Positions 1 to 40,627 of a stretch of 40,627 bases of DNA are shown here, piece after piece. The position numbers and the translations under genes are program-made. Source of the stretch: Gordonia desulfuricans NBRC 100010. Its GTDB lineage: Bacteria > Actinomycetota > Actinomycetes > Mycobacteriales > Mycobacteriaceae. The DNA lies in the NCBI RefSeq assembly GCF_001485495.1, contig NZ_BCNF01000089.1:1-40627 (forward strand), given 5' to 3'. Positions within the stretch are counted from its first letter, which is position 1. Every line of letters starts with the position of its first letter. The notes beneath the pieces are model-generated. The model was not told the origin of the DNA. It ran no database searches and saw only the letters and a program-made list of their open reading frames with translations.

Positions 1-41
1 CCCGGCTCAATCAGCAAATGGGGTCCCGGCTCGATCAGCAA
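1..41 (-). repeat. Terminal copy of a short intergenic repeat (24-bp period)
   Basis: Read on the minus strand, this is two tandem units of the form TTGCTGATYGAGCCGGG with a 24-bp period. The same double unit lies in the opposite orientation at 40487-40528. The TGA stop and last Cys codon of the adjacent TetR gene fall inside the TTGCTGA of one unit, so the repeat supplies the end of that gene. It is probably cut off by the window edge. It shares the GAGCCGGGACC core with the larger repeats at 19.6-19.95 kb. Confidence 0.75.
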
Positions 42-715
42 TCGGGATTCTCACTCATGCCGGCGGACGGCACACGCAAAGCTGCGAGCGCCATCGCCGA
101 CAGCAACTCCCGTAGTCGATCGGCGGGGAAGGCGGGGAGCCTCGGGGACGAGTTGAGCAGGCCGAACATGGCGTGCACCCGCACCCGGGCCTCGTCACGG
201 TGCAGCGAGATCTCGTCGTTCTCGGCGCTCAGCGCCAGCACCACGTCCACCCAGCGTTCGACGTACAGCCGCTGCAGTCGCCGCACCTCGTGATTGGCGG
301 CGGGCGTCATCGACGTCAGGTCCCGGTCCTGCACGGCGATCAGATCCGGTTTGGTGACCAGCACATCGATGTGGAAGGCGATCAGCGCGTCGAGGGTCTG
401 CGCCGCGGGCAGACCCTGATCGACCACCGCGGCCCCACCGTCGTGCAGGCGGCGGCTGATGTCGAGGAGCATCTCGTCGAGCAACTCGACCTTCGACGCG
501 AAGTGCCGGTACATCGCCGGACCGCTGACACCCGCGGCACCGCCGATGTCCTCCAACCGCACCCCGGCGAATCCGCGCTCGGCCATCTGCCGGGCCGCCG
601 CGGTGAGCAGCTCGGCGCGACGGGCGGCCTTCGCGGCCGACCGCTTGGTGACCGGACGTGCCGGATCGGTGGTGTCAGGCGCGGGGCCGTCGGCGGAGTT
701 CGATGCGGTGGACAT
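35..715 (-). CDS. TetR/AcrR family transcriptional regulator
   Basis: A 226-residue one-component repressor. An N-terminal helix-turn-helix (about residues 30-75) includes a recognition helix with VSGPAMYRHFASK, typical of TetR proteins that sense small hydrophobic ligands or acyl-CoA. The C-terminal ligand-binding half is all-helical, and its ligand cannot be read from sequence. I chose the ATG at 715 because a minus-strand TAGAGT -10 box lies 11 nt upstream; an in-frame start at 739 would lie before that promoter. It follows the nitroreductase by 60 bp on the same strand but appears to have its own promoter with a perfect 9-bp-arm palindrome at 739-764. The nitroreductase and metNIQ are candidate targets. 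The last codons lie in a repeat unit at the window edge, so the C-terminus may differ from relatives. The family call is firm; the regulatory role is inferred. Confidence 0.9.
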   Translation of the reverse strand: MSTASNSADGPAPDTTDPARPVTKRSAAKAARRAELLTAAARQMAERGFAGVRLEDIGGAAGVSGPAMYRHFASKVELLDEMLLDISRRLHDGGAAVVDQGLPAAQTLDALIAFHIDVLVTKPDLIAVQDRDLTSMTPAANHEVRRLQRLYVERWVDVVLALSAENDEISLHRDEARVRVHAMFGLLNSSPRLPAFPADRLRELLSAMALAALRVPSAGMSENPDC

Positions 716-726
716 GGTGATCTTGG

Positions 727-764
727 ACTCTACCGGCACCGATCCGACGGCCCGCTCGGATCGG
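727..764 (-). promoter_or_regulatory. Promoter and palindromic operator of the tetR gene at 35-715
   Basis: A perfect inverted repeat has arms CCGATCCGA (739-747) and TCGGATCGG (756-764) with an 8-nt spacer. Just downstream on the minus strand is TAGAGT (732-727), matching the actinobacterial TANNNT -10 box. The palindrome covers the -10/-35 spacer and -35 region, the usual place for a self-repressing TetR operator. It could instead act as a hairpin ending the upstream nitroreductase transcript, but it has no T-run. Confidence 0.6.
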
Positions 765-775
765 CCGCCCGGCGA

Positions 776-1396
776 TCACCAGCCGTCGATGTGGAGCACG
801 TCGTCGAGCGGTTTGCGGCCGGCGGGTTTGAAGTCGGTGCCCACGGTGTAGGCCACCGGCAGCAACACACCCTGGTGGATTCCCTTCGGGATGCCGAGCA
901 GCTCGGCGATCTCCTTCTCGTAGGCGAGATGCAGCGTCGTCCATGCCGAACCGAGGCCGCGGGCCCGCAATGCCAGCGACAGGCTCCACGCGCCGGGCAG
1001 CAGCGACCCCCACACCCCGGACTGGTTGCCCGCGGGCAGATCGCCACCGGTGTAGATCGCGCCGATCACCAGGACCGGCACCTCCCCCATCACGTCGGCG
1101 AGGTACTGCGCGCTCGACGCGACCCGCTGACCGGTCTCGTCACGCGGCGCCTGGTTCTGGGAGTACACCGCGAACGAGCGCGCGTAGTACTCGCCGACCT
1201 TCCGCTTGAGCTCCGGGTCGGTGAGCACGATCCAGTGCCACGTCTGGCTGTTGCTGCCGGTCGGCGCCTGCAAAGCCACCTCGAGGGCCTCGCGCACAAT
1301 CTCGAGCGGCACCGGGCGTTCGAGGTCGAGCCGTTTACGCACCGACCGTGTGGTGGTCAACAGCTGGTCGGGGTCGAGGGGCAAGAGCTCGGCCAT
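776..1396 (-). CDS. Nitroreductase family protein (FMN-dependent oxidoreductase)
   Basis: A 206-residue protein of the NfsA/FRP fold. These homodimeric FMN enzymes use NAD(P)H to reduce nitro groups, quinones or flavins. The N-terminal TTRSVRKRLD segment and the following QAPTGSNSQTWHW are the usual FMN-phosphate-binding part; the GLGSAW near residue 150 is the conserved C-terminal flavin contact. The ATG at 1396 is preceded by AAGGAG at good spacing, so the in-frame extension upstream is not used. It starts 31 bp after metI on the same strand and is followed by a TetR gene, so it may be a late member of the metQNI transcript. The substrate is unknown. A role in redox or xenobiotic stress is inference only. 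Confidence 0.92.
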   Translation of the reverse strand: MAELLPLDPDQLLTTTRSVRKRLDLERPVPLEIVREALEVALQAPTGSNSQTWHWIVLTDPELKRKVGEYYARSFAVYSQNQAPRDETGQRVASSAQYLADVMGEVPVLVIGAIYTGGDLPAGNQSGVWGSLLPGAWSLSLALRARGLGSAWTTLHLAYEKEIAELLGIPKGIHQGVLLPVAYTVGTDFKPAGRKPLDDVLHIDGW

Positions 1397-1427
1397 GGGA
1401 CTCCTTCGGGAAGAGCGTTGCGTCAGG

Positions 1428-2129
1428 TCATCGGTGGCGCGCCCGGCGGGCGAGCCAGTTGCCAAAGTACTGCCCCACCTGCACCAGGATGACCAGCAAT
1501 GCGATCACCACCACCGTGAGTTTCCAGTCGAACTGCTGGTAGCCGTACTGGAAGGCGAAGTCGCCGAGGCCGCCGCCGCCGACATAGCCGGCCATCGCCG
1601 ACATGTCGACGATCGCGACGAAGATGAAGGTGTAGCCCAGGACCAGCGGGGCGAATCCCTCCGGCACCACGATGGTGACCAGCGTGCGCAGCCTGCTCGC
1701 ACCGGCGGCCCGGGCGGCCTCGACCACCCCGGGATCGACCGACACCAGGCTCTGTTCGACGACGCGGCCGATCACCACCATCGCCATCAGGGTCATCGGG
1801 AAGATCGCCGCCTCGGTACCGATCCGGGTACCCATCACCGCCTTGGTGAGCGGGGCGATCGCGGTGATGAAGATGATGAACGGAATGGGCCGGATGATGT
1901 TGACGACCACGTTGAGCCCGTTGAAGATCCACGTGTTGGACCACAGATTCCCCGGACTGGTCGCATACAGCACCACACCGATCACCAGGCCCAGCAGACC
2001 ACCGATCAGCAGGGTGACGCCGACCAGTTCGAGGGTCTCCCAGATCGCCTCGATCAGCAGCGGCCGCAGATCGTCGTCGAAGACCCGCAGGAATCCGCTG
2101 TCGGCGGCCAGCACCGTCGTCGCGCTCAT
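1428..2129 (-). CDS. metI: Methionine-type ABC transporter permease
   Basis: The 233-residue inner-membrane subunit of a MetNIQ-type importer for methionine and related compounds. It has about five to six hydrophobic segments and the binding-protein-dependent EAA loop (EAARAAGASRLRTLV, about residues 137-151), which docks on the ATPase. The segment NIIRPIPFIIFITAIAPLT matches the conserved MetI core. Its ATG overlaps the metN stop codon by 4 nt (ATGA), showing translational coupling. Expected partners are the adjacent MetN ATPase and MetQ lipoprotein. The substrate is assigned by family; D-methionine, sulfoxides or short peptides are possible. Confidence 0.95.
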   Translation of the reverse strand: MSATTVLAADSGFLRVFDDDLRPLLIEAIWETLELVGVTLLIGGLLGLVIGVVLYATSPGNLWSNTWIFNGLNVVVNIIRPIPFIIFITAIAPLTKAVMGTRIGTEAAIFPMTLMAMVVIGRVVEQSLVSVDPGVVEAARAAGASRLRTLVTIVVPEGFAPLVLGYTFIFVAIVDMSAMAGYVGGGGLGDFAFQYGYQQFDWKLTVVVIALLVILVQVGQYFGNWLARRARHR

Positions 2130-3187
2130 GACGCCACCGCCTCGTGGACGACGACGCCTGCCGCCGAACGGCTTCCGGCGAGTACCTCGGTCACCCCGGC
2201 CGGGTCACCGGTCAGTTCATAGGTCAACGCACCGAAGGGACGGCCACCCAGATCGACGATGCCGCCGTGGATCACCGACGCCGCCGCCCCGTGGCGGACC
2301 GCGAGTGCGGGCAGATCGAGCTGGTCGGGGGTGTCGCGGATGTCCACCGTGACGAGCCGGCCGGGGTGGCGGTCACGCAGCACGGCCAGCCGCTTCTCGT
2401 CGGGAGTTCCGGCGACGGCATGCCGCACGAGTCCCCGGGTCACCTCCGAGTTCGGTCGGTCGAAGACGTCGTACACGTCGCCGTGATCGACGAGCCGGCC
2501 GCCCGAGAGCACCGCGACCCGACTGCACACCTCGCGGACCACATCCATCTCGTGGGTGATCACCACGATGGTGGTGCCCAGATCGGAGTTGATGCGCCGC
2601 AACAGTTCCAGGGTGTCGGTGGTGGTCTGCGGATCGAGGGCGCTGGTCGCCTCGTCGGCGATCAGGATCGACGGCGAGGTGGCCAGGGCCCGGGCGATGC
2701 CCACGCGCTGCTTCTGTCCACCCGACAACGCGGCCGGCCACGCCTTGGCCTTGTCGGCGATCCCGACGAATTCCAGCAACTCGGCGACCCGCTCGCGGCG
2801 CCGGGCCGCGGGCACCCCAGCCACCTGCAGCCCGAAACCCACGTTGCCCTCCACGGTTCTGGAGTTGAACAGGTTGAACTGCTGGAAGATCATGCCGATC
2901 TGGGTGCGCAGTGCGTTCAGTTCCTTCTCGCGTGCACCGCCGTGATCGCGGCCGTGTACGAGAACCCTTCCGCTGGTGGGGCGTTCGAGTCCGTTGATCA
3001 GACGGGCCAGCGTCGACTTGCCGGCCCCCGACGGCCCGATGACGCCGACGATCTCACCGGCACCGATCCGGAGCGTGACCCCGTCGAGCACCGGATCGGC
3101 GTGCTTGCCGAAACGCTTTCCGACATCCTGGAATTCGATCGCCACACCGTCGGACGGGGCCACCGCCCCCGGCCGCTCAGGAGCCAT
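2126..3187 (-). CDS. metN: Methionine-type ABC transporter ATP-binding protein
   Basis: A 353-residue ATPase. Visible motifs in order are Walker A GPSGAGKST (about residues 52-60), Q-loop FQQFNLF, signature LSGGQKQR, Walker B ILIADEATSALD and the switch histidine in THEMD. The C-terminal ~90 residues after LSGGRLVDHGDVYDVF form the NIL regulatory domain typical of MetN. In known homologues this domain binds methionine and inhibits transport. The start lies inside the 3' end of metQ (11-nt overlap) and the stop overlaps metI, so the three genes are translated from one mRNA. No motif is missing. Confidence 0.96.
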   Translation of the reverse strand: MAPERPGAVAPSDGVAIEFQDVGKRFGKHADPVLDGVTLRIGAGEIVGVIGPSGAGKSTLARLINGLERPTSGRVLVHGRDHGGAREKELNALRTQIGMIFQQFNLFNSRTVEGNVGFGLQVAGVPAARRRERVAELLEFVGIADKAKAWPAALSGGQKQRVGIARALATSPSILIADEATSALDPQTTTDTLELLRRINSDLGTTIVVITHEMDVVREVCSRVAVLSGGRLVDHGDVYDVFDRPNSEVTRGLVRHAVAGTPDEKRLAVLRDRHPGRLVTVDIRDTPDQLDLPALAVRHGAAASVIHGGIVDLGGRPFGALTYELTGDPAGVTEVLAGSRSAAGVVVHEAVAS

Positions 3188-4046
3188 CTGCCTTGACGGA
3201 TGCCTCGAGCTCGGTGAGGGTCTGCTGCAGCTCCGACGCCGGGTTGTCCTTGATCACACCGGCGTCACCCAGCGATTCCTTGACCGCGGCGATGACCTCG
3301 GGATCGTGGTAGATCTGCACGAGCTTGGCGTAGGTCTGGTTGTCCTTGTCGGCGGCACGGGCGACGAAGGCGTTGATGTAGGGGCGCGCGGCAGGGGCGT
3401 TCGGGTCGTCGGAGGCGATGACCTCCTTGGCCGTCAGACCTGCCGAGGTGGCGTAGTTGTTGTTCACGATCGCCGCGGCCACGGAGTCCAGGTTGGCCGC
3501 GGTCTGCCCGGCGTCGACGGCGACGACCTTGACCTTGGATCGGCTCTGGTCGATGTCGGCGAGGGTGGAGAAGGGGCTGCCCGGTGTGGTCAGCGTGATC
3601 AGTCCGGCCTGCTCGAGCACCAGCAGTCCGCGGGCCTGGTTGGTGGGGTCGTTGGGGATGACCACCTGGGCACCCTGCGGGATGTCGGCGACGGCCTGGT
3701 AGCGCTTGGAGTACAACGGCAGCGGGTAGACCGCGGTGGCGCCGATCGGCACCAGGTCCTGGTTGTTCTTGACGTTGTAGGTGGCCAGGTACAGCAGGTG
3801 CTGGAACTCGTTGAGATCCAACTCGCCCTCGGCCAGTGCGGGATTCGGCTGGTTGTAGTCGGTGAAGTTGACCAGCTTCACGTCGATCCCCTGGGCGGAT
3901 GCCTTCTCGGTGAACACCTTCCAGTACGACTCGGAGGCGTCGGCGACACCGATCTTGATCGTCGACGAATCGTCCCTGCCACATGCGGTGAGCAGGGTTC
4001 CGGCGAACACCACCATGAGCAGGACTGCGAGAATGCGCGAACGCAC
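3177..4046 (-). CDS. metQ: MetQ/NlpA family substrate-binding lipoprotein
   Basis: A 289-residue lipoprotein that delivers methionine or related ligands to MetNI. The signal peptide ends in lipobox LTAC, with Cys22 the lipidated residue. The mature part carries NlpA-family landmarks: IKIGVADASESYWKVF, the NLVP-like region NNQDLVPIGATAVYPLPLYS and VVIPNDPTNQARGLLVLE. The GTG at 4046 is preceded by GGAGG at 5 nt. An in-frame ATG at 4076 would add ten polar residues before the signal sequence and sits at the probable transcription start, so I reject it. First gene of the metQNI run. The upstream region has a -10 box and a 13-bp direct repeat but no recognisable SAM riboswitch. Confidence 0.94.
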   Translation of the reverse strand: MRSRILAVLLMVVFAGTLLTACGRDDSSTIKIGVADASESYWKVFTEKASAQGIDVKLVNFTDYNQPNPALAEGELDLNEFQHLLYLATYNVKNNQDLVPIGATAVYPLPLYSKRYQAVADIPQGAQVVIPNDPTNQARGLLVLEQAGLITLTTPGSPFSTLADIDQSRSKVKVVAVDAGQTAANLDSVAAAIVNNNYATSAGLTAKEVIASDDPNAPAARPYINAFVARAADKDNQTYAKLVQIYHDPEVIAAVKESLGDAGVIKDNPASELQQTLTELEASVKADGS

Positions 4047-4076
4047 GATGACCTCCAAGGAGTCGGATGACGACAT

Positions 4077-4143
4077 CTCGGACGCTAGCCCTGCCGGGGC
4101 CGGTCACCGAACCACCCGTCGGCCTCCCCCGGGCCGGTCACCG
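4077..4143 (-). promoter_or_regulatory. Candidate metQNI promoter with a 13-bp direct repeat
   Basis: On the minus strand TAGCGT (a TANNNT -10 box) ends 5 nt before the ATG at 4076, which would leave a leader of about 30 nt carrying the GGAGG of metQ. GGGCCGGTCACCG (plus-strand sense) occurs twice, at 4097-4109 and 4131-4143, 34 bp apart. The proximal copy covers the expected -35 region. This looks like a tandem operator or activator site, but I recognise no known motif (it is not the corynebacterial McbR site). Confidence 0.4.
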
Positions 4144-4163
4144 CCCCGACCTGCACCGACTCG

Positions 4164-4191
4164 GCTCGTCGGGGTTTGAATCCCGGCGAGC
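4164..4191. terminator. Hairpin between a lipoprotein gene and metQ
   Basis: An inverted repeat with arms GCTCG-T-CGGG and CCCG-G-CGAGC around an 8-nt loop. It lies 28 bp after the stop of the lipoprotein gene, on the path to metQ. No T-run follows, as is common in high-GC actinomycetes. The loop plus inner stem mimics a tRNA T-arm, but no tRNA body is present. Confidence 0.4.
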
Positions 4192-4218
4192 GAAAGTCCC
4201 CGAACACCGGCAGGCCGG

Positions 4219-4665
4219 TCAGCTCCGGGTGAACTCGACCGAGGTCTGCCCGTCGGTGGCGGTGATGGTCGTGGGGCCGACGGTCAGTGTCCACGGCTGT
4301 GACCTGCACTGACCGTAGGTGACGGTGGTGTCCACGGTCACGGTGTCACCGTCGCGGGACTTCTGCGTCCAGGTGGCGCCGCACGCACCCTGGACGTCGA
4401 GGGTCGCGAGGAACGGATCGTCGCCGACGACGAGCAGGTGCGCCTCTGTGGTCTTGCCGTCGACCTGCCAGTCACCACGCCACTGTCCCGACAGGGCACC
4501 CGATGCGGGCACCGCCACCGACGACGACTCCGACGACGCAGCGCTCCCGTCGTCGGAACTCCCGCAGGCTGCCACCGCACCGGCCATACCCGCCGCCACC
4601 AGCAGCATCGCGCCCCGGCGCGCCCAGTGGCCCCGACGTGCCGTACCCGTTCGTGTCACACCCAT
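4219..4665 (-). CDS. Small secreted lipoprotein of unknown function
   Basis: 148 residues. A twin-arginine-like run (ARRGHWARR) precedes a hydrophobic core and the lipobox AVAAC (Cys34), followed by a Ser/Asp-rich linker, so the protein should be anchored outside the membrane. The mature ~100 residues have two cysteines (in QGACGATW and YGQCRSQPW) that could form a disulfide. Short beta-like segments (SGQWRGDWQVDG, TVTVDTTVTYG, TITATDGQTSVEF) suggest a small beta-barrel or sandwich of the kind seen in many actinobacterial lipoproteins. The ATG at 4665 follows AGAGGG. It is 47 bp downstream of the Nudix gene on the same strand and may end that operon. No family recognised. Confidence 0.75.
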   Translation of the reverse strand: MGVTRTGTARRGHWARRGAMLLVAAGMAGAVAACGSSDDGSAASSESSSVAVPASGALSGQWRGDWQVDGKTTEAHLLVVGDDPFLATLDVQGACGATWTQKSRDGDTVTVDTTVTYGQCRSQPWTLTVGPTTITATDGQTSVEFTRS

Positions 4666-4712
4666 GTCCGCCCTCTTCCCTGCCGCAACGTCGCCGGCGA
4701 ATCCTACCGTCG

Positions 4713-5108
4713 TCACAACAGTCCGTGACGATCGAGGTGCTCGATCAGGCCGGTGGTCAGAGGTAGCGCGCGCATCTCGTCGGGGGTGAACCATCCGGCG
4801 TCGGCGGCGTCGTCCGCGGCGGTGACGTCGGTGCCCAGCGGGGTGGCCAGGAAGTCATGGACCTCGAAGACCACGTCGTCGCCGTCGGGGATGTCGACCA
4901 CCCACACCCGCCGGCCCACCTCGATGTCGACTCCGGTCTCCTCGGCGATCTCACGGATCACCGCCTGCTCCAGCGTCTCCGCCGGCTCCACCTTGCCGCC
5001 GGGGACCGTCCAGCACCCGGCCTGCGGGTCCCGCGCCCGCTGAACCAACAGGAACCGCCCGGCGTCGTCGCGCACGATCGCACCGACGGCGAGGATACGG
5101 CGGGTCAT
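4713..5108 (-). CDS. Nudix hydrolase (MutT-like)
   Basis: A 131-residue pyrophosphohydrolase acting on nucleoside diphosphates linked to another group. The Nudix box is complete: G-K-V-E-P-A-E then REIAEETGVD, giving the GX5EX7REUXEEXGU pattern at about residues 38-60 with the metal-binding glutamates present. The preceding WTVPGGKVEPAE and the later ADDAADAGWFTPDEMRALPL resemble the MutT/NUDT1-like subgroup of CTP or 8-oxo-dGTP pyrophosphatases. The start overlaps the accD3-like stop by 4 nt, so it is coupled to that gene. The exact substrate cannot be read from sequence. Confidence 0.92.
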   Translation of the reverse strand: MTRRILAVGAIVRDDAGRFLLVQRARDPQAGCWTVPGGKVEPAETLEQAVIREIAEETGVDIEVGRRVWVVDIPDGDDVVFEVHDFLATPLGTDVTAADDAADAGWFTPDEMRALPLTTGLIEHLDRHGLL

Positions 5109-6610
5109 CTGCCCATCCCCTTACGCGGTGGCCGGTGCCCGCCGTTGTTCCTCTCCGGCAGCCGAATCCGGGCTGTCGGCAACGGCGCCGCGATGTCCGA
5201 CAGCGCCTGGCCGATCGCCGCGCGCAGCCCGGCGGCCGGCACCACCGTGTCGATCACCCCGACACCGGCGAGTTCGGTGGCCAGAATGTGTTGGCGTGCG
5301 GCCAGTTCGGCGGCGTGACCGGTGTCGTGATGCACGATCAGACTGGCGCCTTCGGGTGGTAGCGGCGCCAGCCACGCATCGTCGGCGGCAATCCGGTGAT
5401 CGGCGGGAAACAACGCGAGCGCCGCTCCCCCGGCCCCCTGACCGGCCAGTACCGACACCGTCGGGGTGGGTAGTGCGACGAGTTCGGCCGTACACCAGGC
5501 GATCTCCCGGGCCACCCCCTGCTCTTCGGCATCCGCCGACAGTTCGGCGCCGGAGGTGTCGATCACGGTGACCACGGGCAGCCGCAGATCCTTCGCCAGG
5601 GCGAGTCCGCGCCGGGCCAGGCGCAGGTCCGCGGGTCCGATCGCCCGCCCCGCCCGCTGCACCTCGGCGTCCTGTCCGATCACGACCGCGGTGTGGGAAC
5701 CGAATCGGCTCAGCGCCAGCAGGATCGGTCCGTCGTCGGCGAGGATCGCGGTCTGACCCCCGGCCAGCAGCGCACGGACGCCTGGGCGTCCGGGGAGTCG
5801 CGTGGCGGTGACCGCCGCCCATGCCGACCCCGCACCCCGGGCGGGCGACTGCGCCGCCACAGATTCCACCACAGCGGATTCCGCAACCACAATGCGCTCT
5901 GCGGCAGGTTCCGGCACCCGCGGATCCGCCGGTCCGGCCAGCAGTCCCAGCACCTGTGCGAGCCGTGCGCGCACCTCGGCGGTCGGTACCACCGCGTCCA
6001 CCAGCGCATGCCGGAGCAGGTTCTCCGATCGCTGCACCCCCGCCGGTACCGGTTCCCCGGTCAGTCCCTGCACCACCCGGGGACCCAGAAAGCCCACGAG
6101 CGCATCCGGTTCGGCCCATGTGACCTGCCCGAGAGATCCCCACGAAGCGAACACCCCGCCGGTGGTGGGGTGGCGCAGATACACCAGGTACGGCAGATGG
6201 GCGGCCCGGTGGTCGAGTACCGCGGCACTGATCGCGGCCATCTCCAGGAATGCCGGGGTGCCCTCCTGCATGCGGGTGCCGCCCGAACACGGGAACGCGA
6301 GTACCGGTAGCCGGTCGGCGGTGGCCCGACGGATCGCGGTGGTGATCCGATGGCCGGCGGCCCGGCCGATCGACCCGCCGAGAAAGGAGAAGTCCCCGAC
6401 GACGAGAACCGCGGGCACACCGTCGATCTCGGCCCGTCCGGTACGAACCGACTCGTCCCCGCCGGACTTCTCCGCGGCCCGCCGCAGATCTTCGGCATAG
6501 GGCCGATCGGTCACCGCGGCAACCGCACCGGGGTCGTCCCACGACCGCCAGGTGCCGTCGTCGACCACCGCCGTGATCAGCTCCACCGCCGACAGCCGTG
6601 CCGCGGTCAC
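5105..6610 (-). CDS. accD3: Acetyl/acyl-CoA carboxyltransferase, AccD3-like
   Basis: A 501-residue carboxyltransferase, about the length of mycobacterial AccD3 (recalled as about 495). It has tandem crotonase-fold halves. The N-terminal beta-type half holds GDFSFLGGSIG and the oxyanion-loop region PCSGGTRMQEG. The C-terminal alpha-type half holds VIDTSGAELSADAEEQG and GQGAGGAALAL. The N-terminal zinc finger of bacterial AccD is absent. These enzymes move a carboxyl group from biotin to an acyl-CoA, feeding fatty or mycolic acid synthesis. The biotin carboxylase partner is not in the window. The GTG at 6610 overlaps the RDD stop (GTGA), which fixes the start; the 71 in-frame codons before it belong to the RDD gene in another frame. 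The acyl-CoA specificity of AccD3 is poorly known. Confidence 0.88.
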   Translation of the reverse strand: MTAARLSAVELITAVVDDGTWRSWDDPGAVAAVTDRPYAEDLRRAAEKSGGDESVRTGRAEIDGVPAVLVVGDFSFLGGSIGRAAGHRITTAIRRATADRLPVLAFPCSGGTRMQEGTPAFLEMAAISAAVLDHRAAHLPYLVYLRHPTTGGVFASWGSLGQVTWAEPDALVGFLGPRVVQGLTGEPVPAGVQRSENLLRHALVDAVVPTAEVRARLAQVLGLLAGPADPRVPEPAAERIVVAESAVVESVAAQSPARGAGSAWAAVTATRLPGRPGVRALLAGGQTAILADDGPILLALSRFGSHTAVVIGQDAEVQRAGRAIGPADLRLARRGLALAKDLRLPVVTVIDTSGAELSADAEEQGVAREIAWCTAELVALPTPTVSVLAGQGAGGAALALFPADHRIAADDAWLAPLPPEGASLIVHHDTGHAAELAARQHILATELAGVGVIDTVVPAAGLRAAIGQALSDIAAPLPTARIRLPERNNGGHRPPRKGMGR

Positions 6611-7089
6611 CGCGAGTACACCACCCGGGTCCGTACGATCAGGTCGGCCAGCGAGCGGCGTCGGCGGTCCACGGCCACCCACAGCAGGCCCACGGAGAAG
6701 AACACGCACAGCAGGGCCCGCAGCAGTGCGACCGGAAACCGCACGCGCGGTTTGCCTTTCCGGCTCACCAGCCGCAGTCCCATCACCACGTCGCCGAGTG
6801 TCCGGCCCGAGACCGCCCAGCACGAGGTCAGGTACACCACCGAGATCCCGATGAACCCACCGGCGGTGAAGAAGTAGTTCACGTTGGGAAGAGTGAAGGC
6901 GTGCACCTGGATGATCAGCCGCGCCAGCAGCGCACCGAGGTAGAACATCGTCATGATCGTGACCACCACGAGCAGGTCGATGAACCCAGCCATCACCCGG
7001 CTCACCACACCGGCGGTGCGATCGGTGTCGCGGGGTGGTACATGGTGGGCCGCATGATGTTCGGAAGGCACATGCCGCGACTCAGCCAT
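6607..7089 (-). CDS. RDD family membrane protein
   Basis: 160 residues. A short His-rich cytoplasmic N-terminus (ESRHVPSEHHAAHHVPP) is followed by the RDD domain, with three hydrophobic segments at roughly residues 35-57, 72-92 and 118-140. The second family motif, SGRTLGDVVMGLRLV, is clear. The RxxA/D part of the first helix reads VSRVMAGFIDLLVV, conserving the Arg and Asp for which the family is named. RDD proteins often sit next to exporters or Na+/H+ antiporters, and most have no proven function. The ATG at 7089 overlaps the upstream repeat-protein stop by 8 nt and the stop overlaps accD3 by 4 nt, so three dissimilar proteins are tightly coupled. Confidence 0.9.
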   Translation of the reverse strand: MAESRHVPSEHHAAHHVPPRDTDRTAGVVSRVMAGFIDLLVVVTIMTMFYLGALLARLIIQVHAFTLPNVNYFFTAGGFIGISVVYLTSCWAVSGRTLGDVVMGLRLVSRKGKPRVRFPVALLRALLCVFFSVGLLWVAVDRRRRSLADLIVRTRVVYSR

Positions 7090-7762
7090 CGGTGGGCTCC
7101 AGCGCCTCGGCACGCGCCTGCGCCACCTTGCGCCGCAGGATCCGGTTGACCAGATCGGCGACCGCATCGTCGGCACGTTCACTGGTGCCGCGTACGTCCT
7201 CCACCACATCCGAGGTCACCGAGGTACTGGCGTCGCGGATGATGCTCGGCAGGTCCACCCCGTCGATGATGTCGTCGGCCAGACCGATCAGATCGATCCG
7301 CGCGATGATCTCGTCGATGCTCACCCGTGCGACGATGTCGTCGACGTCGACCCGGTCGATGATCGCCGCGATGTCGACCCGGTCGATGATCGCACCCACG
7401 TCGACCTTGCCGATGATGGCGTCGATGTCGAGGGCGTCGACGATCAGGCCGAGGTCGAGACGCCCGATCAGCGCATCCAGATCGATCTGTGTGAGCAGCG
7501 CGTCGAGGTCGAGCCTCGCCAGCAGCGCGTCCAGATCGACCCCCGCGAGTACGGCGTTCAGGTCGACGGCGCCGATCACCCGGTCGAGGTCGATGTTGTC
7601 GACGATCAGGGAGGTCATGTCGATCGATCGGGTGAAGGTCTCGACGACGGTGCGGATGGTGACCGTCAAGGATTCCTGCGTCATGGCCACGGCCGCCCCG
7701 GCGATCTGGCCGGGGAGTCCGAGCAGGGCCGCCACCGGTCCCCGCGAGCGCTGGTCGTTCAC
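7082..7762 (-). CDS. Nonapeptide-repeat protein, function unknown
   Basis: 226 residues. Residues 58-165 are twelve tandem nine-residue units of the form D-[LIV]-x-x-[LIV]-[LIV]-x-x-[LIV], for example DLDALLARL and DIDAIIGKV; the eleventh begins with Ser. A degenerate unit may precede at 49-57. The N-terminal ~45 residues contain a Gly/Ala-rich hydrophobic stretch, and the C-terminal ~55 are charged and helical (RADDAVADLVNRILRRKVAQARAEA). There is no signal peptide. Asp as helix N-cap followed by hydrophobics at 2, 5, 6 and 9 suggests a solenoid of very short helices; this is inference. The GTG at 7762 has little Shine-Dalgarno sequence but a TACTTT box just upstream, so it may be leaderless; ATG at 7684 is an alternative. 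First gene of the RDD-accD3-nudix run. No family recognised. Confidence 0.8.
   Translation of the reverse strand: MNDQRSRGPVAALLGLPGQIAGAAVAMTQESLTVTIRTVVETFTRSIDMTSLIVDNIDLDRVIGAVDLNAVLAGVDLDALLARLDLDALLTQIDLDALIGRLDLGLIVDALDIDAIIGKVDVGAIIDRVDIAAIIDRVDVDDIVARVSIDEIIARIDLIGLADDIIDGVDLPSIIRDASTSVTSDVVEDVRGTSERADDAVADLVNRILRRKVAQARAEALEPTDG
7268..7591 (-). repeat. Twelve in-gene 27-bp coding repeats
   Basis: This segment encodes the twelve nonapeptide units. At DNA level the period is 27 bp, with frequent GTCGA and GATCGA words. The units have diverged (identity is mostly at Asp and the hydrophobic codons), so this is an old protein repeat, not a recent tandem duplication. Confidence 0.85.
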
Positions 7763-7891
7763 CGAGAAAGTATCTCACGGGTGTCAGGTCCGACGGTCGG
7801 GTTCGGATGCCGGCACACGAGCGTTCTCCTGCGCCAGACGCGGCGGCAGGCACATACTGGGGCGTCTGCCGACCAGGACGGGGTGAGTCGC

Positions 7892-9532
7892 ATGACCACG
7901 AGTACCGCACGCAATTCGGGCTTCGTCGTGATGGTGCTGGCCGCCGGGCAGTTCCTCATGACCCTCGACAGCTCGGTGATGAACGTGTCGATGGCGACCG
8001 TCGCCGAGGACGTCGGCACCACGATCACCGGCGTACAGACCGCGATCACCCTCTACACCCTGGTGATGGCGACGCTGATGATCACCGGCGGCAAGATCGG
8101 CGGGATGATCGGGCGACGCCGCGCCTTCGGTGTCGGGCTGGTGATCTACGGCGCCGGGTCGCTGATCACGGCGCTGGCACCGAACCTGCCCGTCCTGTTG
8201 CTCGGCTGGTCCCTGCTCGAGGGCATCGGTGCGGCGCTGATCATGCCGGCCATCGTGTCCTTGGTGGCCTCCAATGTCGGGGCCGAAGGACGCACCGCCG
8301 CTTACGGTCTGGTGGCCGCCGCCGGCGCGATGGCCGTGGCGGTGGGCCCCTTGCTCGGTGGCACGCTGACCACCTTCGCCTCGTGGCGGTGGGTGTTCGT
8401 CGGCGAGGTGGTGGTGGTCGTCGTGATCCTGCTCGCCCTGCGGACCGTCGTCGACACCCCACCCACACCGGGACACCTCGACGTGATCAGCGCGCTCGCG
8501 TCGATCATCGGCCTCGGCATGATCGTCTTCGGTGTGCTGCGTTCGGGCGAATGGGGGTGGGTGCGGCCCACGCCGGGCGGGCCGGAGATCCTCCGGGTGT
8601 CGCCGACGATCTGGCTGGTCGGCGTCGGCATGGTGGTGATGTACGGATTCGTGCATCGGCAGGCCCATCTCACCGAGACCGGCCGGGAACCGCTGGTCGA
8701 CGTGAGCCTGCTGCGCAATCGGCAGCTGACCGGTGGCCTGACGATGTTCTTCGCCCAGTTCACCGTTCAGGCCGGGGTGTTCTTCACCGTCCCGCTGTTC
8801 CTGTCGGTGGTCCTGGAACTGAGCGCATTGGGTACGGGCGTACGCATCCTCCCGCTGTCGATCGCGCTCATCGCGGCCGCCATCGGAATCCCGAAGCTCT
8901 GGCCGCAGGCGAGTCCCCGGCGGGTGATCCGTCTCGGCCTGTTCTCGATGGTGATCGGGGTGGGACTGCTGGTGGCCGGGATCGATCCCGGCGCGAACGC
9001 CGCGGTCGTGCTCGTCCCGATGCTCTTCCTCGGGCTCGGACTCGGGGCGTTGTCGTCGCAGCTCGGTGCGGTCACGGTGTCGGCGGTCGACGACGACCAC
9101 AGCACCGAGGTCGGCGGATTGCAGAACACCGCAACCAATCTCGGCGCGTCACTCGGTACCGCACTGATCGGCTCGGTACTGATCGCCACCCTGACCTCCT
9201 CGGTGCTCTCCGGGATCGACGACAATCCCGCCGTCCCCGCCTCGGTCGCCGAGCAGGCCACCACCGAACTGGCGTCCGGGGTGCCGTTCGTCTCCACCAC
9301 CCAGTTGCACGAGTCGTTGGCCGAGGCCGGGGTCACGGGTTCGGCGGCCGACGCGATCGTCGAGGTGAACGCCGATTCCCGGCTGATGGCCCTGCGGGTG
9401 GCGCTGAGTGTGTCGGCCCTGCTGGCGATCGCAGCACTGTTCGGTACCGGACGCATCCCGCAACGGGCACCGGGAGCGCCGTCCACCCCGACTGCGGGCA
9501 AGGGCCGCTCCGACGACGATCAGGACCCGTGA
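7892..9532 (+). CDS. MFS drug/H+ antiporter, DHA2 (14-helix) family
   Basis: A 546-residue exporter in the EmrB/QacA-like group. It starts with a hydrophobic helix carrying LDSSVMNVSMATVAEDVG, the DHA2 motif D1 equivalent. Motif A follows as GGKIGGMIGRRRAFGVG and motif C-like GPLLGG in the fifth helix. About 14 hydrophobic segments are visible, with an extracytoplasmic insertion between the last two (residues ~440-505, rich in Ala/Asp/Thr) and a polar cytoplasmic tail. These pumps expel cationic dyes, antiseptics or antibiotics using the proton gradient. The ATG at 7892 follows GGTGAG; a GTG three codons earlier is possible. It is divergent from the repeat-protein operon and stops 3 bp from the convergent lipid kinase. 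No regulator gene is adjacent. Confidence 0.9.
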   Translation: MTTSTARNSGFVVMVLAAGQFLMTLDSSVMNVSMATVAEDVGTTITGVQTAITLYTLVMATLMITGGKIGGMIGRRRAFGVGLVIYGAGSLITALAPNLPVLLLGWSLLEGIGAALIMPAIVSLVASNVGAEGRTAAYGLVAAAGAMAVAVGPLLGGTLTTFASWRWVFVGEVVVVVVILLALRTVVDTPPTPGHLDVISALASIIGLGMIVFGVLRSGEWGWVRPTPGGPEILRVSPTIWLVGVGMVVMYGFVHRQAHLTETGREPLVDVSLLRNRQLTGGLTMFFAQFTVQAGVFFTVPLFLSVVLELSALGTGVRILPLSIALIAAAIGIPKLWPQASPRRVIRLGLFSMVIGVGLLVAGIDPGANAAVVLVPMLFLGLGLGALSSQLGAVTVSAVDDDHSTEVGGLQNTATNLGASLGTALIGSVLIATLTSSVLSGIDDNPAVPASVAEQATTELASGVPFVSTTQLHESLAEAGVTGSAADAIVEVNADSRLMALRVALSVSALLAIAALFGTGRIPQRAPGAPSTPTAGKGRSDDDQDP

Positions 9533-9535
9533 CGC

Positions 9536-10855
9536 TCACGACCGCGCACGGGGCCAGGCGACCCGCCACAGCCGACGCCACTGCAGGTGTGTGACCGGTG
9601 TGACGCCCGGGCGCTCACGGGGAACGCGGACCCGCAGGACGCCGGGTTCGATCTCGCACCGCACCGGCGTCCGGAGTTCCAGCGCCTCACCGTCGACACC
9701 CACCGGGATCGTCGCCCCGTCCCCGTCGACCACCACCGTGCCCGCAGCATGCCGGGTGATGTCCTCGGTGTGCCGGGCGCCGAAGATCCCCAACGCGGTG
9801 CGGGCACCGGTGACCGACACGGTGATCACACCGAGCACGCCGGTGTCGAGGCGGTCGCGGCGGGTCATCGCGACCGGACCGCCCCGCCCATAGGGATTGT
9901 TGCTCACCAGGATCGCGTGCGGGCCGGTGATCACCGAGTCGCCGGCCCGCACGACCAGATCGGTGCGGTCGTCGGCCACCAGGTCGGGCAGCATCGTGAT
10001 CGCGGTGCTCGTCTTGGCGTCGCGGTAGCCGTCGGATTCCACGATCTCCGCATAGACGCCGAACGATGCGTTGTTGACGAAGCGACGGCCGTTGATGCGC
10101 CCCAGATCGACGCGGAGTTCCACACCGTCGGTCAGTGCGTCGAGGCATCGCGCCGGGTCGTCCCGGTCGAGGCCCAGGTCGGCCGCGAAATGGTTGCGGG
10201 TCCCCGCGGTGATCACCATGAACGGCACCCCGTGGTCGGCGGCCACGCCCGCCACCAGCGCCTGCGTGCCGTCCCCACCGGCCACGCCGAGCAGATCCGC
10301 GCCGCGGGCGAGGGCATCGCGGGCCAACCGGGTCACGTCCTGCACGCCGGGGCCCTCGAGCAGTGCCACCTCGGCTCCGAGTTCCTCGGCTCGGCGCACC
10401 AGATCGAATTTCTCCACCTTGCCGTCACCCGAGTGCGGGTTCATGATCAGGAACGGATGCCCGACGGCTGCGGCCGGTAGTTCCGGCATTCCCGGCACGG
10501 TGTCGACGCGCAGGGCACAGCGCGCGCAGACCACTGCGACCACGCCCGCCGCCGCGGCGGCGATCACCTCGACGAGCAGGCCCGTCCAGATGAACGCCAC
10601 TCCCACGACGCCGATCGCGACAACAACGAGAAAAGCTGCGGCCCAACGCAACACACCGCCGCGAGTCACGAACCAGAATGCCGCACAGATCGCCACCACC
10701 GCACAGATCACGGTGATCACCAGCAGACCGATCGCACCCCACGCCCCGGCCACGGCGATCAGGAACACCCCGATCCCACCCAGGATCAGCAACGATGCCC
10801 GTGCCGCCCAGCGTCGGCGCGGATCGTTCCGGGTCGACGGCAACTCCTCTGCCAT
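9536..10855 (-). CDS. Membrane-anchored diacylglycerol/lipid kinase family protein
   Basis: 439 residues. The first ~115 residues form three to four transmembrane segments; then comes a DAGK catalytic domain. Landmarks are LIMNPHSGDGK (about residues 136-146), the nucleotide-binding GGDGT (193-197), VITAGTRNHFAADLGL and the family's C-terminal NNPYGRGG. Relatives phosphorylate diacylglycerol, sphingoid-like bases or undecaprenol-like lipids with ATP; in mycolic-acid bacteria they help make phosphatidylinositol mannosides. The fused membrane domain is less usual than the soluble DgkB form and resembles fusions seen in actinobacteria. No clear Shine-Dalgarno precedes ATG 10855, but TACCGT lies exactly 6 nt upstream, suggesting a leaderless mRNA. 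The lipid substrate is unknown. Confidence 0.88.
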   Translation of the reverse strand: MAEELPSTRNDPRRRWAARASLLILGGIGVFLIAVAGAWGAIGLLVITVICAVVAICAAFWFVTRGGVLRWAAAFLVVVAIGVVGVAFIWTGLLVEVIAAAAAGVVAVVCARCALRVDTVPGMPELPAAAVGHPFLIMNPHSGDGKVEKFDLVRRAEELGAEVALLEGPGVQDVTRLARDALARGADLLGVAGGDGTQALVAGVAADHGVPFMVITAGTRNHFAADLGLDRDDPARCLDALTDGVELRVDLGRINGRRFVNNASFGVYAEIVESDGYRDAKTSTAITMLPDLVADDRTDLVVRAGDSVITGPHAILVSNNPYGRGGPVAMTRRDRLDTGVLGVITVSVTGARTALGIFGARHTEDITRHAAGTVVVDGDGATIPVGVDGEALELRTPVRCEIEPGVLRVRVPRERPGVTPVTHLQWRRLWRVAWPRARS

Positions 10856-11033
10856 CCGGTCACGGTACTGCGTGCGGCACCGGGACACGAGGCGGTTGAC
10901 GACGGCACCGGTGTCCCGCAGCCGATCTCCTACGCACCCCGAACGACCGGCCAAGACGCCTCCGCCGGCCACCGCCGCTGTCTAGACTCGAACCGAACAA
11001 CCGATCCCGCGACCGGGTCACCGAGGAGCCGCG
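10856..11033 (+). promoter_or_regulatory. Intergenic region with promoter of the hydrolase unit
   Basis: The 330-bp gap before the alpha/beta hydrolase gene has two parts. The minus-strand TACCGT next to 10855 probably drives the lipid kinase. On the plus strand TAGACT at 10983-10988 fits a TANNNT -10 box, putting a start near 10996, 190 nt before the hydrolase ATG; I see no good -35. The long leader contains the small ORF at 11034-11126. No hairpin with a T-run was seen. Confidence 0.4.
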
Positions 11034-11126
11034 GTGACCGAGATCCTGCACTCGGCGGTCTCGTCGTCGCCTCACCGGCGCGGCGCCGCGCTCTCGACGG
11101 CCCCGCACCGCGCGCCATCCAGGTGA
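11034..11126 (+). CDS. Possible 30-codon leader peptide
   Basis: GTG at 11034 is preceded by GAGGAG at 5 nt, the best ribosome-binding site in the leader of the hydrolase gene. The frame stays open for 30 codons to TGA at 11124-11126. The product is Ser/His/Arg-rich (six Ser, three His), with no membrane segment or known motif. It ends 59 nt before the hydrolase start, which has its own GAGGAGA. A regulatory uORF is plausible, but a chance ORF in GC-rich DNA cannot be excluded. Coding potential is not otherwise supported. Confidence 0.3.
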   Translation: MTEILHSAVSSSPHRRGAALSTAPHRAPSR

Positions 11127-11185
11127 CCTGCGCGCCCCGGGGCGTACCTCACGCTTCACCACCGGTCACATCCGAGGAGAACACC

Positions 11186-12430
11186 ATGAACGACCGACTG
11201 ACATTCGCCGACGAAGAGTTCGACGGACAGTTCATGCGCACCCTGCAGGCCGCCGCGGTCGGCGCCGCCGATCTCGGTGAGGCGTTCACGACGGCCCGCG
11301 CCATCGGCAACCGCTACCGACCCGAACGGTGGCACCGGCACTGGCTGGATCGGGCCGAGTCGCTGCGCGACATCGCCGAACGTGCCCACGTCGCAGGGCA
11401 TCTGGTCTCGGCCCAGCAGGCCTACCTGCGGGCGAGCGAGTACTACCGGCAGGCCTACTTCTTCCTCCGTTCCGATCTCGACGACCAGCGTCTGCGCGAT
11501 GCCTATCAGGCACACGCCCACACCTTCGCCCAGGCGATGGAGTTGCTCGGGCACACCGGCAGTCCCGTCGTCGCCGAGGCCGTCACCATCCCGTATGCGG
11601 CGGACAACGGTGTGCGCGTGGGTGTTCACGCATGGATGTTCCGGCCCGGTCCCGAGACCGAGGGCCGGCGGCGGCCGACGATCGTGATGCCGTGCGGCTA
11701 CGACTCGACCGCCGAATCCGGGTGGGGCTTTGCGCAGGGGGCACTCGCGCGCGGATACACCGTGCTCAGCGTCGAGGGCCCCGGGCAGGGAGCGTCACTG
11801 GTGGTCGATCGCCTCTACTTCCGCCCCGACTACGAGGTGGTGTTGTCCCAGATCGTCGACTGGCTGGTCGAGGTGCCCGATGTGGACACCGCACGGATCG
11901 CCGTCGTCGGCCGGTCATTCGCCGGATATCTGGCCCCACGCGGGGTGGCCGGAGAGCCGCGGGTGGCGGCATTGGTGTGCGATCCCGCGCAACCCGACAT
12001 GGGGGCGAAGATCCCGGTGGGATGGCGAGGCCGGGTGGCGGCGCCGCTGATGACCGCACTGACCAGGATCAGCCGCGAGCGGGCCGAGTTCTTCGGATCC
12101 CGGATGGCCTGCCACGGTCTCACCGCCATCGCGGACTACTTCGCCGAGCTCCGGAAGTTCACGCTCACCGACCGCATCCACGAGATCGCCTGTCCCACGA
12201 TGATCGTGGAGTCCTTCGGCGATCCGGTGGGCGGACACGGACGGATGCTGTTCGACGCACTCACCGCACCCGGGAGCGTCTATGTCGACCCCGACCCGGC
12301 CACCGGGATCTCGGGCCATTGCGGCGGACTCGGCCAGATGGCCTGGGACGCGACGGTGTATGACTGGCTCGACGAGACCCTGGCCGCCGGGGTCCGGCCC
12401 GCGGCCACGACCCGGGACGCACACCGATGA
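11186..12430 (+). CDS. Alpha/beta hydrolase with N-terminal helical cap (FrsA / pseudooxynicotine-hydrolase type)
   Basis: 414 residues. An N-terminal helical domain (to ~125) precedes the hydrolase core. The nucleophile elbow is GRSFAG (Ser244). The oxyanion region is the MPCGYDST segment near residue 170, the acid is probably Asp in VESFGDPVGG, and the His lies in GISGHCGG near the C-terminus. The layout matches the FrsA/DUF1100 and 2,6-dihydroxypseudooxynicotine hydrolase group, which cleaves C-C or ester bonds in bulky substrates. The RSFAGYLAPRGVAGEPRV run is typical of that group. ATG 11186 follows GAGGAGA at proper spacing. It stands alone between the lipid kinase and the ars genes, so context does not give a substrate. 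Confidence 0.85.
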   Translation: MNDRLTFADEEFDGQFMRTLQAAAVGAADLGEAFTTARAIGNRYRPERWHRHWLDRAESLRDIAERAHVAGHLVSAQQAYLRASEYYRQAYFFLRSDLDDQRLRDAYQAHAHTFAQAMELLGHTGSPVVAEAVTIPYAADNGVRVGVHAWMFRPGPETEGRRRPTIVMPCGYDSTAESGWGFAQGALARGYTVLSVEGPGQGASLVVDRLYFRPDYEVVLSQIVDWLVEVPDVDTARIAVVGRSFAGYLAPRGVAGEPRVAALVCDPAQPDMGAKIPVGWRGRVAAPLMTALTRISRERAEFFGSRMACHGLTAIADYFAELRKFTLTDRIHEIACPTMIVESFGDPVGGHGRMLFDALTAPGSVYVDPDPATGISGHCGGLGQMAWDATVYDWLDETLAAGVRPAATTRDAHR

Positions 12431-12458
12431 GCCCGCAGCGAAACACCGGGGTCGCTGT

Positions 12459-12812
12459 CTAGCAGCAGGTCACCAACGTGGACCGCAACGCGTCCAACGC
12501 CTCCGCGTTCGCCGCGTGATACACGTTCATCCCCTGTCGCCGCGAGCTCACCATCCCCGCCTTGCGGAGTTGCCCCAGATGATGGCTGGTCGTCGACTCC
12601 GCCACGCCCACCGCAGACGCCAGATCACACGTGCACATCTGCCCCTGGTCGGAGGTCAGCAGGATCGACATCAGCCGCAGGCGTACCGGATCGGCAAGCG
12701 CCTTGAGCCGCAACGCTATCTCCAGCGCCGCCGCGTCGTCGAGCGGCGCAGCCGAGACCGGCGCACAACACACCGGTGCGGACAGATCGATGACGGGCAG
12801 CGCCTTGGGCAT
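12459..12812 (-). CDS. arsR: ArsR family arsenite-responsive repressor (first copy)
   Basis: A 117-residue winged-helix repressor. The sensor motif CTCDL (Cys60, Cys62) in the recognition helix region matches the C-x-C of classic As(III)/Sb(III) ArsR. Binding arsenite there releases DNA. The HTH reads SAVGVAESTTSHHLGQLRKAG. Extra cysteine pairs lie at 15-16 and 116-117 and could supply a third thiol ligand, as in corynebacterial ArsR variants. The ATG follows AAGGTGGG. It is divergent from arsI across a 94-bp region holding two copies of the GACATATGTC palindrome. It is separated from the second arsR by the rest of the ars genes, so the locus has two sensors. Confidence 0.93.
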   Translation of the reverse strand: MPKALPVIDLSAPVCCAPVSAAPLDDAAALEIALRLKALADPVRLRLMSILLTSDQGQMCTCDLASAVGVAESTTSHHLGQLRKAGMVSSRRQGMNVYHAANAEALDALRSTLVTCC

Positions 12813-12834
12813 GTTCCCACCTTACCGACCATTT

Positions 12835-12888
12835 GACATATGTCGCAAAGGTACGTACACCGGAGGCGTCGGTGATTCGACATATGTC
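12835..12888. promoter_or_regulatory. Paired ArsR operators between arsR and arsI
   Basis: The perfect 10-bp palindrome GACATATGTC occurs at 12835-12844 and 12879-12888, flanked by TT upstream and CRCA downstream in both (extended form TTYGACATATGTCRCA). The centres are 44 bp apart, about four helical turns, on the same DNA face. The left copy lies in the arsR promoter and the right copy in the arsI promoter, 19 bp before its ATG. A third copy is at 15318-15327 at arsR2. The ArsR assignment is inference from position and repetition. Confidence 0.85.
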
Positions 12889-12906
12889 ACATACCTGGAG
12901 GTTGGG

Positions 12907-13389
12907 ATGTCTCGTCTGCAGTTGGCCCTCAACGTCGACGACCTGGATGCCGCGGTGCGGTTCTACTCGTCGCTGTTCGCCGTCGAACCGGCAAAACTCA
13001 AGCCCGGATACGCGAACTTCGTGGTCTCGGACCCGCCGGTGAAGCTGGTGCTGATGGAGAATCCCGGCAAGGGCGGGTCGATCAACCACCTGGGCGTGGA
13101 GGTCGAGTCCTCCGACTCGGTGTATGCCGAGATCATCCGACTGTCGCAGGCGGGATTGCTCACCGAGGAAGAGATCGGCACGACCTGTTGCTTCGCCACC
13201 CAGGACAAGGTGTGGGCCACCGGGCCGGACCAGGAGAAGTGGGAGATCTACACGGTGCTGGCCGACTCGGAGTCGTTCGGCGTCGGCCGGAACCAGTTCG
13301 CCACCGACCAATCGGCCACAGCGACATCGTGTTGCGGCGGTGGCGCCGCCGCCGAGCAAGCATCGGCCACGCCGCCCGCCTGCTGCTGA
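12907..13389 (+). CDS. arsI: ArsI/CadI family vicinal-oxygen-chelate dioxygenase (C-As lyase-like)
   Basis: 160 residues. A VOC (glyoxalase-fold) protein with candidate Fe(II) ligands Gln5, His61 (NHLGVE) and Glu113 (KWEIYTV), matching the Q-H-E set of ArsI. The vicinal Cys94-Cys95 in GTTCCFA binds trivalent organoarsenicals in ArsI. ArsI cleaves the C-As bond of methylarsenite and aromatic arsenicals with O2; the related mycobacterial CadI is cadmium-induced with unclear function. The C-terminal tail adds SCCGGG and ends in ACC, giving two more thiol pairs on a flexible Ala/Ser/Thr linker. ATG 12907 follows GGAGG. It is divergent from arsR and stops 7 bp from the convergent arsC. ArsI fits better than CadI because of the ars context. 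Confidence 0.87.
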   Translation: MSRLQLALNVDDLDAAVRFYSSLFAVEPAKLKPGYANFVVSDPPVKLVLMENPGKGGSINHLGVEVESSDSVYAEIIRLSQAGLLTEEEIGTTCCFATQDKVWATGPDQEKWEIYTVLADSESFGVGRNQFATDQSATATSCCGGGAAAEQASATPPACC

Positions 13390-13396
13390 CCGAGGT

Positions 13397-13840
13397 TCAG
13401 GACGAGACGTCGGTACCCAGACAGGCGGCCAAGGCGCTGATCCGGGCGGCGATGTCGTCGCGGATCAGCCGCATCCGCTCGACGCCGTCGATGCCACACA
13501 CCGACGGCTCGTCGGTGTCCCACACCTCGACCCGCACCCCGTCGGGTGGATCGATCCGGGCCGCGGTACCGATCGCGACCACCAGGTCCGCCGCACGCAT
13601 CATGTCGTCGGTGAGTTGTCGGGGCCGGTGGCCGTAGATGTCGACGCCCACCTCGGCGAGAACCTCTGCCGACATCGCATTGACCGTGTCGTCCACCTTC
13701 GCGATCGTTCCTGCCGACGACGCCTCGAACACCGTCGCGTGCTGTCGGGAAAGCCCTTCGGCCATCACTGATTTCCCGCGATTGCTCACACACACGAACA
13801 ACACCTTCGGCACCGCGGTCGCCGTCTCCTCACCGTGCAT
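13397..13840 (-). CDS. arsC: Arsenate reductase, low-molecular-weight phosphatase type (mycothiol-dependent class likely)
   Basis: A 147-residue cytosolic enzyme reducing As(V) to As(III). The N-terminal P-loop VCVSNRGKS (catalytic Cys17) resembles the C-x-x-N-x-G-K-S form of corynebacterial ArsC1/ArsC2, which uses mycothiol and mycoredoxin, not the thioredoxin-linked form with a Cys triad. The later WDTDEPSVCGIDG contains the general-acid Asp. The start at 13840 overlaps the acr3 stop by 11 nt, giving coupling in an arsR2-acr3-arsC unit. An in-frame upstream Met would lie inside acr3 and is not used. The mycothiol preference is inferred from motif and likely taxon. Confidence 0.92.
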   Translation of the reverse strand: MHGEETATAVPKVLFVCVSNRGKSVMAEGLSRQHATVFEASSAGTIAKVDDTVNAMSAEVLAEVGVDIYGHRPRQLTDDMMRAADLVVAIGTAARIDPPDGVRVEVWDTDEPSVCGIDGVERMRLIRDDIAARISALAACLGTDVSS

Positions 13841-14951
13841 CGGCGGCTCCTCCGCTCGTCTCCTGGGCGCCCCGACCTGCCGCGACAGGAAACCGGGAAC
13901 GCAGCGCCAACGACACATAGACGAGACCGACCAGCACCGGGACCTCGATCAGGGGGCCGACCACACCGGCGAGCGCCTGTCCCGAACTCACCCCGTACGT
14001 GCCGATGGCCACCGCGATCGCCAGCTCGAAGTTGTTGCCGGCCGCGGTGAACGCCAAGGTCGTGGTCCGCTCGTAGCCCATCCCCGCCAGCGCACCGATC
14101 AGGTATCCGCCGCCCCACATGATCGCGAAGTACGCCAGCAGCGGCAGCGCGATCCGCGCGACGTCCCACGGGCGGGAGGTGATCTGATGGCCCTGGAGGA
14201 CGAACAGGATCACGATCGTGAACAACAACCCATACAGTGCCCACGGCCCGAGGCGCGGCAGCAGGGTCGACTCATACCAGCTGCGCCCCTTGACCCTCTC
14301 CCCGATGCGCCGGGTGAGGAACCCTGCGAGAAGCGGGATTCCGAGAAAGACCAGCACCGATTTCGCGATCTCCCACGGCGAGGTGTCGATGGTGGTCTGA
14401 TCCAGTCCGAGCCGGCCGGGCAACACCGACAGATAGAACCAGCCGAGCACCGCGAACATGATCACCTGGAACACCGAATTGATCGCCACCAGTACAGCGG
14501 CGGCCTCGCGGTCCCCGCACGCGAGGTCGTTCCAGATGATCACCATCGCGATGCACCTGGCCAGCCCGACGATGATCAGCCCGGTCCGGTACTCCGGCAG
14601 GTCGGGCAGCATCAGCCAGGCCAGCGCGAACATCACCGCCGGTCCGACGATCCAGTTCAGCAACAGCGAGCAGACCAGGAGTCTGCGGTCACCGGTGACG
14701 GTGTCGAGTCGGTCGTAGCGAACCTTCGCCAACACCGGATACATCATCACCAGCAGTCCGATCGCGATCGGCAGCGAGATCCCGTCCACGGAGACCGCAG
14801 AGATCGCCGTGTCCACACCGGGCACCAGCCGCCCCAGACCGAGGCCGACAACCATCGCCACACCGATCCACACCGGCAGGAACCGGTCGAGTACCGACAG
14901 CTTCCCGACGACGGCATCACGACCGGCGGCCACCGCCGAAGCGCCCGTCAC
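13830..14951 (-). CDS. acr3: ACR3 family arsenite efflux transporter
   Basis: A 373-residue inner-membrane protein with about ten helices. It exports arsenite (and often antimonite) using the membrane potential. The conserved cysteine of the fourth helix is Cys133 in GLARCIAMVIIWN, and the conserved glutamate is in AAGNNFELAIAVAIGTYG; both are required in studied ACR3 proteins. The final ~25 residues are a polar, Gly/Ala-rich tail. The GTG at 14951 overlaps the arsR2 stop (GTGA), so a start further upstream is unlikely. It takes As(III) made by the coupled arsC. Confidence 0.95.
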   Translation of the reverse strand: MTGASAVAAGRDAVVGKLSVLDRFLPVWIGVAMVVGLGLGRLVPGVDTAISAVSVDGISLPIAIGLLVMMYPVLAKVRYDRLDTVTGDRRLLVCSLLLNWIVGPAVMFALAWLMLPDLPEYRTGLIIVGLARCIAMVIIWNDLACGDREAAAVLVAINSVFQVIMFAVLGWFYLSVLPGRLGLDQTTIDTSPWEIAKSVLVFLGIPLLAGFLTRRIGERVKGRSWYESTLLPRLGPWALYGLLFTIVILFVLQGHQITSRPWDVARIALPLLAYFAIMWGGGYLIGALAGMGYERTTTLAFTAAGNNFELAIAVAIGTYGVSSGQALAGVVGPLIEVPVLVGLVYVSLALRSRFPVAAGRGAQETSGGAADAR

Positions 14952-15322
14952 CGCCCGTCCTCACAGACTGATCCGATCATCGACGCCTCATGATCGATCA
15001 GAAAGAACGACGAGAGTCGTTGCAGCACAGACGGAACAACCCGGTAGTACACCCATGTCCCACGACGCTCGGACTCGAGAAGCCCCGCTTCGCGCAGCAC
15101 TCGCAGATGATGGGAGATCGTCGGCTGCGTGACATCGACACCGGACGATATATCGCAGACACACGCCTCACCGCCGACGTGACTGGCAACCGAGCTCAGC
15201 AACCGCAGCCGCACCGGATCGGCGAGCGCCTTGAACAGTGGCGTCAGCATCGCCGCGTCGGCCGCCGACAGCGGCTCGGAGGACAAGGGAGCACAGCACG
15301 CCGCCGGGTCATGTATCGACAT
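14948..15322 (-). CDS. arsR2: ArsR family arsenite-responsive repressor (second copy)
   Basis: 124 residues. It carries the As(III) sensor CVCDI (Cys54, Cys56), HTH SGVDVTQPTISHHLRVLREAG and wing RRGTWVYYRV. An N-terminal vicinal pair (Cys9-Cys10, DPAACCAPL) mirrors the Cys15-Cys16 pair of the first ArsR, and Cys120 is an additional thiol. The ATG at 15322-15320 lies inside the palindrome GACATATGTC; there is no Shine-Dalgarno, and AT-rich promoter sequence runs straight into it, so a leaderless mRNA is likely. It leads the arsR2-acr3-arsC unit with 4-nt and 11-nt overlaps. It differs clearly in sequence from the first ArsR, so it is an older paralogue or separately gained. Confidence 0.92.
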   Translation of the reverse strand: MSIHDPAACCAPLSSEPLSAADAAMLTPLFKALADPVRLRLLSSVASHVGGEACVCDISSGVDVTQPTISHHLRVLREAGLLESERRGTWVYYRVVPSVLQRLSSFFLIDHEASMIGSVCEDGR

Positions 15323-15327
15323 ATGTC
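15318..15327. promoter_or_regulatory. Third ArsR operator, containing the arsR2 start codon
   Basis: GACATATGTC, identical to the sites at 12835 and 12879. The central ATG (minus strand 15322-15320) is the arsR2 start codon. Bound repressor would cover the transcription start and start codon of the arsR2-acr3-arsC operon. The upstream minus-strand sequence is unusually A/T-rich (CAATATA), as expected of the core promoter. Confidence 0.8.
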
Positions 15328-15474
15328 TATATTGACAGACACCGATACAGCGCCGGGCCAGAGCCCGGTGGCGACAATGGAGGACGCGGGTCGGCGGTTC
15401 CCGGGTACCGATGAGTTCTGAGGACCGGTCGAGTCGATACCTCGGACACCACACCACACCGTCAAGGAGCAGTC

Positions 15475-15936
15475 ATGTCCGGCACCTACCGCGTGACCCG
15501 AAGTACCACGATCGCCGCACCCGCCGCCCGGATCTACCCGCACATCGTCGATCTCCATCGCTGGGTCGACTGGTCCCCGTGGGAGGATCTCGACCCCGCG
15601 CTGCAGCGCACGTACTCCGGCGCCGAGCAGGGGCCCGGCGCCCGGTATGCGTGGTCGGGCAACCGTAAGGCCGGCGCCGGTGAGATGGAGGTCGTGGACG
15701 CGACCCAACCGTCACGCGTCTCGATCCGCGTCCGCTTCGAGAAGCCGATGCGTTCGACGAGCACCAGCACCTTCGACATCGCCGAACACGACGGCACCTC
15801 GGTGGTCACCTGGACGATGACCGGCGACCACTCGGTGTTCAGCCGGATCGCCGCCCCACTGGGACTGTTCGACCGGATCCTCGGCAAGGACTTCGAGAAG
15901 GGACTGAGCCGGCTCGCGGACACCACGACCCGGTAG
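15475..15936 (+). CDS. SRPBCC (START-like) family protein
   Basis: A 153-residue single-domain protein of the polyketide cyclase/dehydrase and Bet v 1-like fold, which forms a deep hydrophobic ligand cavity. The N-terminal pattern TRSTTIAAPAARIYPHIVDLHRWVDWSPWEDLDP is typical: a first strand, then a paired-helix region with the W-x-x-W-S-P-W motif. The next segments, ending in TSVVTWTMTGDHS, are the antiparallel sheet, and DRILGKDFEKGLSRLAD is the long C-terminal helix. Ligand and role are unknown; the family includes toxin-resistance and lipid-binding proteins. ATG 15475 follows AAGGAG. It faces away from arsR2 and ends at a strong terminator shared with sucD. Confidence 0.85.
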   Translation: MSGTYRVTRSTTIAAPAARIYPHIVDLHRWVDWSPWEDLDPALQRTYSGAEQGPGARYAWSGNRKAGAGEMEVVDATQPSRVSIRVRFEKPMRSTSTSTFDIAEHDGTSVVTWTMTGDHSVFSRIAAPLGLFDRILGKDFEKGLSRLADTTTR

Positions 15937-15973
15937 ACGCGCGCACCGCCGAGCCCGACCCCCTGGACAGACA

Positions 15974-16016
15974 AGAACTCCCACCGACCCCGGATCGCGG
16001 GGTGGGTGGGAGTTCT
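15974..16016. terminator. Strong bidirectional terminator hairpin
   Basis: AGAACTCCCACC (15974-15985) pairs perfectly with GGTGGGAGTTCT (16005-16016), and the interior CGGATCG region can extend the stem. It lies between the convergent SRPBCC gene and sucD, 38 bp after one stop and 19 bp from the other. The arms end in short A/T runs on both strands, as needed for two-way termination. Confidence 0.85.
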
Positions 16017-16034
16017 CGATCTACGGGTCTGGTG

Positions 16035-16937
16035 TCAGAGCTTGTCGAAGAGCTCGCGAGCCAGCTTGGCGGTCTCGGACGGCGTCTTGCCGACCTTCAC
16101 GCCCGCGGCCTCGAGGGCTTCCTTCTTGGCCTGCGCGGTGCCCGAGCTGCCGGACACGATGGCGCCGGCGTGGCCCATGGTCTTGCCCTCCGGCGCGGTG
16201 AAGCCCGCGACGTAGCCGACGACCGGCTTGGAGACGTTGGCCTGGATGTAGTCGGCGGCACGCTCCTCGGCGTCGCCACCGATCTCACCGATCATGACGA
16301 TCAGCTTGGTCTCCGGGTCCTTCTCGAACGCCTCGATGGCGTCGATGTGGGTGGTACCGATGACCGGGTCGCCGCCGATGCCGATGGCGGTGGAGAAGCC
16401 GAGGTCACGCAGCTCGTACATCATCTGGTAGGTCAGGGTGCCGGACTTGGAGACCAGTCCGATCGGGCCCTTGCCGGTGATGTTGTTCGGCGTGATGCCG
16501 ACCAGTGCCTCACCCGGGGTGATGATGCCGGGGCAGTTCGGGCCGATGATGCGGGTCTTGGCGCCCTTCTCGACGTTGTAGGCCCACGCGTACGCGGAGT
16601 CCTGCACCGGGATGCCCTCGGTGATGACCACGAGCAGCGGGATCTCCGCGTCGATGGCCTCGATGATGGCGTCCTTGGAGAACTTCGGCGGGACGAAGGC
16701 GATCGAGGTGTCGGCCCCGGTCTCCTTCATGGCCTCGGCGACCGAGGCGAACACCGGCAGCTCGACGGCGTTGCCGTCGGCGTCGACGTGCGACACGGTG
16801 GTGCCGGCCTTGCGGGCGTTGACGCCGCCCACGACGTTGGTGCCGGCCTTGAGCATCAGGGCGGTGTGCTTGGTTCCCTCACCGCCGGTGATGCCCTGGA
16901 CGATGACCTTGTTGTCCTTGTTCAGGAAGATCGACAT
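16035..16937 (-). CDS. sucD: Succinyl-CoA synthetase (ADP/GDP-forming) alpha subunit
   Basis: The 300-residue CoA-binding alpha subunit of the TCA-cycle enzyme that converts succinyl-CoA to succinate with nucleotide triphosphate formation. An N-terminal Rossmann-type CoA domain begins with [19 protein letters not shown]. The phosphohistidine is His256 in [25 protein letters not shown] and [10 protein letters not shown] are conserved family segments. The start lies 10 bp after sucC on the same strand with GAGGTAGAGCC upstream, so the two subunits are made together. The terminator at 15974-16016 follows. In M. tuberculosis this pair is Rv0951-Rv0952 (recalled). Confidence 0.98.
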
Positions 16938-16947
16938 TGGCTCTACC

Positions 16948-18111
<1,164 letters not shown>

Positions 18112-18361
18112 TCAGCTCACCATCTCGTAGATTTTGCCGGCCCTCGGTGGATGTAACGCGGGCCATATCGGACTTTAAACCTGCCCCCCGATCGCCTTGA
18201 CAGAACCTCCGATCCTTGTGCGACAGATCACTCGCTCGGCAGGCGATACGGCACCTTACTCGCCGGTCAGGCGGCATTTCGGCCCCGATCTCGCCCCGAA
18301 ATGCCGAGAATTTGCCATAGAATAGTGTCGATTGCCACCAGTACGAGGACTGTCACCATTC
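18112..18361 (-). promoter_or_regulatory. Promoter side of sucCD in the 423-bp intergenic region
   Basis: No gene is visible between 18112 and 18534, and the DNA is markedly more A/T-rich than its surroundings. On the minus strand TAAAGT (complement of 18170-18176) is a TANNNT box about 60 nt before the sucC ATG and a likely sucCD -10. On the plus strand TAGAAT at 18318-18323 is another -10 candidate. No riboswitch consensus, including the c-di-AMP ydaO type, was recognised here. Confidence 0.4.
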
Positions 18362-18377
18362 TGTGACTCAACTCACA
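18362..18377. promoter_or_regulatory. Perfect CRP/GlxR-type binding site
   Basis: TGTGA-CTCAAC-TCACA matches TGTGA-N6-TCACA exactly in both half-sites. Downstream on the plus strand are TTGGAC (18404-18409) and TACCGT (18428-18433), 18 bp apart, as a candidate -35/-10. A start near 18441 would place the site centre at about -71.5, a class I activation position, for the M23 peptidase gene. It lies 250 bp from sucC and could also act there. CRP (Rv3676) and GlxR recognise this motif in relatives. Confidence 0.75.
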
Positions 18378-18403
18378 ACTTAGGCCATTTCGCCGTCTGA
18401 ACG

Positions 18404-18433
18404 TTGGACTTGCCGCAATCATTTCGTTACCGT
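18404..18433 (+). promoter_or_regulatory. Candidate promoter of the M23 peptidase gene
   Basis: TTGGAC and TACCGT are separated by 18 bp, about 100 bp upstream of the GTG start. The CRP/GlxR palindrome is centred about 71 bp before the predicted transcription start. A second -10 candidate, TAGAAT at 18318, lies upstream of the palindrome. Confidence 0.45.
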
Positions 18434-18534
18434 CGGCATGCAGTCGCGGGTCGTCACGGACCACCAGACGCCGGGTTCCGACCCGGATCACAGGTCCCGC
18501 CAACGCCGGCCCCGAAGCGCACGAACGAGATGAG

Positions 18535-19578
18535 GTGAACGACTTGGCGGGACGTGGATACCCGGGCGCCGAAGAGCTGACCACCATCATCCCTGTCATC
18601 ACCGATGAGGTCGACGAGCGCTACGACTGGGACAACGACGACTGGTCGACCCGCCGCCGGACACCCACCGCCGAGATCACCCAGGACATCCTGATCCCCG
18701 AGGGTGAATTCGATCGGTACCGCCACGAGGCCCCGTTCGATGTCGACGGCGCACACCTCGACACCTACACCGAGCCCGACGAGCACGTCGGCGAGGTCAC
18801 CGAGACCCCCGAGTTCGACTTCACCCGACGTTCCGCAGGCGCACCCGTCCGGTCGCGCGGCAAACACCGCATCGCCGCACCGCCGCACGCACTGCGTGGC
18901 GGACGTGCCGCGCTCGTCGCCGTGGCCGCAGGTGCCGCACTCGCCGCCGCCGCACATGTCGGCACCTCCGACAACACCCCCACCGGCGCACCGGTTCCGG
19001 CAGCCAATGTCGGCGACGCCGCACCGGCCGTCGACACCGGCCCGGGCGTCGCGATGTCGGCGTCGGACCAGGACACCAGCATGTACAGCGACCAGCTGGT
19101 CGTCGGCAAGCAGCTCGCAGCCGCCGAGGCCGCCCGCGAGGCCGCCGCCAGCCGCCCGCTGTTCGCCACCCCGATCGACTTCTCCAAGCCCGGTTGCGCA
19201 TTCACCTCGCTGTTCGCCAACCGCTGGGGCAGCTTCCACGGCGGCATCGACCTCGCCTGCCCCCTGGGCACCCCGATCCACGCCGTCACCGATGGTGTCG
19301 TGATCAACGCCGGTCCCGCGTCGGGCTACGGCAACTGGGTACAGGTACGCGCCGACGACGGCACCGTCACCATGTACGGCCACATGTCCTCCTCCGGTGT
19401 GCTGGTCCAGAAAGGCCAGCACGTGACCGCCGGGCAGACCATCGCCCTGGTCGGCAACGAGGGCTTCTCCACCGGACCGCACCTGCACTTCGAGGTGTGG
19501 AAGAACGGTGTCACCAAGATCGACCCGGCACCCTGGCTCGCCACTCACGGCATCAAACTGCCGTCGTACGGCGGATAA
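18535..19578 (+). CDS. Membrane-anchored M23 family peptidase (LytM domain)
   Basis: 347 residues. A long acidic N-terminal region (to ~100) and a basic patch (SRGKHR) precede one transmembrane segment (~123-141). A linker follows, then a lysostaphin/LytM domain at ~205-347. Zinc-site residues are visible: HGGID (His235, Asp239), YGHM (His283) and HLHFE (His316, His318). Such enzymes, or their inactive relatives, cut or bind peptidoglycan cross-bridges; here the complete set suggests activity. Topology puts the peptidase outside the membrane and the acidic tail in the cytoplasm. GTG 18535 follows GAGATGAG. Position and orientation match Rv0950c next to sucC in M. tuberculosis. CRP/GlxR control is inferred. 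Confidence 0.9.
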   Translation: MNDLAGRGYPGAEELTTIIPVITDEVDERYDWDNDDWSTRRRTPTAEITQDILIPEGEFDRYRHEAPFDVDGAHLDTYTEPDEHVGEVTETPEFDFTRRSAGAPVRSRGKHRIAAPPHALRGGRAALVAVAAGAALAAAAHVGTSDNTPTGAPVPAANVGDAAPAVDTGPGVAMSASDQDTSMYSDQLVVGKQLAAAEAAREAAASRPLFATPIDFSKPGCAFTSLFANRWGSFHGGIDLACPLGTPIHAVTDGVVINAGPASGYGNWVQVRADDGTVTMYGHMSSSGVLVQKGQHVTAGQTIALVGNEGFSTGPHLHFEVWKNGVTKIDPAPWLATHGIKLPSYGG

Positions 19579-19610
19579 GCCCGGCCTCGGCTGACCGATG
19601 GTCGGCACCG

Positions 19611-19770
19611 CAACCCCTCTCGATGGTTGAGCAGGACGACCCCGCCCAGCGAGGCCGACCGGCCGTCGAAACCCGATGACACACACATGTGCGCAACCAC
19701 ATCCGACGTCGGCCGACAGAGGTTTCGACACGGGTCCTCGCTCCGCTCGGTCCCGGCTCAACCACCGTGC
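19611..19770. repeat. Intergenic inverted-arm repeat, copy 1
   Basis: A 160-bp unit almost identical to the next copy at 19791-19950. Its two arms, 19625-19673 (GGTTGAGC...GTCGAAACC) and 19721-19763 (GGTTTCGAC...GGCTCAACC), are imperfect inverted repeats of one another separated by about 47 bp, so the unit can fold into a long cruciform or hairpin. It has no ORF of note and no terminal target-site duplication I can see. The GGCTCAACC/GAGCCGGGACC core is shared with the repeats at both window ends. Confidence 0.85.
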
Positions 19771-19790
19771 GCCACAACCACTGTGCGCCG

Positions 19791-19950
19791 CAACCCCTCT
19801 CGATGGTTGAGCAGGACGACCTCGCGCAGCGAGGCCGACCGGCCGTCGAAACCCCGTGACACACACTTGTCCGCAACCACATCCGACGTCAGCTGACAGA
19901 GGTTTCGACACGGGTCCTCGCTCCGCTCGGTCCCGGCTCAACCACCGTGC
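19791..19950. repeat. Intergenic inverted-arm repeat, copy 2
   Basis: The second unit follows the first with an exact 180-bp period (160-bp unit plus a 20-bp linker). Differences from copy 1 are a handful of substitutions clustered in the middle and left arm; the right arm (TTTCGACACGGGTCCTCGC...) is unchanged. Recent tandem duplication, or slippage, of a widespread actinobacterial intergenic repeat is the simplest reading. The rest of the 471-bp gap 19579-20049 holds only the hairpin at 19996-20024 and a short A/T-rich patch near 19957. Confidence 0.85.
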
Positions 19951-19995
19951 ACCGCTTATTCTTTTAGCCGGGCTACCGTGAGACCAACCGCCGTG

Positions 19996-20024
19996 CGCCA
20001 CAACCCCCCTCAGGGGTTGTGGCG
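19996..20024. terminator. Strong hairpin downstream of pcrA
   Basis: CGCCACAACCCC pairs perfectly (12 bp) with GGGGTTGTGGCG around a 5-nt loop. It lies 26 bp after the pcrA stop on the minus strand and also faces the repeat region after the M23 gene. No T-run follows on the minus strand, but stability and position suit a terminator. Confidence 0.65.
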
Positions 20025-20049
20025 GCCGCCGAAGCCCGGGTGGATCGCG

Positions 20050-22572
20050 CTACAGCTTCTCCCCTGGCAGACCACCCAGGGTCATGAACGTCATACGGCC
20101 GACGCCGCCACCGAAGTCGAAGGTGACGCGCTCGGTGGGACCGTTGCCCTCCTTCGCGATGGCCTTGCCCAGACCGTACTTCGGATGGTTCATCCGCTCA
20201 CCGATCTCGTAGTTCACCTGTTTGTTGCGCCCACGGTTGGGATCGGAGGAGTACGACGCCCGGCCGAGTCCCCGACCGGAATCGCTGCGCGCGGAGTCAC
20301 CGCGGCCGAACACCCCACCGGAGGAACCGTGGCCACGGCCCGACCGACGGCGCTCGGTCTGACGCCATTCGATCAGATGCTGCGGGATCTCCTGCAGGAA
20401 ACGGGATTCCGGATTCGACACCGGCTGACCCCAGGATGCACGGGTGAGCGCACGGGTCAGGTACAGCCGCTGCTTGGCGCGGGTGATGCCGACATAGGCG
20501 AGTCGCCGCTCCTCGCTCAGTTCGTTCGGATCTCCGAGGGCACGCATGTGCGGGAAATGCCCGTCCTCCCAACCGGTCACGAAGACCACCGGGAACTCCA
20601 GGCCCTTGGCGGTGTGCAGCGTCATCAACGTGACCACACCCTCGCCCTCGTCGGGCAACTGGTCGGCGTCGGCGACGAGGGCCACCTTCTCGAGGAAGGC
20701 CGCGAGCGAACCCGGCTCGGGCTCCCCCTCGCGCATCTGCTGCTCTTCCTCGTCGAGCTCGGCTGCCGCCTCGGCGGCCTCGAGACTGAATTCCCGTGCC
20801 ACCGAGATCAACTCGTTGAGGTTGTCCAGGCGGGCACCGTCCTGCGGGTCACTCGAACCCTCGAGCTCGGCGCGGTACCCGCTGCGGTCGACGATCGCGT
20901 CGACGAGTTCACCGATGTCGGCGGCCTCCTCGGTCGCATCGATCACGGCGGTGTCGGACTCGGCCTCACCCTCCGCCGCGAAGGTCACCAGGAAGTCGGT
21001 GCGCAATCCCTCGATCAGGTCGACGAATCCGCCGATCTGCTTGACCGCACGGGTGTTCAGCAGCGCCACCTGACCGGCCGCACCCTCCACCAGCGCCTGG
21101 TAGAACGAGATCCCCCGGTTCTCCGAATGGACGGCCACACAGGCCTCGGCACGATCACCGATACCACGTCGGGGGGTGTTCAGGATGCGACGCAGACTCA
21201 CCGAATCGTCCGGGTTGGCCACCACACGCAGGTACGCGACGATGTCGCGCACCTCCTTGCGCTCGTAGAACTTGGTCCCGCCGACCACCTTGTAGGGGAT
21301 GCCGTGCCGGACGAAGACCTCCTCCAGCGCACGTGAGCCGGTGTTGGTGCGGTAGAACACGGCGACGTCGCCGTAGGTGTTGCTCTGGGCGCCGCCGATG
21401 GTGTGGTCGGTGAGCCGTTCGATCTCGGTGGCCACGAACATCGACTCGTCGCGATCGGACTCGGCGACGAACCCGACGATCAGCTCGCCGTCACCGGAAT
21501 CGGTCCACAGACGCTTCTCGCGCCGGTTCGGGTTCTGCGCGATCACCGCGTTCGCCGCCGACAGGATGGTCTGCGTCGAGCGGTAGTTCTGTTCCAGCAG
21601 AATGGTTTCCGCGTTGGTGAAGTCGCGCTCGAACTCTTCGATGTTGCGGATCGTGGCACCACGGAACGCATAGATCGACTGGTCGGCGTCACCCACCACA
21701 CACAGCTCCGACGGCGGCACACCGGTGTCGGGAGAACCGGAGCCATCCGCGGCGGTGTCGAGACCGACGAGTTCGCGGATCAGCACGTACTGCGCGTGGT
21801 TGGTGTCCTGGTACTCGTCGACCATGACGTGACGGAACCGACGCCGGTAGTACTCGGCCACCTCGGGGTGACGTTGCAGCAGGGCGACGGTCTCGCCGAT
21901 CAGGTCGTCGAAGTCGAAGGCATTGCCCGCCCGCAGCCGCCGCTGGTACTCGCCGTAGATCTGGGCGATCGTGCGCGCGGTGGGCTCGTCACCGGCATCG
22001 GTGAGTGCCTGATCGGGGTCGATCAGTTCGTTCTTCAGATTCGAGATGCTCACCGCCACCCCGCGAGGCGCGAACTTCTTGGGGTCGAGCTGCAGATCGC
22101 CGATCACCATCCCGAGCAGACGCTTGGAGTCGTCGGAGTCGTAGATGGAGAAGTTGGAGTTCATCGGTGCCAGCAGCGCCGACTGGGCGCGCAGGATGCG
22201 CACACAGGTCGAGTGGAAGGTCGACACCCACATGAACGATGCGCGCGGACCGACCAGCGAGATGACACGCTCGCGCATCTCGGCGGCGGCCTTGTTGGTG
22301 AAGGTGATCGCCAGGATCTGTCCCGGCGTCACATCCCGGGCGGCGAGCAGATAGGCGATCCGCCGGGTGAGCACAGAGGTCTTACCCGATCCGGCACCGG
22401 CCACGATCAGCAGCGGCGGACCCGAATGCACCACCGCCTCACGCTGCTGCGGGTTGAGCCCGTCGAGCAGACGGGCGACACGGTCGTCGGCGGGACTCCC
22501 GGCGGCATCGACGGGACGCGCCGACACAGACTGGGCCGGGCGGCGGGAAGCGGGGTGAACAGAACTGGTCAT
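20050..22572 (-). CDS. pcrA: ATP-dependent DNA helicase PcrA/UvrD1
   Basis: An 840-residue superfamily 1A 3'-5' helicase acting in nucleotide-excision repair and in removing RecA or RNA polymerase from DNA. It has the Q-motif LNPQQREAV, Walker A AGAGSGKTSVLTRRIAYLL (motif I, about residues 58-76), motif II VDEYQDTNHAQY, motif III VGDADQSIYAFRGA, motif IV/V segments and motif VI VGITRAKQRLYLTRA. The C-terminal tail ends in a Tudor-like domain (MNHPKYGLGKAIAKEGNG...VTFDFGGG), which in PcrA contacts RNA polymerase. Length is normal for actinobacterial UvrD1. The start at 22572 gives a polar, disordered N-terminus. In M. tuberculosis uvrD1 (Rv0949) sits between Rv0948c and Rv0950c; here two extra genes separate it from chorismate mutase. 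Confidence 0.97.
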   Translation of the reverse strand: MTSSVHPASRRPAQSVSARPVDAAGSPADDRVARLLDGLNPQQREAVVHSGPPLLIVAGAGSGKTSVLTRRIAYLLAARDVTPGQILAITFTNKAAAEMRERVISLVGPRASFMWVSTFHSTCVRILRAQSALLAPMNSNFSIYDSDDSKRLLGMVIGDLQLDPKKFAPRGVAVSISNLKNELIDPDQALTDAGDEPTARTIAQIYGEYQRRLRAGNAFDFDDLIGETVALLQRHPEVAEYYRRRFRHVMVDEYQDTNHAQYVLIRELVGLDTAADGSGSPDTGVPPSELCVVGDADQSIYAFRGATIRNIEEFERDFTNAETILLEQNYRSTQTILSAANAVIAQNPNRREKRLWTDSGDGELIVGFVAESDRDESMFVATEIERLTDHTIGGAQSNTYGDVAVFYRTNTGSRALEEVFVRHGIPYKVVGGTKFYERKEVRDIVAYLRVVANPDDSVSLRRILNTPRRGIGDRAEACVAVHSENRGISFYQALVEGAAGQVALLNTRAVKQIGGFVDLIEGLRTDFLVTFAAEGEAESDTAVIDATEEAADIGELVDAIVDRSGYRAELEGSSDPQDGARLDNLNELISVAREFSLEAAEAAAELDEEEQQMREGEPEPGSLAAFLEKVALVADADQLPDEGEGVVTLMTLHTAKGLEFPVVFVTGWEDGHFPHMRALGDPNELSEERRLAYVGITRAKQRLYLTRALTRASWGQPVSNPESRFLQEIPQHLIEWRQTERRRSGRGHGSSGGVFGRGDSARSDSGRGLGRASYSSDPNRGRNKQVNYEIGERMNHPKYGLGKAIAKEGNGPTERVTFDFGGGVGRMTFMTLGGLPGEKL

Positions 22573-22738
22573 CGGTATCTCAGGCTACCCCGGGACCCCG
22601 ACAGCCCCGGACGCGCCGGAACCCGCTGTGGAACGATCCGACGCGTCATTCGTTCGCGTCGGCAAAGGTGTCCCGCGCGGGCGATGTCGTGTTTAGTGTT
22701 GATCAGCCGCCGTGCAGCGACCACCGAGGAAACGAGCC

Positions 22739-24328
22739 ATGACGAACTCGACGAAGGTTTTTGCCCTGCTGTTGTCCGCAATCGGCGCCGTGGCGGTGAT
22801 CGTCGCCCTGGTGCTGTCGTTCATCCCGTGGAGTGCGTCGGGAGCCGCAGAGGCGACACCGGCGTTCCGCGCGCAGTCCAGTCTCGACCAGGTGGCCTTC
22901 CAGTACGGCAGCAGCCCCGGCGCCCGCTACAACGGGACCCTCGTCCAGAAGTACGGCAGCTCCACCGAGACCTACCAGCTCAGCGACCTGACGGTCACCC
23001 TGTCCAACAATGCGTCGGGCCAGGTCACCGTCGACGGCCAGCGCGCCGACTACACCCAGATCGGCAACTACGGCTTCGCGAAGGGGCCGACCGCCTTCTG
23101 GCAGAAACTGCTGTCGGCCGACACCCTGAAGGATGTCGACCTCGCCCCGTTCGACAATGTGTGGGCCAGCGCCGAGTGGGCCATGCCGTCGCTGGGCTCG
23201 ATCCTGTCCCCGCAGATCATGGCCGGTCGCATCGGCAACGCCGACCTCGTGTCGCCGCCGACCCTCGGCGCCGAGCTGGCCGCACCGAACGCCAACACCC
23301 CCGACGCCCGCTTCTGGCCGACCTCCGACCCGCCGATCGAGACACTCGCCGAGAACAAGGTGCGCGCAGGCAAGTGGGAGATCACCTTCGACCCGTCGAC
23401 CAAGGCGATCACCCACATCAAGGGCGAGTACGCCACCCCCAGTGGCCGGACCACCTATCAGCTCGACACCGACGTCACCCCGCTGCCGGTGGACCAGCTC
23501 AACTCCGTGTTCGACGGCCAGCGCGGGCTGACCACCCAGCTCGGCTCGGTCCCGGCCCCCGGCATGCTGCTGGAGAACCTGCCCAACGCCCGGCTCGGCA
23601 TCCTCGACTGGAAGCAGACCGGCGACTGCACCAACGTCGCGTGCGGCTACGACTTCACCGTGTCGGGCACCCCGCAGAACAACGACGACGCCGTTCCCGG
23701 GCACGTCAACTACGGCCTCACGATCAACTTCGCCGTCAACTCGCAGCCGGCCGGTGCGGTCGGCGGGACGTGTACGCCGGTGGTCCGCGTCGACTTCGGC
23801 CGCACCGGCAGCACCCGGTGTGTCGCGACCAACCTCGGTGCCGGCGGCGGCTCGATTCGCCCCAACGTGAAGCTGACCTATCTGCCGTTCCTGGACTACG
23901 GCACCGAAGACCTGGCCGACTATCTGAAGTCCAACGTGGAGGCCACACAACGCCAGTTCACGATGCAGCGCACCGGCACCAAGCGGCCCGACGCCGCGAG
24001 GTACAACTTCTACATCGCCGGCCTGCCGAGCAGTTATGTGATCAAGCGCGGTGACTACCTGTTCGACGGCTACGGTCCCCGTGGCGCCTATCTGGTGGCC
24101 TTCGCCCCCGGCTATTCCGACCACGTGACCGGCACCACCTTCGACCCGTCCTGGTCGGGCACCGCCACCCTGCGCGACCAGATGACCAAGCAGGCGTCGG
24201 CCGCCGGTGACGGCCGGATCGTCTACTACAGCCCCGAACAGAAGACGGTCGACGCCCTCAAGGCGATGGTGATCCAGGCCGGCCTCGGCGACAAGATCAC
24301 CGTGTACCTGGCCGAACAGGAGAGCTGA
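22739..24328 (+). CDS. Membrane-anchored protein with degenerate Tox-REase-5-like C-terminal domain
   Basis: 529 residues. One N-terminal transmembrane helix (~8-32) leads to a large extracytoplasmic region with three cysteines or more (GDCTNVACGY, GGTCTP, STRCVATN). The C-terminal ~115 residues read RYNFYIAGLPSS..., FDGYGPRGAYLVAFAPGY (442-459), LRDQMTKQASAAGDG, then RIVYYSPEQKTVDALKAMV and KITVYL. This order matches Tox-REase-5, a restriction-endonuclease-fold toxin domain of polymorphic toxins, whose core is FDG...LxEAKG.GY. Here Val453 and Phe455 replace the Glu and Lys of E-x-K, so nuclease activity is unlikely. No immunity gene follows; the next gene is convergent. ATG 22739 follows GAGGAAA; TAGTGT at 22694-22699 may be its -10. 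The domain match is from memory; function unknown. Confidence 0.72.
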   Translation: MTNSTKVFALLLSAIGAVAVIVALVLSFIPWSASGAAEATPAFRAQSSLDQVAFQYGSSPGARYNGTLVQKYGSSTETYQLSDLTVTLSNNASGQVTVDGQRADYTQIGNYGFAKGPTAFWQKLLSADTLKDVDLAPFDNVWASAEWAMPSLGSILSPQIMAGRIGNADLVSPPTLGAELAAPNANTPDARFWPTSDPPIETLAENKVRAGKWEITFDPSTKAITHIKGEYATPSGRTTYQLDTDVTPLPVDQLNSVFDGQRGLTTQLGSVPAPGMLLENLPNARLGILDWKQTGDCTNVACGYDFTVSGTPQNNDDAVPGHVNYGLTINFAVNSQPAGAVGGTCTPVVRVDFGRTGSTRCVATNLGAGGGSIRPNVKLTYLPFLDYGTEDLADYLKSNVEATQRQFTMQRTGTKRPDAARYNFYIAGLPSSYVIKRGDYLFDGYGPRGAYLVAFAPGYSDHVTGTTFDPSWSGTATLRDQMTKQASAAGDGRIVYYSPEQKTVDALKAMVIQAGLGDKITVYLAEQES

Positions 24329-24347
24329 GGCGCCCGGCCACCGGACT

Positions 24348-26291
24348 TCACCCGCCGAGCAGGGCGGCGTCGACCACCTCACCGACACGACCCTCACCGG
24401 TGTGCAGGGCGAGCCCGGCGGTGATCGGCCGGACGTGGACGGCGGTCCCGGAACCGTCGAGCTGCACATAGACCGCGTGCAGTCCGGCGGTGACCGGCAC
24501 CCGGATCGGGCTCCCGCCGTCGAGGGAGAACTCGACCTCGCCGGACCGGTTGGCGCAGTAGGTCAACGCGAGGGTCCACCGCCAGCGCAGCAGCGGACCG
24601 TCGAGGCGCAGGTCGGCGGGACCGGTCAGCTCGGGCCGTGCGCAGGTCCCCCGGCCCGCGACGATCGTCCGTTGCGGGGTGACCGCGCCGGCGGTGAGGT
24701 TGCCCGCGGGGTCGAGCACGTTGAGCCGATCGGTCCACCCCCCGAACTCGGGGCGGTCGGAGACCCGACCGAAGGTGTGGCTGATCTGGTTCTCCGGGAA
24801 GGCCACCGGCAGCAGCACCTCCAGCGGCAGTTGCTGATCGAACATCCGGTGATCGCGATTGGCCGCGAGCGCGCGCGTGGCGTTGTCCAGATACGGCCCG
24901 GTGGGGTCGTCGGTCCACGACGACTGGTACGACGCCAGCGACAGCATCGACGACGCGAACAGGACCGCGCCGACGAGCAGACCGGCCGGCACGGCCAGCG
25001 CCGTCATCGGCGACTCGGAGGTGTCGTCGACGCGCGCGTGCCGTGGTGCGGCCGGCACATCGCGGCGCGCGGGCGCACCGATGATCAGCGCCGCGGCGAG
25101 GGTCAGCACCAACGCGGAATCGGGCAGGTAGCGCATGGTCTGGGCGAGTTCCAGTGCGGTGTTGGCCGACGACCGGTTCCACATCACCGGGATCTGCGCC
25201 ACCACCACGTAGAGCGCCGCACAGATCAGCACCGCGATCGCACCGGTCCGCAGACGCACCGCCACCACCACCAGGGCGGCCGCCAGCACCCAGCCCGCCA
25301 CGATCATCCAGACCGGCGCGAAACCCATCGGCGGGCTCGGCACCCATCGTTGCCAGTCCCACGGACCACCGACCAGCGACGGCACCACGGCGTTGTCGAT
25401 CGACCGCCACACCAGATGTGCGGTCTGCGAGATCGAGTGCTCGCCGGCGGTGGCGTCAGAGATCGAGACGAACGCCAGCGCCCACGCGACAAAGACGATG
25501 CCGAGCACCGTCCACAGCCGACGGCCCCGGACGAAGGCCACGGTCAGCGGCGGCCGATCGGAGAACCGCGCGGCGAGCACGGCGGCGGCGAACGCCACCG
25601 GCAGGATGAACAGCGACTTCTCGAAGAACGCCAGCGCCACCACGAAGACCACGGCCGACCGGATGACGATCAGGCGGGCGCGCCGCGGGTCGACGTCGCC
25701 GCGCACCAGGATCACCGCATCGGCGACGATCCAGGCCATCGCCGCCTGCATCGGCAGCGTGTTCAGCCCGGCCGCCCACCACACGAAACCCGCCACCGTC
25801 ATCGGAGTGAACAGATAGAACGCCAGCGCCCCCAGCGCGGCGAGATCACGCCGGGAGGTGGTCCCGTCGGCCGCAGGCGGCACGACGGTGCGGATCATCC
25901 GCCACACCGCCAGGGACGCAATCGCCTGCAGCACCACCAGGGTGGCCGCCGGCAACGCCCAGGTGACCGGGGCGAGCACGGTGGAGACACCGGCCACCAG
26001 GAACGCGGCCGGCATGAAGTGCCCGTCGTGTGAGTGCCCGAGGAACTCCCACGACAGGATCGGCTGCGTGGACGCGCGGCCGATCAGGATCAGGTCGTCC
26101 CAGTAGAAGTTCCCGGTGCCCGCCAGCCATCCGCGGATGACCAGTTGCGCCACGATCAGCGCGATCGCCACCAGGACCGGCACCGACGGCGCGACCAGGG
26201 CCGATCGCCACGGCGATGCCGTCTCCGAGGCCGATGGTCGGTCGCAATGATCGGGTGTGGACGGCACCGTCCGCGGGCTGGGCATGGCCAC
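24348..26291 (-). CDS. Polytopic membrane protein, possible GT-C type glycosyltransferase
   Basis: 647 residues with about 11-12 hydrophobic helices, then a C-terminal soluble beta-rich region of ~150 residues (from about 500; for example RTIVAGRGTCARPELTGPADLRLDG). The first extracytoplasmic loop carries NFYWDDLILIGRAST, with paired acidic residues as in GT-C enzymes, which use lipid-linked sugars outside the membrane. Histidines in the following HSHDGHFMPAA are also suggestive. No named family is recognised, so glycosyltransfer is inference. The C-terminal domain may bind polymer or carbohydrate. GTG 26291 follows GGGGACA; ATG 26285 is an alternative. It is divergent from chorismate mutase (42 bp) and convergent with the Tox-like gene, the two genes absent from the M. 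tuberculosis arrangement. Confidence 0.72.
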   Translation of the reverse strand: MAMPSPRTVPSTPDHCDRPSASETASPWRSALVAPSVPVLVAIALIVAQLVIRGWLAGTGNFYWDDLILIGRASTQPILSWEFLGHSHDGHFMPAAFLVAGVSTVLAPVTWALPAATLVVLQAIASLAVWRMIRTVVPPAADGTTSRRDLAALGALAFYLFTPMTVAGFVWWAAGLNTLPMQAAMAWIVADAVILVRGDVDPRRARLIVIRSAVVFVVALAFFEKSLFILPVAFAAAVLAARFSDRPPLTVAFVRGRRLWTVLGIVFVAWALAFVSISDATAGEHSISQTAHLVWRSIDNAVVPSLVGGPWDWQRWVPSPPMGFAPVWMIVAGWVLAAALVVVAVRLRTGAIAVLICAALYVVVAQIPVMWNRSSANTALELAQTMRYLPDSALVLTLAAALIIGAPARRDVPAAPRHARVDDTSESPMTALAVPAGLLVGAVLFASSMLSLASYQSSWTDDPTGPYLDNATRALAANRDHRMFDQQLPLEVLLPVAFPENQISHTFGRVSDRPEFGGWTDRLNVLDPAGNLTAGAVTPQRTIVAGRGTCARPELTGPADLRLDGPLLRWRWTLALTYCANRSGEVEFSLDGGSPIRVPVTAGLHAVYVQLDGSGTAVHVRPITAGLALHTGEGRVGEVVDAALLGG

Positions 26292-26332
26292 CAGTGTCCC
26301 CGGCCCGAAAGCCGCGTGGCAAAATCGGCGGA

Positions 26333-26665
26333 GTGACAGACCCCACCAGCGGATCGTCGGGCTCGTTCGCGGACTCGATCGATCTGTCGTACTACGAGCT
26401 GCAGTCCGACGTGTCGGCCCTCAGCGATGACATCGACGTCCTGCGCGGCGAGATCGACCGCCTCGACGCGGTGATCCTGGCCGCCGTCAAGCGACGATCG
26501 GCCGTGTCGAAGAAGATCGGTGCCGCGCGCATGGCATCGGGCGGACCGCGGCTGGTGCACAGCCGTGAGGTCAAGGTGCTCGACCGGTTCGCCGAGCTCG
26601 GCCAGGAGGGACACACCCTCGCGATGCTGCTGCTACGGCTCGGCCGGGGCCCGCTCGGGCGCTGA
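26333..26665 (+). CDS. Chorismate mutase, AroQ-delta type
   Basis: A 110-residue all-helical enzyme converting chorismate to prephenate for phenylalanine and tyrosine. It closely matches M. tuberculosis Rv0948c (recalled): [41 protein letters not shown] and the C-terminal [11 protein letters not shown]. This secreted-signal-free delta subclass is weakly active alone and is boosted by complexing with the type II DAHP synthase AroG; the RLGRG tail is the contact in the known complex. The Arg, Lys and Glu residues of the active-site helices are kept. GTG 26333 is preceded by GGCGGA and an A-rich CAAAAT box 7 nt upstream. It sits 89 bp before pgi, so a bicistronic unit is possible. Confidence 0.94.
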
Positions 26666-26693
26666 CCCGGCCACCCACACAGCCCCCGGATCG

Positions 26694-26709
26694 TGTGGCG
26701 TGCGCCACA
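26694..26709. promoter_or_regulatory. Palindrome upstream of pgi
   Basis: TGTGGCG-TG-CGCCACA is a perfect 7-bp-arm palindrome in the 89-bp gap between chorismate mutase and pgi, with TAGGGT (26742-26747) as a candidate pgi -10 downstream. It could be an operator or a small hairpin ending the chorismate mutase message. It has the TGTG...CACA ends of a CRP-like site but not the consensus spacing. Confidence 0.35.
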
Positions 26710-26754
26710 AATGTCGTATCGCCACGAGTCTCACCACCACATAGGGTGGTGAGC

Positions 26755-28470
26755 ATGACCAGTGACCTCGACGGTACCGACGGCAACACGACCGACAACC
26801 CCGACATCACGGCAACCGAGGCCTGGCAGGCGCTCACCGCCCATCAGGCGCAGGTCGACTCCCTGCATCTGCGGGAGGTCTTCGACGCCGATCCCGCCCG
26901 CGGACGCGAACTCACCGTCGACGTGGGTGATCTGCACATCGACTACGCCAAACACCGGGTGCTGCGCGAGACCCTCGATCTGCTGTTCGCGCTGGCCCGC
27001 GAGGCCGGACTCGAGGAGCGTCGCGACGCGATGTTCGCCGGCGCCCACATCAACACCTCCGAAGACCGCGCCGTCCTGCACACCGCGCTGCGGTTGCCGG
27101 CCGACGCCGAACTCGTCGTCGACGGACAGGACATCGTCACCGACGTGCATGCGGTCCTGGATGCGATGGGAGCCTTCACCGATCGGCTGCGCAGCGGAGA
27201 ATGGAAGGGCCACACCGGCAAATCGATCACCGATGTGGTCAACATCGGCATCGGCGGGTCCGATCTCGGTCCGGTGATGGTCTATCAGGCCCTGCGTCAC
27301 TACGTAGACACCCCCATCCGCTGCCACTTCGTCTCCAATGTCGACCCCGCCGATCTGGTGGCCACGCTCGCCGACCTCGACCCGGAGACGACGCTGTTCA
27401 TCATCGCGTCCAAGACCTTCGGGACGCTGGAGACCCTGACCAATGCCGCCGCGGCGCGCTCATGGTTGCTCACCGGCCTGGATGCCGGCACCGATGCGGT
27501 GGCGAAACACTTTGTGGCCGTGAGCACCAACGCCGACCGCGTCGCGGCCTTCGGGATCGACACGGCCAACATGTTCGGCTTCTGGGACTGGGTCGGCGGC
27601 CGCTACTCGGTGGACTCGGCGATCGGGCTGTCGGTGATGGCGGCCGTCGGCCGCGAACGGTTCGGTGAGTTCCTCGCGGGCTTCCACCTCGTCGACGAGC
27701 ACTTCCGCACCGCACCCCTGGAGGCCAATGCGCCGGTCATCCTGGGCCTGATCGGGTTGTGGTACAGCAACTTCTGGGATGCCCAGTCGCGGGTGGTGCT
27801 CCCCTACTCCAATGACATGGCACGCTTCGCGGCCTACCTGCAGCAGCTGACGATGGAGTCCAACGGCAAGTCGGTCACCGCCACCGGCCGGCCGGTCACC
27901 ACCGACACCGGCGAGGTGTTCTGGGGTGAGCCGGGCACCAACGGCCAGCACGCGTTCTACCAGCTGCTGCACCAGGGCACCCGGATGGTTCCCGCCGACT
28001 TCATCGGATTCGCCCGTCCCACAGATGATCTCCCCGTGCTGTCGGCACACGGCGAGGCCGACGGCGAGCCCGGCTCGATGCACGATCTGCTGATGAGCAA
28101 CTACTTCGCCCAGACCAAGGTGCTGGCCTTCGGCAAGACCGCCGAGGAGATCGCCGCCGAGGGTGTCGCGCCGGATGTGGTGCCGCACAAGGTGATGCCC
28201 GGCAATCGTCCGACCACGTCGATTCTGGCACCGGAACTCACGCCGTCGGTGATCGGGCAGCTGATCGCCCTCTACGAGCACCAGGTCTTCGTCGAGGGCG
28301 CGATCTGGGGGATCAACCCGTTCGACCAGTGGGGTGTGGAACTCGGCAAGACCCAGGCGATCGAACTGCTCGGGGTGATCACCGATGCGCAAGCGCCTGT
28401 GGCGCAATCAGACTCGTCGACCGACGAGCTGGTGCGGTGGTACCGCACCCAGCGTGGCCGACAGGCCTAG
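26755..28470 (+). CDS. pgi: Glucose-6-phosphate isomerase
   Basis: A 571-residue cytosolic enzyme interconverting glucose-6-phosphate and fructose-6-phosphate in glycolysis and gluconeogenesis. It contains the sugar-phosphate-binding GIGGSDLGP (165-173), [13 protein letters not shown], the signature [15 protein letters not shown] with the catalytic His, and the C-terminal [12 protein letters not shown] with the catalytic Lys. The 20-residue N-terminal extension (Asp/Thr-rich, [20 protein letters not shown]) is variable in the family. ATG 26755 follows GGTGGTGAG. It matches Rv0946c by position. Nothing is truncated. Confidence 0.98.
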
Positions 28471-28480
28471 ACCCGGCAGC

Positions 28481-29014
28481 TCACTGCCAGCGCCCGGCGT
28501 CGAAGATCTCCTCGGGGATCTCGTCGCCGGGTGCCACACCGAGTTCCTCGAGCCGGCCCATCAGCGTCGCCGACGCCGCGACGTGGCCGATCAGGTCTCC
28601 GGCCTCGGCCGCGCGTTCGGCCGGGTCGCCACCGAGGAATTCCGGCATCACCGGCGGTACGCACTGGCCCAGTGTCAGGGGCGGGGCGCCGGTCATCTCG
28701 CGCCATTCGGCGAAGCTCTCGGCATCCACGGCCTCGGCGATGTCACCGTCGCCGACCGCGGCGAGCACCTCGTCGACGGTGGCCAGCGGTCCGGAGCTGC
28801 CACTCGAGGCGTCGAAGCCGATCACGGTGTCCGGGTCGGCCTCCTCGTCGTCGGCGAGGGTGAAGTAGACGATGCCGCGCCAGTCGGCGGCCAGCACCGC
28901 GATGTCGTCGCGTCCGAAGACGTCGGCGAGCAGTTCGTCGAGTCGCGCGGCGTCCTCACCACCGAATATCTGAAACGCCCCGTCGCCGACCACTTGACTC
29001 TGCAATCCCGCCAC
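28481..29014 (-). CDS. DUF1851 / Tdi1-immunity-like cytosolic protein
   Basis: 177 acidic residues with no signal or membrane segment. The C-terminal half, LTLGQCVPPVMPEFLGGDPAERAAEAGDLIGHVAA, fits the DUF1851 (T6SS immunity Tdi1 C-terminal) pattern of L-x-x-GQCY-x-x-P-x-FLGG followed by an acidic stretch and an SLxxHL-type helix. The N-terminal half (FGRDDIAVLAADWRGIVYFT, VIGFDASSGSSGPLATVDEVLA) resembles the GAD/SMI1-like regions of such proteins. Immunity proteins of this group neutralise contact toxins, but orphan DUF1851 genes are common and no toxin is adjacent. GTG 29014 lacks a strong Shine-Dalgarno and has TAAGGT 7 nt upstream, so it may be leaderless. It is convergent with pgi and divergent from a lipoprotein through shared promoter DNA. 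Confidence 0.78.
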   Translation of the reverse strand: MAGLQSQVVGDGAFQIFGGEDAARLDELLADVFGRDDIAVLAADWRGIVYFTLADDEEADPDTVIGFDASSGSSGPLATVDEVLAAVGDGDIAEAVDAESFAEWREMTGAPPLTLGQCVPPVMPEFLGGDPAERAAEAGDLIGHVAASATLMGRLEELGVAPGDEIPEEIFDAGRWQ

Positions 29015-29032
29015 ATCGGTTACCTTACGCAG
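29015..29032. promoter_or_regulatory. Overlapping divergent leaderless promoters
   Basis: The 18-bp gap between two GTG starts holds both -10 boxes. On the plus strand TACCTT (29021-29026) is 6 nt before the lipoprotein GTG at 29033. On the minus strand TAAGGT (29027-29022) is 7 nt before the DUF1851 GTG at 29014. The two hexamers are almost the same base pairs, read on opposite strands, so only one polymerase could occupy the site. The -35 regions must lie inside the opposing coding regions. Confidence 0.55.
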
Positions 29033-29725
29033 GTGACCTCGCCTGTGTTGTTGCGTCGTACCCGAGCCCTGCGGCCGGTCGGTGGTGTACTGCTGACCGG
29101 TGCCGCCCTGGCCACCGCACTGACCGCCTGCTCCACGTCGGAGCCCTCGACGGCCCCGGCCACGTCGTCGTTCCCGACGTCGGCGTCGGTGACGGTACCC
29201 GCCGGTGCCGCCGCCCGGACCACCCCCGGCGCGACGCTGGACTTCGGTGCCACCGCGGTGCTGCCCGCCAATGCCTTCGCCCCGGCCGGTGCCACCGCGA
29301 TGTACACGGTCACCGGCATCTCTCCTGGTACGGGCGTCCCGGACGATGCCACACAGGGCGGCAAGGCGTATTTCATCTATCTGACCGTCACCGCGCTGAG
29401 CGTCAAACCCGCCGTCGCCCCCACGGTGGTCGGCTTCGCCGGAAGCACCGACGGGCGCACCCCGGCGCTGACGCTGCCGCCGTCGGTGCCGCTGACCGCC
29501 TGCGCCAACCCGGAGCCGCCGGAGAAGATGAAGCGCGGCGAGTCCTATGCCACCTGCCTGGTGGCCTATGCCGATCCGGATCAGGAACTCGGCAGTGTCA
29601 TCTATTGGGCCGACACCACCGGCGACGCGTCGTACGACTTCAAATCCGATCCGGTGGTGTGGGGTACCCCGACGCCGGTCTCGTCCGCCTCGGCGACGCC
29701 GAGCTCACCGGCACCGGCCGGCTGA
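29033..29725 (+). CDS. Secreted lipoprotein of unknown function
   Basis: 230 residues. A basic N-region (RRTRALRP), hydrophobic core and lipobox ALTAC (Cys33) mark a lipoprotein. A Ser/Thr/Pro-rich linker follows, then a compact domain (~65-205) with likely beta strands (GATAMYTVTGISPG, AYFIYLTVTALSV) and two cysteines (TACANPEPP, YATCLVAYAD) that could form a disulfide. The end is another Ser/Thr/Pro/Ala-rich tail. It resembles the DUF4352/telokin-type beta-sandwich lipoproteins common in actinobacteria, but I cannot name a family. GTG 29033 is placed by the leaderless -10 box and lipobox distance; an in-frame start further upstream would run through the DUF1851 gene. Confidence 0.78.
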   Translation: MTSPVLLRRTRALRPVGGVLLTGAALATALTACSTSEPSTAPATSSFPTSASVTVPAGAAARTTPGATLDFGATAVLPANAFAPAGATAMYTVTGISPGTGVPDDATQGGKAYFIYLTVTALSVKPAVAPTVVGFAGSTDGRTPALTLPPSVPLTACANPEPPEKMKRGESYATCLVAYADPDQELGSVIYWADTTGDASYDFKSDPVVWGTPTPVSSASATPSSPAPAG

Positions 29726-29750
29726 TCCCTCACCGGCCGCGAGCCGCGTC

Positions 29751-30491
29751 TCAGATCATCCGGCGGGTGATCGCCGACGGCAGCAGGCGCAGGGCCGCGG
29801 CGATCGGCACCCACGGCCACGCCGGGACCGGCGCATACGCCTTCTCCGCCTCGATGGCCTTGACCAGGGCCTGTACCCCGGTGTCGGTGTCGGTCATCAT
29901 CGCGGTCTTGACCCCGCGGTTGATGTCGGTCTCGATATAGCCCGGCAGCACGATCGACACGGTGATCGGCGAGTTCGCGAACTCGGCCTGCAGCCCCTGG
30001 CCGATCGCGGTGAGTCCGGCCTTCGACGCCGAGTACGCGGTCTGCGCCTTGGGCAGTCCGCGTACCGCGCTCATCGAGCTGATCAGCACCAGATGGCCGT
30101 GGCCCTGTGCCCGGAAGATCTCCAGCGCGGCCTCGACCTGGGCGATCGCACCGATCAGGTTGGTCTGCACGGTCTCGAGGTTGGCGTGCATCTTGCCGGT
30201 GCCCATCGGCGCACCCTTACCGAGGCCGGCGTTCACGATCACCCGGTCGAGTCCACCGAGCTCGTCGCGCAACCGCCCGAAGACCACGGGCACCGAGTCG
30301 ACGTCGGTGACGTCGAGCGGGGCGACGGCAACCGCCGCGGCGGACGGGCCGATCTCCTCGGCCAGGGCCTCGAGCCGGTCGGCGCGTCTGGCGGCCAGGC
30401 CCAGCGAGCGGCCTCGGGCGGCGAAGGCGCGGGCCATCCCCTCGCCGAGTCCGGAGCTGGCGCCGGTGATCAGGATCTTGTCGCGGGTCAC
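29751..30491 (-). CDS. SDR family NAD(P)-dependent oxidoreductase
   Basis: A 246-residue classical short-chain dehydrogenase. The cofactor motif is LITGASSGLGEGMARAF (TGxxxGxG, about residues 9-15). NAG is present in VIVNAGLGKGA, the catalytic Ser in LISSMSAVRG and Tyr-x3-Lys in YSASKAGLTAI. PGYIETDINRG is the usual post-Lys PG motif. The substrate is unknown; a C-terminal segment with WPWVPIAAALRLLP is hydrophobic and may bind membrane, as in the DltE/YqjQ-like subgroup. The start is taken as GTG 30491, which has TAGGTT 7 nt upstream; TTG 30500 is possible. It is convergent with the lipoprotein gene (25 bp) and 37 bp after the methyltransferase stop on the same strand. Confidence 0.88.
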   Translation of the reverse strand: MTRDKILITGASSGLGEGMARAFAARGRSLGLAARRADRLEALAEEIGPSAAAVAVAPLDVTDVDSVPVVFGRLRDELGGLDRVIVNAGLGKGAPMGTGKMHANLETVQTNLIGAIAQVEAALEIFRAQGHGHLVLISSMSAVRGLPKAQTAYSASKAGLTAIGQGLQAEFANSPITVSIVLPGYIETDINRGVKTAMMTDTDTGVQALVKAIEAEKAYAPVPAWPWVPIAAALRLLPSAITRRMI

Positions 30492-30528
30492 GGCAGCCAA
30501 CCTACCCGACGGTCAGATCGGGTGGCAC

Positions 30529-31305
30529 TCACCCGCCGGTGCAGGTGAGACGGAGGACGGCGGTCTGGCCGTCGGCGTCGGCGAAGCGGGCGACGGTGTG
30601 GTTCTCACCCGCCTCGGCGGCGATGACGTCGGCCTGGGTGGTGTTCATCTCGATCGCCAGATGCCCGCCGGGGGCGAGCCAGGCGTGCGCGTCGACGATC
30701 AGCCGCCGCACCTCGTCGAGCCCGTCGGCGCCGGCCAGCAGCGCCCGGCGGGGTTCGTGCTCGGCGGCCTCGTGCGGCAGCAGCGCCAGCGCCCCGGCCG
30801 GCACATACGGCGGGACGGCGGCGAGTACGGTGATCGCACCCCGCAGATCGGTGGGCACACCGGCCAGTCCGTCCCCGCGATACACCCGATCGTCGCCGAC
30901 GTTGCGGCGCGCGTGGACCAGGGCGTGCTCGTCGATGTCGGTGGCATGCACGTGAGCGGCCGGCAGATGGGCGGCCACGGTCGCCGCGATCGGAGCCACC
31001 CCGCAATAGTCCTCCAGCACAGTCGGTTCCCGGATCTGTGCGGCCGCGCCGAGGGTCACCGCGGCCAGCAGTTCCGACCGCCGACGCGGCACGAACACCC
31101 CCGGCCCCACCGACAGCCGCCGTCCGGCGAAGGCCACCCAGCCGACGACGTGCTCGAGTGGTTCCCCGTGAATCCGGCGGACACACAACCGTTGCAGCAG
31201 TCCGGCATCGCCGCCGGCGGCGTCCCGCAGGATCGTCGCCTCGTCCTCGGCGAAGACACATCCCGCCGACCGCAGCATCGCCGCGAGCGGATCGGGCGAG
31301 TTCAC
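30529..31305 (-). CDS. PrmC-related methyltransferase (putative protein-glutamine N5-type), degenerate motifs
   Basis: 258 residues. An N-terminal helical domain with YRRIHGEPLEHVVGW-like sequence and VGPGVFVPRRRSELL is typical of the HemK/PrmC release-factor methyltransferases; the core is a Rossmann AdoMet fold. The PrmC-related actinobacterial subgroup normally has a D-x-CCGSG motif I and N-x-PYV. Here motif I is EDYCGVA, lacking the second Gly, and the Asn of NPPY is Val164 (AVPPYVP). The Asn normally positions the glutamine amide, so normal catalysis is doubtful. The following ALLPHEAAEHEPRRALLAG is intact. GTG 31305 overlaps the glycosylase stop (GTGA), so both are coupled. It is not the true prmC, which usually sits next to prfA. 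Confidence 0.85.
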   Translation of the reverse strand: MNSPDPLAAMLRSAGCVFAEDEATILRDAAGGDAGLLQRLCVRRIHGEPLEHVVGWVAFAGRRLSVGPGVFVPRRRSELLAAVTLGAAAQIREPTVLEDYCGVAPIAATVAAHLPAAHVHATDIDEHALVHARRNVGDDRVYRGDGLAGVPTDLRGAITVLAAVPPYVPAGALALLPHEAAEHEPRRALLAGADGLDEVRRLIVDAHAWLAPGGHLAIEMNTTQADVIAAEAGENHTVARFADADGQTAVLRLTCTGG

Positions 31306-32192
31306 TTGAGCAGCCGCGACATCCGACGATCGGCGAGCACCTTGCCGCCGGTCTGGCAGGCCGGACAGTACTGGAAGGAGCGGTCGGCGAAGGACACCTC
31401 GCGGATGGTGTCGCCGCACACCGGACACGGCAGACCGGTACGGGCGTGCACCTTCAGTCCGGTTCGCTTCTCCGACTTGAGCTTCGCCACCTGCTGCCCC
31501 TCGAGACGTCCGATGGCGTCGGTGAAGACGTCGTGGATGGCCTGGTAGAGGGTGTCGACCTGGTCTACGGTGAGCGTCTTGGCGGTGGCGAACGGGGAGA
31601 GCTCGGCGGCGTGCAGGATCTCGTCGGAGTAGGCGTTGCCGACCCCGGCCACGATCCGCTGATCGGTGAGGACGTTCTTGATCCGTCCGCCCGCGCCGGC
31701 GAGGATGTCGGCGAACTCGTCGCGGCTCAGCGCCAGCACGTCGGGGCCCAGGGTTGCGATGCGTTCGATCTCCGAGAGATCCCGGACGATCCAGCCCGCG
31801 AGGCGTTTCTGGGTACCGGCCTCGGTGACGTCGAATCCCTCCCCCGGCAGTCCGCAGTGCACCCGCAGCGCGATCGGGCTCTTGCCGCCGGGGCGCAGCG
31901 GTCGGGGCGAGAGGTCCTCGGCCCAGCGCAGCCAGCCGGCCCGGGAGAGGTGGATGACCAGGAACAGCACCGGGTCGGCGTCGGGGTGCTCCGGCCCCGG
32001 GACGGTCCGGATGATCAGGTATTTCCCGACGCGGCCCACCGATTCGATGATGCGCTCGACCAGGGCGGTGTACGGCGGGTCGGCGGTCTTGAGTACCGAC
32101 AGTGATGCGACGTCGACGCGCCGGATCGGGAGTCCGGCGGCACGGCCGTCGACGAAATCCGCGATCGCGGTGACCTCGGGGAGTTCCGGCAT
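31302..32192 (-). CDS. Fpg/Nei family DNA glycosylase
   Basis: A 296-residue bifunctional glycosylase/AP-lyase for oxidised bases. It begins MPELPEV, so the catalytic Pro2 (after Met removal) and Glu are intact, and Lys57 is kept (VGKYLI). The helix-two-turn-helix is GVGNAYSDEILHAA. The zinc finger uses Cys256, Cys259, Cys276 and Cys279 (CPVC...CPAC), with the FADRSF turn that replaces the usual GRxT loop. Lesion preference (8-oxoG or oxidised pyrimidines) cannot be settled. ATG 32192 leaves only a 25-bp gap to the divergent cysQ start. The next gene overlaps its stop. Confidence 0.93.
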   Translation of the reverse strand: MPELPEVTAIADFVDGRAAGLPIRRVDVASLSVLKTADPPYTALVERIIESVGRVGKYLIIRTVPGPEHPDADPVLFLVIHLSRAGWLRWAEDLSPRPLRPGGKSPIALRVHCGLPGEGFDVTEAGTQKRLAGWIVRDLSEIERIATLGPDVLALSRDEFADILAGAGGRIKNVLTDQRIVAGVGNAYSDEILHAAELSPFATAKTLTVDQVDTLYQAIHDVFTDAIGRLEGQQVAKLKSEKRTGLKVHARTGLPCPVCGDTIREVSFADRSFQYCPACQTGGKVLADRRMSRLLK

Positions 32193-32217
32193 GTCTCCAG
32201 TGTGCTCTAGTGAACAG

Positions 32218-32961
32218 ATGATCTCCGCCCTTTCCGACGCCGAGCTGGCCGCCCGCATCGCTGAGGGAGCCGGAGAGATCCTGCTCGGGGTGCGCTCCGG
32301 CGACCTGCTGGGCGGCCGGATGCTCGGCGACGCAGGCGATGCGCTCGCCCAGGCCTGGATCGGGGCGGTGCTGCGCCGGCACCGTCCCCACGATGCCGTG
32401 TTGTCGGAGGAGGCGCGCGACGTCGGTGACCGGGCGAGCGCCCGGCGGGTGTGGATCATCGACCCCCTGGACGGCACCAGCGAGTTCGCCGCCGGCAGCG
32501 ATCATTGGGCGGTGCATGTGGCCCTGACCGAGGACGGCCAGGTCATCGACGCCGCGGTGGCGCTACCGGCCGCCGGGGAGGTCTTTCGCACCGACACCGT
32601 CGACGCACCGCCCGCGCAGCCGTCCGGCCGGATCGCGGTCTCGCGCTGGGGCACCTCGTATGAGGTCACCCTGGTCGCGCAGCGTCTCGGGTTGCAGATG
32701 ACGCCGATCGGGTCGGCCGGCGCCAAGGCCATGGCGGTGGTGCGCGGCGACGCCGACGCCTATGTCCACGCCGGCGGACAGTACGAGTGGGACAACGCCG
32801 CACCGGTGGGGGTGGCGCAGGCGGCCGGATTGCATTGCAGCCGCCTCGACGGGGCGGCGATCGTCTACAACCAGCCGCAACCGTACATGCCGGACTTCGT
32901 GATCTGCCGCCCCGAACTGGCCGAGCCGATCCTGGAGGTCCTGGCCGAAGTCGTGTGGTGA
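32218..32961 (+). CDS. cysQ: 3'(2'),5'-bisphosphate nucleotidase CysQ-like (inositol-monophosphatase superfamily)
   Basis: 247 residues. A Mg2+-dependent phosphatase that removes the 3' phosphate of PAP formed during sulfate assimilation and sulfation; mycobacterial CysQ also acts on inositol-1-phosphate and fructose-1,6-bisphosphate in vitro. Metal-site motifs are VLSEEARD, DPLDGTSEF and the C-terminal WDNAAPVGVAQAAG. The N-terminus LSDAELAARIAEGAGEILL matches Rv2131c-like proteins (recalled). ATG 32218 is chosen as the last start before the conserved region; GTG 32200 or ATG 32191 are possible, and the latter would overlap the glycosylase ATG on the other strand. It is alone, with no sulfate-assimilation genes nearby. 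Confidence 0.9.
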   Translation: MISALSDAELAARIAEGAGEILLGVRSGDLLGGRMLGDAGDALAQAWIGAVLRRHRPHDAVLSEEARDVGDRASARRVWIIDPLDGTSEFAAGSDHWAVHVALTEDGQVIDAAVALPAAGEVFRTDTVDAPPAQPSGRIAVSRWGTSYEVTLVAQRLGLQMTPIGSAGAKAMAVVRGDADAYVHAGGQYEWDNAAPVGVAQAAGLHCSRLDGAAIVYNQPQPYMPDFVICRPELAEPILEVLAEVVW

Positions 32962-32974
32962 CCGGGGTGTCGCG

Positions 32975-33736
32975 TCAGCTGCGGGTCTTGCGCAGCAGGT
33001 AGATGTCCATGATCCAGCCGATCCGTTCGCGGGCCTCCGCGCGCGCGGCGACGATGGTGTCGGTGACGTCGCCGACCCGACCCTCGATCAGGATCTCGTC
33101 GGACGTGCCCAGATAGGCCCCCCACCAGATGTGGTCGTCGGCATCGGCGGTGTGACGGAAGGCGAGATCGGCGTCGAGCATGACGATCTGGTTGCCGTCG
33201 GCGCCGGCCGGGGTGTCGGCGAGGCGGCGCCCGGTGGTGATGTGGATGGGTTCGCCGATGCGGTGCGCGACGATCCGGTGCGCCGCGGTCAGGGCGCTGG
33301 CGCTGGTCACACCGGGGATCACCTCCACGGAGAGCTCGAGATCGTCGCGGGCGGCGAGGTCGTCGGCGATCCGCAGGGTGGAGTCGTAGAGCGCCGGGTC
33401 GCCCCACACCAGGAAGGCGGCGACACCGCCGTCCCCGACCTGCCCGGTAAGGATCCGGGCGATCAGATCGGCACGCGCGGCATGCCAGCGGCGCACCTCG
33501 GCGTCGTAGTCGGCGGGGTGCCGGTCACGGGGCGGGTCGGGGATCTCGATCACCGAATACCCCTGCGGAGCATGGTGTTCCAAGATCTCTCGCCGGGCGT
33601 CGAGGAGTCCGCTCTTGACCGCCCCCTTGTCGAGGGCGAGGAAGGCGTCGACGTCGGCCATCGCATCGATCGCCTGGAGGGTGAGCTGTCGGGGTCCGCC
33701 GGGTCCGATCCCGATGAGGCGCAGAGTGATTCGCAT
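32975..33736 (-). CDS. cobF: Precorrin-6A synthase (deacetylating)
   Basis: A 253-residue SAM-dependent methyltransferase of the tetrapyrrole family. It methylates C1 of precorrin-5 and releases the acetyl group in aerobic cobalamin synthesis. The N-terminus LRLIGIGPGGPRQLTLQAID holds the family GxGPG motif. FLVWGDPALYDSTLR is the SAM loop, and VIPGVTSASALTAAHRI is the third conserved block, with the C-terminal WIMDIYLLRK typical of CobF. Other cob genes are not in the window, as is usual for cobF in these bacteria. It begins 3 bp after the upstream SDR stop on the same strand, so the two may share a message. Confidence 0.95.
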   Translation of the reverse strand: MRITLRLIGIGPGGPRQLTLQAIDAMADVDAFLALDKGAVKSGLLDARREILEHHAPQGYSVIEIPDPPRDRHPADYDAEVRRWHAARADLIARILTGQVGDGGVAAFLVWGDPALYDSTLRIADDLAARDDLELSVEVIPGVTSASALTAAHRIVAHRIGEPIHITTGRRLADTPAGADGNQIVMLDADLAFRHTADADDHIWWGAYLGTSDEILIEGRVGDVTDTIVAARAEARERIGWIMDIYLLRKTRS

Positions 33737-33739
33737 GGA

Positions 33740-34558
33740 TCAGATCGAGACCCGCGGCAGGCCGTGTTTGCGTGCGGTGAAGTCGAGGATCACCTGACGC
33801 GGCAGCAGCCGACGCAACAGGAACACGATCTCGGCACGGTTGCCCTTGGCGTAGAAGGGTTTCGGATGGTCGGCGAGTGCGGCGTCGACGATCACCGAGG
33901 CCATCGTCGCGGCGTCGATCCCCTCGTCCTCGTTACGGCGGGTGGCTGCCGCCAGGGTCTGGTACTCGGCGGCGTACGGCGAGCCGTCGGCGATGTGGAT
34001 ACTGCGGCGGTCGCCGATGCCGGTGGCGATGGTCCCGGGTTCGACACTGATCATCCGGATGCCGTAGGGCGCCACCTCTCGGCGGGTGGCCAGCGCATAC
34101 GCCTTGAGCGCCGATTTGGTGGCCGCGTAGTTGGAGCGGAAGGCCACCGGAAAGCTCGAGAGCATCGACCCCACCATCACCACGGTGCCGCGGCGGCGTG
34201 TGCGCATTCCCGGCAGGACCGCCTTGGTGAGGGCGATCGGACCGAAGACGTTGACGGTGAACAGGTCCTCGACGGCGCTCATCGGGGTGTCCTCGAGCGC
34301 CCCTGCCTGCGACTCCCCCGCGTTGTTGATCAGGATGTCGACGTCGCCGACCTCGGCGGCACAGCTGTCGGCGCTCGCGTAGTCGGCGTTGTCGAGACGG
34401 ACATAGGTGACGCCGGGAATGGGGTCGGCGACGGTGTCGGGGTTGCGGCTGGTGCCGTACACGCGGTGTCCGCGTGCCACCATCTGCCTGGCCACCTCGG
34501 CACCGATTCCGCTGGTCGCGCCGGTGACGAGGACTGTCTGAACGTTCGGGGAGGCCAC
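33740..34558 (-). CDS. SDR family oxidoreductase
   Basis: 272 residues. A classical short-chain dehydrogenase: VLVTGATSGIGAEVARQM (cofactor), ILINNAGESQAG, MVGSMLSSFPVAFRSN-type catalytic Ser region and YAATKSALKAYALA with Tyr and Lys. VEPGTIATGIG is the PG motif. The C-terminal extension (KPFYAKGNRAEIVFLLRRLLPRQVILDFTARK) is hydrophobic-basic as in membrane-associated relatives. GTG 34558 is chosen because 47 earlier in-frame codons would be the tRNA-Arg gene. No Shine-Dalgarno is evident; the gene starts 32 bp after the tRNA 3' end on the same strand, so read-through from the tRNA promoter is plausible. The substrate is unknown. Confidence 0.9.
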   Translation of the reverse strand: MASPNVQTVLVTGATSGIGAEVARQMVARGHRVYGTSRNPDTVADPIPGVTYVRLDNADYASADSCAAEVGDVDILINNAGESQAGALEDTPMSAVEDLFTVNVFGPIALTKAVLPGMRTRRRGTVVMVGSMLSSFPVAFRSNYAATKSALKAYALATRREVAPYGIRMISVEPGTIATGIGDRRSIHIADGSPYAAEYQTLAAATRRNEDEGIDAATMASVIVDAALADHPKPFYAKGNRAEIVFLLRRLLPRQVILDFTARKHGLPRVSI

Positions 34559-34590
34559 GCAGGACACCGTAGCGCAGACGCGCCGGGGCT

Positions 34591-34666
34591 TGGTGCTCCC
34601 GGCAGGATTCGAACCTGCGACACCGGCTTTAGGAGAGCCGTGCTCTATCCCCTGAGCTACGAGAGC
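34591..34666 (-). tRNA. tRNA-Arg (anticodon CCT), reading AGG
   Basis: Seventy-six nucleotides including an encoded 3' CCA. The acceptor stem pairs GCTCTCG with CGGGAGC (one G-T pair). The D-arm is GCTCAGGGGATAGAGC, the anticodon stem CGGCT/AGCCG around loop CTCCTAA (anticodon CCT), the T-arm GCAGG-TTCGAAT-CCTGC, and the discriminator is A. All invariant bases are present (T8, A14, G18G19, T54T55C56). AGG is a rare codon in high-GC genomes. TAGACT at 34709-34704 (minus strand) is a candidate -10 with a ~30-nt leader. No integrase or direct-repeat att site was seen beside it. Confidence 0.97.
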
Positions 34667-34763
34667 GGATGGCGCTGACCACCGGTCACCGACCGCCACC
34701 GGGAGTCTACTTCAGCCAGGGGCCCAGACCGCAATGCACCACGTGGGGCGATCGGAACGCACG

Positions 34764-35339
34764 TCATCCGGCCCAGTTCTGCCACGCCGGGAGCGCCACG
34801 GCGGTCACGATCGCCTCGATCCGTTCGTCGGGTAGCGCCCCGGTGATCAGCAGGTCGTGGCGGGCGAGGTCGAACGGGACGGCCAGCAGCCAGTCCGGGA
34901 GTGGCATGTCGGCCAGTTCACCCCGCTCGGCAGCGCGTTGCGTGATCGGTGTGACGACGCGCGCCCCGACGTCGAAGAGCATCTGCCGCAACGCATCCGC
35001 CGTGCGCTCGTCGACCTCGACGATCAGTCCGAGCAGGGTCCGTCGGTCGAAGGTGTCGAGGTGGTCGCGGACAGCACCCAACGCCGCCGACAGATCCCCC
35101 GACAGGGTCCCGGTGTCGGGGACCGCCAGCACGATCTGGCGGATCATGGTGCGCAGCGCCGCGAACACGAGTTCGGCCTTGGTGGGCCAGCGCCGGTACA
35201 GCACGGGTTTGCTCGTACCGGCCGCGGCGGCGACTCCCTCGAAGGTGACGCCGGCGTATCCGTGGGCGTCGAGTTGGTCGAGGACCGCACGATGGATGGC
35301 GTCCTCGAGTTCCGCGCCGCGTCGTCGGGTTCCGGCCAC
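34764..35339 (-). CDS. TetR/AcrR family transcriptional regulator
   Basis: A 191-residue repressor. The N-terminal HTH covers ~10-60 and includes FEGVAAAAGTSKPVLYRRWPTKAEL, as in many TetRs that control transporters. The TetR_C-type ligand domain has MLFDVGARVVTPITQRAAERGEL in its middle and no obvious signature beyond family. GTG 35339 is preceded by GGAGG at 6 nt, so earlier in-frame starts are unlikely. It is divergent from the membrane protein at 35459 across a 119-bp region with a strong promoter and a 12-bp palindrome, the usual layout for a TetR with its target pump or channel. Confidence 0.92.
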   Translation of the reverse strand: MAGTRRRGAELEDAIHRAVLDQLDAHGYAGVTFEGVAAAAGTSKPVLYRRWPTKAELVFAALRTMIRQIVLAVPDTGTLSGDLSAALGAVRDHLDTFDRRTLLGLIVEVDERTADALRQMLFDVGARVVTPITQRAAERGELADMPLPDWLLAVPFDLARHDLLITGALPDERIEAIVTAVALPAWQNWAG

Positions 35340-35394
35340 CGTGGTCCTCCGTTCGTCGATTCGGGACTTGTGCACGCTGCGGGAATAGCCTACG

Positions 35395-35438
35395 TTGACC
35401 ACATAAGAAACGCACCGTATCTAACGGTGACCGGTCAC
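35395..35438 (+). promoter_or_regulatory. Promoter and palindrome of the 35459 membrane-protein gene
   Basis: TTGACC (35395-35400) and TATCTA (35418-35423) are exactly 17 bp apart, the best sigma-70-type match in the window. The perfect palindrome GTGACCGGTCAC (35427-35438) covers the expected start site at about +1 to +10. Repressor bound there would block the promoter, so it is the probable operator of the divergent TetR. GAGGAG lies 9 nt before the ATG. Confidence 0.7.
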
Positions 35439-35458
35439 TCACCCCCGAGGAGCGCGAC

Positions 35459-36499
35459 ATGTCCACCACCGACGTCCCCGCACCCGACATCCCCGATCCC
35501 GACCTACGCACCCCCGAGGCCGCCCGGACTGCCGACACCACCGAGACCTCCGAGCAGGACCTGCGCCACGTCGTCGGACTCGTCGTCGGCCTCACCGTCC
35601 TGCTGGGCGTCCTCCTGCTGGCGTTCGCGCTGCCCGCGGTCAACACCGGCGCACACGGCATCCAGGTCGGCATCGTGGCACCGGAACCCGCTGCCGCACA
35701 GCTCGAATCGAAGGCCGACGGCTTCGACTTCAGCCGATACGACGACGCCGACGAGGCACGCGCGGCCATCCTCGACCGCAAGATCTACGGGGCAGTGGTC
35801 CTCACCCCCGGCCACGAGGTCGACGTCCTGGTCGCCACGGCCGCAAGCGCCTCCGCTGCCACCGCCGTCCAGCAGATGGGTGAGCAGGTCGCCGCCGCCA
35901 ACGGGACCACGGCCACCGTGGAGAACGTGCGCAGCTTCCCGGCCGACGACCCCCGTGGCGCAGGCCTGGCCGCCGGCGCCCTGCCGATGGCCCTGGGCGG
36001 ATGGATCGGCGCCGTCGCGATCCTCTTCACCATCCGGACGACCCGCCATCGCCTGATCGCCGTCGGCGCATTCGCCGTGGTCGGTGGCCTGGGCCTGACC
36101 GCCACCCTGCAGTTCGTCGTGGGCACCCTGGACGGGAACTACTGGCTGACCTCCCTGGGCGCCGTGCTCGGGATCGCCGCCACCGCGATGACCGTCCTCG
36201 GCCTGAAGAGCCTGTTCGGTGGTGCCGGCCTGGGTATCGCCGCGGTCCTGCTGATCCTGCTGGGCAATCCGTTGTCTGGGCTGACCAGCGCCCCGGAGAT
36301 GCTGCCCACGCCGTGGGGCACGATCGGTCAGATGCTGCCACCCGGCGCCACCGGCACCCTGCTGCGCGACCTCGCCTTCTTCGACGGCGCGGGCATCACC
36401 CGGCCGTTGCTGGTACTCGCCGGCTGGCTGATCGGCGGAAGCCTGCTGTTCTGGATCGCCACGCGACGGGAAGCCACGACGAAATCCGTTCCCGCATAA
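35459..36499 (+). CDS. ABC-2/YhgE-Pip-like multi-pass membrane protein
   Basis: 346 residues. A polar N-terminal tail (~35) is followed by a membrane helix (~37-60), an extracytoplasmic domain of ~110 residues and five to six further helices. The domain contains VGIVAPEPAAAQLESKADGFDFSRYDDADEARAAILDRKIYGAVVLTP, which resembles the periplasmic part of YhgE/Pip and ABC-2 type permeases (the D-x-x-x-A...I..g.iyGavvl pattern). No ATPase gene is adjacent, so a stand-alone or MmpL-accessory role is possible. Controlled, by inference, by the TetR at 34764. It ends at a hairpin shared with the convergent tetR at 36532. Confidence 0.78.
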   Translation: MSTTDVPAPDIPDPDLRTPEAARTADTTETSEQDLRHVVGLVVGLTVLLGVLLLAFALPAVNTGAHGIQVGIVAPEPAAAQLESKADGFDFSRYDDADEARAAILDRKIYGAVVLTPGHEVDVLVATAASASAATAVQQMGEQVAAANGTTATVENVRSFPADDPRGAGLAAGALPMALGGWIGAVAILFTIRTTRHRLIAVGAFAVVGGLGLTATLQFVVGTLDGNYWLTSLGAVLGIAATAMTVLGLKSLFGGAGLGIAAVLLILLGNPLSGLTSAPEMLPTPWGTIGQMLPPGATGTLLRDLAFFDGAGITRPLLVLAGWLIGGSLLFWIATRREATTKSVPA

Positions 36500-36516
36500 C
36501 CTCATCTGCGAATGCC

Positions 36517-36552
36517 ATGACCGGCGGCGAGCTATCGGCTCCCGCCGGTCAT
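36517..36552. terminator. Hairpin between convergent genes
   Basis: ATGACCGGCGG (36517-36527) pairs with CCGCCGGTCAT (36542-36552), and GAGC with GCTC extends the stem inside. It follows the membrane-protein stop by 17 bp and includes the last codons and TGA of the convergent tetR. It has no T-run; termination in both directions is likely but unproven. Confidence 0.55.
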
Positions 36553-37125
36553 GTGCGCCTGGAACACCGGGGTGAAGAAGTCGAGCAGGCGATCGGTCCA
36601 GCCGTCGGCGATCTCACCGGTGCGGGCGTGCTCGGCCACCAGCGCACCGACCACCGCGTCGACGAGCATCTCGACGAAGCGCCCGTCGGCGGTCCGCTCG
36701 TGGTCACGCGCCAGCAACTCGGTCAATGCCGCCAGGTGCACGCCCAGGATGCGCCGGAAGACCTCGGTGAACTGCGGGTCCACCCCGGTCACCAGCGCGG
36801 CGATACCGCCGAGCCCGATCCCGTCGAAGATCAGTCCACCGGCGTTCTCGATCACCCATCGCAGACGTTCGACGTCGGACTCGCCGACCCCCTCCGGATC
36901 GGGGACGCCGACGGCCAGCAGCGCCGCGGCGAGCATCTCGTCGCGGCCGGAGAAACGGCGATAGATCGTGGTCCGGGCCACCCCGGAGCGCCCGGCCACA
37001 CCATCGATGGTGACCGCGGCCGGCCCCTTCGTCCGCAACAGTTCCAGGGTCGCGGCAGCGATCTTGGCATCGGCGGTGCCCCGCACCTCGGGCCGGACGG
37101 TACCGCCTGACTGCCGGTCGACCAT
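36532..37125 (-). CDS. TetR/AcrR family transcriptional regulator
   Basis: A 197-residue repressor. The HTH lies at ~15-65 with IDGVAGRSGVARTTIYRRFSGRDEML, a classic TetR_N pattern. The C-terminal ligand domain (LDFFTPVFQAHM end) is typical of the group controlling small efflux or fatty-acid genes. AAGGGG precedes ATG 37125 with a rather long spacing. It is divergent from the small membrane protein at 37355. Two inverted repeats lie in the intergenic region near both start sites, so it should control itself and that gene. Ligand unknown. Confidence 0.92.
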   Translation of the reverse strand: MVDRQSGGTVRPEVRGTADAKIAAATLELLRTKGPAAVTIDGVAGRSGVARTTIYRRFSGRDEMLAAALLAVGVPDPEGVGESDVERLRWVIENAGGLIFDGIGLGGIAALVTGVDPQFTEVFRRILGVHLAALTELLARDHERTADGRFVEMLVDAVVGALVAEHARTGEIADGWTDRLLDFFTPVFQAHMTGGSR

Positions 37126-37212
37126 TTCTCGAAACCCCTTGCCGTCGAAACCCCTTGTCCTGCTGACCTATGCAGTTCATGCAGGTTACCGCAGTGCAAT
37201 CGCACCCAACTA

Positions 37213-37249
37213 GCGCTACACTGAATGTATCGCTACAGGACGTGTAGCG
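37213..37249. promoter_or_regulatory. Tandem TetR-type operators between tetR (36532) and a small membrane gene
   Basis: CGCTACA-GGACG-TGTAGCG (37231-37249) is a perfect inverted repeat. Just before it GCGCTACA (37213-37220) and TGTATCGC (37226-37233) form a related imperfect pair, so the two operators overlap. On the plus strand TACACT (37217-37222) is the -10 of the membrane gene, putting its start in the perfect site. On the minus strand TACATT in the same region can serve the tetR gene. Bound repressor would cover both promoters. Confidence 0.75.
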
Positions 37250-37354
37250 ACGCTATGGCCCCCGCGAGTCACGCGAGCCCATCCCGCACAGACCCTGCGC
37301 GCCATCGCCGAGCGCACCCCCGCGCAACCCACACCGACCACACGAGGAGTTGTC

Positions 37355-37669
37355 ATGACCACCCAACACAAGTCCACCCCCGTCCCGCCCGCACTGATCG
37401 CCTACGTACTGGCCCTTGTCGGCTTCTTGCTGCTCGGGCTGTTCCTCTTCCAATCCGCATCGGGCGCGGCGACCGGCGCCATCATCGGCCTCGCCGTCGG
37501 GGCGGGCGTCGCATTCGTGGCCGCCGCGATCAGCTTCCGAATCCAGGTCAAGCGCTCACCGTCGACCGGACCCGGCACCGCACTGCTCGCCGTGACCACC
37601 TCCGAGGAGGAGGCGCACGCCCACGCCGTCGCCGAACGTGAGCGCGCCGCGCGCGCAATCCTCAGGTGA
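37355..37669 (+). CDS. Small two-helix membrane protein
   Basis: 104 residues with two hydrophobic segments (about 14-35 and 39-60) joined by a short Ser/Gly/Ala loop, and a charged cytoplasmic tail ending in AVAERERAARAILR. No enzyme or transporter motif and no cysteines. ATG 37355 follows GAGGAG. It is probably the only target of the divergent TetR and may be an accessory or stress-induced envelope protein; the function is unknown. A leader of ~125 nt from the promoter to the start has no ORF of note. It ends at a strong hairpin. Confidence 0.75.
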   Translation: MTTQHKSTPVPPALIAYVLALVGFLLLGLFLFQSASGAATGAIIGLAVGAGVAFVAAAISFRIQVKRSPSTGPGTALLAVTTSEEEAHAHAVAERERAARAILR

Positions 37670-37685
37670 TCGGCACCTGCATGGC

Positions 37686-37712
37686 GTGATCCGTTGTTGC
37701 CGAACGGATCAC
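37686..37712. terminator. Bidirectional terminator hairpin
   Basis: GTGATCCGTT (37686-37695) pairs perfectly with AACGGATCAC (37703-37712) around a 7-nt loop. CGAAAATC follows on the plus strand. It lies 16 bp after the small membrane gene and 22 bp after the convergent tetR stop. Confidence 0.7.
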
Positions 37713-37734
37713 CGAAAATCTGTGACCGCGCCGC

Positions 37735-38469
37735 TCACACCGGCGTCGGAGCACCCGGCCCCTCGCCACCGCGACGCACGGCGTCACGCGTGTGCGCGGC
37801 AGGCGAATCCGGGCCGGCCGCGGCGAGACACTCCCGAACGACTCGGCCGACCCGGCCCGCCGGATCGGCCAGCTCGGCCAGGCCACACCGGTCGGCCAGC
37901 AGCCCACCGAGCGTCACGTCGACCATCGCAGCACCGACGGATTCCGCCGACTGCCACCCCGCCGGATCGAACGAGGTCCACATCCATTGCGTGGCACCGA
38001 AGATCTGCATCGTCGCGACATCGGCATCGACCCGACGGAAGATTCCCGCGGTGATCCCGCGAGCGATCTCATCGCGCACCAACCGCTCGATATCCGTGCG
38101 CACCTGACGAATCGCCTGCATCTCGGGATCATCGTCGAGCTGGATGACCTCGCGTTGCGTGGCGACGGTGGCCGCGCGATCGATCACGTGATACCGCACA
38201 CTCGCGTAGATGACGGCGGCCACGCGATCGGCGGGCGCATCCAGGCGCCGCCAGATCACGTCCAACTCGGCACGTCGACGCGTCACATACTTCTTCTCGA
38301 GGTCGCGGAGCATCTGCGCCTTGGTCCCGAAGTGGTGAACGATGGTGCCCTTCGACATACCCAACTCCGCGGCGATGTCACCGAGATTGGTCTGGTCGTA
38401 CCCTCGTCGGGCGACATGCGCGATGAAGGTGGCGAGCAGTTCTTCCTTACGTCCGGGTCGACCAGCCAT
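37735..38469 (-). CDS. TetR/AcrR family transcriptional regulator
   Basis: A 244-residue repressor, longer than the other TetRs here. The HTH at ~10-55 holds NLGDIAAELGMSKGTIVHHFGTKAQML, and the C-terminal domain contains VRYHVIDRAATVATQREVIQLD, the pattern of the KstR2/FadR-like acyl-CoA-responsive subgroup (TetR_C_7-like). This suggests a lipid or steroid-derived ligand, but only by family resemblance. ATG 38469 has a weak GGAGCG. The C-terminal ~25 residues are a Pro/Gly/Ala tail. Its promoter (TAGTAT) and a palindrome lie within 40 bp upstream. No divergent neighbour is present, so the target is itself or elsewhere. Confidence 0.9.
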   Translation of the reverse strand: MAGRPGRKEELLATFIAHVARRGYDQTNLGDIAAELGMSKGTIVHHFGTKAQMLRDLEKKYVTRRRAELDVIWRRLDAPADRVAAVIYASVRYHVIDRAATVATQREVIQLDDDPEMQAIRQVRTDIERLVRDEIARGITAGIFRRVDADVATMQIFGATQWMWTSFDPAGWQSAESVGAAMVDVTLGGLLADRCGLAELADPAGRVGRVVRECLAAAGPDSPAAHTRDAVRRGGEGPGAPTPV

Positions 38470-38493
38470 TCCGCTATCGCTCCACTGCACCCG

Positions 38494-38515
38494 GACCGTA
38501 CATGCGGTCATACTA
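38494..38515 (-). promoter_or_regulatory. Promoter and operator of tetR at 37735
   Basis: On the minus strand TAGTAT (38515-38510) is a TANNNT -10 box. GACCG-N6-CGGTC (38494-38509) follows immediately and covers the expected start site, 25 bp before the ATG. This looks like a self-regulatory site. The rest of the 127-bp gap 38470-38596 shows nothing else. Confidence 0.6.
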
Positions 38516-38596
38516 GCGTCGCGCAGTGCACCCTCAGGGCGCACCACCTCCTGCCCCATCAGCTGCGCTGCCCTGGTCACGCCACTCCCGAGCCGG

Positions 38597-39160
38597 TCAG
38601 ATCTCGGCGTCGGCCTTCCCGAGTGCGATCTCCACCGCGGTGTCGACATCGAGGTGCAGTTCCGCGTCGGCATCGGCGACCTCGCCGTCGCGGTACTCCA
38701 CCTGTCCACCGGCGCACAGGATGTGGAAGGGCGGTTCACCACCGAGGTGCACGTTGACCGTCGCGTCGGGCCGCCGGCCGGCGATCGCCCGTGCCAGGGG
38801 CAGGGCCAGCCAGTGGGCGCGGACGGCATCCTTGCTGCCGCGGTCGCCGAGGCGATCGGTGCCCCAGTCCGACAATGCGGCGAGGACGGGCCGCAACCGC
38901 TGGCCGTCCTCGGTGAGTTCGTACACTGCGGCACTCGCACGCGGCGCCATCCGACGTCGCATCAGCACGCCGTCGGCCTCGAGATCGCGGAGCCGCGCGG
39001 CGAGCACATCGGTGCTGATGCCGGGGAGATCGGCGAACAGGTCACTGTATCGGCGTGGGCCACCGCATAATTCGCGCACGATCAGCAGATTCCAGCGGTC
39101 CCCGACGACGTCGAGGGACCGTCCGATGGTGCAGTAGTGCTGATAGCTCCGGCGTGGCAT
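38597..39160 (-). CDS. HxlR-family regulator with C-terminal SCP2-like domain
   Basis: 187 residues. The N-terminal winged helix starts YQHYCTIGRSLDVVGDRWNLLIVRELCGGPRRYSDL, the HxlR/DUF24 hallmark with the sensor Cys near the start (Cys9). This Cys commonly senses reactive electrophiles or aldehydes. The C-terminal ~75 residues (HILCAGGQVEYRDGEVADADAELHLDVDTAVEIALG) are an SCP2 sterol-binding-like domain, a fusion known in some actinobacterial HxlR proteins. ATG 39160 has TACGAT 7 nt upstream, suggesting a leaderless mRNA; ATG 39169 is the alternative. It is divergent from the aminotransferase gene, and two identical-arm operators lie between them. Confidence 0.92.
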   Translation of the reverse strand: MPRRSYQHYCTIGRSLDVVGDRWNLLIVRELCGGPRRYSDLFADLPGISTDVLAARLRDLEADGVLMRRRMAPRASAAVYELTEDGQRLRPVLAALSDWGTDRLGDRGSKDAVRAHWLALPLARAIAGRRPDATVNVHLGGEPPFHILCAGGQVEYRDGEVADADAELHLDVDTAVEIALGKADAEI

Positions 39161-39180
39161 GCTGTCCATCGTAGCGCTTA

Positions 39181-39222
39181 CTTGGATATTCCAAGCAACC
39201 ACTTGGGTCGACCAAGTAGAAT
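39181..39222. promoter_or_regulatory. Two HxlR-type operators and the aminotransferase promoter
   Basis: CTTGG-N5-CCAAG occurs at 39181-39195 (spacer ATATT) and 39202-39216 (spacer GTCGA), 21 bp centre to centre, two turns apart on one face. TAGAAT (39217-39222), a clean -10 box for the aminotransferase, follows the second. The first site lies in the promoter of the HxlR gene. Both genes should respond to the regulator; whether it represses or activates cannot be read. Confidence 0.85.
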
Positions 39223-39253
39223 GAGCGCGTCGCCATTCCAGGAAGGAACGTTC

Positions 39254-40462
39254 ATGCAGCTCAAGCAGTCGAGCAAGCTCTCGGGGGTCTCCTATGAGAT
39301 CCGGGGCCCGGTGGCCGAAACCGCGGCTCGACTGGAGGCCGAGGGGCATCATGTGATGAAGCTCAACACCGGCAATCCGCTCGAGTTCGGTCTCGATGCG
39401 CCACAGGAGATCCTCTCCGACATGGTCCGCACCTTGCCGACAACCACCGGCTACTCCACGTCCAAGGGGTTGCTGCAATCGCGCCGCGCGGTGGCGCAGT
39501 ACTACCAGACCCGCGGCTTCGACGTGGACGTCGAGCACGTCTTCCTCGGCAACGGCGTCTCCGAACTGGTCATGATGGCGATGACCGCGCTGCTCGAGAA
39601 CGGCGACGAAATCCTCATCCCCGCACCGGATTTCCCGCTCTGGACCGCGGCCACCGCCCTCAACGGCGGCACCCCGGTGCACTATCTGTGCGACGAGCAG
39701 TCCGACTGGTACCCCGACCTCGCCGACATGGCCGCCAAGATCACCGACCGCACCCGGGCCATCGTGCTGATCAACCCGAACAATCCCACCGGCGCGGTCT
39801 ACCCCACCGAAGTGCTCGAGCAGATCCTCGACCTCGCCCGCCGTCATGACCTGATCGTGTTCTCCGACGAGATCTACGACAAGATCCTGTACGACGGTGC
39901 CACCCATGTCAGCACCGCGTCACTGGCACCGGATGTGCTGTGCGTGACCTTCGGCGGCCTGTCCAAGGTGTACCGGTGCGCCGGTCTGCGTTCGGGCTGG
40001 ATGGCATTGTCGGGTCCGATGGCCGATGCGGAGAGCTACCTCGAGGGTCTGACCATGCTCGCGGGCCTCCGGTTGTGTGCGAATGTCCCGGCGCAGCATG
40101 CGATCCCGGTGGCCCTCGGTGGCCGGCAGAGCATCTTCGAGCTCACCGCCCCGGGTGGTCGGCTCTACGAGCAGAGCACCCGCGCGTGGGAGTCCCTCAA
40201 CGACATCCCCGGCATCTCCTGCGTCAAGCCGAAGGGTGCGCTGTACGCCTTCCCGCGCATCGACAGGGAGTACTACCAGATCCACGACGACGAGCGCTTC
40301 GTCCTCGACCTACTGTTGCAGGAGAAGCTGCACATCGTGCAGGGCACCGGTTTCAACTGGCCCCACCCCGACCACTTCCGGATCGTCACCCTGCCTCACG
40401 CCGACGACCTCGAGGCGATCATCGGCCGAATCGGCAAGTTCCTGGCGAACTACAAACAATGA
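39254..40462 (+). CDS. PLP-dependent aminotransferase, AlaA/AspC-like
   Basis: A 402-residue fold-type I class I/II aminotransferase. The PLP lysine is Lys238 in FGGLSKVYRCAGLRSGWM. NPNNPTG (174-180) and the Asp205 of SDEIYDK contact the cofactor, and Arg in the C-terminal FRIVTLP binds the substrate carboxylate. The pattern (MKLNTGNPLEFGLDAP, GYSTSKGLLQSRRAVAQYY) matches E. coli AlaA and M. tuberculosis Rv0337c, which convert pyruvate and glutamate to alanine; aspartate activity is also possible. ATG 39254 follows GGAAGGAA; ATG 39221 lies in the -10 box and is rejected. The divergent HxlR regulator and two operators imply inducible control, unusual for a housekeeping alanine enzyme. Confidence 0.9.
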   Translation: MQLKQSSKLSGVSYEIRGPVAETAARLEAEGHHVMKLNTGNPLEFGLDAPQEILSDMVRTLPTTTGYSTSKGLLQSRRAVAQYYQTRGFDVDVEHVFLGNGVSELVMMAMTALLENGDEILIPAPDFPLWTAATALNGGTPVHYLCDEQSDWYPDLADMAAKITDRTRAIVLINPNNPTGAVYPTEVLEQILDLARRHDLIVFSDEIYDKILYDGATHVSTASLAPDVLCVTFGGLSKVYRCAGLRSGWMALSGPMADAESYLEGLTMLAGLRLCANVPAQHAIPVALGGRQSIFELTAPGGRLYEQSTRAWESLNDIPGISCVKPKGALYAFPRIDREYYQIHDDERFVLDLLLQEKLHIVQGTGFNWPHPDHFRIVTLPHADDLEAIIGRIGKFLANYKQ

Positions 40463-40486
40463 CCGCGTTTCGGTACGCGTCGTCGC

Positions 40487-40560
40487 TTGCTGATTGAGCC
40501 GGGACACCCATTGCTGATTGAGCCGAGACCGAGCCGGAAAGGCGAGGCCCGAGTCGAAAT
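40487..40560 (+). repeat. Terminal copy of the intergenic repeat family
   Basis: Two units TTGCTGATTGAGCC-GGGA/GAGA (40487-40504 and 40511-40528) have a 24-bp period. Then comes GAGACCGAGCCGGAAAGGCGAGGCCCGAGTCGAAATC in short segments, which parallels the right arm of the 19.6-kb repeats (GAGC...GAGCGAGG...GTCGAAACC). It is the inverse of the copy at 1-41. After the aminotransferase stop, no gene is visible to the window end. Confidence 0.8.
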
Positions 40561-40627
40561 CTCCGCAGCCAACGTCGAGAGGCAACCACCTCCGAGGTGA
40601 CCACCTTGGCAACCCGGCTGGCGGAGG

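What the first reader, a model, noticed from the sequence alone, without database searches (positions are those of the whole stretch)
22739..24328. Membrane-anchored protein whose C-terminus looks like a nuclease toxin domain that has lost its catalytic residues
The last ~115 residues follow the Tox-REase-5 layout: an R-Y-x-x-Y-I-x-G entry, FDG, then a strand ending PGY, a long Q-containing helix, and a final strand-helix-strand. In active members the strand before GPGY reads E-A-K-G; here it reads V-A-F-A (Val453, Phe455). The protein is tethered by one N-terminal helix rather than carried by a secretion domain, no immunity gene follows, and it is inserted between pcrA and chorismate mutase relative to the M. 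tuberculosis order. This suggests a toxin fold reused as a fixed envelope protein, perhaps a binding or decoy domain. Family resemblance is from memory.
Basis: partly seen in the sequence, partly recalled or inferred. Interest (0 to 1): 0.72.

Follow-up and report, generated by a model that had tools for sequence, protein, structure and literature searches.

The report
Tethered toxin relative without nuclease residues
A Gordonia membrane protein ends in a domain descended from a nuclease-type bacterial toxin that has lost its cutting residues; relatives of the same membrane-tethered carrier still hold active-looking, exchangeable toxin tips with partner genes, so this looks like a weapon turned into a fixed surface protein.

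Summary
The gene (22739-24328, 529 aa) encodes one N-terminal helix, an ectodomain with four conserved cysteines and a C-terminal domain homologous to Tox-REase-5 (PF15648): profile-profile probability 99.8, reversed control 0.2. The catalytic [ED]-x-K, present in 23 of 23 hand-picked intact relatives, is absent from 59 of 59 domains of this family; the FDG aspartate stays in 58. The loss is old: 39 such domains form one clade (100/99), and one branch holds the same pcrA-side slot in three genera. So this is an apparently undescribed single-helix polymorphic-toxin carrier whose Gordonia branch lost catalysis yet stays under purifying selection. Most likely role: extracytoplasmic recognition domain; a kinase gene lies close upstream in 5 of 15 sister-clade loci.

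The parts
22739..24328 (+). whole gene, 529 aa, stop included
   Evidence: ORF and translation; 40 of 59 genomes of the genus, the window's own included, hold a match
22760..22828 (+). N-terminal membrane helix, about residues 8-30
   Evidence: read from the sequence; hydrophobic segment seen across the 26 rows of A1 printed
22829..23950 (+). ectodomain scaffold, residues 31-404; shared with relatives that carry intact toxin tips
   Evidence: scaffold profile (residues 1-404, 37 rows) hits L061 2.2e-42, L062 2.8e-40, L127 1.5e-39, L166 3.5e-29; further tips
23627..23821 (+). span of the only four cysteines, C297, C302, C345, C361 (possible disulfides)
   Evidence: 51 of 56 full-length members have exactly four cysteines, 5 have five; C297, C345, C361 invariant, C302 at 90% or more
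23951..24325 (+). C-terminal domain homologous to Tox-REase-5 (PF15648), residues 405-529
24062..24070 (+). FDG, residues 442-444, retained
   Evidence: aspartate in 58 of 59 family members and 23 of 23 intact ones
24095..24103 (+). V453-A454-F455, in place of [ED]-A-K
   Evidence: 0 of 59 with an acid at the first place or lysine at the last, R in 4 and H in 3; intact E18 D5 and K23 of 23
24236..24238 (+). E500, near-invariant in the catalytic-less family (58 of 59; intact N9 E7 D5 Q1 T1)
20050..22572 (-). pcrA/uvrD helicase, divergent neighbour that marks the conserved slot
   Evidence: Pfam UvrD-helicase 2.9e-88; synteny
24348..26291 (-). 647-aa membrane protein (by eye), convergent neighbour; no Pfam match at E<=0.01
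   Evidence: conserved neighbour

Best explanation
The protein is a catalytic-less member of a family of membrane-tethered polymorphic-toxin carriers found in Gordonia and other genera of its GTDB family. A single N-terminal helix anchors it in the plasma membrane with a cysteine-bearing scaffold outside (topology inferred). In relatives the C-terminal tip of this scaffold is an exchangeable toxin, mostly with a partner gene directly downstream. In Gordonia and two other genera a Tox-REase-5 tip without [ED]-x-K and without a partner gene has been fixed beside pcrA, and now works, I infer, as an extracytoplasmic recognition or ligand-binding domain, possibly feeding membrane signalling. Shown here: homology, loss, shared scaffold, varied tips, tip-matched downstream genes, synteny, purifying selection in close pairs. 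Inferred: outside orientation, fold, that an ancestor had a partner gene, binding role.
For: Profile-profile match to intact domains with reversed control. 0 of 59 domains with E/D or K at the catalytic places against 23 of 23 intact. Same scaffold on intact Tox-REase-5 proteins L061 and L127 (scaffold 2.2e-42 and 1.5e-39; PF15648 1.7e-9 and 7e-12) and L062 (2.8e-40; PF15648 4.7e-6), on XOO_2897 deaminases and on an unnamed domain with DIDVG and QAK/QLK. Tip-matched downstream genes in 12 of 17 loci. One catalytic-less clade of 39 rows, 100/99. Same slot in 16 of 16 named Gordonia loci and in two further genera; empty slot in 17 of 17 fetched Gordonia loci without the gene. C-domain dN/dS 0.06-0.41 in ten disjoint close pairs picked by hand. 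New near-invariant residues K415, S431, W472, E500. Kinase gene of 59-80% identity, or the reference itself, close upstream in 5 of 15 other-clade loci; kinase and scaffold in one ORF in L051.
Against: No structure, no binding partner, no experiment. The kinase link is not seen at the window's slot, covers only 5 of 15 loci of the other clade, and in L051 the C-domain lies in a second ORF after a frame break. 19 of 59 Gordonia genomes have no match, so the gene is dispensable. Some C-domain comparisons evolve faster: L035/L036 0.55, L010/L012 0.73. The window protein's nearest relatives are too distant for a clean dN/dS (L001/L002 0.40 at dS 0.61). Five of 17 tip loci show no tip-matched downstream gene. 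While checking this report I cut the kinase count from 7 to 5 of 15 and lowered this confidence from 0.55 to 0.5 for that reason.
Confidence: 0.5

Rival explanations
1. Relocated active site: the domain is still a nuclease that uses D443 with E500 and K415, conserved residues at other positions.
For: D443 58 of 59, E500 58 of 59, K415 56 of 59 in the family, while E500 and K415 are not fixed in intact domains. An unnamed tip on the same scaffold also departs from E-x-K, reading QAK or QLK.
Against: K415 lies 28 residues before and E500 57 residues after D443; the E and K places became hydrophobic in most members (V, I, M or L in 56 of 59 at the first; F, Y, L or A in 49 of 59 at the second). 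The window gene has no partner gene to protect the cell.
Confidence: 0.13
2. Decoy or antagonist: the tethered inactive tip binds incoming rival toxins, their receptors or foreign immunity proteins and so protects the cell or its kin.
For: Similarity to active tips by descent; retained FDG, Tyr and Gly positions.
Against: Immunity proteins of nuclease toxins normally work inside the target cell (recalled), while the tip is probably outside; the L061 partner gene has no match in any of 59 genomes of the genus (a search without positive control); ortholog-like slot and low dN/dS rather than arms-race diversity.
Confidence: 0.15
3. Inert cargo: the scaffold is what selection keeps; the inactive tip is only a structural cap or a slowly decaying remnant.
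For: In several pairs the scaffold is more constrained than the C-domain, e.g. L007/L008 0.03 against 0.17. Two scaffold proteins of genus g22, L219 and L226, end 20-22 residues after the scaffold and have no tip at all.
Against: New near-invariant residues in the C-domain; dN/dS under 1 in ten disjoint close pairs; in other pairs the C-domain is the more constrained part (L019/L021 0.06 against 0.15). Among the hits those that stop short of the C-domain are contig-end pieces, locus-edge cuts or broken copies.
Confidence: 0.17

Closest known systems
Tox-REase-5 (PF15648)
   Same: End-to-end domain homology; by my alignment Y422, FDG, Y459 and Q485 answer to the published residue set 'Y, FDG, EAK, Y, Q, W' (PMC3482391, passages seen).
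   Different: EAK replaced in 59 of 59; the late W is Y496 in the window and W in 25 of 59; single-helix tether; no downstream partner gene.
SitA lipoprotein toxins of myxobacteria (PMC5562445, passages seen)
   Same: Membrane-tethered polymorphic toxins with varied C-terminal tips and downstream immunity genes; the nearest concept for the intact relatives.
   Different: Lipobox instead of a transmembrane helix, N-terminal domains that their authors call unique, delivery by outer membrane exchange; SitA toxins are active. No sequence comparison with SitA was made here.
ESX (WXG), PrsW and HINT polymorphic toxins (PMC3482391, passages seen)
   Same: Same tip families; HINT domain before the tip in L218, L221, L227 and L220.
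   Different: The passages seen do not mention this single-helix scaffold; the rest of the paper was not read.
Teneurin/Odz GHH domain (PMC3482391, passage seen)
   Same: Precedent for a toxin domain without catalysis reused as an extracellular signalling part.
   Different: Animal proteins; another domain and scaffold.

Membership tests
Tox-REase-5 (PF15648) | sequence homology over the whole domain | tested here: met
   hhalign 99.8, E 4.1e-30, reversed control 0.2; 20 of 59 members hit PF15648 at E<=1, the window protein alone does not
Tox-REase-5 (PF15648) | catalytic EAK ([ED]-x-K) | tested here: not met
   0 of 59 against 23 of 23 intact
Tox-REase-5 (PF15648) | FDG aspartate | tested here: met
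   58 of 59, window included
Tox-REase-5 (PF15648) | other conserved Y, Y, Q, W | tested here: inconclusive
   Y422, Y459, Q485 present, W replaced by Y496 in the window
Tox-REase-5 (PF15648) | restriction-endonuclease fold | not testable with these tools
   structure prediction switched off; profile search of PDB sequences gave no row below E 0.075
Polymorphic toxin system | constant carrier with exchangeable C-terminal toxin tips | tested here: met
   for the scaffold family: Tox-REase-5, XOO_2897 deaminase, QAK/QLK type, L278 type
Polymorphic toxin system | active toxin tip and immunity gene directly downstream | tested here: not met
   for the window gene: catalytic residues absent, next gene convergent; for tipped relatives 12 of 17 loci have tip-matched genes, whose immunity function is untested
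Polymorphic toxin system | delivery into neighbours | not testable with these tools
   needs experiment
Pseudogene | broken or drifting reading frame | tested here: not met
   open frame in the window and in 56 relatives picked for full length, window included; C-domain dN/dS under 1 in ten disjoint close pairs. Broken copies exist too (L051, L054)

The most novel reading that the evidence does not exclude
A previously undescribed class of single-helix, ectodomain-tethered polymorphic toxins exists in Gordonia and related genera, and one branch has been domesticated: its nuclease tip lost catalysis once, gained new invariant residues and became an extracytoplasmic recognition or sensor domain, in part of a sister clade next to a Ser/Thr kinase: a bacterial counterpart of the teneurin story.
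Probability: 0.38. Interest if true: 0.78.

Novelty: new variant of a known kind. Interest (0 to 1): 0.62.

Why it matters
Toxin domains reused without catalysis are known as odd cases; here the series is laid out: intact tips with downstream partner genes, varied tips on one scaffold, and a vertically inherited branch without catalysis fixed beside pcrA in three genera. That makes it testable what a toxin fold does after disarmament. The carrier points to a membrane-tethered antagonism system in this bacterial family that I did not see described in the listings (open-licence library only).

Tried and rejected
Single-sequence searches of Pfam, NCBIfam and PDB gave nothing useful for the window protein (the one PDB row, a lignin peroxidase at E 0.17, is chance). 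PDB profile searches with the C-domain (10 rows, E 0.075 to 0.67) and the scaffold (one row, E 0.84) gave chance-level rows. PF15648 in the window's own genome: no match, but none of the control genomes rang either, so absence is not shown by that call. Pfam LEA_2 (best 2.2e-4, 4 of 56 members at E<=1) and the other weak rows were not followed. An LppX_LprAFG resemblance of the scaffold is only transitive: the scaffold profile hits L160 (6.1e-9) and L160 hits PF07161 (5.5e-6), but no row of A1 hit PF07161 at E<=1. Alignments A1 and A2 were too diverse for a pattern scan. dN/dS above 1 among distant pairs was set aside as saturation; that output was cut, and the ten pairs quoted were picked by hand from its visible top so that no sequence is used twice.

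Full report
What is there. The gene at 22739-24328 (+) encodes 529 aa with one N-terminal hydrophobic helix (about residues 8-30), an ectodomain and a C-terminal domain. It diverges from pcrA (start at 22572) and converges on a 647-aa gene that ends 19 bases after its stop codon; chorismate mutase follows, then an ORF that I take for pgi by eye. The only cysteines are C297, C302, C345 and C361; 51 of 56 full-length members have exactly four and 5 have five, which fits an oxidising place outside the membrane (inference). The genus is Gordonia: the contig of relative G030 has the length, 262,525, of the matching record of G. polyisoprenivorans NBRC 16320. The tool does not name the other genera; I use its codes g10, g15, g18, g22.

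Family. A protein search found matches in 40 of 59 genomes of the genus, the window's own included, and in 33 of 301 of a family-wide sample. 56 proteins picked for full length were aligned (A1) and 59 C-domains (A2): the same 56 plus L048 (contig end), L051 (second ORF of a broken gene) and L054 (piece of a broken gene). Left out of both: L063 (contig end), repeat views of the same gene, and L047, which proved to be an intact toxin.

Homology to Tox-REase-5. The window protein alone matches nothing in Pfam or NCBIfam. Of 59 family C-domains, 20 hit PF15648 at E<=1, best 7.9e-6; of 56 full-length proteins 13, best 1.2e-4. The family profile in turn finds toxins with the catalytic motif: L126 5.5e-26, L125 6.3e-26, L127 8e-22, L061 1.1e-20, which hit PF15648 at 1.8e-14, 1.2e-13, 7e-12 and 1.7e-9. 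L125 and L126 also have WXG100 matches under that family's cut-off (4e-4, 2.7e-3). Profile against profile: probability 99.8, E 4.1e-30, 123 columns; reversed intact profile 0.2. With only the window's own subfamily (27 rows): 99.3, E 1.1e-20; reversed 0.3.

Loss of catalysis. At the E place the 59 domains read V23 I12 M12 L9 A1 Q1 S1, at the K place F34 Y7 L4 A4 R4 H3 N1 Q1 G1; the FDG aspartate is kept in 58. The intact set A6 holds 23 domains picked by hand: 10 of the toxin loci fetched in this bacterial family, 12 of the 31 PF15648 loci, and L047 (L133 was dropped as cut short; L062, L131, L136-L138 are not in it). It reads E18 D5 and K23, aspartate 23. In the window these are V453 and F455. 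Other residues fixed in intact domains also slip: Q485 is kept in 44 of 59, the late W in 25 of 59. New near-invariant residues appear: K415 56 of 59, S431 58, W472 59, E500 58, G449 59, none of them fixed in the intact set. An intact catalytic set elsewhere is therefore not seen, but D443, E500 and K415 cannot be excluded as a rebuilt site without a structure.

The carrier. A profile of residues 1-404 (A5, 37 rows) matches proteins with quite different C-termini. Intact Tox-REase-5: L061 (2.2e-42), L127 (1.5e-39) and, within Gordonia, L062 (2.8e-40) (L062 hits PF15648 at 4.7e-6). XOO_2897-like deaminase: scaffold E 1e-24 to 1.8e-19 in L214, L217, L218, L220, L221, L222, L224; PF14440 in L217, L218, L221, L222 and L220; L214 and L224 are judged by eye. 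A pretoxin HINT domain lies before the tip in L218, L221, L227 and L220. An unnamed domain with DIDVG and QAK or QLK: L166, L213, L215, L216, L223, L225 and L279; Pfam named none of the three tested, L166, L216 and L223 (one row under cut-off in L216). In L278 (Gordonia, G037) the tip is again different and unnamed by Pfam. L219 and L226 end 20-22 residues after the scaffold without a tip. In genus g22 the scaffold was found in 19 of 128 genomes, in a family sample in 30 of 191.

Partner genes. Directly downstream of the tips, on the same strand, lie ORFs that match by tip in 12 of 17 loci examined: a 215-217 aa gene after 6 of 6 QAK/QLK tips; 130 and 139 aa genes of 41% identity after L061 and L127 (no Pfam family); 80% identical genes after L217 and L224; 43% after L218 and L221. 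L062 (140 aa) and L227 (271 aa) have a candidate without a match in the set; L214, L220 and L222 show no convincing gene. In L278 a 369-aa ORF overlaps the stop by four bases. At the window gene no such gene exists.

Descent. In the scaffold tree (52 rows) the pcrA-linked catalytic-less rows are one clade (23 rows, 98/98), a second catalytic-less clade has 13 rows (100/97), the two together have 90/85, and intact plus QAK/QLK rows form another clade (8 rows, 100/100), with L062 on the QAK/QLK side (98/93); L049, catalytic-less, joins that last clade weakly (87/70). In the C-domain tree (62 rows, 124 columns, the two catalytic columns not removed) all 39 catalytic-less rows are one clade, 100/99, L049 included, and L062 stands apart on a long branch. 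One loss is the simplest reading; L049 leaves a second loss open.

Place. tblastn with the window's neighbours shows the gene between pcrA and the 647-aa protein, chorismate mutase and pgi in 16 of 16 named Gordonia loci (L139-L154), in L182-L185 and L050, in 4 of 4 loci of g10 (L167-L170) and 3 of 3 of g18 (L171-L173) at 26-29% identity; pgi was not in the stretch of L170; L052 is the same place as L151. None of these neighbours was found in the stretches of L174-L181, L053 and L055-L060 (L049 is the same place as L174). Of the 19 Gordonia genomes without a match, 17 were fetched at pcrA: no match to the gene in 17 of 17, and pcrA is followed by the 647-aa protein gene in 15 and by chorismate mutase in 2 (L259, L260), with 36 to 813 bases between the aligned parts, too few for this gene. 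G010 and G045 were not fetched because their contigs end beside pcrA. The M. tuberculosis order was not tested.

Selection. In ten disjoint close pairs C-domain dN/dS is 0.06 to 0.41 (L008/L009 0.20, L035/L038 0.41, L033/L034 0.18, L002/L003 0.12, L013/L015 0.15, L005/L006 0.17, L055/L056 0.13, L019/L021 0.06, L039/L041 0.10, L043/L044 0.16). Against: L035/L036 gives 0.55, L010/L012 0.73, some dS values are tiny (0.04), and window against L002 gives 0.40 at dS 0.61.

Hints to function. In the second clade a kinase gene like that of L176 (Pkinase 7.1e-40) lies upstream on the same strand within about 1 to 2.5 kb in L057, L058, L176, L179 and L181, 5 of 15 loci compared (59-80% identity to L176). 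In L051 one ORF holds a kinase (7.8e-45) and the scaffold; the C-domain lies in an overlapping second ORF. L178, L180 and L174 (the wider L049 locus) lie beside an ESX-type cassette (in L178 PPE 2.1e-18, PE 9.4e-15, YbaB 8.5e-10; homologues in L174 and L180). These suggest an envelope signalling or secretion setting, not a proven one.

Literature. PMC3482391 (passages seen) gives Tox-REase-5 as 'Y, FDG, EAK, Y, Q, W' with Imm52, and cites teneurin as a toxin domain reused without catalysis. PMC5562445 (passages seen) describes SitA, lipoprotein polymorphic toxins. The listings showed no paper on this scaffold; most subscription papers are not held.

Verdict. In detail: a toxin-derived domain without catalytic residues, fixed on a tether. 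Its origin lies in a tethered polymorphic-toxin carrier that seems undescribed. Function is inferred.

Noticed in passing
L176 4582-6465; L051 3102-5574: Ser/Thr kinase genes close upstream of 5 of 15 second-clade relatives; in L051 kinase and scaffold share one ORF, with the C-domain in a second ORF after a frame break.
   Followed up: partly
L178 942-4616; also L180 and L174: ESX-type cassette (PPE, PE/EspC-like, YbaB-like and a Pro-rich protein) beside catalytic-less relatives.
   Followed up: partly
L166, L213, L215, L216, L223, L225, L279: Unnamed C-terminal domain with DIDVG and QAK/QLK on the same scaffold, with a conserved 215-217 aa downstream gene in 6 of 6 examined (L279 not examined); perhaps a further nuclease-type tip and partner.
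   Followed up: partly
L278 6374-8272 and 8269-9378: Gordonia scaffold protein with a tip that Pfam does not name and an overlapping downstream 369-aa gene, near a homologue (57%) of the gene, TPR-like by eye, that flanks L178 and L180.
   Followed up: partly
window 24348-26291: 647-aa protein, polytopic by eye, without a Pfam match at E<=0.01, found near pcrA in 16 of 16 named Gordonia loci with the finding's gene and in 15 of 17 without it.
   Followed up: no
window 19605-19953: Two direct copies of 169 bases, 94% identical, between the M23 peptidase gene and pcrA, with shorter 21-base repeats around them.
   Followed up: no
L160 1195-1992: LppX_LprAFG-type protein (5.5e-6) that the scaffold profile also hits (6.1e-9), hinting at a related fold in the first half of the scaffold.
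   Followed up: partly
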